Of a stretch of 64,000 bases of DNA, positions 1-64,000 are shown one piece after another. The position numbers were made by a program, and so were the translations under genes. The notes below the pieces were generated by a model. That model saw nothing but the letters and a program-made list of their open reading frames with translations, was not told the origin of the DNA and did not search any database. Position 1 is the stretch's first letter, and each line of letters opens with the position of its first letter. The stretch is from positions 2,627,001 through 2,691,000 of the forward strand of contig NC_008209.1 of NCBI RefSeq assembly GCF_000014045.1. Direction: 5' to 3'. The stretch is from Roseobacter denitrificans OCh 114 (lineage in GTDB: Bacteria > Pseudomonadota > Alphaproteobacteria > Rhodobacterales > Rhodobacteraceae).

Positions 1-420
1 CGCCATCTCAACCTGCAACACCCCTTCGCGGGTTGCGGCGCGATCACTGAAAATTTCGAGGATCAGGCCCGTGCGGTCGAGCAGTTTGACACCCCATGCC
101 TTTTCCAGATTGCGCTGCTGCACGGGGCTTACCGGACCGTCCACCAAAACCAGTTCGATCTCCTCGTCGTGCAGGCTCTTCTTGATTTCGTCGATCTTAC
201 CCGAGCCAAAGAGCATGCCGGCGCGCACGGTTTTCAGCGGCACAATGTCCGCGCCCACCACCTCAAGTTCGGGCAAGGCGCGCGCGAGTGAGACGGCTTC
301 TGCCAGCGCATGTTCGGCCAGTCGGCGATCAGGGTCGGATTTTATTTCAGGATGCAGAACCCAGGCGCGGGTCACACGCGTCTGGATGGTTTCATCAATT
401 TGAAAGGGTGGCTTGCTCAA
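1..420 (-). CDS. hflX: GTPase HflX, N-terminal part (runs off window)
   Basis: This is the N-terminal 140 codons of HflX, a ribosome-associated GTPase involved in rescue or splitting of stalled 70S ribosomes. The visible part is the HflX N-terminal domain: the glycine-rich MLFGSGK stretch, the [14 protein letters not shown] segment and the family signature [19 protein letters not shown]. The G domain lies outside the window. No in-frame ATG lies near the upstream end. The best start is a TTG at 420-418 whose last two bases begin the TGA stop of hfq (TTGA overlap), which implies translational coupling. The hfq-hflX order is conserved in proteobacteria. Confidence 0.93.
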
Positions 421-656
421 GAAGCGTCTTCGCCCTCGTAAAGACTGATGGGCTGGCTCGGCATGATCGTGGAAATGGCATGCTTATACACCAGCTGCGA
501 TTGCCCATCCCGGCGCAACAACACGCAGAAATTGTCAAACCACGTGATCACGCCCTGCAGCTTCACTCCATTGATCAGAAAGATGGTCACAGGAACTTTT
601 GTCTTGCGCACATGGTTCAGGAACGCATCCTGAAGGTTCTGTCTGTCCGACGCCAT
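417..656 (-). CDS. hfq: RNA chaperone Hfq
   Basis: A 79-residue Hfq, the hexameric Sm-like RNA chaperone that helps small RNAs pair with mRNAs. The Sm1 motif ([23 protein letters not shown], read in two parts) and the Sm2-type [10 protein letters not shown] segment near residues 58-67 are both present. The C-terminus is short (ending YEGEDAS), as usual in alphaproteobacteria. The gene is first in an hfq-hflX pair and its TGA stop overlaps the hflX TTG start. In Rhodobacterales Hfq affects small-RNA control of photosynthesis, nitrogen and stress genes, which is family knowledge rather than something seen here. Confidence 0.97.
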
Positions 657-784
657 TGTCTTCCTCGCCTTTATTCTTGCCAGAGCCCGCAGATCGAACT
701 CGTCCCTCGACGTGATTATGAAGCCCCGTTCCCGGAGTTTCCAGCCCTAAAAACAGTCCGTTACGGACCTAACCGTTCAATCGC

Positions 785-2338
785 TCAACTGCGCCATAAA
801 TCCGGCGTCAAAAGCGCGATGATCGCAAGGGTTTCCAAACGCCCCAGAACCATCGCCGCACAGAACACGGATTTCGCATATGGTCCCAGTTCGGCCAGTG
901 AAATCGGCGTTTCCGTGGCAAGGTTCAACAAGGGGCCGGTGGTGGACAGGCCCGCAATGCTGAGCACGAGCGCATCCTCGAAAGCGACGCCGAAAAGGGC
1001 AAACAACAGCGTCAAGGCAGCCATCGTCATGGCAAAAAGCATGAAGAAAATCCATGCGATGAAGGCCCCGTTTCGCTGTAAGCGACGGCTCTCCTTTCCT
1101 GCGCGGCTCACCGAGGAGGGATGCACCAGCCGCTCAAGCTCGCGTTTTCCGTTGAGATAGAGTGCAAAGACGCGCAACAGTTTCACACCGCCTGCGGTCG
1201 TTGCAACCCCGCCCCCCATCAGCGCCAGCCCCATCAGGATCAGACCGGGTGTCTCAAGACCGGACCACGCCTGCGCCTGCGCCCAGTCCGCGCTGGCAAA
1301 ACCGGTCGTCGTCAGAAAGGACATCACCGTGAAAACCGACCCCCAGAGGGCACGTATCGCCAACCAGAAGTCATCTTCGGCGGCCACATCAAAGGCACCG
1401 ATCCAGTGGCGCAAAAACAGCACGAGTGGCACGCCGATCACGATCAGCATGCCAAGGCGGAACTCGGGGTCGGTCTGGATACCGCCCTGCGTGGCCGTCA
1501 CCGTGTCCGAGGAAAACGTCAGCCGCGACAGCGCAAACAGCATGAACAGCAGCATCAGCACCTCGCCCGTGAGCCCCGAGCCACTGCCCTCAAGCCCGCC
1601 GATGGCAGAAATCCCCGACGTTGACATGATCGACATCGCATGCGTCAGCGCGACGAGGGACGGATCCCCGCTGATCAGCAAGAGCACCCAGAGCAGCAGC
1701 GTGAGACTGACGTAAATCGGCACCAGCGCCACCACAATCCGCATCAGTTTCTCGCGCGGGTTGGTCTTGTCGAGCTCGCCAAAACGGCTTTCGCGCTGGC
1801 CGGGTTCCGCTTGGGCCGTGACCTCAAACCCGCCCAGATTGAGCGGTGCAAGAATGGCCGACGCCGCGATCCACATCATCACGCCCCCCATCCAGGCAAC
1901 CTGCGCGCGCCACAAATGAAGCGTGTTGTTCAAGCGGGAGGGGTCATCAAAGACCGTTGCGCCCGTGGTCGTGATCGCACTCACCATCTCGACATAGGCG
2001 TTGAGAAAACGCGTGGTCTGAAGGCTTTCATAAAGCGGCAGAGCCAAAAAGGCAGGCAGAAACACGAATGTCGCGAAAATCGACATGAGGTTTCCGAGCA
2101 CCCCATGTCTGGGCGTGCGCCCGGTCTGGGCAATGACGATCATCGCAAAAATCACAATCCCGAAGAGGCCCGTGTAGAAAAACGCCCGCGAGGTTTCCAA
2201 AGAACGCGTCGCCCCGCTGTGCAGCGCGGGGATGATCATGGAGAACGCGGCCAGACCAAAGATCAGCACAAACAGCTGTTGATCCAGCAGGTAGGCCGAC
2301 AGGGGTTTGCGGGGCGTTTTGTGAGCAGCGCGTGACAT
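785..2338 (-). CDS. trkH: Trk potassium uptake channel TrkH
   Basis: A 517-residue polytopic inner-membrane protein, the ion-conducting subunit of the Trk K+ uptake system. Four selectivity-filter repeats characteristic of the TrkH/KtrB superfamily can be read in order: TTTGATVF, STSGISAIGG, TTTGFASADW and STTGPLLN. Many hydrophobic segments span the whole protein. The gene lies four bases downstream of trkA and is surely cotranscribed with it. Length is slightly above the E. coli protein. About 130 bases separate its stop from the hfq start. Confidence 0.95.
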   Translation of the reverse strand: MSRAAHKTPRKPLSAYLLDQQLFVLIFGLAAFSMIIPALHSGATRSLETSRAFFYTGLFGIVIFAMIVIAQTGRTPRHGVLGNLMSIFATFVFLPAFLALPLYESLQTTRFLNAYVEMVSAITTTGATVFDDPSRLNNTLHLWRAQVAWMGGVMMWIAASAILAPLNLGGFEVTAQAEPGQRESRFGELDKTNPREKLMRIVVALVPIYVSLTLLLWVLLLISGDPSLVALTHAMSIMSTSGISAIGGLEGSGSGLTGEVLMLLFMLFALSRLTFSSDTVTATQGGIQTDPEFRLGMLIVIGVPLVLFLRHWIGAFDVAAEDDFWLAIRALWGSVFTVMSFLTTTGFASADWAQAQAWSGLETPGLILMGLALMGGGVATTAGGVKLLRVFALYLNGKRELERLVHPSSVSRAGKESRRLQRNGAFIAWIFFMLFAMTMAALTLLFALFGVAFEDALVLSIAGLSTTGPLLNLATETPISLAELGPYAKSVFCAAMVLGRLETLAIIALLTPDLWRS

Positions 2339-2342
2339 CGGA

Positions 2343-3719
2343 TCAGAAAAAGTCGATCGAGACTTGCATCAACCGTTCAACTTCGGGCACGTCCTCGGCA
2401 AGGGCAAAGATGGCGACGATATCGCCTTCGTCAATGCGCGTGCTGCCCATGGGGCGGATGATCTTGTCACCCTTGCGCACCGCGCCGACCAGCACACCTT
2501 CGGGAAATTCGATATCTGCAATCCGGCTGCCCGCCAGCGGCGAGGTCGACAGCACCTCGGCTTCGATCACTTCGGCCTCTGCGTCGCCGACCGAATAGAC
2601 CGCGCGCACCCTGCCGTGCCGGATGTGGCGCAGGATGGAGCTGACCGTCGTGGCGCGTGGGTTGATGTAGGCGTCAATGCCCAACGGCCCCATGAGCGGC
2701 ACGAGGGTCGGGTCATTGATCAGCGCGATCACATAGGGGCAGCCCTCCGATTTGGCACGCACACAGGCCAGCATGTTGGTCTTGTCGTCATCGGTGATCG
2801 CCAGCATCGCATCCGCCCGCGCGATGCCCGCCTCCGCCAAGAGCCCTGAATCCAGACCATCGCCATTCAGCACGATGGTACGCTCCAACGCCTCGGCGGC
2901 GCGTTCGGCGCAGTGGCGGTTTTTTTCAATGACCTTGGTGCGCACGCGTTTGGCGCGCTGCTCAAGGGCCTGGGCCACCGCAAGACCAACGTTGCCGCCG
3001 CCCACAAGCACCACGCGTTCCTGCTTTGACTGTTTCTTGCCAAAGATTTCCATCGTTCGCGCAATATCCGCGACGTGGCAAAAGACGTAGCAGTCATCCC
3101 CGACAAAAAGCTGGTCCTTGGCCTCGGGCGCAAACAGGCTGCCTTCGCGCCGCACGCCAACGACCGTTGCGCGCAGCGTCGAAAACAGATCGGTGAGTTG
3201 CCGCAGCGGCGTGTTCACCACCGGGCATTCCTCTTCGATGGTGATGCCCAGCAGATGCGCCTTGCCGTCCATGAAGACTTCGGTGTCAAAGGCCGCTGGC
3301 GCAGACAGACGCTGCAGGGCGGCGGAGGCGACTTCCCTTTCGGGGCTGATCACCACGTCGATCGGCATGTGATCGCGCCTGTAAAGGTCGGAGTATATCG
3401 CCTCCAGATAGGACTGGCTGCGCAGACGCGCGATCTTGCGATTAACGCCGAAAACCGAATGGGCAATCTGGCACGTCACCATGTTGACTTCATCCGAATG
3501 GGTCGCGGCGATGATCATTTCCGCATCTTCCGCCCCGGCACGGGCCAGCACGTCGGGGTAGCTCGCAAAACCTGCGATCCCCTGCACATCCAGCGAATCC
3601 GTTGCGCGCCGCACGAGGTCAGGGTTGCTGTCCACGACGGTCACGTCATTGCGTTCGCCTGAAAGATGCCGCGCGATCTGCCAGCCCACCTGACCGGCAC
3701 CGCAGATGATGACCTTCAT
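2343..3719 (-). CDS. trkA: Trk system regulatory subunit TrkA
   Basis: A 458-residue cytoplasmic peripheral subunit that binds NAD(H) and gates TrkH. It has the full tandem organisation: Rossmann motif GAGQVGWQIA near residue 7, an RCK_C domain, a second Rossmann motif GGGNVGLAVA near residue 240, and a second RCK_C domain ending in FALAEDVPEVERL. The length matches E. coli TrkA. It is first in a two-gene trkA-trkH operon with a 4-base gap. In Rhodobacterales trkA often follows ntrX, but here it is separated from ntrX by two unrelated plus-strand genes. Confidence 0.95.
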   Translation of the reverse strand: MKVIICGAGQVGWQIARHLSGERNDVTVVDSNPDLVRRATDSLDVQGIAGFASYPDVLARAGAEDAEMIIAATHSDEVNMVTCQIAHSVFGVNRKIARLRSQSYLEAIYSDLYRRDHMPIDVVISPEREVASAALQRLSAPAAFDTEVFMDGKAHLLGITIEEECPVVNTPLRQLTDLFSTLRATVVGVRREGSLFAPEAKDQLFVGDDCYVFCHVADIARTMEIFGKKQSKQERVVLVGGGNVGLAVAQALEQRAKRVRTKVIEKNRHCAERAAEALERTIVLNGDGLDSGLLAEAGIARADAMLAITDDDKTNMLACVRAKSEGCPYVIALINDPTLVPLMGPLGIDAYINPRATTVSSILRHIRHGRVRAVYSVGDAEAEVIEAEVLSTSPLAGSRIADIEFPEGVLVGAVRKGDKIIRPMGSTRIDEGDIVAIFALAEDVPEVERLMQVSIDFF

Positions 3720-3823
3720 GTTTACGTGTCCTTCAGGGCATGCCTAAGGCTTTCTGAATGGCAGATGGCCCGCACACGGTCAATTCAATTGTCTTGGGCA
3801 GCCAAAGCGGGCATTTTATCCCC

Positions 3824-4294
3824 ATGGTGTGGTTCAGAATACTGCTGCTCGGCGGCAGCCTGCTTGCGGCCTGCGCCCCGATGGAGCTCTATTATCAAAG
3901 CGGTGGCAGTGTTGCGCGTATGCAGGACAACCTGCTGTCCTGTGAGGTCGCCGCCCTCAGGGACGCACCGGTGGCCTCAGAGATCAGACGCCGCCCGCCG
4001 GTGTTCGTGCCCCCACGACGGTATTGCACGGGCGGGCACTGCTATCATCGCGGCGGGTATTTCGTGGACGGGCAAGTCTACACGGTTGATGTCAATGCCC
4101 GTCTGCGCGGCGATCTGGAAGCGCGATGCATGCGCAACAAGGGCTATACCCCTGTCGAGATCCCGGATTGCCCTGCCCGTCTGGCGCGCGAGATCAGCCC
4201 CACACAGACCGACGTGATGCCGCCCTTGACGCCGGCAAGCTGTGTGATCCGCGACCGCAGCGGCATGTGGCAGATTGTCGAAACCGCGCCATAG
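3824..4294 (+). CDS. Putative lipoprotein
   Basis: A small predicted lipoprotein of about 156 residues. The start at 3824 is chosen because it gives a clean lipoprotein signal: MVWFRILLLGGSLLAAC, with lipobox LAAC and the Cys at residue 17. An upstream in-frame start at 3758 would place 22 polar residues before the signal. The mature part is Cys-rich (a CRTGGHCYHRG-like region, CMRNKGY, CPARL, CVIRDRSG), suggesting disulfides in the periplasm. No domain is recognised. It stands alone, divergent from trkA and upstream of the SnoaL-like gene. Confidence 0.75.
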   Translation: MVWFRILLLGGSLLAACAPMELYYQSGGSVARMQDNLLSCEVAALRDAPVASEIRRRPPVFVPPRRYCTGGHCYHRGGYFVDGQVYTVDVNARLRGDLEARCMRNKGYTPVEIPDCPARLAREISPTQTDVMPPLTPASCVIRDRSGMWQIVETAP

Positions 4295-4347
4295 CTTTTG
4301 TCGCTTTTGGTATGGCGAGTGCCTCGCGCTCTTTCTAAACCAATCAT

Positions 4348-5385
4348 ATGAATGCACTGATTCCCGAAACAGGCCCCGACCTTACCCCCATCAAAGCCGT
4401 CTCTCAGGCCTACGCGGCGTCACTGGACCGTGCGACGCCCGACACGGTGGCCGATGTTCTGACGGCCTATCAATCGGACAGGTGCCACTGGTTCGGCATG
4501 CACCCCTTTCACGAACAAACCGGGCCGCGTGATATCGCCAGGACCTTTTGGGCACCGTTCCTGACGTCCTTTTCGCGCCTGCAACGGCGCGAGGACATCT
4601 TTTTTGCCGGGCTGAACGAAATCGACGGCTTCAAGAGCACCTGGACCGCCTCCATGGGTCATTTTCTGGGGCTGTTCGATGCACCGTTTCTGGGCATTCC
4701 GGCCACGGGCAAGATCGCCATGCTGCGCTATGCGGAGTTCAACCGGGTTGAAAACGGCAAGATCACGCAATCCGCGCTCTTTGTGGATATTTTGCATCTG
4801 ATGGCGCAAGCGGGAATACATCCGCTGAATGCGCCGCAAACGGGCGCGCAACTGGTGCAGCCCGGCCCCCGCACGCATGACGGCCTGGTGATGAAACCAC
4901 AGCCCCATGCGGAATCGCAGAAAACGCTGGCGCGGATCAACAATATGATCGGCTCGATAGATCATGCCAATGCCGCCGCAAAGCCCCCCTCACCGCAGGA
5001 AGAACTGCGCGTGGATTGGCAGGATGACATGGTCTGGTGGGGGCCAACCGGGATCGGCGCGACCTACACGATTGACCGCTACATAAAGCAGCACCAAGGC
5101 CCCTTTCGCCGCGCGATGGAGGGGCGTGTGCTGAACGGCCATCTGTGCCGCATGGCCGAGGGGACATACGGCGGCTTTTTTGGCTGGCCAAACCTCACGC
5201 TGACCAACAGGAACGGTTTCATGGGCGTGCCCGGCAACGACATCCGCGCCGATATGCGCGTGGTCGATATCTACCGGCGCGAGGGCGACAAGCTGGTTGA
5301 GAACTGGGTCTTTATCGACATGCTGCATTTTCTCAAGATGCAAGGTGTCGATGTTCTGGCGCAGATCAACGTCCATAGCGTCTGA
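4348..5385 (+). CDS. Two-domain SnoaL/NTF2-like protein
   Basis: A 345-residue protein that appears to hold two SnoaL-like (NTF2-fold) halves: residues about 10-155 (WFGMHPFHEQTG, then FWAPFLTSF, ending in RYAEFNRVENGKITQS) and about 200-340 (MVWWGPTGIGATYTIDRYI, then DMRVVDIYRREGDKLVENW). Related proteins include polyketide cyclases and uncharacterised ester cyclases, and the true substrate is unknown. There is no signal peptide. The stop codon TGA lies within the left end of a dispersed repeat (copy A). The gene is not obviously in an operon. Confidence 0.7.
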   Translation: MNALIPETGPDLTPIKAVSQAYAASLDRATPDTVADVLTAYQSDRCHWFGMHPFHEQTGPRDIARTFWAPFLTSFSRLQRREDIFFAGLNEIDGFKSTWTASMGHFLGLFDAPFLGIPATGKIAMLRYAEFNRVENGKITQSALFVDILHLMAQAGIHPLNAPQTGAQLVQPGPRTHDGLVMKPQPHAESQKTLARINNMIGSIDHANAAAKPPSPQEELRVDWQDDMVWWGPTGIGATYTIDRYIKQHQGPFRRAMEGRVLNGHLCRMAEGTYGGFFGWPNLTLTNRNGFMGVPGNDIRADMRVVDIYRREGDKLVENWVFIDMLHFLKMQGVDVLAQINVHSV

Positions 5386-5472
5386 CGAAACACATGAAAC
5401 ATCACGTAACGCGTTGAAATCATTGATTTCAGGCAGCGTTGCGTACTTCAGGTTTTTCGCATGACGCTTTAG
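5377..5472 (+). repeat. Dispersed palindromic repeat, copy A
   Basis: About 96 bases, with two related copies at 39338-39444 (reverse orientation) and 59441-59532. The left end (AGCGTCTGACGAAA) and right end (TTTCGCATGACGCTTTA) form imperfect terminal inverted repeats around GCGTC/GACGC. The core holds a perfect 8-base hairpin, TGAAATCA-T-TGATTTCA, followed by GGCAGCGTT, which is identical in all copies. Compared with copy B, a few bases are missing left of the core. The stop codons of the SnoaL-like gene (TGA 5383-5385) and of ntrX (TAA, 5471-5469 on minus) both lie inside the repeat ends. No transposase is present. Confidence 0.8.
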
Positions 5473-6881
5473 CCCACCGCCTCGGCATCCTCATCAATAT
5501 GCGCAACCCGCGTGCCGGATTTGGCCGATGTCACAACGCCGAGCGATTTGAGTTTACGGTGTAGCGCGCTGCGTTCCATCCCGACGAAATTCGCCGTTTT
5601 CGAGATGTTGCCGCCAAAGCGGTTGATCTGCGTCAGCAGGTATTCCCGCTCGAATGCTTCACGCGCTTCGCGCAGGGCAAGCGTAGCGAGGGCACCTGAC
5701 AGGACGATCCCGCTGTCGCTATTGCCGCCTTCCTCGATGCCCGGCAACTCGCGCGCTTCAATCGGCCCGTTGCTGTCGCCGAGGATCAGCACCCGTTCGA
5801 TCAGGTTTTTCAACTGGCGCACGTTGCCCGGCCATTGCATCGTTTGCATCAGCGCGATGGCATCCTCGCTGAGTTCACGCAAGGCCAGACCTTGGGACGC
5901 ATTCATTTCCGCGATGAAAGCCGCTGCCAACTCCGGGATATCCTCGCGGCGGTCTTCCAGCGATGGCACCGCGATCGGCACCACATTCAGCCGGTGATAG
6001 AGTTCCTGACGGAAGGTCCCTGCAGCAATCGCCTGTTCAAGATTGCGACTGGTCGATGAGATCACCCGCAAATCGACGCGCACCGTGTCATTGCCCCCGA
6101 CCCGCTGGAATTGCTGGTCAACCAGCACCCGCAGGATCTTCGACTGCGTGCCCTCGGGCATATCGGCCACTTCATCAAAATAGATGATGCCACCATGCGC
6201 CTCTTCCAGCAGGCCCGGTTCGATACCACGTTCAGATGATTCCCGCCCGAACAGCACCTCTTCCATACGATCCGGCGCAACACCGGCGCAGTTCACCGTC
6301 ACAAAGGGTGCGGAGGCACGGTTGGAATTGGTGTGAATATACCGCGCTGCCAGTTCCTTGCCGCAGCCTGCCGGCCCCGTCAGCATCACGCGTCCATTGG
6401 ATTTCGTGACCTTGTCCAGCTGGCTCACCATGGTGCGGAAGGCCGCAGACGAACCGATCATATCCGCAGCTGACACGTCCCGGCGTTTCAGGCTCTGGTT
6501 TTCCTGGCGCAGACGCGATGTCTCCATCGCCCGGCGGATCACCACGAGTAACTGGTCGATGTTAAAGGGTTTTTCGATGAAATCATACGCCCCCTGTTTG
6601 ATGGCTGCGACCGCGATTTCGATATTGCCATGCCCGGAAATGATCACCACCGGCACATCGGGATTGTCGCGTTTGACCGCCTTGAGAATATCAATCCCAT
6701 CCATGCGGCTGTCTTTCAGCCAGATATCGAGGATGATCAGCGCAGGCGCTTCCGCGTTGATGGCCGACATCGCATCGTCCGAATTTCCGGCGAGCCGGGT
6801 GGCATAGCCTTCGTCAATCAGAATATCCGAGATCAGTTCGCGAATATCGCGTTCATCATCAACAATCAGAATATCACTCAT
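5469..6881 (-). CDS. ntrX: Nitrogen-regulation response regulator NtrX
   Basis: A 470-residue response regulator, partner of NtrY. It has a receiver domain (acidic DDERD near residue 7; LIILDIWLKDSRMDG with the phospho-acceptor Asp near 53), a AAA+ domain with Walker A GPAGCGKE and Walker B IIYFDEVADMP, and a C-terminal Fis-type HTH (ISKTANFVGMERSALHRKL). Between Walker A and B the expected GAFTGA loop is replaced by a sequence reading LFGRESSERGIEPGLLEEA, so it is unlikely to activate sigma-54 polymerase. Its start overlaps the ntrY end by 8 bases. The TAA stop lies within repeat copy A. Confidence 0.95.
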   Translation of the reverse strand: MSDILIVDDERDIRELISDILIDEGYATRLAGNSDDAMSAINAEAPALIILDIWLKDSRMDGIDILKAVKRDNPDVPVVIISGHGNIEIAVAAIKQGAYDFIEKPFNIDQLLVVIRRAMETSRLRQENQSLKRRDVSAADMIGSSAAFRTMVSQLDKVTKSNGRVMLTGPAGCGKELAARYIHTNSNRASAPFVTVNCAGVAPDRMEEVLFGRESSERGIEPGLLEEAHGGIIYFDEVADMPEGTQSKILRVLVDQQFQRVGGNDTVRVDLRVISSTSRNLEQAIAAGTFRQELYHRLNVVPIAVPSLEDRREDIPELAAAFIAEMNASQGLALRELSEDAIALMQTMQWPGNVRQLKNLIERVLILGDSNGPIEARELPGIEEGGNSDSGIVLSGALATLALREAREAFEREYLLTQINRFGGNISKTANFVGMERSALHRKLKSLGVVTSAKSGTRVAHIDEDAEAVG

Positions 6882-9132
6882 GGGTCAGGAGTCCTTCTTG
6901 CGGGAGTGTTTTTTCGGGTTGCGAGGCAACGATGGGCAGCATGATCACCGCCATCGCGCCAACATGGGTATCCGTGCCAAAGGCAGGCGCATCTTCGAGG
7001 GCGAGCGTGCCGCCGTGTTCTTCGATAATCTTTTTCACAATCGGCAGGCCAAGGCCGGTGCCTTCGCTGCGCGTCGTGACATAGGGTTCAAACAGCCGCG
7101 CGCGATCTTCCGGCAGACCGATCCCATTGTCCGCAATGGTGATCGTTGCGCGGTTCTTGCCCGCTTTCAAGGCCACACGGATTGTCGGCGAATAACCCGG
7201 CGGTGCGCTCTTTTCCAACAGGCTTTCAATGGCTTCTCCGGCGTTCTTAATCAGATTTGTCAACGCCTGCGTGATCATCGTCGCATCCAGATCGCTGGGT
7301 ACGACGCTATCGGGCACGTCGCTTTCGAAACGCACGTTGGGCTGGCCGGTTTCCTGCAGCAGCACCGCATCGCGCACGAGGGCAGCCAGATCAATTTCCC
7401 GACGCTCAGGTTCTGGCATGCGGGCAAATTTCGAAAACTCATCCACGATGCGCCGCAGATCACCGGTTTGGCGCACGATCACATCGGTCATCTGTTCAAG
7501 CGCTTCGCTATCCTCTCCGACCCGCGGTGAGAACTTGCGCTTGATGCGCTCTGCAGACAGCTGGATCGGGGTCAGCGGGTTCTTGATTTCATGCGCAATG
7601 CGGCGCGCCACATCCCCCCATGCCGCCATGCGCTGCGCGCTCACCAGATCAGTCACGTCGTCAAAAGCGACCACATACCCCTCAAGCGTCCCATCTTCGG
7701 AGCGGCGGGTCGCCATCCGCACCAACAGGTTTTCAAGACGCCCCTGACGGGTCACTTTCACCTCGCCCTGAACGGTTTCGGTCGGTGAACTCTTGATCGC
7801 GTCAAAGAGGTTGGCAAATTCAGGCACCACCGCGACAAGGGCCAGCGACTGGCGGTCCTCGTGCCAATCCAGCAGACGTTCCGCCGAACGGTTCACGAAT
7901 TTCACGCGCCCGGTTGGGTCCAGTCCCACAACACCAGAGGTCACGGAACTCAGCACGGAATCAAACAGACGGCGGCGGCGTTCGATCTGTTCGGTGTTTT
8001 CCACCAGCGTTTCCCGCTGCAACTTCAACTGCTTGGTCATCTGGTTGAAATAGCGGCTGAGCATCGCGATCTCGTCGTTGCCATCTTCTTCGCGCACCTG
8101 CACGTTCAGATCACCGGCACCGACCCGCTGGGCCGCCCCCGTCAAACGCCCCACCGGGCCCGACAGCCGCTCTGCAAACCACAGGCCCAGCCAGATCGCC
8201 GCCAAGATGAGGATCAGGGCGAAGGCGAGATACAACAGGCCAAATTCAAACAACAGCCGCCCGCGTTCGCTTTCGAGTTGCTGGTAAAGGCGCACTGTTT
8301 CCTGCGTTTCATCCAGCAATGACAGTATCTCACCGTCAACATCACGGCTGACATACAGGAAGCGATCCACAAATGAGGACAGCCGCACAAGCGCGCGGAA
8401 TTCATTGTTCGCCCAATCCTCGATCACCACGACATCCCCGGTGCTGGCCTGCCGCAGCTGGGCCTGCGTCGGGGCCTCGTAGTCAAAGAGATATGAGCGA
8501 TCGCCACGGGCCCGGATATCTGCCGTGCCGTCAATCAGATAGGCCTCGCGCAGGCCCCGCTGAATCTGCCGCTGCCCATCGGCCAGGAGTTCGCTGTCAG
8601 AAATGATAACCCCGCGCTGGCGCGCCTTGTTGATCAATGCGGCCAGCACGCGCGCATCCTCCGCCAGATCGACACGTTGCTCGGCCTCGTAGGCTTGCGC
8701 GGCGGCCAGTGAATTTCCGACAACCTCTCTGACGCGATCTGAAAACCACCCCTCCAGACCGACATTGACGGTCAGCCCCGCAAAGATGGCGACCGTCACC
8801 GTGGGGATCAGCGCAAGCAGCGCAAAAACACCGGTGAGGCGCAAATGCAGCCGGGAACCCGCAGATTTCGCGCGCCGCGCTGCGATCAACCGGCCCACCT
8901 GCGCCAGAACCAATGCCGCAACCACGAGAATATAGACGAGATCGGCCAGCAGGATCAGCCGCAAGCCAAGCGTATTGCCCGCCTGCCCCAAAGGCCCAAG
9001 GATAAGATAGGTCGCCAAAGCCAAAACCGGCCCCAGCACAACAAGGCCAAGCGTTGCAGCGCTGCGCACACGTTTAATGCGACGCAGCCGTCCCAGCTTC
9101 ATCCACAGTGATTTTTCCACAATGGAAACCAC
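6874..9132 (-). CDS. ntrY: Nitrogen-regulation sensor histidine kinase NtrY
   Basis: A 752-residue membrane sensor kinase. N-terminal hydrophobic helices (about residues 22-110) and a further one near 295-315 flank a periplasmic region. A HAMP-like linker (SGPVGRLTGAAQRVGAGDL), a PAS domain (DPTGRVKFVNRSAERLLDW), the H-box HEIKNPLTPIQLSAERI and an HATPase domain (NLIKNAGEAIE, DNGIGLPE, GTGLGLPIVKKI) follow. NtrY-NtrX respond to nitrogen and, in some alphaproteobacteria, to redox or envelope signals. It lies 101 bases downstream of ntrC, a gap large enough for a separate promoter, and overlaps ntrX. Confidence 0.95.
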   Translation of the reverse strand: MVSIVEKSLWMKLGRLRRIKRVRSAATLGLVVLGPVLALATYLILGPLGQAGNTLGLRLILLADLVYILVVAALVLAQVGRLIAARRAKSAGSRLHLRLTGVFALLALIPTVTVAIFAGLTVNVGLEGWFSDRVREVVGNSLAAAQAYEAEQRVDLAEDARVLAALINKARQRGVIISDSELLADGQRQIQRGLREAYLIDGTADIRARGDRSYLFDYEAPTQAQLRQASTGDVVVIEDWANNEFRALVRLSSFVDRFLYVSRDVDGEILSLLDETQETVRLYQQLESERGRLLFEFGLLYLAFALILILAAIWLGLWFAERLSGPVGRLTGAAQRVGAGDLNVQVREEDGNDEIAMLSRYFNQMTKQLKLQRETLVENTEQIERRRRLFDSVLSSVTSGVVGLDPTGRVKFVNRSAERLLDWHEDRQSLALVAVVPEFANLFDAIKSSPTETVQGEVKVTRQGRLENLLVRMATRRSEDGTLEGYVVAFDDVTDLVSAQRMAAWGDVARRIAHEIKNPLTPIQLSAERIKRKFSPRVGEDSEALEQMTDVIVRQTGDLRRIVDEFSKFARMPEPERREIDLAALVRDAVLLQETGQPNVRFESDVPDSVVPSDLDATMITQALTNLIKNAGEAIESLLEKSAPPGYSPTIRVALKAGKNRATITIADNGIGLPEDRARLFEPYVTTRSEGTGLGLPIVKKIIEEHGGTLALEDAPAFGTDTHVGAMAVIMLPIVASQPEKTLPQEGLLTHE

Positions 9133-9233
9133 TCAAGATCCTCGCATATGATGGTGCGCCATGGGCGCGAACCGCTCTATTTTGTGGTCCTGAACAAGGG
9201 GTGTCCCCTGATGGCCACGTTTGTGTGGCAGTT

Positions 9234-10598
9234 TTACATCAATTTGCGACGCCGTGTCACCTCTATATCCAGATCGGTGATCTTTTTTCTGAGCGTATTG
9301 CGATTTATCCCAAGTAAATCAGCACATTTGGCCTGATTCCCGCCCGTGGCCTCCAGTGCGATTTCGATCAGCGGCGCTTCGACCTCGCGCAGGATGCGCG
9401 CATAAAGGCCCGACGGCGGCAACATATTGCCATGCAAATCGAAATACCGCCGCAAGTGGCGTTCGACAGAGGCCCCCAGTTTTTCGGTATTGCCCGCCGC
9501 GCGCATCGGTTCGAGGTCAGGCTGCGCCCCCAGCACCTGCTCAACCTCGGACGCGGTGATTTCCGCCGCGCGGCTGGTCAGGCCGAGCCGTCTGATGGCG
9601 TTTTCCAACTGCCGCACATTGCCGGGCCAACTGTAGTTTCGGAAAATCTCGGCCGCCGCATCCGACAGGCTGCGCGGTGCCGCACCGGAGCTTTCGGCGC
9701 GGGTCAGAAAATGCTCTGCCAACAGCGGAATATCATCAACCCGTTCGCGCAGGGATGGCACTGTCAGGGTTGCGCCACTCAGGCGATAATAAAGGTCTTT
9801 GCGCACATTGCCCGCCTCCATGGCACCGGCGAGGTCCGTCTGGCTGGTGGCCAGAAAGCGCGGGGCGTATTCGCCCGGCGAATCCATCATGCGCACCAGC
9901 CGCGCCTGCAACTCTTCTGGCAGATCGGCGATTTCCTCCACCAACAAGGTGCCGCCCTTGACCCGCGCCAAAAGACGTGCGGGGCCCTCAAGTTCCTGCA
10001 AATCCGCCGCCGTGGCAGAGACAAACGGCAAGCTGCGCCTGTCGGAGAAGTCATGTATTGCCCGCGATATCAATGATTTGCCCGTGCCGGATTCCCCCCA
10101 GATCAATACCGGAAGATCCGCGTTCATCACCCGCGCAACGACCCGGTAAAGCGATTGCATCACGGCGGTGCGCCCCACGAGCGGGAGATCATCGGGGCGA
10201 TCATCGCTGATCTCGGGCGCGCGGCGGTTCTGCTGCTGCATTTCAAGGGCACGGGCCGTCCGCTTCATCAGATCAGGCAGATCAAAGGGCTTGGGCAGGT
10301 AATCATAGGCCTCGGCCTCAGCCGCCTTGATGGCCGTCATGATGGTATTTTGTGCAGAGATCACGATCACCGGCAGGCCGGGCCGGTCCTGTGCAATCTT
10401 TGGCAACATCTCAAGACCATTCCCATCGGGCATCATCACATCAGAGATCACCACATCGCCTTTGCCCTCGCCCACCCATCGCAGCAACGTGGTCAGGCTG
10501 GAGGTCGCATGTACCTTGCATCCGGCCCGCGTCAGCGCTTGCGTCAGGACGGTGCGAATTGTCCGATCATCATCTGCTACAAGTATTGTCCCGTCCAT
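9234..10598 (-). CDS. ntrC: Nitrogen-regulation response regulator NtrC (sigma-54-loop-less type)
   Basis: A 454-residue regulator: receiver domain ([22 protein letters not shown]), AAA+ domain with Walker A GESGTGKS and Walker [11 protein letters not shown], arginine-finger region ([17 protein letters not shown]), and Fis-type HTH ([19 protein letters not shown]). The GAFTGA loop is absent, with only a short [19 protein letters not shown] stretch where it should be. Rhodobacter capsulatus NtrC is known to lack this loop and to activate sigma-70-type polymerase, so the same is inferred here. It follows ntrB after 12 bases and probably controls ammonium assimilation genes. Confidence 0.95.
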
Positions 10599-10610
10599 GG
10601 CCTGAGCCTC

Positions 10611-11690
10611 CTATGTGTCCTTGGCAACGGCATCTTTCGGGGCGCGCGCCAGAGAGATGCGAAATACAGTCTGGCCGGGAACCGATGTCACGGAAATCCA
10701 GCCATGGTGGTCCGAGATGATCTTGCTGACCAGCGCGAGACCGAGACCCGTGCCGTTTTCCTTGCCCGATACGAATGGGTCGAAAATGTCGCCCTTGATG
10801 GTTTCCGGCAGGCCCGGACCATCGTCGATCACCTCGATCTGCAGAGGAAGCGACCGCCCGGAGCCATCAGAGCGCCTGAGCCGAAAGGAGTGTTCGAAAT
10901 AGCTGCGCAGCCGGATTTTACCCGGCGCACTGCCCGCCGCTTCAGACGCGTTTTTAAGCAGGTTCAGAACAACCTGCAGCAATTGATCCGGATCCCCATA
11001 GGCCAGCGGCAGGGATGGATCGTATTCTTCTATGATGTTCATATGCGCCCCGAACCCCAGCAGCGCAGACCGACGCGCACGATCCAGAACATCGTGAATG
11101 TTCACCGGCTTGAAATCCGGCACGGACAGATTGCCAAATTGCTCAACCTGCTCCAACAGCTTGACGATGCGCCGGCTTTCTTCGACGATCAAGTCTGTTA
11201 ATTCAAGGTCTTCCGGGCTCAAGTTCATGCTGAGTAACTGTGCCGCACCCGTGATACCGGCCAGCGGGTTCTTGATCTCGTGGGCAAGCATTTCAGCCAT
11301 GCCGATGGCGGATTTTGCAGCCGATTTCACCGAATAGTTCTGCGTCATCCGACCCGCCAGTTCGCGCGGCGAGATCATCAGGATCATATGGCCGGGACGC
11401 CCCAACAGGGGTGCGACCTGCAGATCGGATTGCATCGGCGCGCGCGCGCCCCCGCCCACATCAACATCATTGACGAACAACGGCGTGCTGGTTTCACGGG
11501 CCCGTTCAAACGCCGCCTCCAAGGGGTCATTCACCGCAATCTGGTCCCACAAGGGCGTGTCACGCAAGGATTTTGCGGATACGTTCAGAAACCCTTCGGC
11601 GGCGGAATTCACATCGACGATGCTGTTTTGTGGCCCGACGATCAGCGTCGGCACCGGCAGGCTTGCCCATAGGGAATTGTCCTGCATCAT
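10611..11690 (-). CDS. ntrB: Nitrogen-regulation sensor histidine kinase NtrB
   Basis: A 359-residue cytoplasmic kinase that phosphorylates NtrC under nitrogen limitation under PII control. A PAS domain (VPTLIVGPQNSIVDVNSAAE) is followed by the H-box AHEIKNPLAGITGAAQLL near residue 140 and an HATPase domain (NLLKNASEAA, DDGPGLPE, GTGLGLALVSKI). The ATG at 11690 overlaps the dusB TGA stop (ATGA). A longer open frame to 11813 exists but is unlikely because it would lie entirely within dusB. No membrane segment is present, as usual for NtrB. Confidence 0.95.
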   Translation of the reverse strand: MMQDNSLWASLPVPTLIVGPQNSIVDVNSAAEGFLNVSAKSLRDTPLWDQIAVNDPLEAAFERARETSTPLFVNDVDVGGGARAPMQSDLQVAPLLGRPGHMILMISPRELAGRMTQNYSVKSAAKSAIGMAEMLAHEIKNPLAGITGAAQLLSMNLSPEDLELTDLIVEESRRIVKLLEQVEQFGNLSVPDFKPVNIHDVLDRARRSALLGFGAHMNIIEEYDPSLPLAYGDPDQLLQVVLNLLKNASEAAGSAPGKIRLRSYFEHSFRLRRSDGSGRSLPLQIEVIDDGPGLPETIKGDIFDPFVSGKENGTGLGLALVSKIISDHHGWISVTSVPGQTVFRISLARAPKDAVAKDT

Positions 11691-12670
11691 GCGGCGACCT
11701 GATCCGGCCAGGCACAGGCTTGCGCCAGCAGCCCGTCCACCGTCACCGCATCTTGCGCGGTCAGCACAGCCTTGCGGATGTCCTTGGGCGCGGAACAGGT
11801 GTCCATATACCATCCCAGATGTTTGCGCGCGACCCTGACGCCCAGATCATGGCCGTAAAACCGGATCATGGCCGCATAATGCGACCGCACCATATCCGCA
11901 AAATCCCCGCCCATGGGTACGACTGGCGCTGGCGTGCCGTACACATCATGCGCGATCTGTGCCAGCAGCCAGGGTTTGCCACGTGCGCCACGCCCGATCA
12001 TGACACCATCCGCTCCGGACAGACGCAACGCTTCCATGGCGGTCGCGCTGCACAGAATATCACCATTTGCGATCACCGGGATCGAGACCACGGATTTTAC
12101 CCCCGCGATGGCGGCCCAATCCGCATGACCTTTGTAGAACTGGCACCGGGTGCGACCATGAATCGTCAGCATCCGGATGCCGGCCTCTTCGGCACGGCGC
12201 GCGATCTGGGGCGCATTGAGCATCGCATCATCCCACCCCAGCCGTGTTTTGAGGGTTACGGGGATGTTGACGGCCTTCACCACCGCCTCGACCAGCGTCA
12301 TGGCGTGATCCGGCGTGCGCATCAGGGCGGATCCGGAGTAGCCCTGCGTGACCTTCTTGGCCGGACACCCCATGTTAATGTCAATGATGCGCGCGCCCTG
12401 CCCTTCGACCATGCGCGCAGCTTCGGCCATCAAGCCCGGTTCGCGCCCTGCCAGTTGCACCGCCGTGCCCTCTGCGGATAAACCAAGCTCCGCCTTTTCC
12501 TGGGTGCCCGGGCGCGCATTCAGGATGTCCGCGCTCGCTACCATCTCAGAGACGACAAGACCCGCCCCGAACGACGCCACAAGATCGCGGAACGGCCGAT
12601 CCGTGATTCCGGCCATGGGCGCCAAAAGCACCGGAGGCCTCAGATCTATGTTGAAAGCGGCGGAATTCAT
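11687..12670 (-). CDS. dusB: tRNA-dihydrouridine synthase DusB (NifR3)
   Basis: A 327-residue FMN-dependent enzyme that reduces uridines in the tRNA D-loop. Visible family marks are LAPMAGITDRPFR at residue 16, DINMGCPAKKVTQGYSGSAL with the catalytic Cys, TLKTRLGWDD, LTIHGRTRCQFYKG, VIANGDI and GVMIGRGARGKPW. This is the nifR3 gene known to head the ntrBC operon in Rhodobacter and Azospirillum. Its last four bases overlap the ntrB start, so it is the first cistron of the nitrogen-control operon, transcribed away from ispD. Confidence 0.95.
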   Translation of the reverse strand: MNSAAFNIDLRPPVLLAPMAGITDRPFRDLVASFGAGLVVSEMVASADILNARPGTQEKAELGLSAEGTAVQLAGREPGLMAEAARMVEGQGARIIDINMGCPAKKVTQGYSGSALMRTPDHAMTLVEAVVKAVNIPVTLKTRLGWDDAMLNAPQIARRAEEAGIRMLTIHGRTRCQFYKGHADWAAIAGVKSVVSIPVIANGDILCSATAMEALRLSGADGVMIGRGARGKPWLLAQIAHDVYGTPAPVVPMGGDFADMVRSHYAAMIRFYGHDLGVRVARKHLGWYMDTCSAPKDIRKAVLTAQDAVTVDGLLAQACAWPDQVAA

Positions 12671-12847
12671 CTGCTTAATCCTTGAGCAATGCCCGTTTAT
12701 TAACAGTTACGGGTTTTTCTCTCAATAATCCAACGCCCTCAAAGACGCGCGGTTTACCTGTTTGCCTAAATTTAAGGCACCGCTCACAATGATTGCGCAG
12801 CGCAGCACAAAGCCATAAACACATGTCAGGAACGAGGCGGGCATACC

Positions 12848-13513
12848 ATGAAGGTTGGTGCGGTCATTGTCGCGGCGGGGCGCGGAGTACGAGCGGGGGG
12901 CGGCATTCCCAAGCAGTGGCGCGCTTTGCACAAGGGGACAGTCGCACAAGCATCCATTCGCGCCTTCACCGGACATGCGGATATCCGTGACGTCGTGCTG
13001 GTGCTGCATCCTGATGACATTGACACGGATCTCTGGCCGCGCGAACCCGGGCTGATTGTTGCCAGCGGTGGCGCATCACGCAGCGCATCGGTGCTTGCAG
13101 GTTTGCGCATGCTTAACGGAAAAACAGATGCGGTGCTGATCCATGATGCCGCCCGGCCCTGCGTGACCACCCGCGTGATTGATGATGTCATCAGTGCGCT
13201 GCGCACGGCACAGGCCGCCGCGCCCGCTGTCGCCGTGGTCGACGCCTTGTGGACCGGTGAGAACGGACAGGTCACGGGCACCGCAGACCGGACCGGGCTT
13301 TATCGCGCGCAGACGCCGCAGGGCTTTCACCTTGATGCGATCATTAAAGCGCACCGGCAGTTTCCCGAAGGCGCAGCCGATGACGTGGAGGTTGCACGCC
13401 GCGCCGGGCTTGACGTTGTCATCGTGCCCGGAGATGAAGATAACCTGAAAATAACGCTGCCCGGCGACTTTGCCCGGGCGGAGGCAATCCTGAGGGCCCG
13501 CGATGGACATTAG
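12848..13513 (+). CDS. ispD: 2-C-methyl-D-erythritol 4-phosphate cytidylyltransferase IspD
   Basis: A 221-residue enzyme of the MEP isoprenoid pathway, converting MEP and CTP to CDP-ME. The nucleotide-binding motif [17 protein letters not shown] is at residues 8-24, [11 protein letters not shown] near 98 and the C-terminal [16 protein letters not shown] near 198. The gene overlaps ispF by 11 bases. In many alphaproteobacteria these two enzymes are fused as IspDF, but here they are separate proteins in different frames. It is the first of a tight ispD-ispF-pgpA-pncC run divergent from dusB. Confidence 0.96.
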
Positions 13514-13982
13514 ACTTGGCAACGGTTTTGACGTGCATGCTTTCGGGCCCGGCGATCATGTGACGCTTTGCGGTGTGAAAATACCCCATGGGCAGGGGCT
13601 GGTTGGGCATTCAGACGCGGATGTGGCGATGCATACAGTGACGGACGCGATCTATGGCGCGCTGGCGATGGGCGATATCGGCCAGCATTTCCCGCCGAGT
13701 GATCCGCAGTGGAAAGGGGCCGCATCCGATATCTTTCTGAAACATGCGGTGGCGCAGGCAAGTGAACAGGGGTTTGAAATCAATAACGTGGATTGCACGC
13801 TTATCTGTGAGTTCCCCAAGATCGGCCCGCATGCACAGGCCATGCGTGAGGCGATGGCCCGGATTATGGGCATGGCCCTGTCGCGCATCTCCGTTAAGGC
13901 GACCACGTCGGAACGGCTTGGCTTTACCGGCCGTGGTGAGGGGATCGCCTGCATCGCCACCGCGGCCCTGGTGCGCGCATGA
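13503..13982 (+). CDS. ispF: 2-C-methyl-D-erythritol 2,4-cyclodiphosphate synthase IspF
   Basis: A 159-residue trimeric zinc enzyme that cyclises CDP-ME 2-phosphate in the MEP pathway. Metal and substrate motifs are intact: GNGFDVHAF near residue 5, the [12 protein letters not shown] segment, [11 protein letters not shown], and the C-terminal [19 protein letters not shown]. The ATG lies inside ispD (11-base overlap) and its TGA stop overlaps the pgpA ATG (ATGA), so translation of the three genes is probably coupled. Confidence 0.96.
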
Positions 13983-14473
13983 GCGGTCTGGCCAAGATGA
14001 TCGCCACCGTCCTTGGCGTGGGATATGTGCGCCCTGCCCCCGGCACATGGGGCTCTCTCGTGGCGCTGCCTTGGGCGTGGCTTTTGCATGTGATCGGCGG
14101 GTTCCCCCTGTTGTGCCTTGGCGTGGTCGTGGCCTTTGCCAAGGGCTGGTGGGCAACGGGCGTCATGACGAGGGGCGGTGGCGAGCATGATCCGTCGGAA
14201 ATCGTGGTGGATGAACTGGTCGGACAATGGATCGCGCTGCTGCCGTTGTCTTATGCCGCGTGGTCCATGGGGATGAATATTCTCGTCATGTGGCCCGGCT
14301 GGATCGCGGCATTCGCCTTGTTCCGCCTGTTTGATATCTGGAAACCCGGTCCGGTCGGGTGGGCCGATCGGCGCGGGGACGCGCTGGGTGTGATGCTGGA
14401 CGATGTGATCGCGGGCCTGCTTGCCGCGCTTGGCGTGCTGCTGCTTGCCGGACTTTATCACGGGATGATGTGA
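13979..14473 (+). CDS. pgpA: Phosphatidylglycerophosphatase A
   Basis: A 164-residue inner-membrane phosphatase that makes phosphatidylglycerol from its phosphate. It contains the PgpA N-terminal motif ([14 protein letters not shown]), the acidic [13 protein letters not shown] stretch, the [15 protein letters not shown] region and the Asp-rich [14 protein letters not shown] near the end, plus three to four hydrophobic helices. It overlaps ispF by 4 bases and ends one base before pncC. Confidence 0.95.
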
Positions 14474-14474
14474 G

Positions 14475-14942
14475 ATGACGCTCGCCACTGACTTGCTGCA
14501 GGCTGCGAAGTCCAAAAACGTGATGATCGTCACAGCCGAAAGCTGCACGGGCGGCATGGTGGCTGCGGCATTGACCGATATCGCCGGATCCTCGCTGGTG
14601 GTGGATCGCGGTTTCGTCACCTATTCGAACGCGGCCAAGATCGACATGCTGGGCATTCGGCCTGAGACATTGGACGCGTTCGGCGCGGTATCCGAGCCCA
14701 TCGCAAAGGAAATGGCGCTTGGCGCATTGCGCGCCTCACAGGCCGGTCTTGCCATTTCCGTCACGGGGATCGCGGGGCCCGGCGGTTCAGAGCACAAGCC
14801 AGAGGGCCGTGTCTGTTTTGCCTGCGCATCGGATGCGACCCTGCACGTGGAAACCGTTGAGTTCGGCGCCTTGGGCCGCGACCGCGTGCGTGCGGCTGCC
14901 CGTGATCATGCGCTGAAAATGCTCTTGTCTGCGCTGCGCTAA
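14475..14942 (+). CDS. pncC: Nicotinamide-nucleotide amidase (CinA C-terminal domain protein)
   Basis: A 155-residue stand-alone CinA C-terminal domain, which in E. coli (PncC/YgaD) deamidates NMN to recycle pyridine nucleotides. Motifs are TAESCTGGMVAAALTDIAGSS with the nucleophile region, GFVTYSNAAKIDMLG, VSEPIAKEMALGAL and SVTGIAGPGG. The N-terminal molybdopterin-like domain of full CinA is absent, which is normal for this type. It ends the isoprenoid/phospholipid run and its last four bases overlap the opposing COQ10-like gene tail to tail. Confidence 0.92.
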   Translation: MTLATDLLQAAKSKNVMIVTAESCTGGMVAAALTDIAGSSLVVDRGFVTYSNAAKIDMLGIRPETLDAFGAVSEPIAKEMALGALRASQAGLAISVTGIAGPGGSEHKPEGRVCFACASDATLHVETVEFGALGRDRVRAAARDHALKMLLSALR

Positions 14943-15397
14943 GAGGGTGCGGTGCTGGCGTACAGGTCTTTTGCCCGCATTTCAAACGCGCGGACGATAC
15001 GTTGCATCGCCTCGTTGAAAACCACACCGATCAATTGCTGCAAGATCATGTTGCGAAACGCAAAATCCACGAAAAAGGACACCTCGCACCCGCCCTCGAC
15101 GTCCTTGAATGCCCAGTTGGATTTCATGTAGCGGAACGGGCCGTCCAGATACTCCGTGTCGATTTTTTTATCCTCTGGCATAAGCACCACGCGGCTGGTG
15201 AAGCGTTCGCGAAAGACCTTGAAGCTGATCACCAGATCAGCCTCCATGATGAAGGACGCATCATGCGGCACGGTTGACTTTACGCGGGCTGCGGAACACC
15301 ACGGCAAAAACTTCGGATACTGGCCCACATCTGCAACCAGATCATACATTTGTTGTGCGCTATACGGTAGAGTACGTGTTTCAGAGTGCGTTGGCAT
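14939..15397 (-). CDS. COQ10/RatA-family polyketide cyclase-fold protein
   Basis: A 152-residue single START/SRPBCC-fold protein (ubiquinone-binding COQ10 / RatA family). Typical family pieces are SAQQMYDLVADVGQYPKFLPWC near the N-terminus, FKVFRERFTSRV, LDGPFRYMKSNWAF and a C-terminal amphipathic FVDFAFRNMILQQLIGVVF. In alphaproteobacteria this gene is commonly close to lipA, as here with hpt in between, and is thought to act in ubiquinone handling. The toxin role reported for E. coli RatA is not inferred here. Confidence 0.88.
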   Translation of the reverse strand: MPTHSETRTLPYSAQQMYDLVADVGQYPKFLPWCSAARVKSTVPHDASFIMEADLVISFKVFRERFTSRVVLMPEDKKIDTEYLDGPFRYMKSNWAFKDVEGGCEVSFFVDFAFRNMILQQLIGVVFNEAMQRIVRAFEMRAKDLYASTAPS

Positions 15398-15465
15398 TGC
15401 TTTGTCAGGCTCGTGCGGTTAGCCCTCATGTCCTATGTCCACCCGATTAATTCAAGGTAAAACCC

Positions 15466-16011
15466 ATGGTAGCGCGTCCTTATGTCATAGACGAGATGAT
15501 CTCGGCAAAATCCATTGCGGCGCGCATTGAAGAACTCTGCAAGGAAATTCAAAGCGAGTTTTCCGAAACGAACAAGTTGGTGGTGGTTGGTCTGCTGCGC
15601 GGCAGTTTCGTCTTCATCGCTGATCTGGTGCGCGAGCTTGATCTGCCCATCGAAGTCGATTTCCTTGAGGCGTCCAGCTATGGCGATGGCATGGAAAGCA
15701 GCCGTGAAGTGCGCATTCTCAAGGACTTGCGCGGCGCAATCGAAGGTCGCGATGTGCTGGTTGTCGAAGACATCGTCGACACAGGCCACACGCTGAACCA
15801 TGTGACGGGCCTGCTCAAAAGCCGCCTGCCAGCACGTCTGAAATCCATCGCTTTGCTCGACAAACCAAGCCAACGCGAAGTCGATTTCAAAGCGGACTGG
15901 ACCGGATTCGAGATCCCGGATGAATTCGTCGTCGGCTATGGTATCGATTTCGCGCAGCGTAACCGCAACCTGCCGTTCATCGGAAAAGTTCGCTTTACCG
16001 AGCCTGAGTAA
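15466..16011 (+). CDS. hpt: Hypoxanthine phosphoribosyltransferase
   Basis: A 181-residue purine-salvage enzyme that makes IMP or GMP from the free base and PRPP. It has the PRPP-binding motif [17 protein letters not shown] near residues 97-113, the flexible-loop residues [15 protein letters not shown] and the C-terminal [22 protein letters not shown], which contacts the purine. It is a single gene on the plus strand. A 7-base inverted repeat GTACAGT/ACTGTAC at 16025-16044 follows its stop, but it has no T-run and is not called as a terminator. Confidence 0.94.
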
Positions 16012-16392
16012 GGTACCGGTGCCCGTACAGTTTTTCGACTGTACTCATACAACACACCGCCGCGTGATGATCCAGTTACGAACCGATCCCCGCGCCCAAG
16101 CCCATGTCACCAGCGTCTTTGTGGTGCCCCGTTGCGTCCTGCTCGTCCTGTGCCAAGATGGCCGCAATGGCATCATCGATGTGGCAGGATGCGACATCAT
16201 ATTTGTCACAATCCAAAGCGGTTTGGATGTCTCGCAATGCGAATATGGCCCAATGTTGACTTGGCATATGGTAGCGTCCAGCGGTTTGGTTCGTAGAAAG
16301 GGTGAAATTTTGTGCCACACTCAACTATCGTTAAGGTTGTGTAAAGTGCTCAAGCACATTTTTATGGAAGCAGCACATTTTTGACACGATTT
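16012..16392. other. Region between hpt and lipA, mostly without a confident gene
   Basis: These 381 bases between hpt and lipA contain a 7-base inverted repeat close to the hpt stop and one weak minus-strand reading frame at 16076-16324, listed separately. No RNA gene, repeat copy or convincing terminator was seen. The lower GC near 16290-16392 (TTAAGGTTGTGTAAAGTGC and nearby) resembles a promoter region but would have to drive something to the left, because lipA also runs leftward toward this region. Confidence 0.5.
16076..16324 (-). CDS. Small hypothetical protein (uncertain)
   Basis: An 82-codon frame that starts with TTG at 16324, or more plausibly with ATG at 16267 giving 63 residues beginning MPSQHWAIFALRDIQ. 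The translation looks protein-like: amphipathic helix ALRDIQTALDCDKYDVASCH, then IDDAIAAILAQDEQ, acidic and without long low-complexity runs. No family is recognised. Overlapping frames on both strands read much less naturally. There is no strong ribosome binding site at either start, so the call stays tentative. Confidence 0.4.
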   Translation of the reverse strand: MSVAQNFTLSTNQTAGRYHMPSQHWAIFALRDIQTALDCDKYDVASCHIDDAIAAILAQDEQDATGHHKDAGDMGLGAGIGS

Positions 16393-17346
16393 TCATCCGG
16401 CACTGAGCCGCGCCTCGCGTGCGGCACGCAAACGCGCAAAATCATCCCCCGCGTGATAGGAAGAGCGTGTCAGCGGCGTTGCTGACACCATCAGGAACCC
16501 TTTGCCAAATGCCGCCTTTTCGTAGGATGCAAATTCATCCGGCGTCACGAAGCGATCAACACGGTGATGTTTCGGCGTCGGTTGAAGGTACTGACCGATC
16601 GTCAAAAAATCTATGTCAGCGGCGCGCATATCATCCATGACCTGCATCACGGATTGCCGGTCTTCGCCCAGGCCCACCATGATACCGGATTTGGTAAACA
16701 TGCGCGGGTCAAGCTCTTTCACCCGTTGCAGCAGGCGCAGCGAATGGAAGTAGCGCGCGCCCGGGCGCACTTCCGGGTAAAGCCCCGGCACGGTTTCGAG
16801 GTTGTGGTTAAAGACATCCGGTCGCGCCGCGACGACCGTTTCCAGCGCCTCGGGCGCACATTTGATGAAATCCGGTGTCAGGATTTCGATGGTGGTGGCG
16901 GGGCTACGGTGACGTATGGCCCGAATCGTCTGTGCAAAATGATCGGCACCGCCATCTTCGACATCATCGCGATCAACCGAGGTGATGACCACATGGTTCA
17001 ACCCCAGCTTTTCGACCGCATGGGCGACGCGGCCCGGTTCGAATGCATCCAGATCTTCGGGGGGTTTGCCTGTTGCGATATTACAAAACGTGCAGGCACG
17101 GGTGCAAACCTCGCCCATGATCATCATGGTCGCGTGGCCCTGGCTCCAGCATTCACCCAAATTGGGGCAGCCGGCCTCTTCGCAGACCGTGACAAGCTTG
17201 TTTTCCCGCATGATCTTCGCAGTTTCCGCATAGCCCTTGCCACCGGGGGCCTTCACGCGAATCCAGTCGGGTTTTTTTGGCTGTGGGCTGTCGGCGCGGC
17301 GCTGTTTTTCCGGATGGCGCTGCTCGGGAATTTTAATGTCACGCAT
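16393..17346 (-). CDS. lipA: Lipoyl synthase LipA
   Basis: A 317-residue radical-SAM enzyme that inserts two sulfurs into protein-bound octanoyl groups, making lipoyl cofactors for 2-oxoacid dehydrogenases and glycine cleavage. Both iron-sulfur clusters are encoded: the auxiliary set [13 protein letters not shown] and the radical-SAM set CTRACTFC, with the C-terminal serine of [10 protein letters not shown]. The ATG at 17346 (protein begins [14 protein letters not shown]) fits the alphaproteobacterial family better than the frame start 13 codons upstream. Confidence 0.96.
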
Positions 17347-17443
17347 CTGCTGTTCCAGAGTGGTTGTCTGCCCCTTGTGTATCACACCGACGTTTCAGCG
17401 AAAGGTCCCGCGACGCATGGCCGCTATTCCTCAGGCGATATCG

Positions 17444-18055
17444 TCAGAACGCGCGCCTGAAACCGACAACAAAGGCGTTCGATCCCCCATTCGGTTCCAG
17501 CGCATCAAAGGCATTTGAGCGATGGTGAATACGGGCAAAAATCGTTTCATCTGCATTTTTTGTGGCAAATTCCGCTTCAAGAAACCAATAGACAAGGTCG
17601 CGGCGCGATTCTCCGTAGTTTTCACGCTCAACGTTCGAAATTTCCGAATAGTGCGATCCGCCAAGGCCAAAGGAAAAGCTGTCAAAAGCATCCCACCAGC
17701 TTTCTTCGGGATGGTATCGCAGAACAACCGGCACGACGATCTCGTAAAATCCCTGATCGCCAAAATGCATATTCGCCTGAAACTCGATGCCGAATGAGAA
17801 CCGGCTTTCACCGATCGGCACATCATATCCCGCAAGCACCCCGAGCAGATAACTGTCCACAAATTCGACAACCGACGGGTTGATCGCCTCATGCGCGCGT
17901 TGATTGGTCATGACCCCCGTCTGATAGCCCAGTGACCACGTCCCCTCGTCGGGCACGTCCGCGCGGGCCGGATAAGATGCGAATGTCCCCCAGAGCAACA
18001 GGATCAATGCCCCGGACAAGCCAACCCATGATCCTCTGTTGTGTTTATCACGCAT
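17444..18055 (-). CDS. Putative outer-membrane beta-barrel protein, possibly PagL-like lipid A deacylase
   Basis: A 203-residue exported protein. An N-terminal signal peptide (hydrophobic GLSGALILLLWGTFASYPARA, cleavage likely after ARA) is followed by alternating beta-strand-like segments ending in a C-terminal aromatic residue (VVGFRRAF), typical of outer-membrane barrels. Near the C-terminus RIHHRSNAFDALEPNGGSN resembles the His-x-Ser catalytic region of PagL-type lipid A 3-O-deacylases. The matching acidic residue is not certain. It stands alone between lipA and the DUF6456-like gene, all on the minus strand. Confidence 0.6.
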   Translation of the reverse strand: MRDKHNRGSWVGLSGALILLLWGTFASYPARADVPDEGTWSLGYQTGVMTNQRAHEAINPSVVEFVDSYLLGVLAGYDVPIGESRFSFGIEFQANMHFGDQGFYEIVVPVVLRYHPEESWWDAFDSFSFGLGGSHYSEISNVERENYGESRRDLVYWFLEAEFATKNADETIFARIHHRSNAFDALEPNGGSNAFVVGFRRAF

Positions 18056-18244
18056 GCCCGCCCCGAAAATCGCCCTGCTCCCCTACCGAGATGCACGGTT
18101 TTAGACGTGATCTCAACCGCATTGTGCTTCGAACCGATGATCGTTTGATTAATCCAGCATAGGTTGTGAATTACGCAGCGCACAGGCTTTGCGATGATGC
18201 CAAAACCAGCATAATCGCGCCGTCCCGCAATATCAGAAACGCAA

Positions 18245-19429
18245 TCATCCAATCAGTGGCCCACCCGGCCCGACCGTTTCGTCGTAGTGGCGTCTGAGGC
18301 GAATCAAGGCAATGCGCAGCACAATCTTGCCCGACCGCGCCGACCAGCCGAGTTTCTTTTCCGCGGTTTCGAGACCCTCAAGGTAGCAGCAACACCGCAG
18401 CACGACATCGGACAGGCCGGGGCCAAGCTCCGCCAGAGCATCCGCCACACGCCGGCGGGCATTGGATGGCCCATCGTTTACACCGCTGTCGGGGACATAG
18501 CTGCCACGATCTCCGGCGGTCAGAAAACTATCCCAGTTTTGCGCCACGCGCGGCCCCATCTGAGCCAGTTCGAAGTCTTCGCGCAGTTGCTCGCCGGCAG
18601 ACACCAGATTGTCTGTCAGGAACTGTTCACCGTTTTTGTCCTTGCGACGCGCCAGCGCTGTCAGCGGGCTTTCCGCAAGGTTATAGCGCATCCGGCGCGG
18701 GCGTTCGGTTTCAATGTCCTGCGATGCACCCCACGAGGATGTCGATCCGACAAAAGCTGTCTGGCTCTCTGCAAACCCCGGCGGGTCGTCCGCCCTGACA
18801 TGATCCATCATGCCCTCAAGCGCCGAGCGGCCCGCAGGCGTGATCGTATAGCGCGTGATTTTTCCATTCTGCTGGGGCGAAATCCAGTCCTTGAGCGCCA
18901 GCGCCTCGGCAAAGCTTCGGTTGACCACCCCGGTTCGCGTGGCAGCACCGGCAACACCGTCGCGCACGATAACGGCCTTTTCCATTTCAGCCGCCACTGC
19001 CAGAACAGCCCCCGTTTCACATAAACGGCGCAGAACACGCACCGCTTCGGCCTCAAAGGTCGCGTCTTTGGCGGCGTCAGCGGCCTGATCGGATTGGCGG
19101 ATTTTCGATTGGAAGGTCATGCCGGTGGGGTCCTCTTGTTCGGGTGTAACGGGCGTCAGGCAGGGTTTGAAATGCACATTCCCCAGATTGCGCAAAGCGG
19201 CATCTACCAATGGATCGTCACGTTTGGTTTCTATTCGTCTGATCTGGCGCAGTATCGTGGACGCATGGCAGCCTGCTGCCCGTGCCAGAGCACGGATCGG
19301 CAGGCCTGCCTCCGTATGCGCAAGATACATTTGCGCCGCAGATGGCACCCAGTCGGGGAGCTGCAGGCCATCAATCGGATGGGGATAATTCAGCGTCTCA
19401 AGATCTTTCATCGGGCAGTCACCAGTCAT
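18245..19429 (-). CDS. HTH protein with DUF6456-like C-terminal domain
   Basis: A 394-residue protein. Residues about 37-62 (LPIRALARAAGCHASTILRQIR) look like a helix-turn-helix. The C-terminal half (ESPLTALARRKDKNGEQFLT, then DGPSNARRRVADALAELGPGLSDVVLRCC, then LRIALIRLRRHY) matches the DUF6456-type domain of alphaproteobacterial DNA-binding proteins. An inner region near residues 100-215 has a winged-helix look (GKITRYTITPAGRSAL). The function is unknown, possibly transcriptional. The start may be ATG 19429 or 19411. It is divergent from the DUF6477-like gene. Confidence 0.72.
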   Translation of the reverse strand: MTGDCPMKDLETLNYPHPIDGLQLPDWVPSAAQMYLAHTEAGLPIRALARAAGCHASTILRQIRRIETKRDDPLVDAALRNLGNVHFKPCLTPVTPEQEDPTGMTFQSKIRQSDQAADAAKDATFEAEAVRVLRRLCETGAVLAVAAEMEKAVIVRDGVAGAATRTGVVNRSFAEALALKDWISPQQNGKITRYTITPAGRSALEGMMDHVRADDPPGFAESQTAFVGSTSSWGASQDIETERPRRMRYNLAESPLTALARRKDKNGEQFLTDNLVSAGEQLREDFELAQMGPRVAQNWDSFLTAGDRGSYVPDSGVNDGPSNARRRVADALAELGPGLSDVVLRCCCYLEGLETAEKKLGWSARSGKIVLRIALIRLRRHYDETVGPGGPLIG

Positions 19430-19743
19430 TTTCTAAGGTTGCAATGGTATTCATTAATGCAACCTAAGGAAGAATTTGGTTACCTGTTCGTTAATTTGGC
19501 TAGATATGCAAAGTATTGTATCTTTTACATAAACAGTATTTAAAGCACCGCCCGGTCTAATACTGTTTTGCGCAACAGTGCTGCCTTATTTCGAATATCC
19601 GGCCTACCCATAAAAAGGGTAAACAAGGTATAAACCACCCCGCGCGACCGTCCGGCGGCCTGCGCAACACCCGCATAACCTGTGTCATAAACGTGGCTCG
19701 AACATCAGCTCATGTGATGTCGATCAAGAAAAGGACACGACCC
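19430..19743. other. Divergent intergenic region between DUF6456-like and DUF6477-like genes
   Basis: These 314 bases hold the start-side regions of two divergent genes. The left half (19440-19560) is clearly AT-richer than the surroundings and probably carries the promoter for the minus-strand gene. A 6-6-6 inverted repeat ACTGTT-TTGCGC-AACAGT lies at about 19561-19578. No RNA gene or longer repeat was seen. An AGGA-type ribosome binding site precedes the plus-strand start at 19744. Confidence 0.5.
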
Positions 19744-20043
19744 ATGCAAGACATTCTTTCCATGTTGCACGCCCTGCGCCGCCCCGCACTTCTGATGCGC
19801 GCGGCCCGAATTGGTGCCGAAGACTACCGCCGCGCCACGCATCTCCCACGGCTGTTGGGCTACGGTGTCCTGCCGCGACATGGATCGGCGCTGATGAAGT
19901 TGATGGAAATCGAAAGCGAGTTGAACGCGCAGCGCGTGAGCGGCAACAGCAGCTACAGCCTTGTCAAACATGTGGACGTGCTGATCGCAATGGTCAGTGA
20001 AGCGCGCGTGTTGCGCGCCGCACAAACCGCGTGCTCTACATAA
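19744..20043 (+). CDS. DUF6477-like small protein
   Basis: A 99-residue protein (starts MQDILSMLHALRRPALLMRA, ends RAAQTACST) of the small alphaproteobacterial family I associate with DUF6477. It is helical and basic at the N-terminus, with the recognisable YRRATHLPRLLGYGVLPRHG and MEIESELNAQRVSGNSSYSL segments. No membrane segment or signal peptide. The start at 19744 follows AGGACACGACCC. The stop overlaps the tail of the opposing MttB-family gene by 8 bases. The role is unknown. Confidence 0.72.
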   Translation: MQDILSMLHALRRPALLMRAARIGAEDYRRATHLPRLLGYGVLPRHGSALMKLMEIESELNAQRVSGNSSYSLVKHVDVLIAMVSEARVLRAAQTACST

Positions 20044-21577
20044 AGCTGTCAGGCTCTTCCGATTTCTTACGCGCGACGAAATCGGACAAGGCTTCGGCAA
20101 TCGCCGGATCGAGTGCAGGTTGCTGATAATCTGCCAGCATTTTCTCGACACGCAGACTGGCAAGAGTTTGCGTATCGCGTGCGCCCTCGTCTTCCCACGT
20201 CTCGAAGGGTTTGTAATCCAGCAGGTCGGACTTCCAGAAGGCTGACTTGAAATTGTTCTGCGTGTGATCGCAACCAAGGTAGTGGCCACCCGGCCCCACC
20301 TCGCGAATGGCGTCCATCGCCTGCGCATTCTCGTCGATCTCAATACCGCGCGCCAGATGGTGCAACGTACCGAGCTGATCCGCGTCCATCACGAATTTCT
20401 CAAAAGACGACACCAGGCCGCCTTCCAGCCAGCCGCAGGCATGCAGCATAAAGTTCACGCCCGACAACAGCCCCATGTTGAGGCTGTTCGAGGTCTCATA
20501 TGCCGCCTGCGCATCCGGTAGCTTGGAGCCGCAGAATGACCCGGCAGAGCGGTATGGCAGACCGAGCCTGCGCGCCAATTGTCCGGCGCCATAGGTGATA
20601 TGCGCAGCCTCCGGCGTGCCAAAGGTCGGTGCGCCTGAATTCATATCAATCGACGTCACGAAGGCACCCATGATCACGGGTGCGCCGGGGCGGATCAGCT
20701 GGCTATAGGCAATGCCTGCCAGAACCTCGGCCAGAACCTGTGTCAGCGTGCCGGCCACGGAAACAGGCGCCATCGCGCCGCCCACGATGAAGGGCGAGAT
20801 GATGCAAGCCTGATTGTTGCGTGCGTAAACCTCCAGTGCGCCCATCATCACATCATCAAAAGTCATTGGTGAGTTGATGTTGATGAGCGATGTCATCACC
20901 GTGTTTTCCTGTACGAAATCATTGCCAAAGAGCAGACCGCACATATCCACGCTGTCCTGCGCGCGGCTCGGCTCCGTAACCGAGCCCATGAACGGTTTAT
21001 CGCTGAGCGTCATATGCGCATGCAGCATGTCCAGATGGCGTTTGTTCACGGCAATATCTGTTGGCTCGCAGACGGTGCCGCCGGAATGGTGCAGCCACTT
21101 GGACATATAGCCGAGCTTCACGAATTTTCGGAAATCCTCCATCGTGGCATAGCGCCGCCCGCCCGCAAGATCGCGCACAAAGGGCGGGCCATAGACGGGG
21201 GCCAGCACGAGGTTCCTGCCGCCCACCACGACCGACCGCTCCGGATTGCGCGCATGCTGGGTAAAGACGGACGGGGCCGTCGCACAAAGCTGGCGTGCCA
21301 GCCCGCGCGGGATTCGCACGCGTTCGCCATCCACATCCGCACCGGCATCGCGCCAGCGCTGCAAGGCCGCCGGGTTTTCGACGATATTCACGCCAATTTC
21401 CGCAAGCACCGTTTCGGCGTTTGTCTCGATGATCTCCAGCGCCTCTTCGCTCAGCACTTCGAAGTTGGGGATGTTGCGTTCGATGTAGCGTGCGGTCTCA
21501 AACGACACGGCAGTCCTTGCCGCCCTGCGCGCCGCACCGCCACCACCGCGCCCTCTTCTGCGTTCTGCTACTGACAT
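20036..21577 (-). CDS. MttB-family (trimethylamine methyltransferase-like) protein without pyrrolysine
   Basis: A 513-residue member of the MttB superfamily, whose characterised members move methyl groups from methylamines or betaines to corrinoid proteins. Readable family segments include LEIIETNAETVLAEIGVN, PVYGPPFVRDLAGGRR, SPFIVGGAMAPVSVAGTLTQ, RSAGSFCGSKLPDAQAAYET and FKSAFWKSDLLDYKPFETW. The frame is uninterrupted, so there is no in-frame amber codon and the protein belongs to the non-pyrrolysine group, where glycine-betaine-type substrates are known. The start at 21577 has GAGGGTG upstream. No corrinoid protein gene is adjacent. Confidence 0.85.
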   Translation of the reverse strand: MSVAERRRGRGGGGAARRAARTAVSFETARYIERNIPNFEVLSEEALEIIETNAETVLAEIGVNIVENPAALQRWRDAGADVDGERVRIPRGLARQLCATAPSVFTQHARNPERSVVVGGRNLVLAPVYGPPFVRDLAGGRRYATMEDFRKFVKLGYMSKWLHHSGGTVCEPTDIAVNKRHLDMLHAHMTLSDKPFMGSVTEPSRAQDSVDMCGLLFGNDFVQENTVMTSLININSPMTFDDVMMGALEVYARNNQACIISPFIVGGAMAPVSVAGTLTQVLAEVLAGIAYSQLIRPGAPVIMGAFVTSIDMNSGAPTFGTPEAAHITYGAGQLARRLGLPYRSAGSFCGSKLPDAQAAYETSNSLNMGLLSGVNFMLHACGWLEGGLVSSFEKFVMDADQLGTLHHLARGIEIDENAQAMDAIREVGPGGHYLGCDHTQNNFKSAFWKSDLLDYKPFETWEDEGARDTQTLASLRVEKMLADYQQPALDPAIAEALSDFVARKKSEEPDSFM

Positions 21578-21776
21578 GTTCACACCCTCATGCTCGCTGT
21601 TGCACCGGATGTAGCCCATCCGGCCTTTGGCCCGCCCGCTCAGAACGGCGATGCAGGTCAAAAAGCGACATGGCTGACCTCTCCTTATCATCAATCGTTG
21701 AAAAAGAGGCCCCGGCGGCCAAAGCCCCCGCAATCTCAGGCTTGCCACGCCTGCGCAGGCGGCATACTCAGCGCGT

Positions 21777-23345
21777 ATGAGCACATCTGATCACGACCGC
21801 CTTCTTATCATTGATTTCGGCAGCCAGGTGACGCAATTGATTGCGCGTCGCCTGCGTGAGCTGAATGTCTATTGCGAAATTCACCCCTTTAATCTGGTGG
21901 ATGACGCCTTTCTGGATGCCTTCGGTGCGAAAGCCGTGATCTTCTCGGGGGGGCCCTCTTCTGTTTTCGCCGATGGTGCTCCGATGCCCCCGGCCAGCGT
22001 CTTTGAGCGCGGTGTGCCGATCCTGGGCATTTGCTATGGTCAGCAGGTGATGATGCACTGCCTCGGCGGCAAGGTGGAACGCGGGCATGGCACGGCGGAG
22101 TTCGGGCGCGCCTATGTCACCCCGACCGCGCAAAAGCTGGACATGCTGCAGGGGTGGTTTGAAACCGATCAGGACCGCGAACAGGTCTGGATGAGTCACG
22201 GCGATCACGTCAGCCAGATCGCCCCCGGTTTTGAAGTGTTCGGCACCTCGCCCAATGCGCCTTTTGCAATCACGGCTGATACAACACGCCATTTCTATGC
22301 GGTGCAGTTCCATCCCGAAGTCCACCACACGCCCAATGGGGCCAGATTATACGAAAATTTTGTGCGGCTGGCCGGTTTCAAAGGCGATTGGACCATGGGT
22401 GCCTACCGCGAGGAAGCCATCGCAAAGATTCGCGAACAGGTTGGCAGTGGCCGGGTGATCTGCGCCCTTTCGGGCGGCGTTGACAGTTCGGTCGCCGCCG
22501 TTCTGATCCATGAAGCCATCGGGGATCAGCTGACCTGCGTCTATGTGGATCACGGGCTCATGCGCAAAGACGAATCGGCACAGGTCGTCGGCATGTTCCG
22601 TGAACACTACAACCTGCCGCTGATCCATGCGGATGAATCGGACCTGTTTCTGGGCAAGCTGGAGGGCGTCAGCGACCCCGAAACCAAGCGCAAAATCATC
22701 GGCGGTTTGTTCATCGAGGTTTTCGAGAAATACGCGAAGGAAATCGGCGGTGCCGATTTCCTGGCACAGGGCACGCTCTACCCGGATGTGATCGAATCGG
22801 TCAGCTTCTCCGGTGGCCCTTCGGTCACGATCAAATCGCATCACAACGTCGGCGGGCTGCCGGAGCGGATGAACATGCAACTGGTCGAACCGCTGCGCGA
22901 ACTTTTCAAGGATGAGGTGCGCGCGCTGGGTCACGAGTTGGGCCTGCCTGCAAGCTTCATCGGCCGCCATCCTTTCCCCGGGCCCGGTCTCGCCATCCGC
23001 TGCCCCGGCGAGATCACCCGCGAAAAACTCGATATCCTGCGCGAGGCCGATGCCGTCTATATCGACCAGATCCGTAAACACGGGCTCTACGATGAAATCT
23101 GGCAGGCCTTTGTGGCGATCCTGCCCGTGCGCACCGTGGGTGTGATGGGCGACGGGCGCACCTATGATTTCGCCTGCGCCCTGCGCGCTGTCACATCCGT
23201 GGACGGTATGACCGCTGACTATTATCCCTTCACACATGAGTTTCTCGGAGAGACCGCAACACGCATCATCAACGAGGTGCCCGGCATCAACCGCGTGACC
23301 TACGATATCACCTCAAAACCACCCGGCACGATCGAGTGGGAATAA
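21777..23345 (+). CDS. guaA: GMP synthase (glutamine-hydrolysing)
   Basis: A 522-residue enzyme that aminates XMP to GMP. The N-terminal class I glutaminase has the nucleophile motif [11 protein letters not shown] and the His-Glu pair FHPEVHHT. The ATP-pyrophosphatase P-loop [12 protein letters not shown] lies near residue 232, and the C-terminal dimerisation domain includes [12 protein letters not shown] and ends KPPGTIEWE. Full length and intact. It is a single gene divergent from the MttB-family gene, with about 200 bases between starts. Confidence 0.97.
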
Positions 23346-23385
23346 CCAAACAGGGCCGGGGTTCGATCATCCCGGTTGTACCGGT

Positions 23386-24249
23386 ATGAGCGCGACACTG
23401 AAAGCCATGCTGTGGATGTTCGGATCCATTGCGTCCTTTTCCACGATGGCCGTGGCGGGGCGCGAAGTCGCGAGCGAGCTTGATACCTTTGAAATCATGA
23501 TGTTCCGCAGCCTCTTCGGGGTGCTGATCGTGGTGATCATCGCCGGGTTTGCCGGCACGCTGGGTCAGATCAACACAGGCAACATGCGGTTGCATTTTGT
23601 GCGTAACCTTGCCCATTTCACCGGTCAGAACCTTTGGTTCTACGCCGTCACCGTCATTCCGCTCGCACAGGTGTTCGCGCTTGAATTCACCTCTCCGCTC
23701 TGGGTCATCGTGCTGTCACCCTTGATCCTTGGCGAAAGGCTCACCTTCATGCGGGCTGTGGCGGCTGTCATGGGGTTTATCGGCATATTGATCGTGGCCC
23801 GCCCCGATATGGCCGGCCTGAACGCAGGTGTTCTGGCCGCCGCCTCAAGCGCCATTTTCTTTGCGCTCTCGATCATGCTGACCAAACGTCTGACACGTAC
23901 CCAAAGCATCACCTGCATTCTGTTCTACCTCACAACCATGCAGCTTGGCTTTGGTATCATCGCCGCCGGGTATGACGGTGATATTGCGGTGCCATCCCTG
24001 CAGGCATTGCCCCTCGTCATTCTGATTGGCGCGGCCGGGTTGCTTGCGCATTTTTGCCTGACCAACGCGCTGGCGCTGGCGCCAGCGACCGTGGTCGTGC
24101 CTATCGATTTCATCCGCCTGCCTGCCATCGCAGTGGTGGGCATGCTGCTTTACAACGAAGCGATGGATATCTGGGTATTCGCGGGGGCTGCGATCATCTT
24201 TGCGGGAAATTATCTGAACATATGGTCGGAAACCCGCGTGAAAACCTGA
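23386..24249 (+). CDS. EamA/DMT-family membrane transporter
   Basis: A 287-residue inner-membrane protein with about ten hydrophobic helices arranged as two EamA repeats, the drug/metabolite transporter layout. Typical pieces are FRSLFGVLIVVIIA, ALEFTSPLWVIVLSPLILGERLT at the end of repeat 1, and PIDFIRLPAIAVVGMLLYNE near the end of repeat 2. The substrate cannot be told from sequence. It follows guaA after 40 bases and might share its transcript. Confidence 0.85.
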   Translation: MSATLKAMLWMFGSIASFSTMAVAGREVASELDTFEIMMFRSLFGVLIVVIIAGFAGTLGQINTGNMRLHFVRNLAHFTGQNLWFYAVTVIPLAQVFALEFTSPLWVIVLSPLILGERLTFMRAVAAVMGFIGILIVARPDMAGLNAGVLAAASSAIFFALSIMLTKRLTRTQSITCILFYLTTMQLGFGIIAAGYDGDIAVPSLQALPLVILIGAAGLLAHFCLTNALALAPATVVVPIDFIRLPAIAVVGMLLYNEAMDIWVFAGAAIIFAGNYLNIWSETRVKT

Positions 24250-24382
24250 TCTGACGTTAGGTCACAGCAGCTTTTTCCCCTGCGTCAGTGATTGACCCAT
24301 CACAATTACGTGCTTTATTGCGCCAATCTGCGTTAACATAACGGTAACCTTGAGCAGAGCACGTCTTCTGGGGAGGAGATTT

Positions 24383-25504
24383 ATGAGAAACTACATTACG
24401 AGTACGGCAGCGCTTTGCCTTGCCGCAGGTGGCGCGCATGCAGGCGGAATTGACCGGTCGGGCCAATCCATTGCTGTGCTGTTCGAAGAAGGGCGCTATC
24501 TGGAATTCAGCGCGACCAGCGTGTCACCGGATTTGACAGGCGAGTCGATAAACCCGGGCCTTCCGAACGGGAATGGGTCAGGCGACATCGCCGAGAACTA
24601 CTTCCGGTTTGGTGCAGCATATAAAGCCGACATTAACGACACCTGGTCCTACGCGATCATCTACGACGAACCCTATGGTGCTGAGACAAATTATGCGGAT
24701 GGCAGCGGTTACTTCGCCCAGACATCCAATGCCAATTTTACCAGCCGCGCTTTGACGGGATTGCTCCAATATAACGCAGGTTCCGGTTTCTCCGTTTATG
24801 GCGGTCTGCGTCTGCAATCCGCAGAAGCCGATGCGGACGTCATTTTCTCCAACGTTTTCGGGCCGGCCCTGAATTACACCGCCGATGCAGATGTGCACTA
24901 CGGTATCGGTTATGTTGCGGGCGCCGCCTATGAACGCCCCGATATCGCTCTGCGGGTCTCACTGACCTACAACTCTGAAATACACCATGATGTCGATACG
25001 GTTGAGGTTCTGTCTGGTGGCGCGGTCACCCGTGAAACCTCTACGAATTTTTCAACACCGCAGTCTTTGAATCTTGAGTTCCAGACCGGCGTGGCACAGG
25101 ACACTCTCATGTTCGGTGGCGTGCGTTGGGTCGACTGGTCGGACTTTGCCTTGGACCCATCGCTCTATGTGGACACAGTGGGGCAACCGCTGCTCAGTTA
25201 TGAAGAAGACGTGATCACCTACACTTTGGGTATCGGGCATCGCATCAACGAGAACTGGTCGGTTGCAGGGTCCATCGGATATGAGGAAAACACCGGCAAC
25301 CTCTTTACCAACCTCGGTCCGGCAGATGGGCAGGAAAGCATCAGCCTCGCGGCAATCTACTCGCAGGGTAAATACGAAATCACGGCAGGTGTGCGCTATA
25401 TTCGCATTGGTGACACAACGACTGCGGTTCAGGGAAACCCGGCGGCGGAATTCAACAACAACGACGTCGTCGCTTTTGGGGTCAAGGTTGGATACCGTTT
25501 CTGA
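24383..25504 (+). CDS. FadL/OmpP1-family outer-membrane transporter
   Basis: A 373-residue outer-membrane barrel of the FadL family, which takes up long-chain fatty acids or other hydrophobic compounds. A signal peptide (TSTAALCLAAGGAHA) precedes GGIDRSGQSIAVLFEEGRY, similar to the N-terminal hatch of FadL proteins. Further marks are the FRFGAAYKADI strand and the terminal VVAFGVKVGYRF. The start at 24383 sits behind a strong GGGAGGAG. A rho-independent terminator at 25526 follows. A lone gene with its own promoter region of about 130 bases. Confidence 0.87.
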   Translation: MRNYITSTAALCLAAGGAHAGGIDRSGQSIAVLFEEGRYLEFSATSVSPDLTGESINPGLPNGNGSGDIAENYFRFGAAYKADINDTWSYAIIYDEPYGAETNYADGSGYFAQTSNANFTSRALTGLLQYNAGSGFSVYGGLRLQSAEADADVIFSNVFGPALNYTADADVHYGIGYVAGAAYERPDIALRVSLTYNSEIHHDVDTVEVLSGGAVTRETSTNFSTPQSLNLEFQTGVAQDTLMFGGVRWVDWSDFALDPSLYVDTVGQPLLSYEEDVITYTLGIGHRINENWSVAGSIGYEENTGNLFTNLGPADGQESISLAAIYSQGKYEITAGVRYIRIGDTTTAVQGNPAAEFNNNDVVAFGVKVGYRF

Positions 25505-25525
25505 TCTGAACTGACAGTGCATTTG

Positions 25526-25558
25526 AACGCCCGCCCGGACATCCCGCGCGGGCGTTTT
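25526..25558 (+). terminator. Rho-independent terminator after the FadL-like gene
   Basis: A perfect 9-base stem AACGCCCGC / GCGGGCGTT (25526-25534 and 25548-25556) with a 13-base loop, ending in TTTT. It lies 22 bases after the FadL-like stop and before the EamA gene. Confidence 0.85.
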
Positions 25559-25611
25559 CTTTGCGCAGGATTCGGGTGGACCGGGATCATGGCAATTTCT
25601 ACCCTGCCCGC

Positions 25612-26523
25612 ATGATTGAACAGAAAACCATCTCCGGCAGTGCATGGGTTGCGCTTGTTCTGCTGGGCACGATCTGGGGCGCATCCTTCGTCTCCATCCG
25701 CATCGCCCTTGATGAGATAGGCCCGCTGACGTCGGTTGCGCATCGCACGTTCTGGGCCATGCTGGTGCTTTGGGGTGTGGTCTTGGCCCTGCGCATCAAA
25801 ATCCCGCGCGACCTTGCCGTCTGGCGCGCCTTTCTGATCATGGGCCTTTTGAACAACGTCATCCCGTTCTCGCTGATGGCTTGGGGGCAATTGCACATCG
25901 AAAGCGGCCTCACCTCCATCCTGAATGCCGCGACGGCCATTTTCGGCGTGCTTGTGGCAGCGCTTTGCTTTTCGGATGAACGCCTGACGCTGCGCAAGGC
26001 CTTCGGTGTGGGTCTGGGGTTTCTGGGGGTGGCGACGGCAATCGGGCTTGAGAACCTTGCCGCCTTCGATCTGCGCTCGCTGGCGCGGATTGCCGTGATT
26101 GCCGGAACGATCTCTTATGCGCTGGCAAGTGCCTGGGCGCGCAGCACGCTGTCCGCCCTGCCCCCGCAACTGGCCGCCGCCGGCATGCTGACAGGATCGA
26201 GTATCATCACCCTGCCCCTCGCCATGCTGTTCGAGGGCCCGATATCTCTGACCCTGCAGCCCGCGACATGGCTCGCCATCGGGTATTATGCGCTGATCGG
26301 CACCGCGGGGGCCTATCTGCTTTACTATTTCGTCCTCAAGCGCGCAGGCAGCGGGAATTTGATGCTTGTCACCCTGCTTATTCCTCCGGTTGCCATCACC
26401 TTGGGCGCGCTGTTGCTGAGTGAATCGCTGGCCCCCAATGCCTACGCGGGTTTTGCGCTCCTGGCGATTGGGCTGGCGGTTCTGGATGGGCGGGTGTGGT
26501 CATGGCTGCGCCCCGCAGCATAG
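25612..26523 (+). CDS. EamA/DMT-family membrane transporter
   Basis: A 303-residue inner-membrane protein with two EamA repeats and about ten helices. Distinctive pieces are LLGTIWGASFVSIRIALDEI at the N-terminus, GLLNNVIPFSLMAWGQLHIE in repeat 1, and AYLLYYFVLKRAGSGNLMLV with PPVAITLGALLLSESL in repeat 2. It is a different subfamily from the EamA gene at 23386. The start at 25612 is taken as ATG (protein begins MIEQKTISG). An upstream TTG frame extension overlaps the terminator region and is unlikely. Confidence 0.86.
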   Translation: MIEQKTISGSAWVALVLLGTIWGASFVSIRIALDEIGPLTSVAHRTFWAMLVLWGVVLALRIKIPRDLAVWRAFLIMGLLNNVIPFSLMAWGQLHIESGLTSILNAATAIFGVLVAALCFSDERLTLRKAFGVGLGFLGVATAIGLENLAAFDLRSLARIAVIAGTISYALASAWARSTLSALPPQLAAAGMLTGSSIITLPLAMLFEGPISLTLQPATWLAIGYYALIGTAGAYLLYYFVLKRAGSGNLMLVTLLIPPVAITLGALLLSESLAPNAYAGFALLAIGLAVLDGRVWSWLRPAA

Positions 26524-26600
26524 CCCTGCCGATTGATTGACGCCTCCGCGCCGCACGGCTACCACGGGCGCAACATTCCCAAGTCCCAAAGGGGCCTCTC

Positions 26601-27449
26601 ATGCTCTATTCATCCGCCGCCGACTGGCACGCAGCCCCTCGTAAATCCGTTCTGGTTTTTGGCATGTCCGGGCTTGGCAAAACGCATATGTCCAACCTGC
26701 TGCGCGCCAGTGGTTCATGGTTTCACTACTCCATCGATTACCGCATCGGCACGCGCTACATGGGCGAATACATCGCGGATAATGCCAAACTTGAGGCGAT
26801 GAAGGTCCCCTTCCTGCGCGATCTTCTGATGAGCGACAGTATCTACATCGGCTCCAATATCACCTTTGACAACCTGTCCCCTGTCGCCACCTATCTGGGC
26901 AAGCCCGGCGATCCGGCAAAATCAGGGCTGCCTTTCGCGGAATACGAACGCCGTCAGGACCAGTTCCGGCGCGCTGAAATCGCCGCCCTGCGCGACACCG
27001 CGCATTTCGCAAAACGCGCCGAAGACCTTTATGGCTACCCCAATTTCATCTGCGACACGGGCGGGTCCATCTGTGAATGGATCGACCCGGAGGATGATGC
27101 CGACCCGCTGATGCAGGAGCTGGCGCAGCATTGCCTGATGATCTGGATCAAGGGCGATGAAGCCCACACGCAGGAATTGATCCGGCGCTTTGATCGCGCG
27201 CCCAAACCCATGGCCTACCAACCGGCGTTTCTGACCCGCGTTTGGCACGACTACCTGAACGAAAAGAACTGCACCGAAACCGAAGTGGATCCCGATGATT
27301 TCATCCGTTTCACCTATGCCAAGGCCCTCGCGCACCGCCAGCCGCGATATCGGGCCATGTCGCGCTGGGGCATCACCGTCACCGCCAGTCAGGTCAGCGC
27401 GTTGAAAACCCACGACGATTTCTATGCCCTCGTTGCCAGTTGCCTCTGA
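26601..27449 (+). CDS. P-loop NTPase-fold protein of unknown function
   Basis: A 282-residue protein with a clear Walker A motif VFGMSGLGKTHMSNLL at residues 19-34. A candidate Walker B region (ICDTGGSICEWIDPEDD) lies near residue 150. Other readable pieces are HYSIDYRIGTRYMGEYIAD and WHDYLNEKNCTETEVDPDDF. It resembles conserved Roseobacter-group proteins annotated only as ATPases. The fold could be kinase-like, given the small size and single P-loop near the N-terminus. It lies just upstream of metA on the same strand with a 91-base gap. Confidence 0.72.
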   Translation: MLYSSAADWHAAPRKSVLVFGMSGLGKTHMSNLLRASGSWFHYSIDYRIGTRYMGEYIADNAKLEAMKVPFLRDLLMSDSIYIGSNITFDNLSPVATYLGKPGDPAKSGLPFAEYERRQDQFRRAEIAALRDTAHFAKRAEDLYGYPNFICDTGGSICEWIDPEDDADPLMQELAQHCLMIWIKGDEAHTQELIRRFDRAPKPMAYQPAFLTRVWHDYLNEKNCTETEVDPDDFIRFTYAKALAHRQPRYRAMSRWGITVTASQVSALKTHDDFYALVASCL

Positions 27450-27540
27450 GCGTTTCACCGCCTCGTGACATGGCCCCCCTTGAGAGTTTGACGCACAAGG
27501 GCTAAGTGCACTTCCTCATCCAGACAGCGGAAAAACCCAA

Positions 27541-28458
27541 ATGCCGATCAAGATACCTGCCGACCTTCCTGCCTATGACGTGCTGACGCGCGAAGGCGTG
27601 ATGGTCATGGATCCGGATCAGGCGGCGCGTCAGGATATCCGCCCGCTGCGCATCGGGCTGTTGAACCTGATGCCCAAGAAAATTCAGACCGAGAACCAGT
27701 TTGCCCGCCTGATCGGCGCAACCCCCCTGCAGATCGAACTGAGCCTGATCCGTATGTCCGAGCATCAGACGAAAAACACCGCTGCAGAACATATGGAAAG
27801 CTTCTACCGCCCCTTTCAGGACATCAAGTCGGAAAAGTTCGACGGGTTGATCATCACTGGTGCACCCATTGAACATCTGGATTTTCAAGATGTTACCTAT
27901 TGGGATGAGCTGCGAGAGGTCATGGACTGGACACAAACCAACGTGCATTCCACCTTTGGCGTGTGCTGGGGCGGCATGGCCATGATCAATCACTTTCACG
28001 GCGTGCGCAAACACATGCTGGAGGCCAAGGCCTTCGGTTGCTTCAGACATCGCAACCTTGCACCGGCATCCCCCTACCTGCGCGGATTTTCGGATGAATG
28101 CGTGATCCCCGTCTCCCGCTGGACCGAGATGCGACAAAGTGAAATCGACGCCGCCGAGGGGCTGAAGACGCTGTTGGGCAGTGATCAGGTCGGGCCCTGC
28201 CTCGTGCAGGACAAGGCGCACCGTGCGCTCTATATCTTCAATCACTTTGAATACGACAGCGAAACGCTCAAGCAGGAGTACGACCGTGATGTGGCGGCAG
28301 GGAACCAGATCAACGTGCCGCTGAATTATTACCCGGATGATGACCCGTCGCGCGCGCCGCTGAACCGCTGGCGCAGCCATGCCCATCTGCTTTATGGCAA
28401 CTGGTTGACGGAGATCTACCAAGACACGCCCTATGACATTGATGCCATTGGCCGTTAA
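27541..28458 (+). CDS. metA: Homoserine O-acyltransferase (MetA type)
   Basis: A 305-residue enzyme that acylates homoserine as the first committed step of methionine synthesis. The catalytic Cys sits in [15 protein letters not shown] near residue 142, and the His-Glu pair is in [17 protein letters not shown] near 232. N-terminal marks are [15 protein letters not shown] and [18 protein letters not shown]. Whether it uses succinyl- or acetyl-CoA cannot be read safely, since many MetA proteins outside enterobacteria use acetyl-CoA. Its end overlaps the following hydrolase gene. Confidence 0.93.
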
Positions 28459-29422
28459 ATCGCTCATCATCCTCACCCTGCTGTGCCTTGGGCTCGCCGT
28501 CCTTGTGCAATGGCGGGCAAGTGCGCGTGAAACTGCGGTGGAGGCGCAATATCCACCCTCCGGTCAGTTCATTGATGTGGACGGGACCAGAATTCACCTT
28601 AAGGTATCCGGACAAGGCCCTGATATTGTTCTGATTCATGGGGCCAGCGGGAGCCTGCGCGATTTCACCTTTGATCTGGCTCAACGGCTTGAAACCCGCT
28701 ACCGCGTGATCGCTGTTGACCGCCCCGGTCTTGGCCGCTCCGAACGCCCGCCGGGGTATGGCGGGGTGTGGAACATCGCAGCCGAACCCCCCGCGCTACA
28801 AGCACAATTGTTGCAACGCGCAACGGATCAGCTTGGCGTCAAAAACCCCATCGTCGTCGGGCATTCCTATGGAGGTGCCATCGCGCTGGCCTGGGCGCTG
28901 GAGCGGCCCGAGGAGACCGCCGCGCTGGTGTTGCTGGCCGCTGCGTCAAACCCATGGGAGGGCGAATTGGGCTGGCTCTACCAGATCAATTCGACGCGAT
29001 TGGGCAGTGCCTTTGTCATCCCGCTGATCACGGCCTTTACACCGCATGCCGTCATCGAAAACACGCTGAGTGAGATTTTCGCACCGCAAGCCCCTCCGCC
29101 CGACTATATGCAGCATTTCGGGGCCGACATGACGCTGCGCCGCGCGACCCTGCGCGCCAATGCGCAACAGGTCAACGCGCTGAAACCCTATGTCACCGAG
29201 ATGTCCAAACGCTATCACACGCTGACGCTGCCTGTGGAAAGCCTGCACGGGACAGAGGACACGATCGTGCCGCTCACCACACATGCAACGCCACTGGCGC
29301 GTCAAATCAGCGGCGCAGTCCTGACCAAGATGGAAGGCATCGGCCACATGCCTCATCACGCTGATCCGCAGGCTGCCGTCGCCGCGATTGAGCGCGCAGC
29401 AGCGCGTGCCGGTTTGCGTTAA
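28433..29422 (+). CDS. Alpha/beta-fold hydrolase
   Basis: A 329-residue hydrolase with an N-terminal membrane anchor ([18 protein letters not shown]). The oxyanion region is [14 protein letters not shown], the nucleophile elbow is [15 protein letters not shown], the acid is in [15 protein letters not shown] and the His is in [12 protein letters not shown], so the catalytic triad appears complete. The substrate is unknown. The start overlaps the last 26 bases of metA (or 17 if the second ATG at 28442 is used), which suggests coupling to metA. Confidence 0.86.
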
Positions 29423-29470
29423 GCCGATTAACATTCCATATAGACAGCATGACTGACCTGCGGAGGATTC

Positions 29471-30340
29471 ATGGATCTGCCTTTTGACGGTGCCATCAGC
29501 GCTTATTTCGAGAACGACGCGCCCGCGACGGTGCGCGATGCGATCCGCCGGGCAGATCGGGGCGACATTCTGTCGACCACCTATCCTCATTCTGAACGCA
29601 TGGCGCGCAAGCCCTATGAACGTGAACTCGCAGCGCTGCAAATCGAACTGGTCAAGATGCAGGCCTGGGCGAGGGCCAGTGGTGCGCGGATCGCCTGTGT
29701 CTTTGAGGGGCGCGATGGTGCAGGAAAAGGCGGCACGATCAGCCGTTTTCGCACCAACCTGAACCCAAGGGGCGCGCGGATCGTGGCCTTGTCCACCCCG
29801 ACGGAGACCGAAAAAACGCAATGGTATTTTCAGCGCTATGTCCAACACCTGCCAGCCGCGGGCGAGATCACCTTTTTCGACCGCAGCTGGTACAACCGCG
29901 GTGTCGTTGAGCATGTGTTTGATTTTTGTACGGATGAGCAGCGCGCGCATTTCTTTGCGCAGGTGACGCCCTTTGAACAGATGCTCGTCGAGGACAACGT
30001 CCATCTGTTCAAATTCTGGCTCAACGTGGGGCGCGCGGAGCAATTGCGCCGTATGCTCAAACGCGAGCGGGATCCCCTCAAGCAGTGGAAACTCAGCAGG
30101 ATCGACGTTGAGGGGCTGCACCGCTGGGACGCTTATTCAAACGCCATATCGGAAACGCTGGAGCGCACCGATCATCCGGATGTGCCATGGACCGTTGTGC
30201 GGTCGGATGACAAGCGCCGCGCACGGCTCAACGTGATCCGCCGGGTTTTGATGGCGCTGGACTATACCCATAAAGACACCGCAGCACTTGGCGCGCTGGA
30301 TGCATCAATTTGCGGCGGTCTGGACGTTTGGCATGCCTAA
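29471..30340 (+). CDS. ppk2: Polyphosphate kinase 2
   Basis: A 289-residue PPK2-family kinase that transfers phosphate between polyphosphate and nucleotides. The Walker A motif [16 protein letters not shown] is near residue 78, the Walker B/lid region [17 protein letters not shown] near 135, and [18 protein letters not shown] near 178. Other family pieces are [19 protein letters not shown] and [12 protein letters not shown]. One PPK2 domain, consistent with single-domain class I enzymes. The TetR-family gene starts within its last eight bases, so the two form one transcript. Confidence 0.93.
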
Positions 30341-30956
30341 ACGCGGGTACCATCACGGCAATCTGCGTCAGGCACTGGTGGATGCAGCCCTGCAGTTGAT
30401 CGAGGCGAAAGGCCCTACCGGCTTCACCCTGTCAGAGGCCGCGAAACAGGCGGGCGTCACTCCCGCCGCCGTCTACCGCCATTTCGAGGGGCGCGATGAT
30501 CTGATCGCGGAGGCCGCCCGACAGGGTTATGAAATCTTTGCTGATCTGATGGAGTTTGCCTATCAGAAAGGGCAACCATCAGCGCTTGCCGCCTTTTCAG
30601 CGACGGGTCGGGCCTATCTGGCTTTTGCACGAAAACATCCCGGCCACTACATCGCGATGTTCGAAAGCGGTATCTCGGTCAACCGCACGGTAGAACTGGC
30701 CGCCGTTTCCGCGCGCGCCAATGCGGTGATGGAAAAGGCGGCATCAGACCTCAGCCAACATATCCCACTGGACAAACGCCCGCCTGCTTCCATGTTTTCG
30801 GCCCATATCTGGGCGATGAGCCACGGGGTTGTTGAACTTTTTGCCCGCAACTCGCCCGGGCGCGCCTCACCCTTTCCCGCCGATGAGCTTTTGGAAACCG
30901 GCATCGGCATTTACCTGCGCGGCCTTGGCCTGATCAAGCCGGACCAATCTGACTAG
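30333..30956 (+). CDS. TetR/AcrR-family transcriptional regulator
   Basis: A 207-residue regulator. The N-terminal HTH is typical: [20 protein letters not shown], then [21 protein letters not shown] and [16 protein letters not shown]. The C-terminal ligand domain ([33 protein letters not shown]) resembles the WHG-type domain found in some TetR regulators. The start at 30333 ([10 protein letters not shown]) overlaps the ppk2 stop by 8 bases. The target is unknown and may include ppk2 itself. Confidence 0.88.
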
Positions 30957-31079
30957 ATAGTGGGTGTTTGCGCCTGCCCCAAACGCTGCTGCGCAGTTGC
31001 GATCCGTGTCAATTGCCGCGGACTGCGGCCCGCCACCCCCTCTAAACCACAGCTTCGCAGTCATTCAGAGGGGTCAGGC

Positions 31080-31165
31080 TGGTACCCAAGGCCGGACTCG
31101 AACCGGCACAACCGTAAGGTCGGGGGATTTTGAATCCCCTGCGTCTACCATTCCGCCACTTGGGC
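31080..31165 (-). tRNA. tRNA-Leu (anticodon CAA)
   Basis: An 86-base tRNA including an encoded CCA. On the minus strand it starts GCCCAAGTGGCGGAATGG. The anticodon arm GGGGA-TTCAAAA-TCCCC gives anticodon CAA. The long variable arm is of class II type, followed by a T-loop with GGTTCGAGTCC and an acceptor strand CTTGGGT, then discriminator A and CCA. The first acceptor pair is G-U. It reads UUG codons. It stands alone between the TetR-family gene and exoD. Confidence 0.95.
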
Positions 31166-31346
31166 ACGCAGATTTCTTTACCCAAGCCTGCGCAGGACGT
31201 CCAGCCCAAAGCGCGTTTTCACAGCGCCAATCATCACCGCAATCAGGTCGATGTCCTTTCCCGCGCTGGCGCAGCGCTGCGCGATTTGCTAGGCGGAGCC
31301 GGAAAACCAGTGGAATCGGTATTGTCCACAATGCCAGGAGAAACAC

Positions 31347-31961
31347 ATGACGGCGCACGCCATGAACGAAACAGCGATTTCGGACCGGCTCAGCCAATTG
31401 GCGGATAGCGCGCAGGGCGATGCGGTGTCGCTCGACTGGATCCTGAGCCAGCTGCACGAACGCGCCTTTGGTCTGTTCCTGCTGGTGCTGGCGCTGCCCT
31501 GTTGCATCCCTTTTCTCTATGGGATTCCGCAGATTGTCGCATTGCCCTTGATGTTTGTCTCCGCGCAGATCCTGTTCGGGCGCCAGGCCCCGTGGCTGCC
31601 TGAACGGCTGGCCACGCGCTGCGTCTCGGTCGAAGGCCTGCACAACCTGTCACGCCGCGCCGGCCCCTCCCTGCGCCGGATCGAAGCCATCAGCCGCCCA
31701 AGACAAGCCCAGTTGACGCGCGCGCCCCTTGACCGGATCGTGGGTCTGGCCCTGGTGCTGTTCAGCGCCTCAATTCTGGTTCCGCTGCCGGGTACTAACA
31801 CTGTGCCTGGCTTTGCGGTCGTCCTGATCTCGATGGGTCTGTTGCAACGCGATGGCATCCTCGTGATCTTTGGCCTGATCCTTGGCACTGCATGGATCGC
31901 GACCCTCATCTTTGCGGGCGCAACACTGGCGAGCCTGATAAAAACGTGGATGGGGTTTTGA
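31347..31961 (+). CDS. exoD: ExoD-family membrane protein
   Basis: A 204-residue protein of the ExoD family, first linked to exopolysaccharide synthesis in rhizobia; its biochemical role is unknown. Family marks are LDWILSQLHERAFGLFLLVLALPC near residue 28 and the GTNTVPGFAVVLISMGLLQRDG stretch near 150, with about four hydrophobic segments. An AGGAGAAACAC precedes the ATG. The TGA stop overlaps the probable TTG start of dsbB. Confidence 0.9.
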   Translation: MTAHAMNETAISDRLSQLADSAQGDAVSLDWILSQLHERAFGLFLLVLALPCCIPFLYGIPQIVALPLMFVSAQILFGRQAPWLPERLATRCVSVEGLHNLSRRAGPSLRRIEAISRPRQAQLTRAPLDRIVGLALVLFSASILVPLPGTNTVPGFAVVLISMGLLQRDGILVIFGLILGTAWIATLIFAGATLASLIKTWMGF

Positions 31962-32413
31962 ACGGCGCCCGGCTCGCCAGCCTCGCCGCATTCGGCTCTG
32001 CGGCGCTGCTTGCAGGGGCCTTCCTGTTTCAGGCGCTTGGCTATGCCCCCTGTCAGATGTGCATCTGGCAACGCTATCCGCATGGGGTGGCCATGGCGAT
32101 CGGCCTTATCGCACTTGCAGTGCATCAGAAATGGCTTCGCCTCGTCGGGGCGGCAGCGGCACTTACAACATCCGCCATCGGCTTTTATCACGCCGGGGTC
32201 GAACAGAGGTGGTGGCAAGGCCCGACAACCTGCAGCTCAGCGCCGATTGGCAACATCAGCGCCGACGCCTTGCTCGATCAGATCATGAACGCACCCCTTG
32301 TGCGCTGCGATGACATCCCGTGGGAGATGTTGGGGTTGAGTATGGCTGGATGGAATGGTGTCCTGTCCCTTGCCCTTGCGGCCCTCTGGCTCACCGCCTA
32401 TCGGCGCGCCTGA
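31958..32413 (+). CDS. dsbB: Disulfide bond formation protein B
   Basis: A 151-residue inner-membrane quinone reductase that reoxidises DsbA. The four hydrophobic helices and the cysteines are present: CQMC (CxxC pair) in YAPCQMCIWQRYPH near residue 33, and the second pair at TTCSSAP and VRCDDIPWEM. The start is probably TTG at 31958, whose last two bases open the exoD TGA stop. A GTG at 31946 is the other in-frame option. No ATG fits. No dsbA is in the window. Confidence 0.9.
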   Translation: MNGARLASLAAFGSAALLAGAFLFQALGYAPCQMCIWQRYPHGVAMAIGLIALAVHQKWLRLVGAAAALTTSAIGFYHAGVEQRWWQGPTTCSSAPIGNISADALLDQIMNAPLVRCDDIPWEMLGLSMAGWNGVLSLALAALWLTAYRRA

Positions 32414-32442
32414 CCCCTAAGCGCTGACGCCCGATGCACGCC

Positions 32443-32510
32443 AGTCCGGGCAGCGCCCGGACTCCCAGCATGGAATGCGCCGGCGTGCCGGCGCGCCGCT
32501 GGATCATTCC
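32443..32510. other. Hairpin cluster between convergent genes
   Basis: Two strong hairpins lie between the dsbB stop (+) and the FAD monooxygenase stop (-). The first is AGTCCGGGC/GCCCGGACT with loop AGC at 32443-32463. The second is GCGCCGGC-GT-GCCGGCGC at 32477-32494, flanked by outer arms GGAATG and CATTCC that reach to 32510. There is no T-run on either strand, so they are structured transcript ends rather than classical terminators. Confidence 0.6.
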
Positions 32511-33664
32511 GGCGCCTTGGTCACATCGTACCCATAAAGCCACTCAAACTGCGACATCATCAGACCCGGCGCCAATGTTGATCCCAACGTCAGCGCACGA
32601 TGTGCGGCCCAGCGAAACGGGCCGGGTCGCAGGTGGTACTTCCATGCGTTGCCCGTCGCTGCAGCAACCACCTTCTCCACGCGCGGTTTGCGCCGCGCCT
32701 GATAGCGCGCCCAATCCGCACCCTGCGTTGCAACCTCGACCAGCACCCAGGCATCCTCCAACGCCATATTGGCCCCCTGCGCCAGAAACGGCAGCGTCGG
32801 ATGTGCGGCATCGCCCAGCAAAACGGTTCCCCCTGCATGCCAGGTCTGCGCCACAGGATGGCGAAACAGCCCCCAAAGATTGACTTTTTCGACACGGCTT
32901 AAAGCGTCCTTCACCGGTCCATCAAAGTCACAAAATGCATCGCGCAGGTTTTGCGGATCATCGGTGTGATCCCACCCTTCCGCTGCCCATGCCTGTCGCT
33001 CCTGAACGGCCACGATATTGATCAATCCGCTTTCGCGCAGCGGATAGCGCACGATGTGCCGCCCCGGCCCCATTGTCACTGTCGCCCTTGGCGTAGCGGG
33101 CAAACCTGAGGCCGGCACCGTGGCCCGCCACGCCACCTGCCCGGTGAAAAACGGCTCCGATGACCCCTGAAGGGCCGCGCGGCCTACTGAATGCAACCCG
33201 TCTGCGCAGACCAGCAAGTGCGCCCGCTGCTGGCTGCCATCCGCAAAATGCACCTCGGACATGACACCGGGTTGGATGCGGGCGACCCTGCGGCCCAGTT
33301 CGATCGCAACACCGGCCCACTGTGCCGCCGCCAGAAGACAGGCCACCAGATCCGCCCGGTGGACAAAAAGATACCGCTGCCCCTCCAGCCGTGTCAGATC
33401 GAGCCGCGCAACTTGCCGACCGCCCAGATGGTTTTCAAGGACCACTTCCCGTGCCTGCACCGCACCCGCCTGATCCAGGTCAGCTTCGACGCCGAGCGCG
33501 CGCAACACAGCCAGCCCGTTCGGACTGATCTGCAAACCTGCGCCCACTTCGCTGATCTCAGGCGCTTGTTCAACCAGCGTGACCGCGACGCCGCGCTGCG
33601 CCAATGCAGTGGCCGCAGCCAAGCCACCAATACCGCCCCCGATCACAAGTGCCGTGCCCGTCAT
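32504..33664 (-). CDS. FAD-dependent aromatic-ring monooxygenase family protein
   Basis: A 386-residue group A flavoprotein monooxygenase like salicylate hydroxylase. The N-terminal FAD motif is VIGGGIGGLAAATALAQRGV at residues 7-26, the GD motif LLGDAAHPTLPFLAQGANMALED is near 285, and an intermediate RADLVACLL helix region is present. The substrate is unknown. No ring-cleavage gene is nearby, so a catabolic role cannot be assigned. It lies downstream of dksA on the same strand, but a strong terminator separates them. Confidence 0.88.
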   Translation of the reverse strand: MTGTALVIGGGIGGLAAATALAQRGVAVTLVEQAPEISEVGAGLQISPNGLAVLRALGVEADLDQAGAVQAREVVLENHLGGRQVARLDLTRLEGQRYLFVHRADLVACLLAAAQWAGVAIELGRRVARIQPGVMSEVHFADGSQQRAHLLVCADGLHSVGRAALQGSSEPFFTGQVAWRATVPASGLPATPRATVTMGPGRHIVRYPLRESGLINIVAVQERQAWAAEGWDHTDDPQNLRDAFCDFDGPVKDALSRVEKVNLWGLFRHPVAQTWHAGGTVLLGDAAHPTLPFLAQGANMALEDAWVLVEVATQGADWARYQARRKPRVEKVVAAATGNAWKYHLRPGPFRWAAHRALTLGSTLAPGLMMSQFEWLYGYDVTKAPE

Positions 33665-33676
33665 GCAAGCTTCTCC

Positions 33677-33707
33677 AAAAAAAATGCCGAAGCATGTGCT
33701 CCGGCAT
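33677..33707 (-). terminator. Rho-independent terminator of dksA
   Basis: On the minus strand an 11-base stem ATGCCGGAGCA / TGCTTCGGCAT (one mismatch, 2-base loop) is followed by a run of eight T. It lies 28 bases after the dksA stop and before the FAD monooxygenase start. Confidence 0.88.
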
Positions 33708-33734
33708 ATTTAAAACAAAACGACGTTCAGATGA

Positions 33735-34157
33735 TCAATCGTCGCGATGCACTTTCTCGCGGCGCTCATGACGTTCCTGCGCCTCAAGGCTCATGGTCGC
33801 AATCGGACGCGCATCCAACCGCTTCAAAGAGATCGGCTCGCCCGTGACTGAGCAGTATCCGAACTCGCCCTCATCAATGCGACGCAGCGCGCCATCGATC
33901 TTGCTGACCAATTTGCGCTGGCGGTCGCGTGTGCGCAATTCCAGCGCGCGGTCTGTTTCTTCGGACGCGCGGTCGGCAACATCGGGAATGTTACGCGTGC
34001 CGTCCTGAAGCCCTTCAATCGTGTCCTTGCTGCCCGCCAAAAGCTCGGCCCGCCAGTTCAGCAGTTTACGTCTGAAATACTCAACCTGCCGTTCATTCAT
34101 GAATGGCTCGTCTTCGGCCGGACGGTAATCATCCGGTAAAAACACTTCTTGTTTCAT
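33735..34157 (-). CDS. dksA: DksA-family RNA polymerase-binding protein with degenerate zinc finger
   Basis: A 140-residue stringent-response partner that binds the RNA polymerase secondary channel with ppGpp. The N-terminal FLPDDYRPAEDEPFMNERQ and the coiled-coil region with DVADRASEETDRA are typical. The C4 zinc finger is reduced to one Cys: GYCSVTGEPISLKRL keeps the first, and TMSLEAQ has none where CxxC is expected. Rhodobacter sphaeroides DksA is known to work with a single Cys. The start at 34157 has GAGGGGAAGC upstream, and the longer frame to 34190 is unlikely. Confidence 0.93.
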   Translation of the reverse strand: MKQEVFLPDDYRPAEDEPFMNERQVEYFRRKLLNWRAELLAGSKDTIEGLQDGTRNIPDVADRASEETDRALELRTRDRQRKLVSKIDGALRRIDEGEFGYCSVTGEPISLKRLDARPIATMSLEAQERHERREKVHRDD

Positions 34158-34324
34158 TTGCTTCCCCTCAACGTGGTTCAAGTCGTCCATACCTAACTAG
34201 TCCTTTGGCCGAGATGCCCCTCACGCGAGCATCTACCCCACAGACTGCGAATTGTCACTACACAATCGCTTGGATATCTGTCTAAAAGGACCTGAGAAAA
34301 ATGCGGCAAGAGGTTGACAAGAGC

Positions 34325-35164
34325 ATGAAATTCCAAAGCACGGATGATTACGTTGCAACCGATGATCTGACCGTTGCGGTCAATGCGGCTGTCACGCTCG
34401 AACGCCCCTTGCTCGTTAAAGGCGAACCCGGCACCGGCAAGACCGAACTGGCCCGTCAGGTGAGCCAGTCACTGGGCCTGCGGATGATTGAATGGAACGT
34501 CAAATCGACAACGCGCGCGCAGCAGGGTCTCTATGAATATGATGCGGTCAGCCGTCTGCGCGACAGCCAGCTGGGTGATGCGCGCGTACATGATGTCAAG
34601 AACTACATCCGCAAGGGCAAGCTGTGGCAGGCCTTTGAGGCCGAGGAAAAAGTCGTTCTGCTGATCGACGAAGTGGACAAGGCCGACATCGAATTCCCGA
34701 ACGATTTGTTGCAGGAACTCGACAAGATGGAATTCTTTGTCTACGAGACAGGCGAGACCATTTCGGCGCGCCATCGCCCGATTGTGATCATCACCTCCAA
34801 CAATGAAAAAGAGCTGCCGGACGCGTTTCTGCGCCGCTGCTTTTTCCACTATATCCGGTTTCCAGACCCCGAAACACTGCGCAAGATCGTCGAAGTCCAT
34901 CACCCCGGCATCAAGGATGCCTTGCTGACCGCCGCACTGACGCAGTTTTATGACATCCGCGAACAGGCGGGGCTCAAGAAAAAACCCTCGACCTCCGAAG
35001 TGCTGGATTGGCTGAAACTGCTGCTGGCAGAGGATATGACAGCCGCCGACCTCAAATCTTCAGGCACAAGCGCCCTGCCCAAACTGCATGGCGCTCTGTT
35101 GAAGAATGAACAGGACGTCCATCTGTTTGAACGGCTTGCCTTCATGGCCCGCAGTGGGCGCTAG
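34325..35164 (+). CDS. MoxR-family AAA+ ATPase
   Basis: A 279-residue AAA+ ATPase of the MoxR group, chaperone-like proteins that work with VWA-domain partners. Walker A is LLVKGEPGTGKTELARQV near residue 28, Walker B VVLLIDEVDKADIEFPNDLL near 108, and sensor 1/arginine region ITSNNEKELPDAFLRRCFF near 150. The probable partner is the CoxE-like VWA gene at 37329, separated by three small genes on the same strand. A start at 34301 with AAGGAC upstream is also possible. Confidence 0.92.
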   Translation: MKFQSTDDYVATDDLTVAVNAAVTLERPLLVKGEPGTGKTELARQVSQSLGLRMIEWNVKSTTRAQQGLYEYDAVSRLRDSQLGDARVHDVKNYIRKGKLWQAFEAEEKVVLLIDEVDKADIEFPNDLLQELDKMEFFVYETGETISARHRPIVIITSNNEKELPDAFLRRCFFHYIRFPDPETLRKIVEVHHPGIKDALLTAALTQFYDIREQAGLKKKPSTSEVLDWLKLLLAEDMTAADLKSSGTSALPKLHGALLKNEQDVHLFERLAFMARSGR

Positions 35165-35277
35165 CCCGTAACCCCTGAAATTCCGCTCGAAACGGCAATT
35201 CCTTCCGGTTAGCCTGTGCGCAGCCGGCGGCGCAAGGGCCGCTGCACCCGAGCAATAGGCAGCGGACCATCACAAAG

Positions 35278-35733
35278 ATGTCGAACACCCCACCGATAAC
35301 TGTGCGCGCTTTGCGCCCCAAAGACAAACCTCAATGGGCGCAGCTGTGGTGCGATTATCTCGCGTTTTACGAGGCAACACGGCCACAGGAGATTTATGAT
35401 CTCTATTTCGACAGGCTGATCGGCACTGATCCACAGGATTTCAACGCGCTGGTCGCTGACTCGGATGGCAGACTGGTTGGCCTTGCGCATTATCTGTTTC
35501 ACCGCCACGGCTGGTCGATTGAAAACACATGTTATCTGCAGGACCTCTACGCGGTCCCTGAGGCGCGTGGCATGGGCGTGGGTCGCGCGCTGATCGAAGC
35601 GGTTTATGCAGAGGCTGACGCAGCAGGCGTACCGTGCGTTTACTGGCTGACGCAGGATTTCAATGCACCGGCGCGCCAGCTTTATGATCGCATTGGGGTG
35701 AAAACCCCCTTCATCAAATACGCCCGCACGTGA
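35278..35733 (+). CDS. GNAT-family N-acetyltransferase
   Basis: A 151-residue GNAT fold protein. The acetyl-CoA loop is YLQDLYAVPEARGMGVGRALIEAVY near residues 83-108, with the preceding beta strand LVGLAHYLFHRHGW and a C-terminal YWLTQDFNAPARQLYDRIG. The substrate is unknown. Its TGA stop overlaps the GTG start of the next gene (GTGA), indicating coupled translation. Confidence 0.9.
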   Translation: MSNTPPITVRALRPKDKPQWAQLWCDYLAFYEATRPQEIYDLYFDRLIGTDPQDFNALVADSDGRLVGLAHYLFHRHGWSIENTCYLQDLYAVPEARGMGVGRALIEAVYAEADAAGVPCVYWLTQDFNAPARQLYDRIGVKTPFIKYART

Positions 35734-37094
35734 AAACACGCGCCTTCCTGACGTTGGTTTTGCTGCTTGCCGCCTGTGCGCCGAGCCTGCGTGATGATGC
35801 GACCTCGCGCCGGATGATCGCCGAGACCACCCTGCCCCCGATGAAGCTCTTCGCCCCCATCACGCCGCAGCCCCAGCCCATTGCCAACCGTGATCTCGTC
35901 GCGGATTTTCTGGACCTTTCCTTTGAGATGGAAAGTGGCAAGCAATTGCCCGTCCTGACCCGCTTTGAAGGGCCGATAAGCCTGCGGGTGACGGGCGCAC
36001 CACCGGCCACGCTTGCGCGTGATCTGCGCTTGCTGCTTGACCGATTGCAACGCGAGGCGGGCATTGCCATTACCGTGACCCAAAACCCTGACGCGCAGAT
36101 CACCATCGAAGCCGTCTCGCGCCGCACATTGCAAAAAGTGCTGCCGCAAGCCGCCTGTTTTGTTGTGCCCAACGTCTCGTCACTGTCGGAGTTTCGCAGC
36201 CTGCGGCGCAGTCCGAAAACCGATTGGGCACTTCTGACAACCCGCACCCGCGTCACCGTTGTGGTGCCAAATGATGCAAGCCCGCAAGAGGTGCGGGATT
36301 GCCTGCATGAAGAGGTCGCGCAGGCGTTGGGGCCGCTCAATGATCTGTACCGATTGCCGAACTCGGTCTTCAATGATGATAATGTCCACACGATCCTAAC
36401 CGATTTTGACATGTTGATCCTGCGCGCCACCTACGCGCCGGAACTGACCTCCGGCATGGGACGCGAGGATGTGGCGGCAAAACTGCCCGCGATCTTTGCG
36501 CGCATCAATCCAAATAGCGCCGCCCCTGCCAGAGCGCAAAGTGCGCGCACGCCGATCCCCTTTACCCAGGCCATTCAAACCGCATTGGGCCCCGGCACAG
36601 GTCTTGCCAACCGGCAGACAGCAGCAGACAGGGCCGTGCAGATCGCAACGCAGGCGGGCTGGAACGACACGCGACGCGGCTTGGCGCATTACACGCGCGG
36701 CCGCATCCTGCAGGTGACGGATCCGCGCGCGGCACCGGGCGAATTTCGCCTCGCAGACCGGTTTTACGCGATCTCCAACCAGACCCGTTTGCACAGAGCC
36801 TTTGTGGCCAGTCAACTTGCATCCTATGCGCTGGCCGCGGGGGAACCTGCGCGCGCCCGCGCCCTTGTGACACCCTATATCCCCCTCGCGAAAACCGCGC
36901 AAAACGCCGCGCTTCTTGCGACCCTACAACTGTTGCGCGCCGAAGCCCTGCGCGCCGAGGGGCGCGTTCCGCAGGCAGATGCGCTGCGACTGGACAGTCT
37001 GGGATGGGCACGCTACGGGTTTGGGGCGGATTGGGCCGTTCAGGGCAAACTGCGCGAAATCGCAACACTGCGCGCGCAAACACCCCCTTCCTGA
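35730..37094 (+). CDS. DUF2927-type lipoprotein
   Basis: A 454-residue predicted lipoprotein starting at GTG 35730. The signal MKTRAFLTLVLLLAAC has lipobox LAAC at residue 16. A DUF2927-like region covers about residues 60-240 (RFEGPISLRVTGAPPATLARD, PNDASPQEVRDCLHEEVAQALGP, and DLYRLPNSVFNDDNVHTILT), which contains a zincin-like HEE motif. The C-terminal half is Ala-rich and helical, perhaps TPR-like. It sits between the GNAT gene and the small membrane protein upstream of the VWA gene. Confidence 0.8.
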   Translation: MKTRAFLTLVLLLAACAPSLRDDATSRRMIAETTLPPMKLFAPITPQPQPIANRDLVADFLDLSFEMESGKQLPVLTRFEGPISLRVTGAPPATLARDLRLLLDRLQREAGIAITVTQNPDAQITIEAVSRRTLQKVLPQAACFVVPNVSSLSEFRSLRRSPKTDWALLTTRTRVTVVVPNDASPQEVRDCLHEEVAQALGPLNDLYRLPNSVFNDDNVHTILTDFDMLILRATYAPELTSGMGREDVAAKLPAIFARINPNSAAPARAQSARTPIPFTQAIQTALGPGTGLANRQTAADRAVQIATQAGWNDTRRGLAHYTRGRILQVTDPRAAPGEFRLADRFYAISNQTRLHRAFVASQLASYALAAGEPARARALVTPYIPLAKTAQNAALLATLQLLRAEALRAEGRVPQADALRLDSLGWARYGFGADWAVQGKLREIATLRAQTPPS

Positions 37095-37146
37095 CACCCC
37101 GAGCCGCGCGGCACGAAAGACCCGACCGGGATATGAGAGAGTAGAG

Positions 37147-37314
37147 ATGATCATTATTTGTGGCACGATCCTTGGCGCCATCATCGGCGGAAACACCGCC
37201 CGCCGCCGCAACGGCAACCGATTGGACATCGCCCAATATGCAGCGGGATACGGCATGGCTTTTCTGATTGTCAGTATGATCATAACCGTCATATTGGACC
37301 GGACCGTCATCTAA
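37147..37314 (+). CDS. Small membrane protein (55 residues)
   Basis: A 55-residue protein with two hydrophobic segments (IIICGTILGAIIGG and YGMAFLIVSMIITVIL) separated by a basic stretch NTARRRNGNRLDIAQYAAG. AGAGTAGAG precedes the ATG at 37147. It lies 14 bases before the VWA gene, so it is probably translated from the same transcript. No family is recognised; position and composition suggest it is real. Confidence 0.6.
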   Translation: MIIICGTILGAIIGGNTARRRNGNRLDIAQYAAGYGMAFLIVSMIITVILDRTVI

Positions 37315-37328
37315 CCGAGGCACGTGCG

Positions 37329-38516
37329 ATGTTTCTGCCCTTCTTTGATGCGCTGCGCAAAAACGGGGTGCCGGTGTCCTTGCGCGAATTCCTGTCCTTT
37401 CTCGAAGCGATGAAAGCGGGCCTTGCCACCTATGACGTCGAGGCATTTTATTACCTTGCACGCCTCACGCTCGTCAAAGATGAACGCAACATCGACAAAT
37501 TCGACCGCGCCTTTGCCGCCGCCTTTTCCGGGCTGGAGAATATCCCCGATGACGCGGTCCTTGAGGCGGTTGATATCCCGCGCGCCTGGCTCGAAAAGAT
37601 GGCGGAAAAGCATCTTTCAGACGAAGAGAAAGCTGAAATTGATGCTTTAGGTGGCTTTGACAAGCTCATGGAAACGCTGAAAAAACGTCTGGAGGAACAA
37701 AAGGGACGCCATCAGGGGGGCAACAAATGGGTCGGCACGGCGGGCACCTCGCCCTTTGGCGCTTATGGCTACAACCCGGAGGGCGTGCGCATCGGTCAGG
37801 ATGGCTCGCGCCATCAGCGCGCGGTCAAGGTCTGGGACAAGCGCGAGTTTCGCAATCTGGACGACACGGTGGAGATCGGCACGCGCAACATCAAGGTCGC
37901 GCTGAAACGCCTGCGCCGTTGGGCGCGCGATGGCGCGCATGAAGAGCTCGACCTCAACGGCACAATTCGCGCCACAGCCGAACACGGCTATCTGGATGTC
38001 AAAACCCGCCCCGAGCGGCGCAATGCGGTCAAGGTTTTGCTGTTTCTGGATGTGGGCGGATCAATGGACCCCCATGTTCGTGTCGTCGAGGAATTGTTTT
38101 CGGCGGCGCGCGCGGAATTCAAACATATGGAATACTATTATTTCCATAACTGCCTTTATGAAGGCGTGTGGCGCGACAACCGGCGCCGCTGGGATGCGCA
38201 GATCGACACCCATGAGGTGTTGCGCACCTATGGGCCTGATTACAAATGCATATTTGTCGGTGATGCCTCCATGTCCCCCTACGAGGTCGCCTATCCCGGC
38301 GGCGCATCAGAGCATTGGAACGCGGAAAGCGGGGCAACCTGGCTGGCGCGCACGCGTGATCAATGGCCCAGCCTGTTGTGGATCAACCCGGTGCCCGAAA
38401 GATACTGGCCCTACACACAATCCATCGGCATGGTGCAGGAGGTCATCGGCCCGGATGCAATGGTGCCCATGACGCTGGCCGGTATCGAGCGCGGGATGAA
38501 AGTGCTGGGTCGCTGA
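37329..38516 (+). CDS. VWA-domain protein, CoxE-like
   Basis: A 395-residue cytoplasmic protein of the CoxE-like von Willebrand A group that usually pairs with MoxR ATPases. N-terminal FDALRKNGVPVSLREFLSFL is typical. The MIDAS motif is degenerate: FLDVGGSMDPHV (DxGxS form) near residue 240, with a later FVGDASMSPYEV stretch. The start at 37329 excludes an upstream open frame that overlaps the small membrane gene. The MoxR partner is likely the gene at 34325. Confidence 0.9.
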   Translation: MFLPFFDALRKNGVPVSLREFLSFLEAMKAGLATYDVEAFYYLARLTLVKDERNIDKFDRAFAAAFSGLENIPDDAVLEAVDIPRAWLEKMAEKHLSDEEKAEIDALGGFDKLMETLKKRLEEQKGRHQGGNKWVGTAGTSPFGAYGYNPEGVRIGQDGSRHQRAVKVWDKREFRNLDDTVEIGTRNIKVALKRLRRWARDGAHEELDLNGTIRATAEHGYLDVKTRPERRNAVKVLLFLDVGGSMDPHVRVVEELFSAARAEFKHMEYYYFHNCLYEGVWRDNRRRWDAQIDTHEVLRTYGPDYKCIFVGDASMSPYEVAYPGGASEHWNAESGATWLARTRDQWPSLLWINPVPERYWPYTQSIGMVQEVIGPDAMVPMTLAGIERGMKVLGR

Positions 38517-38595
38517 ACGGGGCACGTGCGAAATTCTGTCACGATTGATCGGGCAAAAGCTTGTCCAACCCCTGCGCACGCCCCATATTCAATCC

Positions 38596-39291
38596 ATGTT
38601 GAAACTGACACCCATCCTGCTCGCCATCATGTACGGCCTTGTGATGTATCGCTTTTCCGCGTGGCGCACGGCCAAAGCGCTGGACACGCAGTCCACCGAA
38701 CTGGCTGACCCGATGCTGAAGGTCATGACCGACCGCATGGCCGCAGCCCTTGGGGTCGACCGCATCAAGGTTCATATTTACGAGATTGACCCGGTCAACG
38801 GGCTGGCCGCACCGGACGGTCGTATCTTTATCACGCGCGGGTTTTACAACAAGTTTCGCGCAGGCGACGTCACGGCGGATGAAATGGCCAGCGTCATTGC
38901 GCATGAACTGGGCCACGTGGCGTTGGGGCATTCCCGTCGCCGGATGATCGACTTTTCCGGCCAGAATGCGCTGCGCACGGCCCTTGCCATGGTCATCGGT
39001 CGGTTCATCCCCGGCGTTGGGCCGCTGATTGCGGGGGCTTTGACATCCCTCGTGGCGGCGCGGCTGTCGCGTTCTGACGAATATGAGGCAGACGCCTATG
39101 CCGCTGCCCTGCTGACCAAAGCAGGCATCGGGGTTGATCCGCAGATTTCTCTGTTTCGCAAGCTGGACAAGCTGACAGCCTCAAAGGGCGGCGCGGCCCC
39201 GGCTTGGCTGCTGAGCCACCCCAAGACCGAAGAACGGATCAAGGCACTGGAAGCCTTGCGCCTGCAATGGGAAGCGCCACAACTGACCTGA
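38596..39291 (+). CDS. M48-family zinc metalloprotease
   Basis: A 231-residue membrane-anchored peptidase. An N-terminal hydrophobic segment (MLKLTPILLAIMYGLVMY) is followed by the catalytic HELGH in SVIAHELGHVALGHSRRR near residue 105 and the third ligand Glu in SDEYEADAYAAALL near 160. A short C-terminal DUF-like stretch has the HPKTEERIKALEAL motif typical of the group. Start at 38596 chosen over 38545 because it begins directly with the anchor. Confidence 0.9.
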   Translation: MLKLTPILLAIMYGLVMYRFSAWRTAKALDTQSTELADPMLKVMTDRMAAALGVDRIKVHIYEIDPVNGLAAPDGRIFITRGFYNKFRAGDVTADEMASVIAHELGHVALGHSRRRMIDFSGQNALRTALAMVIGRFIPGVGPLIAGALTSLVAARLSRSDEYEADAYAAALLTKAGIGVDPQISLFRKLDKLTASKGGAAPAWLLSHPKTEERIKALEALRLQWEAPQLT

Positions 39292-39337
39292 GGTGTCATG
39301 CGAAGTACCCGCGCCTGACATCAGGGAATTCAATGGA

Positions 39338-39444
39338 TTAAAGCGTCGTGCGAAAACTCTGGATCACATAACGCTGCCTGAAATCAAGGGTTTCAACGCG
39401 TTACGTGATACTCGATGTTTCAGGTATTTCGTCAGACGCTCTAG
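39338..39444 (-). repeat. Dispersed palindromic repeat, copy B
   Basis: The longest copy, about 107 bases, in reverse orientation relative to copies A (5377) and C (59441). Read on minus it starts TAGAGCGTCTGACGAAA and ends CGCACGACGCTTTA, an 8 of 9 match between the terminal arms. Its core contains ATCACGTAACGC and the partner GCGTTATGTGAT, one mismatch over 12. It lies between the convergent M48 protease and PIN-domain genes and overlaps neither. Confidence 0.8.
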
Positions 39445-39471
39445 GTCGGGTGTGGCGGCGCGTCAAACGCC

Positions 39472-40011
39472 CTAGGACAGCGCCTTCGCCGTTTTAGGCA
39501 AGCGTGCTTTCTTGAGCAGGGCGCGGATGGTCCAATCCGTCTCGGACAGCGCACGGGCTGTGTCCAGAACGCGCTTTCCAGCAGCCTCGACCACGGCGGG
39601 ATCCTTCAGCCAGAGATCATACAAAAACCGGTCAGGGTCGAGGCGCTGCACCCCCTCCTCCGCCAGCGTGGCGCGCGGGAAGTCCTTTGCGTTCAATGTC
39701 AAGATCGCATCCGCTGATGAGGCCACGGCAGCGGCCAGAACATGGATATCGTTTTCATCAGGCAGCCAGAGCCGCGCGCGCAGCCCTTCAGGCACGGTCA
39801 CACAAGCCGCGGGAAAATCCCTTTGCACAAGCGCAATTTCCGAACGCGCCTGCATCTCCCCATCGGGGCCAAGTTTACGCGCCGCGCGCGCCCATTCTTC
39901 GAGAATACGGGCGGACCAGAGCGGGGTGAAGGCCCCCGCGCACGCCGTTTGCAACACCATTTCGCGCATCACCGTGGGATAAAGCACGCAGGTATCAATA
40001 AGGATTTTCAT
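39472..40011 (-). CDS. PIN-domain protein
   Basis: A 179-residue PIN-fold protein. The acidic active-site residues are visible: Asp in ILIDTCVLYP at the N-terminus, Glu in ILEEWARAAR, Asp in LPDENDIHVLAAAVAS and the last acidic position in LTLNAKDFPRA. PIN proteins are often RNase toxins, but this one has no antitoxin gene beside it and is longer than VapC. It follows the RlmI-like gene by 4 bases, so it is probably the last gene of the glnE transcript. A GTG at 40014 is an alternative start. Confidence 0.8.
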   Translation of the reverse strand: MKILIDTCVLYPTVMREMVLQTACAGAFTPLWSARILEEWARAARKLGPDGEMQARSEIALVQRDFPAACVTVPEGLRARLWLPDENDIHVLAAAVASSADAILTLNAKDFPRATLAEEGVQRLDPDRFLYDLWLKDPAVVEAAGKRVLDTARALSETDWTIRALLKKARLPKTAKALS

Positions 40012-40015
40012 CACA

Positions 40016-41239
40016 TCACAGTTGAAAGAACACGGACTTCAGATATCCGCTTTCGGCCAGCTGTGGCAGCTGCGGATGATCCGGTCCTGCAAATCCCGTG
40101 TATATCAGCGAACCGCGCCGGCCCGAACGGCCGATCCCGCGCGCGCAGGCCGCACGAAACGCCGACAGATCAGCCGCATGCGAACAGGAACACAGGCCAA
40201 GAATGCCATCTTCCGCCACCAGCGTCGCTGCCAGTCGCGCGACACGTTCATAGGCGCGCAGCCCCGCATCCAACGCTTGCTTGGACGGGGCAAAGGCAGG
40301 CGGATCGCAAATCACCAGATCAAACTGCGCGCCCTCCTGCGCCAATGCGGCGAGCACCTCAAAGGCATCGCCCTGACGGGTCTGGAACCGATCCGCGCAC
40401 CCCGACGCCTTGGCCCCCGCTTCGGCCAGCGTCAATGCGGCGGCGGATCCATCCACGGCCAGCGCGCTTTGCGCACCCCCGGCGAGTGCGGCCAGCGAAA
40501 AACCACCAACGTGGCTGAAGACATCCAAGACCCGCGCATCCCGCGCCAGCGACGCGGCAAAAGCATGATTTGGCCGTTGATCAAAATAAAGACCGGTTTT
40601 CTGCCCGCCCGTCACATCGGCCATATAAACCGCGCCATTCATCGACACCGGGATCGGCGCGTCGGGGGCGCTGCCATGCAGAACAGCATTCACATCGTCC
40701 AGCCCTTCCAGCGACCTTGTACGCCCGCTGGCATTTTTCAGAACGTCGCGCACCCCGGTCACGGCGACGAGAGCATCCGTCAGCGCAGGCAAAAAAGCCT
40801 CGGCCCATGCGGCATTCGGCTGCACGACACAAGCGTCGCCAAAGCGATCAATCACCACGCCCGGCAGCCCGTCCGCCTCTGCATGGGCGAGTCTGTAATA
40901 GGGGGTGTCAAACACCCGTTCACGCAAGTGAAGCGCCTTGCGCAACCGTGCCTCGAACCATGCCGCGTCAATGCTGGCCTGCGGGTCGCGGTCCAGCATC
41001 CGGCAGATGATCTTGGAGTCCGGATTAAGCGCCACAAGACCCAGAGGAACACGCCCGTCATCCTCCAGAACCGCGAGGGTTCCGGCGGGTTTCGAGCGGG
41101 TCCGCCGGTCGGTGACCAACTCATTGGCATAGACCCAAGGGAACCCATGGCGGATCGCGCGCGCATTGGCTTTCGGTTTCAGCCGGACGGTGGGCAGATC
41201 ACCGGCGGGGGCTGCTTTTTCAGGAATGGATGCTGTCAT
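40016..41239 (-). CDS. rlmI: Class I SAM-dependent rRNA methyltransferase, RlmI-like
   Basis: A 407-residue enzyme of the RlmI family, 23S rRNA m5C methyltransferases. An N-terminal PUA-type domain (RLKPKANARAIRHGFPWVYANE) precedes the FGDACVVQPNAAWAEAF region, the family motif GQKTGLYFDQRPNHAF, SAM-binding VLDVFSHVGGFSLAALAGGA near residue 210 and FDLVICDPPAFAPSK near 285. The E. coli protein is slightly shorter. The start at 41239 replaces a longer frame that lacks a ribosome binding site. Confidence 0.88.
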   Translation of the reverse strand: MTASIPEKAAPAGDLPTVRLKPKANARAIRHGFPWVYANELVTDRRTRSKPAGTLAVLEDDGRVPLGLVALNPDSKIICRMLDRDPQASIDAAWFEARLRKALHLRERVFDTPYYRLAHAEADGLPGVVIDRFGDACVVQPNAAWAEAFLPALTDALVAVTGVRDVLKNASGRTRSLEGLDDVNAVLHGSAPDAPIPVSMNGAVYMADVTGGQKTGLYFDQRPNHAFAASLARDARVLDVFSHVGGFSLAALAGGAQSALAVDGSAAALTLAEAGAKASGCADRFQTRQGDAFEVLAALAQEGAQFDLVICDPPAFAPSKQALDAGLRAYERVARLAATLVAEDGILGLCSCSHAADLSAFRAACARGIGRSGRRGSLIYTGFAGPDHPQLPQLAESGYLKSVFFQL

Positions 41240-41333
41240 ACTGCCCTGCTCTACTGCCTTCGCGCGCCAGAGGGAAGCTGCGAATGGAAAGGATGCGGCC
41301 ACGGCGCCGGTGCCACCAGCGCTGCGTTGGAAT

Positions 41334-41603
41334 TCAGTTGCGCGGGCGGGATCGCCAGCCGCCCCGCCGTCGGGGCGTCGCCATGCCCGCGAGGCCCTCG
41401 TTCATCACATCATTCATGGGATGGCCCGGATTGGCATCGACATATCGCGCGATCAGCACGCGCAAGGTTTGTCCCGTGTCCTGCTCCACCGGCAGGCTCA
41501 AAGCCCAGTCGAGGAAGATCGTGCGGCATTCCGGCTTGGTGATATCCGCGATCTGATAGGCTTCAAAGATCAGCGCCTTCGGGTCATTTGCATCGCCCTT
41601 CAC
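41334..41603 (-). CDS. Small conserved-looking protein downstream of glnE
   Basis: An 89-residue soluble protein. The N-terminal 70 residues read as a folded domain (DPKALIFEAYQIADI, TIFLDWALSLPVEQD, LRVLIARYVDANPGHPMNDVM) and the C-terminus is basic (PRRRGGWRSRPRN). No known family is assigned. The ATG at 41603 overlaps the glnE TGA stop (ATGA), strong support for coupled expression with glnE. Confidence 0.75.
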   Translation of the reverse strand: MKGDANDPKALIFEAYQIADITKPECRTIFLDWALSLPVEQDTGQTLRVLIARYVDANPGHPMNDVMNEGLAGMATPRRRGGWRSRPRN

Positions 41604-44392
41604 AGGCTCTCTCCACGTGCTACGTAAGGTGCGAGCACCATCGACAGTATCTGATCGCAGCGCTGGTAGCTTTGCGTCAGTTTTGTTTCAAGAACGTCAA
41701 AAGAGGCGCAGTCAAGCACATCGCTCAGGAACCCCTGCGCCGCAGGTGCCAGCAATGCGCTGTCCAGCGGCTGATCAGACAAAAGCCGCACGGCGGTGTG
41801 CAGGTTGGCAAAAAGCGTCGCTCCTGCCGATAAATCCGCGGCCTGTTCGGCAGATAGAACCCCCAATGTGGACAGATAGCTAATGCCATCGGCTGTTTGA
41901 TCCATTGGCTTGCCGGTCAAAAGCGCACCGGCCTGCGCGAGTAGCTCAATCTCCTGCAAGCGCCCGGCCCCGGTTTTCGCTTCAAAAAGGCCGGGTGGGG
42001 ATTTGGCCTGCTGCAGGCGGTGGCGCATATCTGCGACCTCTTTCAACACGTCCTCGGTCTTGCGCGGCATGGACAGAACGCTGCGCGTAAAAACCGCCAC
42101 GTCACGCACCAGCGCCTCAGGCCCCGCGATGACAGCCGCACGCGTGAGCGCCAGATGCTCCCATGTCCAGGCCTCATCGCGCTGATAGCTCTGAAACGCG
42201 GGCCAACTGGTGGCCACCGGCCCCTGATTGCCCGAGGGGCGCAGCCGCATATCCACCTCGAACAGTTTGCCCTGCGCCATGGGGGCGCTCAGCGCCGTGA
42301 TCAACGCCTGCGTTAAGCGCGCGTAATAAACCCTTGATGCAAGGGGTTTTCTTCCATCCGAAGCATCCATATCGAGCGGGTCATAGATGACGATCAGATC
42401 CAGGTCAGACCCCGCATTCAGCGTCCCGGCCCCGAGCGACCCCATCCCCAGAACCACCGCCCCCCGCCCGGGCGCTGGCCCGTGTTTGAGCGCAAAATTG
42501 TCAATCACAATCGGCCAGATGACCGCCAGAACAGTGCGCGCCAGATCGGCATATTGCGCGCTGGCCTCCTGCGCCGAGATCAACCCGCGCAACAGGTGTA
42601 CGCCGATGCGAAAGTTCCATTCCTTGTGCCACCGGCGCGTCGTATCCAATCGCAGCTCATAGTCGGTTTCACGGGCCAACGCCTCCTCAAGCGCGCGCTC
42701 CAGCCCTGCCTGATGGGGCCAGTCGGAAAAGAAGCCGCCACCGATCACCGCATCAAACACACCCGCATTGCGCGACAGATACTGTGCCAGCGCGGGCGAT
42801 GTGCCTGTAATGTCGATGATCAGATCGGTCAGCTGGGGATTGGCCTCCAGCAGGGAAAACAACTGCACCCCCGCAGGCAGGCCAGCCAGAAACCCGTCAA
42901 AAGCAATCAACGCATCCTGCGGGCGCGCCGTGCCGGACAGACGCGCCAGCAAATCCGGCTTGACCCGGTCGAAAATCTGCCTGCTGCGTGTGCTGCGCAG
43001 CGCGGGGTAGCTGATCCAGCGGTTCAGGATGGATTCATCGAGATCGACCTGCGGCACCGGCGGCTGTGGCTTTGACGGTGCGAAGAACCCTTCAGTCAAC
43101 TCATGTACCGCTTCCAGCCGTTGCTTCAGGTCTGCTTGCAAACTCGCCACATCGGTGGCCATCATGGCAGCGAGACGCGCAAAGTTCTCCTCCGACCTTG
43201 GCAGATTATGCGTTTGCGCATCCTGCACCATCTGCAAGCGATGCTCGACCGTCCTATGCGCGACGTAGTGATCGCTCAGCGCTTCGGCAACATCGGTTTC
43301 GACCCATTTCTTCTGTGCCAGAACCGCAAGCCCCTTGCGCGTTTCCCGGCACCGCAGGTCCGGATCACGCCCGCCCGCGATCAATTGTCGGGTCTGGGTG
43401 AAAAACTCGATCTCGCGGATACCGCCGCGCCCCAGTTTCATATTGTGCCCGGGCAATGTGATCGGCCCGCCAAGCCCCTTGTGTTCGCGAATGGCCAGCC
43501 GCATGTCATGCGCATCCTGGATCGCTGCGAAATCCAGATGCCGCCGCCACACGAAGGGTGTGAGTGTCTTGAGGAACCTGTTCCCGGCCGCCGCATCACC
43601 CGCCGCGACGCGCGCCTTGATATAGGCCGCACGCTCCCATGTGCGGCCCAGACTCTCGTAATACTGTTCCGCGGCTTCCATGGCGATGCAGACCGGCGTG
43701 ACCGACGGATCGGGGCGCAACCGCAGGTCGGTGCGAAACACGTAGCCCTGCGCAGTGATTTCGCTCAGCGTGGCGGCCATGGCGCGGGTGGCGCGGGAAA
43801 AGGCCGCGCGCGCCTGCTGAAAGCCGTCTGCGTCGAAACGGGTTTCGTCAAAGAGACAGATCAGGTCAATGTCTGACGAATAATTCAGCTCATGCGCGCC
43901 CATCTTGCCCATCGCCAGAACCACCATACCTGCCGCGTCCTCGACATCGTCTGCATCCATGCCGGGTAGTTTGCCGCGCTGGATCTGGTGGCCCACGGCC
44001 GCGCGCAGCGCTGACTGACAGGCCGCATCGGCAAGGTCGGTCAACGCAGCTGTTACCCGCTCCAGCGGCCATGCCCCGCCAAGGTCCGCCAAAGCCGAGA
44101 TCACAGCGACCCGACGCTTTGCACGACGCAACCCATCCGCCAATCCGTCCGGCGCGTGGAACGCGGCACTTGCGATCTCATCCGCCACGGCCTTGTCCAC
44201 ATCCTCGAACGCGGATCTCAGCCACTCCTGCTCCTTTTCGATCAACCCGGCAAGATAGGGGCTGCACCCCGCCGCCCCCGCGATCAACGCGCTGACATCA
44301 GGGCTGAAGTCCGAAAACAGCGCCGCCAGTTCCCGCCCTTTCTGAGCGTCAAAGAGCGTTGGCACGCGGCGAATGGCATCAGATAAATTCAT
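41600..44392 (-). CDS. glnE: Glutamine synthetase adenylyltransferase/deadenylase GlnE
   Basis: A 930-residue bifunctional enzyme that adenylylates and deadenylylates glutamine synthetase under PII control. Two nucleotidyltransferase modules are visible: N-terminal with GKMGAHELNYSSDIDLICLF near residue 165 and FRTDLRLRPDPS near 220, and C-terminal with GMGSLGAGTLNAGSDLDLIV near 655 and FEVDMRLRPSGNQG near 715. It complements the ntrBC genes elsewhere in the window in nitrogen control. It heads a run with the small 89-residue gene, rlmI and the PIN gene, and is divergent from the DUF2852 gene. Confidence 0.95.
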   Translation of the reverse strand: MNLSDAIRRVPTLFDAQKGRELAALFSDFSPDVSALIAGAAGCSPYLAGLIEKEQEWLRSAFEDVDKAVADEIASAAFHAPDGLADGLRRAKRRVAVISALADLGGAWPLERVTAALTDLADAACQSALRAAVGHQIQRGKLPGMDADDVEDAAGMVVLAMGKMGAHELNYSSDIDLICLFDETRFDADGFQQARAAFSRATRAMAATLSEITAQGYVFRTDLRLRPDPSVTPVCIAMEAAEQYYESLGRTWERAAYIKARVAAGDAAAGNRFLKTLTPFVWRRHLDFAAIQDAHDMRLAIREHKGLGGPITLPGHNMKLGRGGIREIEFFTQTRQLIAGGRDPDLRCRETRKGLAVLAQKKWVETDVAEALSDHYVAHRTVEHRLQMVQDAQTHNLPRSEENFARLAAMMATDVASLQADLKQRLEAVHELTEGFFAPSKPQPPVPQVDLDESILNRWISYPALRSTRSRQIFDRVKPDLLARLSGTARPQDALIAFDGFLAGLPAGVQLFSLLEANPQLTDLIIDITGTSPALAQYLSRNAGVFDAVIGGGFFSDWPHQAGLERALEEALARETDYELRLDTTRRWHKEWNFRIGVHLLRGLISAQEASAQYADLARTVLAVIWPIVIDNFALKHGPAPGRGAVVLGMGSLGAGTLNAGSDLDLIVIYDPLDMDASDGRKPLASRVYYARLTQALITALSAPMAQGKLFEVDMRLRPSGNQGPVATSWPAFQSYQRDEAWTWEHLALTRAAVIAGPEALVRDVAVFTRSVLSMPRKTEDVLKEVADMRHRLQQAKSPPGLFEAKTGAGRLQEIELLAQAGALLTGKPMDQTADGISYLSTLGVLSAEQAADLSAGATLFANLHTAVRLLSDQPLDSALLAPAAQGFLSDVLDCASFDVLETKLTQSYQRCDQILSMVLAPYVARGESL

Positions 44393-44547
44393 ATTACAGG
44401 TTTCGCTTTGGGAGAGGCGAAGGTCAATCGAATGGCGATAAAACTGCCGAAAATTTATCTGCGCCGATGGTTTTTAAGGGGCTGACCGGCGAGAATCGCA
44501 AAAATAATTTCCCTTATACCATTGTTTTAAAGTAATAAGTCCACGTA

Positions 44548-44566
44548 ATGTAAAAAACATTCACAT
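44548..44566. promoter_or_regulatory. Inverted repeat 1 (ATGTAAA-N5-TTCACAT)
   Basis: A 7-5-7 inverted repeat with one mismatch, in an AT-rich stretch of the glnE/DUF2852 divergent region. It matches the second site at 44606 in spacer length and right half. It could be an operator for either gene. Confidence 0.5.
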
Positions 44567-44605
44567 TTCCTCTTGTGTCGGCAGTCAAAAACCACAATGT
44601 ATTTA

Positions 44606-44624
44606 ATGTGAAAGGCATTCACAT
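44606..44624. promoter_or_regulatory. Inverted repeat 2 (ATGTGAA-N5-TTCACAT)
   Basis: A perfect 7-5-7 inverted repeat 45 bases upstream of the DUF2852 ATG, with its centre 58 bases from that of the first copy. The TGTGA/TCACA halves recall CRP sites, but the gap is 7 rather than 6 bases. The regulator is not known. Confidence 0.55.
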
Positions 44625-44668
44625 ACCGGTCCACCCGGTTGGTTCAACACAAAACGAAAGGCACTCTT

Positions 44669-45088
44669 ATGACGACCCTCACGCCGACTTCACCGACCGC
44701 TCATCAGCTGGGCTGGTTTGCGCGCGCCGAACTCTGGCTCGATTCGAAAGGCAAAGGCGCGTGGATCGCCGCCATGGTCCTCGGCTTTATCCTGTTCTGG
44801 CCGGTCGGCCTTGCCCTCTTAGCTTATATGTTATGGAGCAAACGCATGTTCAGCAAATCCTGCCGCCAGATGAAAACGCAGCTTGGCCCCATGCGGTCCG
44901 TGACACAGCCGTCGGGCAACAGCGCCTTTGATGCCTATAAGGCTGACACCCTGCGCCGGCTGGAAGAAGAGCAAGGCAAATTCGAAGCCTTCCTTGAACG
45001 GCTGCGCGACGCTAAAGATAAAGCGGAGTTCGACCAGTTCATGGACGAGCGTGCCAAGAAAAGCGAAGAACGCGCCACAGAGGCATAA
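44669..45088 (+). CDS. DUF2852 membrane protein
   Basis: A 139-residue protein. One membrane segment with a tight turn (GAWIAAMVLGFILFWPVGLALLAYML, read in two pieces) sits at residues 30-55 after a short cytoplasmic leader, followed by a long charged coiled-coil-like tail (TLRRLEEEQGKFEAFLERLRD). This layout is that of alphaproteobacterial DUF2852 proteins. Two inverted-repeat operator candidates precede it. The RDD gene follows 66 bases on. Confidence 0.85.
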   Translation: MTTLTPTSPTAHQLGWFARAELWLDSKGKGAWIAAMVLGFILFWPVGLALLAYMLWSKRMFSKSCRQMKTQLGPMRSVTQPSGNSAFDAYKADTLRRLEEEQGKFEAFLERLRDAKDKAEFDQFMDERAKKSEERATEA

Positions 45089-45154
45089 TACCCGCACAGC
45101 AAGTGGCTTCCGGAGAGCGATCCGGGGGCCCGCACACCAAGAGAAAGCACGAAG

Positions 45155-45595
45155 ATGTCCGCGACCCCCGACCCACAGGCCCATCCCGATTTTTACAAAG
45201 ATGTCCCCCTTAAGCGGCTGCTTGCATGGGTCGTTGACGCGCTCATCACGCTGCTGGCCTGTATAATCATCCTGCCCTTCACGGCTTTTACCGGTATCTT
45301 CTTCTTTCCCTTCCTGTTTCTGGTGGTGGGGTTCGCCTATCGGTTTGTCACCATCGCAAACAGCTCCGCGACATGGGGCATGCGGGTTTTCGCGATTGAA
45401 TTGCGCCAGTCCGATGGCTCCCGAATGAGCCCGGCCGCGGCCTTTGCCCATACCCTCGGGTATACGCTGAGCTGGACGGTACCCGTTTTTCAGTTGATTT
45501 CAATTATCATGATGGCCGCGACAGAGCGTGGACAAGGTTTGTCCGATCATGTTTTGGGGACCGTGATGATCAACAGGCGTGCGGTAATAAGTTAA
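45155..45595 (+). CDS. RDD-family membrane protein
   Basis: A 146-residue inner-membrane protein with an RDD domain: KRLLAWVVDALITLLACIIIL, then FVTIANSSATWGMRVFAIELRQ and SDHVLGTVMINRR. Three hydrophobic helices. RDD proteins are proposed ion or small-solute transporters, but the function is uncertain. GAGAAAGCACGAAG precedes the ATG. It lies between the DUF2852 gene and bpt. Confidence 0.86.
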   Translation: MSATPDPQAHPDFYKDVPLKRLLAWVVDALITLLACIIILPFTAFTGIFFFPFLFLVVGFAYRFVTIANSSATWGMRVFAIELRQSDGSRMSPAAAFAHTLGYTLSWTVPVFQLISIIMMAATERGQGLSDHVLGTVMINRRAVIS

Positions 45596-45662
45596 CCTTT
45601 GATATCTTGCCATCTGGCCGATGTCCTTGCTAGTCTGCCGGGGAAGTTCGGCAAGGAATTAC

Positions 45663-46481
45663 ATGCGTCATACGTTACCGATAGCGCCTCAGTTTTACGT
45701 CACGGCCCCACAGCCGTGCCCGTATCTTGACGGCCGTATGGAACGCAAACTGTTCACGGCACTGCAGGGGGAAAGCGCGGACAAGCTGAATGACAGCCTC
45801 TCCCAGCAAGGGTTTCGCCGATCGCAAAACGTGCTGTACCGACCCTCCTGTGCGGAGTGTTCGGCGTGCCTTTCGGCGCGCATTGATGTGTCGGAATTCG
45901 CACCGTCCCGCAGCCAGAAACGCACCATCAAACGCAACCACGATCTGGCGCGGCGCGCGACCTCTCCCTGGGCGTCGGAAGAGCAATACGAACTCTTCCG
46001 CTCCTATCTGGACAGCCGCCACGCGGATGGGGGCATGGCGGATATGGATGTTTTCGAATTCGCCGCGATGATCGAGGAAACGCCGATCCGAAGCCGCGTG
46101 GTCGAATACAAGAACCAGGACAGCGGCGCATTGATCGGCGTGAGCCTGACAGATGTGCTGTCGGACGGGCTGAGCATGGTCTATTCCTTCTATGCCCCGG
46201 ATATGACAAAGCGCTCCATGGGCACCTATATGATCCTTGATCACATAGAAATCGCGCGTGAAGCCGGGTTGCCTTACGTCTATCTGGGATATTGGGTGCC
46301 GGGCAGTCAGAAGATGGGGTATAAATCCAAGTTTTCCGGTCTTGAAGTCTACATCGGCGGCAATTGGCAGAAGGTCAGGAATCCTTCGGAGTTCACCGCC
46401 GAAACGCATCCGCTTTCCACCGATCCCATCGCGGAGCAGGTCGCGAATATACAACTGCCGGACACGCGCCCAACCCGTTAG
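45663..46481 (+). CDS. bpt: Aspartate/glutamate leucyltransferase (Bpt)
   Basis: A 272-residue N-end rule enzyme that transfers leucine to proteins with N-terminal Asp or Glu, marking them for ClpAP through ClpS. Marks are [17 protein letters not shown] near residue 20, the Cys-rich [18 protein letters not shown] near 58, and [20 protein letters not shown] and [20 protein letters not shown] in the C-terminal GNAT-like domain. Start at 45663 ([10 protein letters not shown]) is preferred to the frame start at 45621. A bidirectional terminator follows at 46579. Confidence 0.93.
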
Positions 46482-46578
46482 CGGGAACCGCCATATCTGC
46501 GTTCGAATAGCTCTTCAGTATCAAACCTGCGCTGTATGGGAGCGCAGAAGCCATTTGCCTTTAACAACTGCCCCAATA

Positions 46579-46602
46579 AAAAGGGGGCCAAGGCCCCCTT
46601 TT
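46579..46602. terminator. Bidirectional rho-independent terminator
   Basis: A perfect 11-base stem AAAAGGGGGCC / GGCCCCCTTTT with an AA loop. The A-run and T-run flank the stem on both strands, so it can end bpt (+) and the TRAP transporter operon (-, stop at 46622). Confidence 0.9.
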
Positions 46603-46621
46603 GATGGCTGTCCCGCCCTGA

Positions 46622-48976
46622 TCAGTTCGGGATCAGATCCGGGATGATCGTTACAATGCCAGGGAAGGTCCACAGCAGGGCAAGGCCCACCACTTGGATC
46701 AGTACGAAAGGAATGATGCCGCGATAGATATGCCCGGTGGTGACCTCTTTCGGAGCAACCCCGCGCAGATAGAACAGGGCAAAGCCAAAGGGCGGCGTCA
46801 GGAAGGACGTTTGCAGGTTCACCGCGATCATGATCGTCACCCATTTGGGATCGAACGTGCCGCCATAGATGACCGGCCCGACGATGGGTATGACGATGTA
46901 GATAATCTCAAGGAAATCGAGCACGAAGCCGAGCACGAAGAGCACGAGCATCACGATCAGGAACACCGTGAATTCATTGTCAAAGGACTTCAGGAACTGC
47001 TGGATATAGTGCTCCCCACCAAAGGAGATCACCACGAGGTTCAGCAGTTGCGAGCCGATGAGGATGGTAAAGACCATGCTCGTGACCTTCGCCGTCTCGC
47101 GCACTACCGGCGACAGGATACCCGAGGTGTAAAGAACCCAGCAGGAAAACAGCAGCCCGAAGATCGCGTAGAGATAGGCACCATATGCCACGAAGAAGGC
47201 AAACCAGCTTTCAAAGCCCACCTCGTCGGTGTTGACACGCAAATCGAAATTGATGCCGACCAGTATGCAGATAATGATCGCCAGCGTGGACCAGATGATG
47301 ATCTTGGGTGTTTTATCCTGATCCCGCAGTTTGCGATAAGCCGCCAGCATGATCGCGCCACCCGCCCCGAGCGCCGCCGCGGGCGTCGGGTTGGTGATGC
47401 CACCAAGGATCGAGCCGAGCACGGCAACGATCAGGATAAGCGGCGGAAAGACGACGCGGATAAGCTCGTTGCGCGCGCAGATTTTCGTTGCATAGACGAC
47501 GCCATACATCAGCGCTGCAAATGGCAGGGCGAGAATGATCACCGTCGCGCCCGAAGACGTAGTGGGCGAAATGGCGATGATGTCAAGCAGCAGGATCACC
47601 ACCGCGCCCATGGCCCCGATGAGCAGCGGCCGGGTCGGTGAGGAGGGCGATACGCCCCGCGCAGTTGTCAGGAACAGACCGGTCAGGATCAGGATGATCG
47701 CAATCCCGGTGCCGATGGGTGCCGCGTTGTCGATCTTGTTCTGCAGCGCTGTGGCGAGTTCTTCCTCGCTCAGAGCGGCAGACGCCTGAATGCCGCCGGC
47801 GGCGTCAATTTCAACCTGCTGTGCCACCGCCGCATCCCAGGCTTCCTGACCATGCAATTCAATCATCGAGGCCTGACACTGTTCGCTGACCGTCGTGCGC
47901 AGCGATGCGCCCTCCCCTATGTCCGAAAAGCGGGACACATCGGTTGATTGGCTGCCGACTACGCCAAGGTTGCCCAGCAAAATCGTACCAACGATGATCA
48001 GGACAGGTGCGCCCAAAAACCATGTGAAGGCTTCATTGCGGGTGATGGGTTCAGCGTTGGTGCTGCCCAGCTCGACCGCCGGGGCCTTGTCCGGGTTCAA
48101 CAGGGCGTAGCCAAAGGCATAAAGCGCATAGAGCAGCGCAAGCATGATACCCGGCAGCAAAGCGGCCTGAAAGAGTGTCCCGACAGACAGAACCGCAGGT
48201 TCACCGAGGTAGGTCAGCGCGTCCGTGCATCCCGCAAGGCTGGCGCGTCGTTCCTGTGCCGCGGAATACAAATCCCCCGCCAAGGTGCCGAGCAGAACGA
48301 TCACGATGGAAGGTGGAATGATCTGTCCAAGGGTCCCCGAGGCCGCAATCACGCCGGTGGACAACTCAGGCGAATAGCCGTTGCGCAACATCGTGGGCAG
48401 GGCCAGCAGGCCCATGGTGACGACAGTCGCTCCCACGATCCCCGTGGACGCCGCCAGAAACGCCCCCACAACGACGATGGACACCGCAAGACCGCCGGGC
48501 AACGGACCAAAAACCCGCGCCATGGAAGTCAACAGGTCATTCGCGATCTTGGAGCGTTCCAGCGTGATGCCCATCAGGACGAACATCAAAACAGCCAGAA
48601 GCGTTTCGATCGACTGACCGGCAAGCACGCGTTCGTTCATCCGGTTGACCACAAAGGACACGTTGCGATCCAGCGCCACTTCCCATCCGCTTGGGAAAAC
48701 CGGCTCGGCGATGCGCGGTAATTCGGGGTATCGGAAGATCGATATGGTATCAGCCTTGACGCCCGAGTTTACCAGATCCCGGTAGACCTGGCTGCTTGTG
48801 TCGATGGCTTGGTGGATCAGCAAGCCGGCGCTGTCGAGCGCTGCGATGATCCCGAAGGATATCACCCCTGCCCCTGCAATGGCAAAAGCCACCGGGAACC
48901 CGGAAAGAATGCCACCAAAAAGGCAGATGGCTACGATGATCAGGCCAACTTCTACGCCGTCTAGACCGAAAAACAT
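46622..48976 (-). CDS. TRAP transporter large permease (long DctM type)
   Basis: A 784-residue inner-membrane permease, much longer than the usual 420-430 residues of DctM. Clear DctM pieces are IVAICLFGGILSGFPVAFAIAG at the N-terminus, FVLMGITLERSKIANDLL, GATVVTMGLLALPTMLRNGY, GTLGQIIPPSIVIVLLGTLAGDL and the C-terminal FLEIIYIVIPIVGPVIYG with TSFLTPPFGFALFYLRG. The extra middle part (about 300-550) adds soluble and membrane segments. Long large permeases are found with TakP-like 2-oxo acid systems. It lies 62 bases downstream of the small permease. Confidence 0.9.
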   Translation of the reverse strand: MFFGLDGVEVGLIIVAICLFGGILSGFPVAFAIAGAGVISFGIIAALDSAGLLIHQAIDTSSQVYRDLVNSGVKADTISIFRYPELPRIAEPVFPSGWEVALDRNVSFVVNRMNERVLAGQSIETLLAVLMFVLMGITLERSKIANDLLTSMARVFGPLPGGLAVSIVVVGAFLAASTGIVGATVVTMGLLALPTMLRNGYSPELSTGVIAASGTLGQIIPPSIVIVLLGTLAGDLYSAAQERRASLAGCTDALTYLGEPAVLSVGTLFQAALLPGIMLALLYALYAFGYALLNPDKAPAVELGSTNAEPITRNEAFTWFLGAPVLIIVGTILLGNLGVVGSQSTDVSRFSDIGEGASLRTTVSEQCQASMIELHGQEAWDAAVAQQVEIDAAGGIQASAALSEEELATALQNKIDNAAPIGTGIAIILILTGLFLTTARGVSPSSPTRPLLIGAMGAVVILLLDIIAISPTTSSGATVIILALPFAALMYGVVYATKICARNELIRVVFPPLILIVAVLGSILGGITNPTPAAALGAGGAIMLAAYRKLRDQDKTPKIIIWSTLAIIICILVGINFDLRVNTDEVGFESWFAFFVAYGAYLYAIFGLLFSCWVLYTSGILSPVVRETAKVTSMVFTILIGSQLLNLVVISFGGEHYIQQFLKSFDNEFTVFLIVMLVLFVLGFVLDFLEIIYIVIPIVGPVIYGGTFDPKWVTIMIAVNLQTSFLTPPFGFALFYLRGVAPKEVTTGHIYRGIIPFVLIQVVGLALLWTFPGIVTIIPDLIPN

Positions 48977-49038
48977 GGGCTTTGTCCCTTATACGTCACG
49001 CGCTTGAGGCGCTTGTTCTTGCGTTGTTGCGCGCCTTG

Positions 49039-49968
49039 TCAGTGCGTGCCCTCATAGGCTTCTTCACCATCGCCAAGGGTGTCCTTGTCGAGGTATTTGC
49101 CCGCGCTCTCCTCGCCTTCGCGCCACTCCTGGAAGGAGCGGAAGAACATGGCCATCGCCTGCAGGAACACCATCGCGGTGAACATGCACAAAAGCACCTT
49201 GAAGAGGAAATATCCGTTGAACCCGTTCGGGCTGAAGCCGATGGTTTCGACATTCCAGCGCAGCGCGCGGGACTTGTTCAGCAAACGGTCCAGCGTGTCA
49301 GATGCAGAAGGGTTGGGCACGATCAGGTGACGCCACATGAAGAACCAGCCGTAAAGCCAGATGATCACCGCGACGGGCATCATGAAAAAGAGCGCCCCGA
49401 ACATGTCGATGACTTTCTTGGTGCGGAAACGCACCGAGGAATAGATCAGATCGACGCGCACATGACCGCCCTGAACGAAGGTGTAGGCCATGCACAGACA
49501 CACGACCATCGCGTTGTAAAGCTTGAGTTCTTCGGCAAACCAGCTGATGTCGAACTGCAGCGGGATACCAAAGCCAAAGGAAATATCCGGGCGCGTGAAA
49601 ATCCGCTGCATGAAGACGATGATGATCTGCTGGATCACCATCAAGAGCCCGGCCCAGGCAAAAAAGCGCCCCACCGTATTGGCGAAGCCTTCGAGCACGC
49701 GCACGTAGCCCCACATGATGTTGGCGCGCCATATCCCGATACTGAGCATCACGAGGAAAGCGGTAAACACGACAAAGAAGAATTCGACCGAACCGCCGTA
49801 GTAGACAAACCGCATGATCGCTTGCTTGTCCGACCAATCCAACCAGAGCGAGGGATGCGCGAGGGCGTAGAAAAAGTTGTAAAATGAAAGTGCGATGTTG
49901 GTCAAAAACCACAGCACGCCGTCCAGCAGGATTGCAAACCCGCCTGTCGTCGCCACTTCTTCTTCCAT
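49039..49968 (-). CDS. TRAP transporter small permease (long DctQ type)
   Basis: A 309-residue membrane protein, longer than the usual 160-200 residue DctQ. Recognisable pieces are GFANTVGRFFAWAGLLMVIQQ, the FGIPLQFDISWFAEELKLYNAMVV region (read in two parts) and HVRVDLIYSSVRFRTKKVIDM, typical of DctQ, with extra N- and C-terminal segments. It sits between the binding protein (126-base gap with a hairpin) and the large permease. Start at 49968. Confidence 0.88.
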   Translation of the reverse strand: MEEEVATTGGFAILLDGVLWFLTNIALSFYNFFYALAHPSLWLDWSDKQAIMRFVYYGGSVEFFFVVFTAFLVMLSIGIWRANIMWGYVRVLEGFANTVGRFFAWAGLLMVIQQIIIVFMQRIFTRPDISFGFGIPLQFDISWFAEELKLYNAMVVCLCMAYTFVQGGHVRVDLIYSSVRFRTKKVIDMFGALFFMMPVAVIIWLYGWFFMWRHLIVPNPSASDTLDRLLNKSRALRWNVETIGFSPNGFNGYFLFKVLLCMFTAMVFLQAMAMFFRSFQEWREGEESAGKYLDKDTLGDGEEAYEGTH

Positions 49969-50047
49969 CTTCCCCCCTCGTTTGATCCCGTGTCCCGCGC
50001 GGGTCAAAATATGTTTTGGCTCAGTGTTAACCTGAGATGTCGATCAT

Positions 50048-50077
50048 GCAAGGGGCAAGGTGAAGCCTGCCCCCTGC
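50048..50077 (-). other. Intercistronic hairpin between TRAP binding protein and small permease
   Basis: An imperfect inverted repeat GCAAGGGGCAAGG-TGAA-GCCTGCCCCCTGC with about ten pairs and no T-run on the minus strand. Such hairpins after a binding-protein gene can protect its mRNA and give more binding protein than permease. That role is inferred. Confidence 0.5.
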
Positions 50078-50094
50078 GGTGTCAGTGGCGCGCC

Positions 50095-51183
50095 TTACCC
50101 GGCGGACAGCACGCGGTTACGCTGCTCGACATAGAAGCTGTCCGACTTCAGAAGCCAGTCCGAGCTTTGCGCGAGCGATTCTTCGAACGAGCCACGGATT
50201 GTTGCAAAGAGCTCATCGCCCATGTTCTCATCCATGACGGTTTTGGACGCGGCCCCGAATGCATCCCAGACATCATCCGGGAACTGCAGCGTTTTCACGC
50301 CCTGCGATTGCAGACGCGCCAGAGCGGCACCGTTGTTTGCCAGCGTTTCGGCCAGCTGTGTATGTGTTGTCGCCATCGCCGCGTTCGAGATGATCGCCTG
50401 ATGCGCTGGCTTGAGGTCGTTCCAGACGTCAAGGTTCACACCTGCCGCCAAAGCGGAGCCCGGCTCGTGGAAACCAGCGGTGTAGTAGACTTTGGCGACT
50501 TCCTGGAAGCCTGCGCGTTCATCGGCGAAGGGGCCAACCCACTCAAGACCGTCAAGCGCGCCGGAGGACAGCGCCTGATAAAGCTCACCACCGGGAATGT
50601 TCTGAACCGAAGCACCCAACTCGCCGAGCACCTTGCCGCCAAGACCCGGCATACGGAACTTCAGACCGTTGAAATCATCCGCCGAGTTGATCTCGTTGCG
50701 GAACCAGCCACCCGACTGCGACCCGGAGTTGCCCGCGATGAAGGATTTCAGGTTGAAGATCTCGCCCAGTTCGGTGTGCAGTTCATGTCCGCCACCGTGG
50801 TGATACCAGTTTGTGACTTCCTGCGCGGTGCCACCGAATGGCACGGCGGTGAAATAGGCATAGCCCGGGTGCTGACCGATGAAATAGTAATCCGCCGAGT
50901 GGTAAAGGTCCGCCTGTCCGGAGGACACCGCGTCAAACACCTCAAAGGCGCCAACCAGCTCGCCCGGCGCTTTCTTGTCGATTGTCAGTTGCCCATCGGA
51001 CATCGCATCGACCATCTCATTGAAATAGGTTGCCGCGTCGTCCAGCACGGCAAAACCGCGGGGCCAGGATGTGACCATTGTCAGGGTGCGGTTGCCCTGT
51101 GCGTAGGCTGGTGCAGCCAGGGTCGTGGCCGCAGCGGCAGAGCCGCCAAGTGCAGATGTCTTCAGAAATGATCGACGATCCAT
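50095..51183 (-). CDS. TRAP transporter periplasmic binding protein, TakP-like
   Basis: A 362-residue DctP-family solute receptor. A Tat-type signal (MDRRSFLKTSALGGSAAAA, then cleavage near AYAQ) suggests folded export. The mature protein has MVTSWPRGFAVLDDAA, PGELVGAFEVFDAVSSGQAD, YFTAVPFGGTAQEV, KFRMPGLGGKVLGELGAS and LDGLEWVGPFADERAGF, closely resembling the TakP group that binds pyruvate and other 2-oxo acids with sodium. The start at 51183 has GGGAGGAG upstream. The operon is divergent from a sensor kinase pair. Confidence 0.9.
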   Translation of the reverse strand: MDRRSFLKTSALGGSAAAATTLAAPAYAQGNRTLTMVTSWPRGFAVLDDAATYFNEMVDAMSDGQLTIDKKAPGELVGAFEVFDAVSSGQADLYHSADYYFIGQHPGYAYFTAVPFGGTAQEVTNWYHHGGGHELHTELGEIFNLKSFIAGNSGSQSGGWFRNEINSADDFNGLKFRMPGLGGKVLGELGASVQNIPGGELYQALSSGALDGLEWVGPFADERAGFQEVAKVYYTAGFHEPGSALAAGVNLDVWNDLKPAHQAIISNAAMATTHTQLAETLANNGAALARLQSQGVKTLQFPDDVWDAFGAASKTVMDENMGDELFATIRGSFEESLAQSSDWLLKSDSFYVEQRNRVLSAG

Positions 51184-51280
51184 AAAGATACTCCTCCCGA
51201 TTGTAACGCCTGTCCGCTCCTTGTGGCGCACACGGCTTGTGAAGTGATCGCGAAAGTAGCGTGGTGAGCGCAGAAGGGAA

Positions 51281-51298
51281 TACCTACTACTGCGTAGA
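51281..51298. promoter_or_regulatory. Candidate operator in the TRAP/sensor-kinase divergent region
   Basis: TACCTACTACTGCGTAGA contains CTAC-N6-GTAG, a short inverted repeat in a 251-base region between divergent starts. It is a reasonable candidate site for the LuxR-type regulator at 52865, but half-sites this short arise often by chance. Confidence 0.3.
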
Positions 51299-51434
51299 TT
51301 TCGAACCAAATCGACTGTTTGCTCACGTTTTGGGCGAGTTATTCTGCATCACACACCACAGACGCGCAGTGATTCTGGCCAAAGCGCGCCTTGCGGGTCT
51401 TTGATTCGCGCAACTTTCAACGTAGCAATAACGG

Positions 51435-52868
51435 ATGATGCGGTTCCTGCCTGTTTTCCGGCCAAGCTACGCGCAAAAGCTGTCGCTTTTGGCCACGGTG
51501 CCCCTGATTGCGGCGGTGGCGGCCATTGCTGCTCTTGTGGCGTTTCAGTCGCGCGCCCTCGCCGAACGGGAAGTCCGCGCGCTGGAAACCCAGCTGATCC
51601 AGGCAAAGAAAGCCGAATTGCGCAATTACATCACGCAGGCGCGCAACGGATTCTACTTTATCTACGGCAATGCGGCACCCGACGATTCCGATGCCAAGAA
51701 CCAGGTCGCACAGATCCTGTCGGCCATGATCTATGGCACCGATGGTTTCTTTTTCGTCTATGATTATGACGGCAACAGTCTGGTCAGCCCGCGCCAGACC
51801 GACCGGATCAATAAAAACTGGATGGATGAGACCGATACCGAAGGCACACCCGTCGTGGCCCGTCTGATCGAAATCGCGCGGCAAGGGGATGGATATCTGA
51901 CCCATCAATGGCCCAAACCCTCGACCGGGGAAGACGCGCGGATGATCACCTATGTCACCAGCTTTCCCAGTTGGCGATGGGCGGTCGGCACGGGCGTGTT
52001 CATTGACGACGTATTGGCCACGGTGGCCATCGCGCGTGCCGAGGTTGAGGCGCGCGTGCAGCAGACGTTCATCTACATCGGGGCGATCACACTGGCCGCC
52101 CTGCTGGTCGTTTTCCTGACCGGCATGGTGCTGAACATCCGCGAACGCCGCCTTGCGGATGCCAAGCTGAAACGGCTGACCCAGCGGGTTCTGGACGCAC
52201 AGGAAGAAGAACGCGGACGCGTGGCGCGTGAATTGCACGATGGCATCAGCCAGATCCTCGTCGGCGTCCGCTATGCGCTGGACACGGCCCGGCGCAAGCT
52301 GGAACGCGGTGATCCCACCGCGGCGGAGCCTTTGGGCAAGGGCATCGAAACACTGGGCGAGGCGATCTCCGAGGTGCGCCGCATCAGCCGCGATCTGCGT
52401 CCCGGCATGTTGGATGATCTCGGCCTTGGGCCGGCGATAAAGAACCTGACGGATGCCTTTGGCGAACGCACGGGTCTGGCCACTGAGTTCACGACAGTGG
52501 TTTTCCGCAACAGGCTCGATTCCGACGCGAAGATTGCGCTCTACCGTATCGCGCAGGAAGCACTCACGAATATCGAACGCCATGCGCGCGCCACGCGGGT
52601 CAGCGTTGATCTGCGCGGTCACGCGCGCGGTGCGACGCTGCGGATTGAGGACAACGGATGCGGGTTGAAAAACGGATCAACGCACCCCTCTCAAGGCCTT
52701 GGCCTGCGCAACATGCAGGAAAGAGTTGAGCAACTGGAAGGTGAGCTCAACGTCTACACCACCCGCTCGGGCACGGGCACGGTTGTTGAGGTGAGCGTTC
52801 CGCTGTCCCATCTGCTGCCCCCCGAACCCGAACCCCCACAGCCCAATCAGCAAAAGCAGACCGCATGA
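51435..52868 (+). CDS. Cache-domain sensor histidine kinase (NarX/LuxR-pair type)
   Basis: A 477-residue kinase. An N-terminal helix (LSLLATVPLIAAVAAIAALVA) and a second near residue 210 flank a periplasmic single-Cache-like domain (FYFIYGNAAPDD, GTDGFFFVYDYDGNSLV, SWRWAVGTGVFIDDV). The H-box is RVARELHDGISQILVG (HisKA_3), followed by the HATPase region EALTNIERHARAT, DNGCGL, GLGLRNMQERVE. It ends in a Pro-Gln-rich tail. Divergent from the TRAP operon, so it may sense the transported acid; this is inference. It overlaps the response regulator by 4 bases. Confidence 0.92.
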   Translation: MMRFLPVFRPSYAQKLSLLATVPLIAAVAAIAALVAFQSRALAEREVRALETQLIQAKKAELRNYITQARNGFYFIYGNAAPDDSDAKNQVAQILSAMIYGTDGFFFVYDYDGNSLVSPRQTDRINKNWMDETDTEGTPVVARLIEIARQGDGYLTHQWPKPSTGEDARMITYVTSFPSWRWAVGTGVFIDDVLATVAIARAEVEARVQQTFIYIGAITLAALLVVFLTGMVLNIRERRLADAKLKRLTQRVLDAQEEERGRVARELHDGISQILVGVRYALDTARRKLERGDPTAAEPLGKGIETLGEAISEVRRISRDLRPGMLDDLGLGPAIKNLTDAFGERTGLATEFTTVVFRNRLDSDAKIALYRIAQEALTNIERHARATRVSVDLRGHARGATLRIEDNGCGLKNGSTHPSQGLGLRNMQERVEQLEGELNVYTTRSGTGTVVEVSVPLSHLLPPEPEPPQPNQQKQTA

Positions 52869-53515
52869 CACAGACATCCCCGGACCCGATCAAGGTATTG
52901 ATCATTGATGACCATCCGATGGTCGCCGAAGGAATCCAGTCGATTCTGGAAAGCTACGAGGATCTGAGCGTCGTGGGCAGTTGCAATTCCGCGCGTGACG
53001 CGATCGCGCGGCTCGACCATTTTGATCCGGATGTGATCCTGATGGATCTGAACATGCCGGATATGGGTGGGCTGACCGCGACCGAGATCGTGCTGGAACG
53101 CCGCCCCGGCACGCGCATCCTGATCCTGTCGATGCATGACAGCGCCGAATATATATCATCCGCGCTGAGCCATGGGGCCATGGGCTATATCCTCAAGGAT
53201 GTACCGACCGACGAAATCAAACAGGCCATAGACGCCGTCATGGCAGGTGATCAATACCTCTGCACCGGCGCGCGCGGGTCGCTGCAACCCAAGGAAGGCG
53301 AGGCGCGCGAAGCGTTGACCGGGCGCGAGCAGACGATCCTGCTGCAACTTGCACAGGGTAAATCCAACAAGGATGTCGCCACAGCGCTGGATATTTCCGT
53401 CCGCACGGTCGAGACACACCGCAAGAACATCAAACGCAAACTGGGCATTTCCAGCACCGCCGGTCTGACCCGATATGCGATGGAGCATGGCGTGCTGCAG
53501 GGCACCGGCATCTGA
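52865..53515 (+). CDS. NarL/LuxR-family response regulator
   Basis: A 216-residue regulator: receiver with VLIIDDHPMVAEGIQSIL and phospho-acceptor region DVILMDLNMPDMGG near residue 58, then a LuxR-type HTH (LTGREQTILLQLAQGKSNKDV, ALDISVRTVETHRKNIKRKL). Its ATG overlaps the kinase stop (ATGA), a certain two-component pair. It probably controls the adjacent TRAP transporter operon. Confidence 0.94.
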   Translation: MTQTSPDPIKVLIIDDHPMVAEGIQSILESYEDLSVVGSCNSARDAIARLDHFDPDVILMDLNMPDMGGLTATEIVLERRPGTRILILSMHDSAEYISSALSHGAMGYILKDVPTDEIKQAIDAVMAGDQYLCTGARGSLQPKEGEAREALTGREQTILLQLAQGKSNKDVATALDISVRTVETHRKNIKRKLGISSTAGLTRYAMEHGVLQGTGI

Positions 53516-53767
53516 CGCGGTGCCATTGGCTGTTGGCGCGGCTTGACGCGCACAAATCAACCCGGGGGTGCTGCCGCGTCCAAAGCCCGCGCCGCCCGCC
53601 TGTGCCACATCGTTTTGCCGCGGCCCCGCCGCGTCCAAGGCTCCGCAACCAAAAAGACGAAGCTGTAACCCGCCTCTTTTTTTGTAATCTTGCGCCAGAT
53701 ACGCCGATTGCGAAAGTAAATAACAAGAATGTCGCACCCAGAGACATTATTTTTGCCCGATTGGGTG
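53516..53767. other. Untranslated region between response regulator and ilvB promoter
   Basis: These 252 bases hold no convincing gene. The first 140 bases are GC-rich and the second part (53660-53767) becomes AT-rich toward the promoter. A stretch of seven T at 53676 follows CCGCC without a clear stem, so it is not called a terminator. Confidence 0.5.
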
Positions 53768-53796
53768 TTGACGCCCCCCATTCCCCCCCATAATGT
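53768..53796 (+). promoter_or_regulatory. Predicted promoter of ilvB leader
   Basis: TTGACG at 53768-53773 and TAATGT at 53791-53796 with a 17-base spacer (or CATAAT at 15). It would start transcripts near 53803, just before the leader ribosome binding site GAAGGAG (53809-53815). Confidence 0.6.
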
Positions 53797-53823
53797 CCCG
53801 CCCAACACGAAGGAGCCTCGGCC

Positions 53824-53871
53824 ATGACCGAACTAGTCGTCATTGTGAGAAACACGCGCATGGGCCGGTAA
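53824..53871 (+). CDS. ilvB leader peptide (attenuation peptide)
   Basis: A 15-codon reading frame MTELVVIVRNTRMGR with stop TAA. Codons 4-8 (Leu-Val-Val-Ile-Val) are the end products of the pathway encoded downstream. A good ribosome binding site GAAGGAG lies eight bases before the ATG. The frame is too short for normal gene finders. The last codons overlap the 5' arm of a hairpin (53856-53864) that competes with the terminator at 53897. This is the classic layout of ribosome-mediated attenuation of branched-chain amino acid operons. Confidence 0.82.
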   Translation: MTELVVIVRNTRMGR

Positions 53872-53898
53872 CGGTAGACCATAGTCTGACCCATGCGC
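53856..53898 (+). promoter_or_regulatory. Antiterminator hairpin of ilvB leader
   Basis: GCGCATGGG (53856-53864) pairs perfectly over nine bases with CCCATGCGC (53890-53898). Its 3' arm uses the first two bases of the terminator stem, so both cannot form fully. A small inner hairpin, AGAC-CATA-GTCT (53876-53887), stacks inside. A ribosome ending at the TAA would cover the 5' arm and favour the terminator; one stalled on the Val/Ile codons would leave most of it free. Confidence 0.7.
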
Positions 53899-53923
53899 CC
53901 CCGCCAAGACCGGGGGCTTTTTT
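53897..53923 (+). terminator. Attenuator (rho-independent terminator) before ilvB
   Basis: The stem GCCCCCG / CGGGGGC (53897-53903, 53911-53917) with a 7-base loop is followed by six T. It lies between the leader peptide stop and the ilvB start at 53972, so unless bypassed it would stop transcription before the operon. Confidence 0.88.
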
Positions 53924-53971
53924 GTGCGCAAAAGATAACGGGCCCATCGGGGTCAACACGGAGAGAAAACT

Positions 53972-55723
53972 ATGACACGTCAAATGTCCGGCGCGAAAAT
54001 GATTGTTCAGGCCCTGATTGATCAGGGCGTGGATACCGTCTTTGGATATCCCGGCGGGGCTGTGCTGCCGATTTATGACGAGGTCTTTCAACAAAATGCG
54101 ATCCGCCACATTCTGGTGCGCCACGAACAGGGTGCGGTACACGCCGCCGAAGGCTATGCGCGCGCCACGGGCAAGCCAGGCGTTGTTCTGGTGACATCTG
54201 GTCCGGGGGCAACCAATGCCGTGACCGGCCTGACGGATGCGCTGATGGATTCCATTCCGCTGGTGGTTCTGACCGGACAGGTGCCGACTTTCATGATCGG
54301 CTCTGACGCGTTTCAGGAGGCCGATACCGTGGGCATCACCCGCCCCTGCACCAAGCACAACTGGCTGGTCAAGGAAACCGAACGGCTCTCCGGCGTCATC
54401 CACGAAGCGTTTCACGTCGCAACCAGCGGGCGCCCCGGCCCCGTGCTGGTCGACATTCCCAAGGATGTGCAATTTGCCACCGGCACCTATACGCCGCCCA
54501 AACCTTCCACCTCGCATTACCAGCCCAAGCTGAAGGGTGACATGGAGGCGATCACCGAACTGGTGGCCGCGCTCGAAAAGGCAAAGAAGCCGATTTTCTA
54601 CACCGGCGGTGGTGTGATCAATTCCGGCCCGGCCGCCAGCCAGTTGCTGCGTGAACTGGTGCAGGCCACAGGCTTTCCGATCACCTCCACGCTAATGGGG
54701 CTTGGTGCCTATCCGGCCTCGGGGGAAAACTGGATCGGCATGTTGGGCATGCATGGCCTTTATGAAGCCAATATGGCGATGCATGATTGCGACCTGATGA
54801 TCAACATCGGCGCGCGCTTTGATGACCGGATCACCGGGCGGCTCGATGCCTTCAGCCCGAAATCCATCAAGGCGCATATTGATATCGACCCCTCGTCGAT
54901 CAACAAGGTCATCAAGACCGACATCCCCGTTGTCGGGGACATCGCCCATGTGCTTGAGGATGTCCTCAAGGTCTGGAAATCCCGCGGGCGTAAAACGAAT
55001 TCGGAGGCGGTCGCCAAATGGTGGGCGCAGATCGAGCAATGGAAAACGGTGGATTGTCTGCGCTTTACGCAAGAGGGCAAGGTCATCAAACCGCAACACG
55101 CTCTGGCCCGCCTCGAAGCGCTGACCAAGAAATACGACCGCTACATCTGCACCGAAGTCGGGCAGCACCAGATGTGGGCCGCGCAATATCTGGGCTTTGA
55201 GGATCCGAACCGCTGGATGACCTCCGGTGGTCTGGGCACGATGGGCTATGGCTTCCCGGCCTCGATCGGCGTTCAGATCGCCCATCCGGATGCGCTGGTG
55301 ATCAACGTGGCGGGCGAAGCGTCGTGGCTGATGAACATGCAGGAGATGGGCACCGCCGTGCAATACCGCCTGCCCGTCAAACAGTTCATCCTCAACAACG
55401 AACGCCTCGGTATGGTGCGCCAGTGGCAGGAACTGCTGCACGGGGAGCGCTATTCACACAGCTGGTCCGACGCCCTGCCCGATTTCGTAAAACTCGCCGA
55501 AGCCTTCGGAGCCAAAGGCATCCTGTGTTCCGACCCCGATGATCTGGACGATGCGATCATGGAGATGCTGACCCATGACGGCCCTGTCATCTTTGACTGT
55601 CTGGTGACAAAGCACGAAAACTGCTTCCCCATGATCCCGTCGGGCAAAGCGCATAACGAGATGCTGCTCGGCGAAGCGGATACACAGGGCGTGATCGACG
55701 CCAAGGGGAGTGTGTTGGTGTGA
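53972..55723 (+). CDS. ilvB: Acetolactate synthase large (catalytic) subunit
   Basis: A 583-residue ThDP enzyme that makes acetolactate or acetohydroxybutyrate for valine, leucine and isoleucine. The catalytic Glu is in LVRHEQGAVHAAEGYARATG near residue 48, the ThDP/Mg motif is in VINVAGEASWLMNMQEMGT near 440 (GEAS in place of the common GDGS), and FGYPGGAVLPIYDE marks the N-terminus. It is preceded by an attenuator and followed by an unusual small gene whose GTG overlaps its TGA stop, then ilvN. Confidence 0.96.
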   Translation: MTRQMSGAKMIVQALIDQGVDTVFGYPGGAVLPIYDEVFQQNAIRHILVRHEQGAVHAAEGYARATGKPGVVLVTSGPGATNAVTGLTDALMDSIPLVVLTGQVPTFMIGSDAFQEADTVGITRPCTKHNWLVKETERLSGVIHEAFHVATSGRPGPVLVDIPKDVQFATGTYTPPKPSTSHYQPKLKGDMEAITELVAALEKAKKPIFYTGGGVINSGPAASQLLRELVQATGFPITSTLMGLGAYPASGENWIGMLGMHGLYEANMAMHDCDLMINIGARFDDRITGRLDAFSPKSIKAHIDIDPSSINKVIKTDIPVVGDIAHVLEDVLKVWKSRGRKTNSEAVAKWWAQIEQWKTVDCLRFTQEGKVIKPQHALARLEALTKKYDRYICTEVGQHQMWAAQYLGFEDPNRWMTSGGLGTMGYGFPASIGVQIAHPDALVINVAGEASWLMNMQEMGTAVQYRLPVKQFILNNERLGMVRQWQELLHGERYSHSWSDALPDFVKLAEAFGAKGILCSDPDDLDDAIMEMLTHDGPVIFDCLVTKHENCFPMIPSGKAHNEMLLGEADTQGVIDAKGSVLV

Positions 55724-56001
55724 ATTCAGATAAACGTCACTCGCTGGGCCACACTATGCTAATGCCAAAGTGGTGGCAGCTATTCGTGATGGTATTCTTT
55801 TCGTTGTGCAGCTTGCTTTGGGTTGCTCCAGTAATTCTGTTTTTTACGCATGATATAGGGCTACCTAGCGCACTGGCATTGTTTGCCGCAGTAGTCGGCT
55901 TTCAGTATATAGCTAGGGCAGTGGTCAATTGGATTGAAGTCACTGCAACCCGGCGAAGAGTTAGCGAGTTGATGAACGAAAACAATGATGATGATGTCTA
56001 A
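55720..56001 (+). CDS. Small membrane protein of atypical composition between ilvB and ilvN
   Basis: A 93-residue protein starting at GTG 55720 (GTGA overlap with ilvB) or ATG 55756. Two hydrophobic helices (WWQLFVMVFFSLCSLLWVAP and LPSALALFAAVVGFQYIARA) are followed by a charged tail ending MNENNDDDV. By hand count the gene is about 46% GC (129 of 282), well below its neighbours, with many codons rare elsewhere in the window (ATA, CTA, TTG, AGG). It is unrelated to acetolactate synthase and looks acquired. No IS ends or target duplications were found. Confidence 0.65.
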   Translation: MNSDKRHSLGHTMLMPKWWQLFVMVFFSLCSLLWVAPVILFFTHDIGLPSALALFAAVVGFQYIARAVVNWIEVTATRRRVSELMNENNDDDV

Positions 56002-56019
56002 CAAAGTTCAGGATCGACA

Positions 56020-56580
56020 ATGTCCCCCCTAAAAATCAAAAAAGGCTCCAACAGCCATTCCGCCTATAACCTGCGCCCCACATTCTCGGATGTGGTCGAA
56101 CGGCACACGCTGGCCGTTCTGGTGGAAAACGAACCGGGTGTGCTGGCGCGCGTCATCGGGCTTTTCTCTGGCCGTGGCTACAACATCGACAGCCTGACGG
56201 TCGCGGAAGTGGATCACACCGGGCACCTCAGCCGCATCACCATCGTGACCTCCGGCACGCCACAGGTGATCGAGCAGATCAAGGCGCAGCTTGGACGCAT
56301 TGTCTCGGTGCACGACGTGCATGATCTGACGGTCGAGGGGAAAAGCGTGGAACGCGAGTTGGCCATGTTCAAAGTCGTAGGCCAGGGCGACAAACGGGTC
56401 GAGGCCTTACGTCTTGCCGATATCTTCCGCGCCAATGTGGTCGACAGCACCCTCGAAAGTTTCGTGTTTGAAATCACCGGTGCGCCCGAGAAAATTGATG
56501 CATTTGCTGATCTGATGCGCCCGCTGGGCTTGGCAGAGGTCGCGCGCACCGGGGTCGCGGCCTTGTCCCGCGGGGAATAG
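56020..56580 (+). CDS. ilvN: Acetolactate synthase small (regulatory) subunit
   Basis: A 186-residue regulatory subunit that confers valine feedback inhibition. The ACT domain is clear (HTLAVLVENEPGVLARVIGL, FSGRGYNIDSLTVAEVDHTG) and the C-terminal domain contains VVGQGDKRVEALRLADIF and FVFEITGAPEKIDAF. The start is ATG 56020. It is separated from ilvB by the 93-residue gene instead of directly abutting it. Confidence 0.95.
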   Translation: MSPLKIKKGSNSHSAYNLRPTFSDVVERHTLAVLVENEPGVLARVIGLFSGRGYNIDSLTVAEVDHTGHLSRITIVTSGTPQVIEQIKAQLGRIVSVHDVHDLTVEGKSVERELAMFKVVGQGDKRVEALRLADIFRANVVDSTLESFVFEITGAPEKIDAFADLMRPLGLAEVARTGVAALSRGE

Positions 56581-56597
56581 GGTCGAAACCCGATACC

Positions 56598-56930
56598 TTA
56601 TGAACAGGCCACCTTGGCCTGTTCTGTCCACGGTGAAAAACTCACCACCTGCCCTCTTCTGCGCGCGCTCGGCGTTTTGGTCTGGGCTGCATCGCGCAGC
56701 ACATCGGGCAAGGCAGGCCCGACCTTTTCAATGACGAGGCGCGGATTGTGTGCCACCCGGGTGGATTGCGACACTTCCATTTCAAACTGCACCAGATCAC
56801 CGGCATCAAAGAAATCACCCGTGCGCAGGACGTCATCGGACGGCTTCACATATGCGAGGTCACCCTGATCTTCGCACCAGATCACTGCCTTGCGGTCTGA
56901 TGCGTCGCTCCACAGCACTACACCTAACAT
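56598..56930 (-). CDS. Small conserved-looking protein of unknown function
   Basis: A 110-residue soluble protein beginning MLGVVLWSDASDRKAVIWCE and continuing with DQGDLAYVKPSDDVLRTGDFF and GDLVQFEMEVSQSTRVAHNP, a short beta-rich pattern reminiscent of an OB or cold-shock fold. It resembles proteins I have seen in Roseobacter genomes, but the family and function are unknown. It is convergent with ilvN. Its last codons encode a perfect 10-base inverted repeat (56602-56624) without a T-run. Confidence 0.68.
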   Translation of the reverse strand: MLGVVLWSDASDRKAVIWCEDQGDLAYVKPSDDVLRTGDFFDAGDLVQFEMEVSQSTRVAHNPRLVIEKVGPALPDVLRDAAQTKTPSARRRGQVVSFSPWTEQAKVACS

Positions 56931-57063
56931 TAACTATCCCAATTCTTGTGGTCTTTTTTCAACCATACCAAGAAGTTAAGACGTGATGACACCAAAAAAG
57001 TGCCACCGCACGCTTGGTTTTTGTGTCCACATGCAGTACACTAGACACAATTCTAGACGGCAA

Positions 57064-57081
57064 TGACGCAAATTAGCGTCA
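57064..57081. promoter_or_regulatory. Inverted repeat upstream of the XRE regulator
   Basis: TGACGC-AAATTA-GCGTCA is a perfect 6-6-6 inverted repeat 83 bases upstream of the XRE-family start. Tandem CTAGACA/CTAGACG motifs lie just before it. It is a reasonable autoregulatory operator candidate. Confidence 0.45.
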
Positions 57082-57164
57082 GTTTCGGGTGGCCAAAAGC
57101 AACTATTACGTGCAAAGCGATTAGTGATGCAATATTAGCATGTAAACCACACCGAAGGACGACA

Positions 57165-57962
57165 ATGCCCACCGCTGCCCGATCCCCCGCCCAGTTGCGC
57201 AATATGTTCGGAGCAAACCTGCGTCATCTGGCCGAAGAATACCCGTCGGTTTCCGCATTGGCGCGCCAACTCGGTATCAATCGAACACAGTTCAACCGTT
57301 ATCTCAGCGGCGAGAGCTTTCCCAGACCAGACGTCCTCGCCCGCATTTGCGATTTTTTCGGCGTAGATGCCCGCGTCCTGCTGGAACCTGTCGACCAGAT
57401 TGGCCCCAGTTCAGGACCGGTGATGAGCGGGTTCCTCAAGGACTTCATGGGCGAGAAAGTGCAACAGGTCCCCGAAGTCGATTTTCCCAGCGGATTTTAC
57501 CAGTTCTCACGCCGCAGTTTCGTGAAGGACAACCAGTTCGTGCGCGGTCTGATCTATGTTCTGCGTCAGGGCAACGACACGCATATCAAGGGCTATGAGC
57601 CCAAACTCGCCATGGCGATGCAAGGCATCCCGCCGGCCCCGCAGGCGCGCGAATATCGTGGTTTCGTGCTCAAGGTGGAGGACGGTGTCGCAATCGTGAC
57701 ATCGAGGCGCAACGGTCTGACGGCTTCGCTAAACTTTCTGAACCGTGTCACGTCTTTTGAAAACAACTTCTGGGTCGGCTATGCAACGCGCACCGCGCGT
57801 GAGAATTCAGCCTCAACCCGCGTTACGCGCCTCGTCTACGAACATCTGGGGAATAATCTTGAACGCGTGATGCCGATCGCCCGCTGTGCCGGATTTTGTC
57901 CGCTTGAGGAACTGGTGCCTTTCCACCAGAATCTGTTGCAGCACAAAGACCCGATGCGCTAA
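57165..57962 (+). CDS. XRE-family HTH transcriptional regulator
   Basis: A 265-residue regulator with an N-terminal HTH (LRHLAEEYPSVSALARQLGI, then NRTQFNRYLSGESFPRPDVL) and a long C-terminal domain of unknown type (FYQFSRRSFVKDNQFVRGLI, then NRVTSFENNFWVGYATR, then CPLEELVPFHQN). The start at 57165 follows GAAGGACGACA; an upstream frame from 57063 is unlikely. It is followed on the same strand by a Rieske oxygenase, which may be its target. Confidence 0.85.
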   Translation: MPTAARSPAQLRNMFGANLRHLAEEYPSVSALARQLGINRTQFNRYLSGESFPRPDVLARICDFFGVDARVLLEPVDQIGPSSGPVMSGFLKDFMGEKVQQVPEVDFPSGFYQFSRRSFVKDNQFVRGLIYVLRQGNDTHIKGYEPKLAMAMQGIPPAPQAREYRGFVLKVEDGVAIVTSRRNGLTASLNFLNRVTSFENNFWVGYATRTARENSASTRVTRLVYEHLGNNLERVMPIARCAGFCPLEELVPFHQNLLQHKDPMR

Positions 57963-58067
57963 CTCCATAGAGCATGTCGCCCCGCAGCCAACGAGGTCGC
58001 TGCAGCGACAGCCAACACATCGACCTTCAGTATTCTGATGCAAACAACGATCATCAGGAGTTCTGAC

Positions 58068-59228
58068 ATGGAAAGTCGTGCTACGGATTTATCTTCCGTT
58101 CGCCGCCCGATTGCGCAGGCCAATGGTTTGCCAAACGCGCATTACACGGATGCCGCCGTATTTGACGAAGAAAAGCAGGCGTTGCTCTTCGCGGGCTGGT
58201 CCGGGCTTGCGGTGGCCGCTGATGTGCCACAGGTCGGTGACGCGGTGCCGCTCGACTTTCTCGGCGTGCCGCTTTTGCTGATCCGGGACCGTCAGGATAA
58301 GGTGCGGGTGTTCCAGAACATCTGCCGTCATCGCGGGATGATCCTGGTGGATGCGCCGCGCAGGATCGAAGGGGCCATCAGATGCCCCTACCACAGCTGG
58401 TGCTATTCGACCGAAGGACACCTTGTCAGCACACCGCATGTGGGCGGGCCGGGCCAGAACAGGCATGAAGGCATCGACCGCGCGCTGCTCGGGCTGATCG
58501 AGGTGCGCAGCCATATCTGGATGGGCGTTGTCTGGATCAACCTGTCCGGCACGGCGGCGGATTTCGACGTTGCGAACGCAAAGATGATGGCCCGCTGGCA
58601 GGAATTTGACAAACCTCTCTACCACGGCGGCAGCGAGAGCCGCTTTACCCTCGAGGTAAAGTGCAACTGGAAGCTGGCCGTCGAAAACTATTGCGAAAGC
58701 TACCATCTGCCCTGGGTGCATCCCGGCCTCAACAGCTATTCGCGTCTGGAAGATCACTACCACATCGAAGAGGATGACGCGTTTTCAGGACAAGGCACGC
58801 TGGTCTACCGCCAGATCAGGGACGCGGCGGGAAACAGTTTTCCGGATTTCGACGCGTTGAGCGACAAATGGGATACGGCGGCGGAATACATCACCGGGTT
58901 TCCCAACGTGCTACTGGGGGTTCACCGCGATCATACATTCGCCATCATCCTGCAACCGGTCGGGCCTGAGAAAACGCTGGAACATGTGTATCTGTTTTAT
59001 GCACAACCAGATACCAGCGAAGCCTTGCGCATCCAGAACGCCGCGCAGTGGAAGACAGTTTTCGAAGAAGACGTCTTCGTGGTCGAGGGCATGCAGCGCG
59101 GACGCCATGCGGTATCCTTTGACGGCGGGCGATTTTCGCCAGCCATGGATGGGCCAACGCATCTGTTTCATGCCTGGGTCGCGGGCAAGATCGAACACGC
59201 CCGCGCGCAAAAGCAAGCAGCGGAGTAA
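58068..59228 (+). CDS. Rieske non-heme iron oxygenase, alpha subunit
   Basis: A 386-residue oxygenase alpha subunit. The Rieske cluster ligands are CRHRG near residue 85 and CPYHSWCY near 105; the mononuclear iron site region is NYCESYHLPWVHPGLNSY near 210. It resembles the group that includes choline monooxygenase and GbcA-type betaine demethylases, but the substrate is not certain. A reductase gene is not adjacent. CAGGAG precedes the ATG at 58068. The next gene overlaps its stop (TAATG). Confidence 0.87.
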   Translation: MESRATDLSSVRRPIAQANGLPNAHYTDAAVFDEEKQALLFAGWSGLAVAADVPQVGDAVPLDFLGVPLLLIRDRQDKVRVFQNICRHRGMILVDAPRRIEGAIRCPYHSWCYSTEGHLVSTPHVGGPGQNRHEGIDRALLGLIEVRSHIWMGVVWINLSGTAADFDVANAKMMARWQEFDKPLYHGGSESRFTLEVKCNWKLAVENYCESYHLPWVHPGLNSYSRLEDHYHIEEDDAFSGQGTLVYRQIRDAAGNSFPDFDALSDKWDTAAEYITGFPNVLLGVHRDHTFAIILQPVGPEKTLEHVYLFYAQPDTSEALRIQNAAQWKTVFEEDVFVVEGMQRGRHAVSFDGGRFSPAMDGPTHLFHAWVAGKIEHARAQKQAAE

Positions 59229-59443
59229 TGTCGCTTGACGCACAGCTGCTCGCCGCACATGCGGAGGGCGACACGGATCGTCTGGTTACCCTCTATGCGC
59301 AGGCGGCGGCCAGCGCGGACGATCCCGATACCGCCGGATTTTATCTCACCCACGCCTATGTTTTCGCCCTAGAGGCTGGTTTACCGCAAGCGGCTGATTT
59401 GCGCGCGCAACTGATTGAGACGGGACGCGAAGAGCCGCTTTAG
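59228..59443 (+). CDS. Small hypothetical protein
   Basis: A 71-residue, helical and Ala-rich protein (MSLDAQLLAAHAEGDTDRLV, then LYAQAAASADDPDTAGFYLT, ending LIETGREEPL), possibly TPR-like. Its ATG overlaps the oxygenase stop codon (TAATG), indicating coupling, so it may be an accessory of that enzyme. The TAG stop at 59441-59443 is the first three bases of repeat copy C. Confidence 0.72.
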   Translation: MSLDAQLLAAHAEGDTDRLVTLYAQAAASADDPDTAGFYLTHAYVFALEAGLPQAADLRAQLIETGREEPL

Positions 59444-59532
59444 AGCGGCTGACAGAATACCTGACACAGCAAGTATCACCTAACACGTTCAGCTCCCTGA
59501 TTTCAGGCAGCGTTAGGTGATCGAGGTTTTAC
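59441..59532 (+). repeat. Dispersed palindromic repeat, copy C
   Basis: About 92 bases related to copies A and B. The left end is TAGAGCGGCTGAC and the core includes TGATTTCAGGCAGCGTTA, identical to copy B over these 18 bases. The right terminal arm is degenerate (no GACGCTTTA). It has the same orientation as copy A and lies between the 71-residue gene and the opposing DUF2189 gene. Confidence 0.72.
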
Positions 59533-59538
59533 ACATCT

Positions 59539-60324
59539 TCAGGGGCTTACGATCATCTCGCGATAGAGATGCCATGAACTGTGCCCCAGCAAGGGCAGCG
59601 TGATGAAAAGACCAAAGAAGCCCGGCAGCATGGAGGCGAACACCACAACAGCAATAAAGGCGGCCCAGACCATGAAAACGAAGGGCGAGGATCGGACCGC
59701 CTGAATGCTGGTGATCATGGCGGTGACAAAATCGATTTCCCGGTCCAGCAACAACGGCAACCCGATCACGGCAATCGAGAAAATCAACACCGCAAAACCT
59801 GCGCCAACTGCCGTACCGAATGCGAGCATCATCAACCCATTTGTGGTCAGAAAGACCTCAAAGGACGTCGACACGTTGGTCATTGTGGACAGCCCGAGAA
59901 ACAGGGCAAAGATCATGTGACCCAGAAAAAACCAGAACATGAAAATCACCACCATCATCGTGCACATGGAAGGCAACTGCCGATGGCGCTGGTTCAGGAT
60001 CACGCCAAAGATTTCTCCGGCGGGCACAGGCAGACCCGCTTCGAGCCTGCGCGACACCTCATAGAGTCCGACAGCCGCAAAAGGCCCCAGCAGCGGAAAG
60101 CCAATCGCCGCCAGCACCAACCAGAACGTATGCCCGGTCTGAGCCGTGATGACCGCCATAACCCAGCCTGCAAGCACGTAAAACGCGGCAAAGAGAATTC
60201 CATAAAGCGGTTTTGCCCGGAAATCGGACGCGCCCTTTTTCAAAGCGGCACGCAGCATGTCGAAATTGGCATCGCGCAACTCCGGCGCACCCGGTTTCAA
60301 TTCTCCCTCTGCAATCGCCGCCAC
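59539..60324 (-). CDS. DUF2189 membrane protein
   Basis: A 261-residue inner-membrane protein with about six hydrophobic helices and the DUF2189 pattern: [20 protein letters not shown] at the N-terminus, [20 protein letters not shown], and the C-terminal [16 protein letters not shown]. The function is unknown. It stands alone, convergent with the Rieske oxygenase genes and downstream of prfB on the same strand (71-base gap). Confidence 0.87.
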
Positions 60325-60395
60325 GGAAGTCTCCTCTTCGTACTCAACCGACTAAAACGTGCCCGAGTTGCGGTCGCATGTCAAAATGGAATTGA

Positions 60396-61520
60396 TCAGC
60401 CGTTTTGCGCTTCGGCGCGTGTTTTGCCGGATGCATCCAATGCAAGGGTTGCCGCCATGAACCCGTCCAGATCACCATCCAGAACGCCCTTGGTGTCGGA
60501 GGTTTCAAAATTGGTGCGCAGGTCTTTGACCATCTGATAGGGCTGCAAAACGTAGGACCGGATCTGATTGCCCCATCCGGCATCACCCTTGTTTTCATGC
60601 GCTTCGTTGATGGCCGCGTTGCGCCGGTCCAGTTCCAGTTGATACAGGCGCGACTTCAGCGCCTTCATCGCGATGTCGCGGTTCTGGTGCTGGGACTTTT
60701 CCGAACTGGTCACCACGATGCCCGTCGGGTGGTGCGTGATCCGAACGGCGGAATCCGTCGTGTTGACGTGTTGCCCCCCCGCGCCTGAGGAGCGGTAGGT
60801 GTCAATGCGGATGTCTGCCGGATTCACCTCGATGTCGATATTGTCATCCACCACCGGATACACCCAGACCGAGCTGAAGGACGTATGCCGCTTGGCCGCA
60901 CTGTCAAAAGGCGAGATACGCACGAGGCGGTGCACGCCGCTTTCCGATTTGAGCCACCCATAGGCATTCAACCCGGTGATCTTGTAGGTCGCGGATTTGA
61001 TCCCCGCCTCGTCGCCGTCGCTCATGGACTGCAATTCGACCTTGTAGCCTTTCTTCTCCGCCCAGCGGACATACATGCGCGCCAGCATCGACGCCCAGTC
61101 ACAGCTTTCGGTGCCCCCTGCTCCGGCGTTGACCTCCAGAAAGGTGTCGTTGCTGTCCGCTTCACCGTCCAGCAGCGCTTCGAGTTCCTTCTTCGCCGCG
61201 GTCTCTTCCAAAGCGCGCAATGCGTTTTCAGCGTCAGAGACCACATCTGCGTCGTCTTCCATCTCACCAAGTTCGATCAGTTCGATGTTGTCGGCCATCT
61301 CCTGCTTAATGCTGTCGTGGGTCGCCATGGCATCCACCAGCATCTGACGCTCCCGCATCAGTTTCTGCGCCGCATCCGGATCATCCCAAAGGGTCGGGTC
61401 TTCCACCCGCGCATTGAATTCCTCAAGCCTGTAGGGGGCGGTTTCCACATCCAGCCGCTGGGCCAGAAGGTCCAGCGATTTCTGTATTTTTTCAATGGTG
61501 TTCTGGACGTCTGCGCGCAT
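60396..61520 (-). CDS. prfB: Peptide chain release factor 2
   Basis: A 374-residue class I release factor for UGA and UAA. The stop-recognition tripeptide SPF is in [13 protein letters not shown] near residue 205, and the peptidyl-hydrolysis GGQ is in [20 protein letters not shown] near 245. The frame is continuous from ATG 61520, so the programmed +1 frameshift that controls prfB in E. coli is absent. It lies 85 bases downstream of the PBP1A gene. Confidence 0.96.
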
Positions 61521-61605
61521 GTCAGCCTCGGCAAAAAAGTGTTACATCCTGATAGACCAGCACCACAGCAGCGGCAAGGCACCCGGGGCGATTACACACC
61601 CGTGT

Positions 61606-64000
61606 TCAGTATAGACCGCCGGAACTGAGCGTGCCGAAATTGGCATTGGGGCCAACCTCAACCGTTTCCCCGGTCGAGGTCGTCACCTGCTGGCGTTGTG
61701 CGGGCTGCGCTTCCTGAACCAGCGGCAAATCCTGACCCATGGCAAAGCCACCGTCGAACATGACGCCGAACAACGGCTCTTCGCCACTGCGGAAATACTC
61801 TGCCACAACCGCATCGCCGGTGGCGTCATCGCTCAGGCGCGCACCGGTAAAACGGTCGATCTTGATAAACCGCCCGCCGCTTGGCACCTCAAACGGGCCG
61901 CCGCCATATTTTTGCGTGGCTTCTTCCATGAACCGCTGGAACACCGGGCCGCACATGCCGCCCCCCGACGCGCCGCGCCCCAGCGAGCGTGGTTGATCAT
62001 ACCCGATGTAGCAGCCCGCAACGATGTTGCTGGTGAACCCGACGAACCAGACGTCTTTGGCGTCATTGGTTGTGCCGGTTTTTCCGGCGGTGGGCACAGG
62101 AAGGTTGACCGTGCGCGCAGCGGTCCCGCGGTCCACAACCCCTTTCATCATCGAGGTCAGCTGATAGGCGGTGATCGGGTCCATCACGCGTTCCCGGTTC
62201 GAGATGATCCGTGGGCCAAGGCCGGGATCAAGGCTGGCCAGTTCACAATCGAAACAATAGCGTTCGTCATGGCGGTAAATCGTGCGCCCGTAGCGGTCCT
62301 GAACCCGGTCCACCAGCGTCGGCTGCACCCGTTCGCCGCCGTTGGCAAACATCGCATAGGCGGCAACCATCCGGTAAAGCGTGGTTTCCTCGGACCCCAG
62401 CGCATTGGCCAGAAAGGTGCCCATGTTGTCATAAACGCCAAACCGTTCGGCATAATCGGCCACAACATCCATGCCGACCTCTTGTGCCAGTCGCACGGTC
62501 ATCAGGTTTCTGGAACGTTCGATGCCGGTGCGCAAAGGAGTTGGCCCATAAAATTCGCGCGACGCATTGCGCGGACGCCACAGGCCTTGCGGTGTGTTGA
62601 TCTCGATCGGGGCGTCAATGACGATGGTGGCCGGGGAATAGCCGCTGTCGAGCGCGGAAGCATAGACAAAGGGTTTGAAACTGGATCCCGGTTGACGGCG
62701 CGCCTGCGTGGCGCGGTTGAACACACTGTCCTGATAGGAAAACCCGCCCTGCATCGAGATCACGCGCCCTGAATTGACGTCCATGGCGACAAAACCGCCC
62801 TGCACTTCGGGCACCTGCCGCAGCGTCCAGCGGATGAAACTGTCATCCTCATCCGAGGTCATGGCGCGAACATGGACCACATCGCCCACCTCAAGCAGAT
62901 CACCGGCACGCTGCGCCTTGCCACTCAGGGAGCCATCGCGGCGCTTCTTGCGCGCCCAGGTGACGTCTTGCGCGGGAATGAAATGCCCGTCTTCGTCCTC
63001 CACAACGCCTTCGATGCCAATGCGCGCCGAAGTCTCGCCGACGGATAACACCACCGCCGGATACCACGGGCCGTCCAGATCAATGTCACGCGCAATCTCA
63101 ACGGCCGCGAGGGCCGTGCGCCATGCTGTTTCATCGCCCAGCTGTTCCGGGTCTATCCGGGTTTTCGGTGCGCGCCAGATGCCCTGACGGCGGTCGTATT
63201 CTTCCAACGCGCGGCGCAGGGATTCGGCGGCGATCGGTTGCAAATCCTGATCAATCGTCGCGCGGACGCTCAGCCCACCGGTAAAGAACTCGCCCTCACC
63301 AAAATCTTCGCTCAACTGTCTGCGAATCTCATCCGTGAAGTAATCACGCGGTGGCAACTCGGCGCGGAAGCTTTCGAAGTCTCCGTTTTGAACCGACCGC
63401 AGGGGCGCGGCGACTTCGGTTTCATATTCGGCCTGCGAGATATAGCCGTTTTCCATCATCTCCTTGAGCACGAAATCACGACGCGCCTGCAGCCGCTCCC
63501 TCTGGCGCACGGGGTGATAATCGCTGGGCGCCTTGGGCAAGGAGGCGAGGAACGCCGCCTCATGCGCCGTCAGATCGCTCAGCGGTTTGTTGAAATATGT
63601 CTGCGCCGCAGCGGTGACACCGTAAGAATTCTGGCCGAGAAAAATCTCGTTCAGGTAAAGCTCAAGGATCTGATCTTTCTCAAGCGTTTCCTCCAGCCGG
63701 GACGCCAGAATAATCTCCTTGATCTTGCGTTCTGCACGCCTGTCACCTGAGAGCAGGAAGTTCTTCATCACCTGCTGCGTGATCGTCGAGGCGCCGCGCA
63801 CATCCTGTCCGCGCGATTTCACCGCATCAATCGCTGCCGCCCCGATACCGCGCAGATCATAACCGTCGTGCTGGTAAAAATTCTTGTCCTCTGCCGAGAT
63901 GAAAGCCTGTTTGACCAGATCGGGGATGTCCTCGGCCGGGGTAAACAGCCGCCTCTCCTTGGCGAATTCATCAATGATCTGCCCCTGGCCTGAATAAATC
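61606..64000 (-). CDS. mrcA: Penicillin-binding protein 1A, partial (5' end beyond window)
   Basis: About 797 codons of a class A PBP that polymerises and cross-links peptidoglycan in the periplasm. The window edge is within the glycosyltransferase domain: FISAEDKNFYQHDGYD with the catalytic Glu, then GASTITQQVMKNFLLS and LELYLNEIFLGQNSYG. The transpeptidase domain has the SxxK motif in QPGSSFKPFVYASALD, an SRN motif (ERSRNLMTVRLAQ) and KTG in AGKTGTTNDAKD. A long insertion between them (about VVLSVGETSARIGIEG) is the usual OB-like ODP domain. Confidence 0.95.
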   Translation of the reverse strand, partial: IYSGQGQIIDEFAKERRLFTPAEDIPDLVKQAFISAEDKNFYQHDGYDLRGIGAAAIDAVKSRGQDVRGASTITQQVMKNFLLSGDRRAERKIKEIILASRLEETLEKDQILELYLNEIFLGQNSYGVTAAAQTYFNKPLSDLTAHEAAFLASLPKAPSDYHPVRQRERLQARRDFVLKEMMENGYISQAEYETEVAAPLRSVQNGDFESFRAELPPRDYFTDEIRRQLSEDFGEGEFFTGGLSVRATIDQDLQPIAAESLRRALEEYDRRQGIWRAPKTRIDPEQLGDETAWRTALAAVEIARDIDLDGPWYPAVVLSVGETSARIGIEGVVEDEDGHFIPAQDVTWARKKRRDGSLSGKAQRAGDLLEVGDVVHVRAMTSDEDDSFIRWTLRQVPEVQGGFVAMDVNSGRVISMQGGFSYQDSVFNRATQARRQPGSSFKPFVYASALDSGYSPATIVIDAPIEINTPQGLWRPRNASREFYGPTPLRTGIERSRNLMTVRLAQEVGMDVVADYAERFGVYDNMGTFLANALGSEETTLYRMVAAYAMFANGGERVQPTLVDRVQDRYGRTIYRHDERYCFDCELASLDPGLGPRIISNRERVMDPITAYQLTSMMKGVVDRGTAARTVNLPVPTAGKTGTTNDAKDVWFVGFTSNIVAGCYIGYDQPRSLGRGASGGGMCGPVFQRFMEEATQKYGGGPFEVPSGGRFIKIDRFTGARLSDDATGDAVVAEYFRSGEEPLFGVMFDGGFAMGQDLPLVQEAQPAQRQQVTTSTGETVEVGPNANFGTLSSGGLY

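Follow-up and report, generated by a model that had tools for sequence, protein, structure and literature searches.

In the enterobacterial ilvB, ilvGMEDA and leu attenuators a stalled ribosome decides between an antiterminator and a terminator, and the locus considered here would resemble them in that logic. A leader preceding ilvBN has been described in Caulobacter (PMC4117421, citing Tarleton 1994); by its description in the excerpted text of that paper, with which our locus is likened here, it combines tandem branched-chain codons, a terminator before ilvBN and a ribosome-stall logic. An excerpt of a further paper (PMC1273637, citing Vitreschak 2004) refers to an ilvB leader peptide of Alphaproteobacteria as described earlier. 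Also similar is the Rhodobacterales cysS attenuator uORFC-8-2, in which, according to the excerpted account, a leader with tandem cognate codons, two stems and a terminator follow one another in the same order as here; it differs in having Cys codons and serving another gene, and like the ilvB case it was predicted from sequence (PMC8632094). The excerpt of that paper mentions an ilvB motif for Leptospira only (PMC8632094).

The locus lies in a 64,000-nucleotide stretch of the Roseobacter denitrificans OCh 114 chromosome (NC_008209.1, positions 2,627,001 to 2,691,000), which we call the window and to which positions refer. Judging from its sequence and from comparison with relatives, we put at about 90% the probability that the region upstream of ilvB is a ribosome-mediated transcription attenuator of the ilvB operon.

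The ilvB leader, its predicted promoter and its codons

The features of the locus, all in the window, are the following.

53768-53794, plus strand: predicted promoter, TTGACG (53768-53773), a 15-base spacer and CATAAT (53789-53794)
53810-53815, plus strand: Shine-Dalgarno AAGGAG of the leader, read from the sequence; purine-rich in relatives (by eye)
53824-53871, plus strand: leader ORF of 15 codons, MTELVVIVRNTRMGR, ATG at 53824 and stop TAA at 53869-53871
53833-53847, plus strand: predicted regulatory codons 4-8, CTA GTC GTC ATT GTG (Leu Val Val Ile Val)
53856-53864, plus strand: 5′ arm of helix P1, GCGCATGGG, within codons 11-14; nine perfect pairs with 53890-53898
53865-53874, plus strand: hairpin P2, CCG-GTAA-CGG, with the UAA stop codon in its loop (minimum-energy fold and register test)
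53875-53888, plus strand: hairpin P3, TAGAC-CATA-GTCTG (minimum-energy fold), which differs between lineages
53890-53898, plus strand: 3′ arm of P1, CCCATGCGC, its final two bases common to the terminator
53897-53923, plus strand: intrinsic terminator, 7-bp stem 53897-53903/53911-53917 and T6 at 53918-53923
53972-55723, plus strand: ilvB, acetolactate synthase large subunit (NCBIfam NF006581, 1140.8 bits)
56020-56580, plus strand: acetolactate synthase small subunit, ilvN/ilvH (NCBIfam NF008864, 225.2 bits)

The initial annotation had proposed a branched-chain attenuator with an unannotated leader before ilvB. Its 15-codon frame with a ribosome binding site, its Leu/Val/Val/Ile/Val run, the overlap of the leader's 3′ end with an antiterminator arm and the T-tailed terminator all lie where it placed them, and the codon run, both helices and a promoter-like site are conserved in relatives. 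Its promoter stood in part: the site is conserved, with a spacer to CATAAT of 15 bases rather than the 17 it had given. With a scoring that favoured TTGAC, the best-scoring site within 75 bases upstream of the leader had the -35-like TTGAC in 104 of 104 relatives, a spacer of 15 in 87 and CATAAT, the commonest -10 among them, in 52. A generic promoter scan in which spacers of 16-18 were allowed did not list the TTGACG-N15-CATAAT site.

The genes downstream of the leader encode acetolactate synthase subunits, i.e., they serve synthesis of the very amino acids that the leader would sense. When both strands of the window were scanned for a Shine-Dalgarno plus a short ORF there were 11 matches (the ilvB leader being counted twice), and the ilvB leader was alone among them in having five consecutive Leu/Val/Ile codons. 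Between the two synthase genes, a 93-residue ORF (55720-56001) overlaps the end of ilvB and sits upstream of the small-subunit gene; of 110 loci, tblastn found it at 2, namely in the window itself and in L104 (39%), and an NCBIfam search gave no match.

For comparison we collected ilvB loci of relatives in two sets, the best 30 loci from 59 genomes searched (the window's own included) and the best 80 of at least 590 named relatives; since best loci were chosen, the sample is skewed towards close relatives. Merging duplicates among the 110 upstream regions (L003-L112) left 107 distinct ones, and a leader was present in 104 of these, counting the window and bearing in mind that most are close relatives. 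Its length was exactly 15 codons in 99 of the 104. It was absent from L074 and L092, and in L096, truncated by the contig end, the 3′ half of the element was still visible. L074 (Nereida sp. MMG025) has no leader and no terminator, and carries a TTGACG promoter-like site ~70 bases upstream of ilvB, an apparent loss of the attenuator. We also scanned 18 further ilvB upstream regions, 5 from the family and 13 from other families. Among the family regions G030 had the usual form, G019, G022 and G026 had different short ORFs containing Ile/Leu/Val upstream of ilvB, and G032 was ambiguous; outside the family only G038 had a comparable leader (MTTQLVLIRQPLSGRD), and with 1 of 13 such regions the exact form is therefore not class-wide.

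In the 99 leaders of 15 codons, codons 4-8 encoded Leu, Val or Ile in 482 of 495 slots, as against 10% or less for the remaining codons. Within the run, CTA made up 74 of 111 Leu codons (67%, compared with 2.1% within ilvB genes) and GTA 123 of 272 Val codons (45%, compared with 5.0%). CUA codons sensitise the Salmonella leu attenuator according to an excerpt of PMC1183508, and on that account they are common to the ilvB leader and the enterobacterial leu attenuator. Such conservation of the leader makes a chance origin untenable. Codon 11 encoded nine amino acids in these leaders, yet ended in G in 98 of 99, where ilvB codon use predicts 50.6 (sd 3.65). The partner of this G is the final base in the 3′ arm of P1 and belongs to the two that P1 shares with the terminator; we therefore read the RNA, not the peptide, as selected at this position. 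The peptide end RMGR as a selected feature is disfavoured because codon 11 varies freely save its G; in addition, the L063 leader stops before RMGR and most exporter leaders (see below) alter it. The L063 leader, which lies at -139 from ilvB, is cut short by a TAG in codon 11, just upstream of the P1 arm; both P1 and the terminator are retained, so that the RNA arm has outlasted the peptide end.

Helices of the leader RNA, Rfam family Atu_C8 and model R1

The segment 53858-53926 folds at -33.7 kcal/mol, more stably than expected by chance (z -3.81 versus shuffles), and in the minimum-energy fold the P1 helix encloses P2 and P3; P1-P2-P3 probably form a three-way junction. The P1 5′ arm falls in the last leader codons, where a ribosome at the stop codon would cover it, and P1 and the terminator overlap by exactly two bases (53897-53898). 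The layout thus departs from that of the enterobacterial hairpins in having one junction, a 5′ arm in the last leader codons and a stem base that overlaps the terminator by two nucleotides.

Alignment A1 held 103 rows, i.e., the 104 leaders minus one duplicate, with two references added by hand. P1 was paired in 98.8% of 927 cells, compared with 10 to 67% in slid controls. Its arms were almost invariant; a G-C to A-U replacement at one pair, in three rows, accounted for nearly all the change, and this single pair changed on both sides was equalled in 59 of 500 shuffles, covariation in P1 thus being thin. The terminator was paired in 98.1% of 721 cells, and four of its pairs had compensatory changes, a number reached in 1 of 500 shuffles; the pairs at the shared bases were retained in at least 97 of the 103 rows, in P1 and in the terminator alike. 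Just after the T-tract (window 53924 onward), 50 of 104 relatives had TGCG no more than 8 bases away, a sequence considered as a possible third arm.

An RNAalifold consensus contained P1 and the terminator only, with P2 and P3 absent. Tested by register, the exact P2 stem was present in 89 of 104 leaders and in 0 to 5 when slid; if any stem of at least three pairs enclosing the stop codon is accepted, 99 of 104 leaders have one, whereas shuffles averaged 36.7 and peaked at 51. A stop-codon stem is kept in 13 of the 18 rows departing from CCG/CGG (shuffled mean 7.4; 3 of 500 as high), and the far relative G188 has CAGATG-TGAGAAA-CATCTG at the P2 position (by eye). Sequence and comparison together establish the leader, the codon run, P1, P2 and the terminator, with their order and overlap.

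At gathering thresholds Rfam gave no riboswitch or other family at the leader, and the sole match in the window was a tRNA gene on the minus strand (31083-31165). A riboswitch or other Rfam family was set aside as an explanation, the matches being weak and confined to a lax search, with the best by E-value, sR9, taken as chance. RF02502 (Atu_C8, "Rhizobiales sRNA") aligned end to end with the window element at 19.2 bits and with the exporter copy described below at 20.1 bits, both below its gathering score of 50; since the unrelated sR9 scored slightly above it in the lax search, this score alone proves nothing, and by the Rfam rule the ilvB leader of the window is not an Atu_C8 member. The Atu_C8 consensus is like the window element in having the same P1 arms and two inner hairpins, and its ORF reads as MIILVVGPRMGRAV. 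In the one Rhizobiales record concerned, Atu_C8 matched directly upstream of ilvB on pSymB of S. meliloti Ak57 (121.1 bits, L221 1018-1138; CDS 1183-2961), and the leader under the match is MKNFAVILVVGRRMGRMV, ending in VILVVGRRMGRMV. The common arms and the ilvB context suggest that Atu_C8 is the Rhizobiales ilvB attenuator and not a stand-alone sRNA. Searching open-licence literature for Atu_C8 by name found no paper.

A covariance model built from A1, and hence from ilvB leaders alone (R1), matched 19 of 19 genomes of the genus at E 1e-3 and 128 of 149 family genomes at E 1e-4. At E 1e-3 it matched 336 of 394 family genomes (a sample overlapping the 149, with gene context read for few), leaving 58 without a match, and the matches covered 335 of the 393 genera sampled in the family. 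The matches in G019, G022 and G026 preceded an exporter rather than ilvB. Eleven loci with weak, second or odd matches comprised seven before ilvB and four before the exporter; two of the seven were in G066, which has two ilvB copies (L144 and L145) with an attenuator before each.

Probable attenuation of ilvB and its alternatives

From these features we infer the start site, translation of the leader, stalling and a block to termination by P1. Transcription would begin near 53801, and the 15-residue leader would be translated at once. As long as charged Leu-, Val- and Ile-tRNA are plentiful, the ribosome would get to the UAA, cover the P1 5′ arm and melt P2; with P1 thus prevented, the 7-bp terminator would end transcription. 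With branched-chain tRNA scarce, the ribosome would stall at codons 4-8 and the P1-P2-P3 junction would fold once the P1 3′ arm emerged. The folded P1 would then hold the two basal bases that the terminator needs beside its U-tract, and the polymerase, facing a terminator deprived of them, would read through into ilvB.

The most serious alternative concerns this last step, and holds that the attenuator is real but that P1 hinders the terminator sterically or kinetically in the exit channel rather than by base sharing. In the minimum-energy fold the full terminator coexists with P1 shortened to 7 bp, and forcing the nine-pair P1 costs 1.2 kcal/mol, so in the folding model the competition is nearly neutral at equilibrium. 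Given such a balance it must act kinetically or inside the polymerase, and P1 folds first in the order of synthesis, making a kinetic effect plausible. Two diverged ilvB leaders point the same way: L152 has the helix in other letters (GCGCAGTCGC/GCGACTGCGC, z -2.1) and L153 has GCGCGGG/CCCGCGC (z -3.5), and by reading both keep the helix just upstream of the terminator with no base in common with it; the two-base overlap is a property of the clade aligned here. (A MAFFT alignment, A2, misplaced the L152 and L153 arms; it is therefore excluded from the counts, and folds with shuffles were used instead.) The codon-11 G, however, would be unneeded without the overlap, and it is kept in 98 of 99 leaders as the partner of a common base, as are the shared pairs on both sides in at least 97 of 103 rows; we consider this alternative unlikely, while ranking it above the others.

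Rather improbable, in our judgement, is a second proposal, that the leader RNA once terminated, or else its peptide, has a further role in trans, as rnTrpL and peTrpL have in Sinorhizobium, where an excerpted report has the trp leader peptide working in trans (PMC7298713). Trans action would explain the near-invariant P1 letters in the 103 rows, and the probable Rhizobiales counterpart stands in Rfam as the sRNA family Atu_C8. The invariance can, however, come from coding together with the need for two simultaneous changes, and L063 loses the peptide end, which speaks against a trans-acting peptide. A constitutive terminator beside a chance or non-regulatory short ORF is scarcely credible and was ruled out by conservation: the generic scan's failure to list the promoter is in its favour, and the conserved codon run, codon bias, wobble G and helices, with matches in 335 of 393 family genera, contradict it.

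We thus retain ribosome-mediated attenuation of ilvB as the most probable reading; the observation of the initial annotation is correct, and ordinary in kind. The annotation's nine-base antiterminator competing for two bases was right as to the overlap, which is exact and conserved in the clade, and is qualified by the 1.2 kcal/mol that the full helix costs. Its "compact two-hairpin form" understates the element, which also has the stop-codon hairpin P2 and P3 inside the helix, nor is this a new Roseobacter form, the kind having already been described in Alphaproteobacteria (the Caulobacter ilvBN leader and the ilvB leader peptide). It had suggested aligning relatives; doing so recovered the codon run, the helices and compensation at four terminator pairs, with thin compensation in P1.

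Copies upstream of Bcr/CflA-type exporter genes

A DNA search of the R. denitrificans genome found a second copy of the element (74% over 104 bases, E 2e-11) on a 106-kb plasmid-like contig, C2 (L002 1491-1605, G000:C2:79204-79318), with the leader MTVKFVVVVSKRRMVR. R1 scores it at 81.9 bits, the PLSDB gene table, which is incomplete, has nothing annotated over it, and it lies directly upstream of a Bcr/CflA-type MFS gene (TIGR00710, 215.3 bits). Six of the 19 genomes of the genus had a second R1 match, in all six before a Bcr/CflA-type MFS gene. Altogether we read exporter-linked copies in 11 family genomes (our own, G000, and ten more); these and the loci found outside the family are as follows.

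Exporter-linked copies, family genomes: G000, G128, G022, G026, G019, G012, G013, G008, G015, G002, G343
Exporter-linked copies, loci outside the family: L223, L224, L226, L228, L229-L235

The out-of-family loci came from class-wide searches. R1 matched 7 of 190 genomes of the class, and the four of these outside the family were all exporter-linked. A second model, R2, made from 15 exporter-linked elements, matched 16 of 385 genomes, five from the family and 11 from ten other families, and all 11 out-of-family matches lay directly upstream of the same MFS gene (50-64% identity); R2 had been built in part from four of these, and the remaining seven, which had played no part in it, all fit as well. 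Within the family, 9 of 394 genomes had two R1 matches, and in the five that were examined (those other than G287, G311, G354 and G383) the second match preceded the exporter in G000, G128 and G343 and a second ilvB in G066. In G168 the second match (R2; L236, G168:C6:280299) preceded neither ilvB nor an MFS gene and had no clear start codon, and L236 is either a remnant or a false positive.

Starting from the exporter instead, we read the DNA upstream of 30 MFS relatives, and 5 had the element. On named plasmids it preceded the MFS gene in R. denitrificans, Phaeobacter piscinae (one of two records) and Leisingera caerulea, the plasmids with the element in these three species being typed as conjugative, and it was absent upstream of the MFS gene on the Agrobacterium plasmid read. 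On a tree of 39 MFS proteins, at least four changes are needed to account for the 12 element-bearing rows, ten of which fall in one clade of 11, so that loss, repeated gain or transfer may each be involved. Near the exporter and attenuator of L. caerulea (L215 981-1535) there are a chloramphenicol phosphotransferase-family gene and two GNAT acetyltransferase genes. Listing ORFs (with no family search) in five exporter neighbourhoods revealed no common pattern.

The exporter-linked copies have a leader, helix and terminator directly before the exporter gene, an arrangement from which we infer attenuation of the exporter. In 23 exporter leaders (L212, whose leader is that of L211, being left out), 93 of the 119 Leu/Val/Ile codons after the start were Val; a run of at least three Leu/Val/Ile codons was present in 17 and not in 6, and 20 of the 23 end in Arg. 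P1 covariation in this set was not above shuffles (309/500), and two members, L148 and L157, fold weakly (z -1.7 and -1.4). Such a leader would fit the sensing of either Val-tRNA charging or a general slowing of ribosomes. For ribosome-slowing sensing the excerpted account of bmrBCD in Bacillus subtilis offers a precedent, in that a translated leader, a terminator and an antiterminator stand before a multidrug transporter that ribosome-targeting drugs induce (PMC4191407). The likeness is that of leader, terminator and antiterminator before an exporter; bmrBCD differs, by the same account, in encoding an ABC transporter, in its 53-residue leader and in belonging to another phylum (PMC4191407). 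The exporter copy, for its part, precedes an MFS gene, its leader is rich in Val, its RNA is a relative of the ilvB attenuator, and it is known from sequence.

What appears to be new here is that an ilvB-type element also precedes a Bcr/CflA-type exporter gene; among the papers that searches of open-licence literature listed, we found no description of an exporter-linked attenuator. Tentatively, and at slightly less than even odds, we propose that one leader-RNA family serves both ilvB and the Bcr/CflA-type exporter across Alphaproteobacteria, that the exporter copy, with its Val-rich and mostly Arg-ending leader, relies on the same stall and read-through so that efflux is turned on once drugs or poor Val-tRNA charging slow the ribosomes, and that conjugative plasmids carry this copy between marine roseobacters.

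Taken alone, the ilvB leader belongs, on good support, to a known kind, and Rfam does not match it at its thresholds; what is added to an ordinary attenuator is the hairpin around the stop codon, the connection with Atu_C8 and, most of all, the copies before exporter genes. If these copies are functional, the switches for amino-acid synthesis and for drug export descend from a single RNA. If that is true, the change from a starvation sensor to a ribosome-stress sensor would become directly testable, with the mixed Leu/Val/Ile leaders on the one side and the Val-rich leaders on the other forming a natural experiment.
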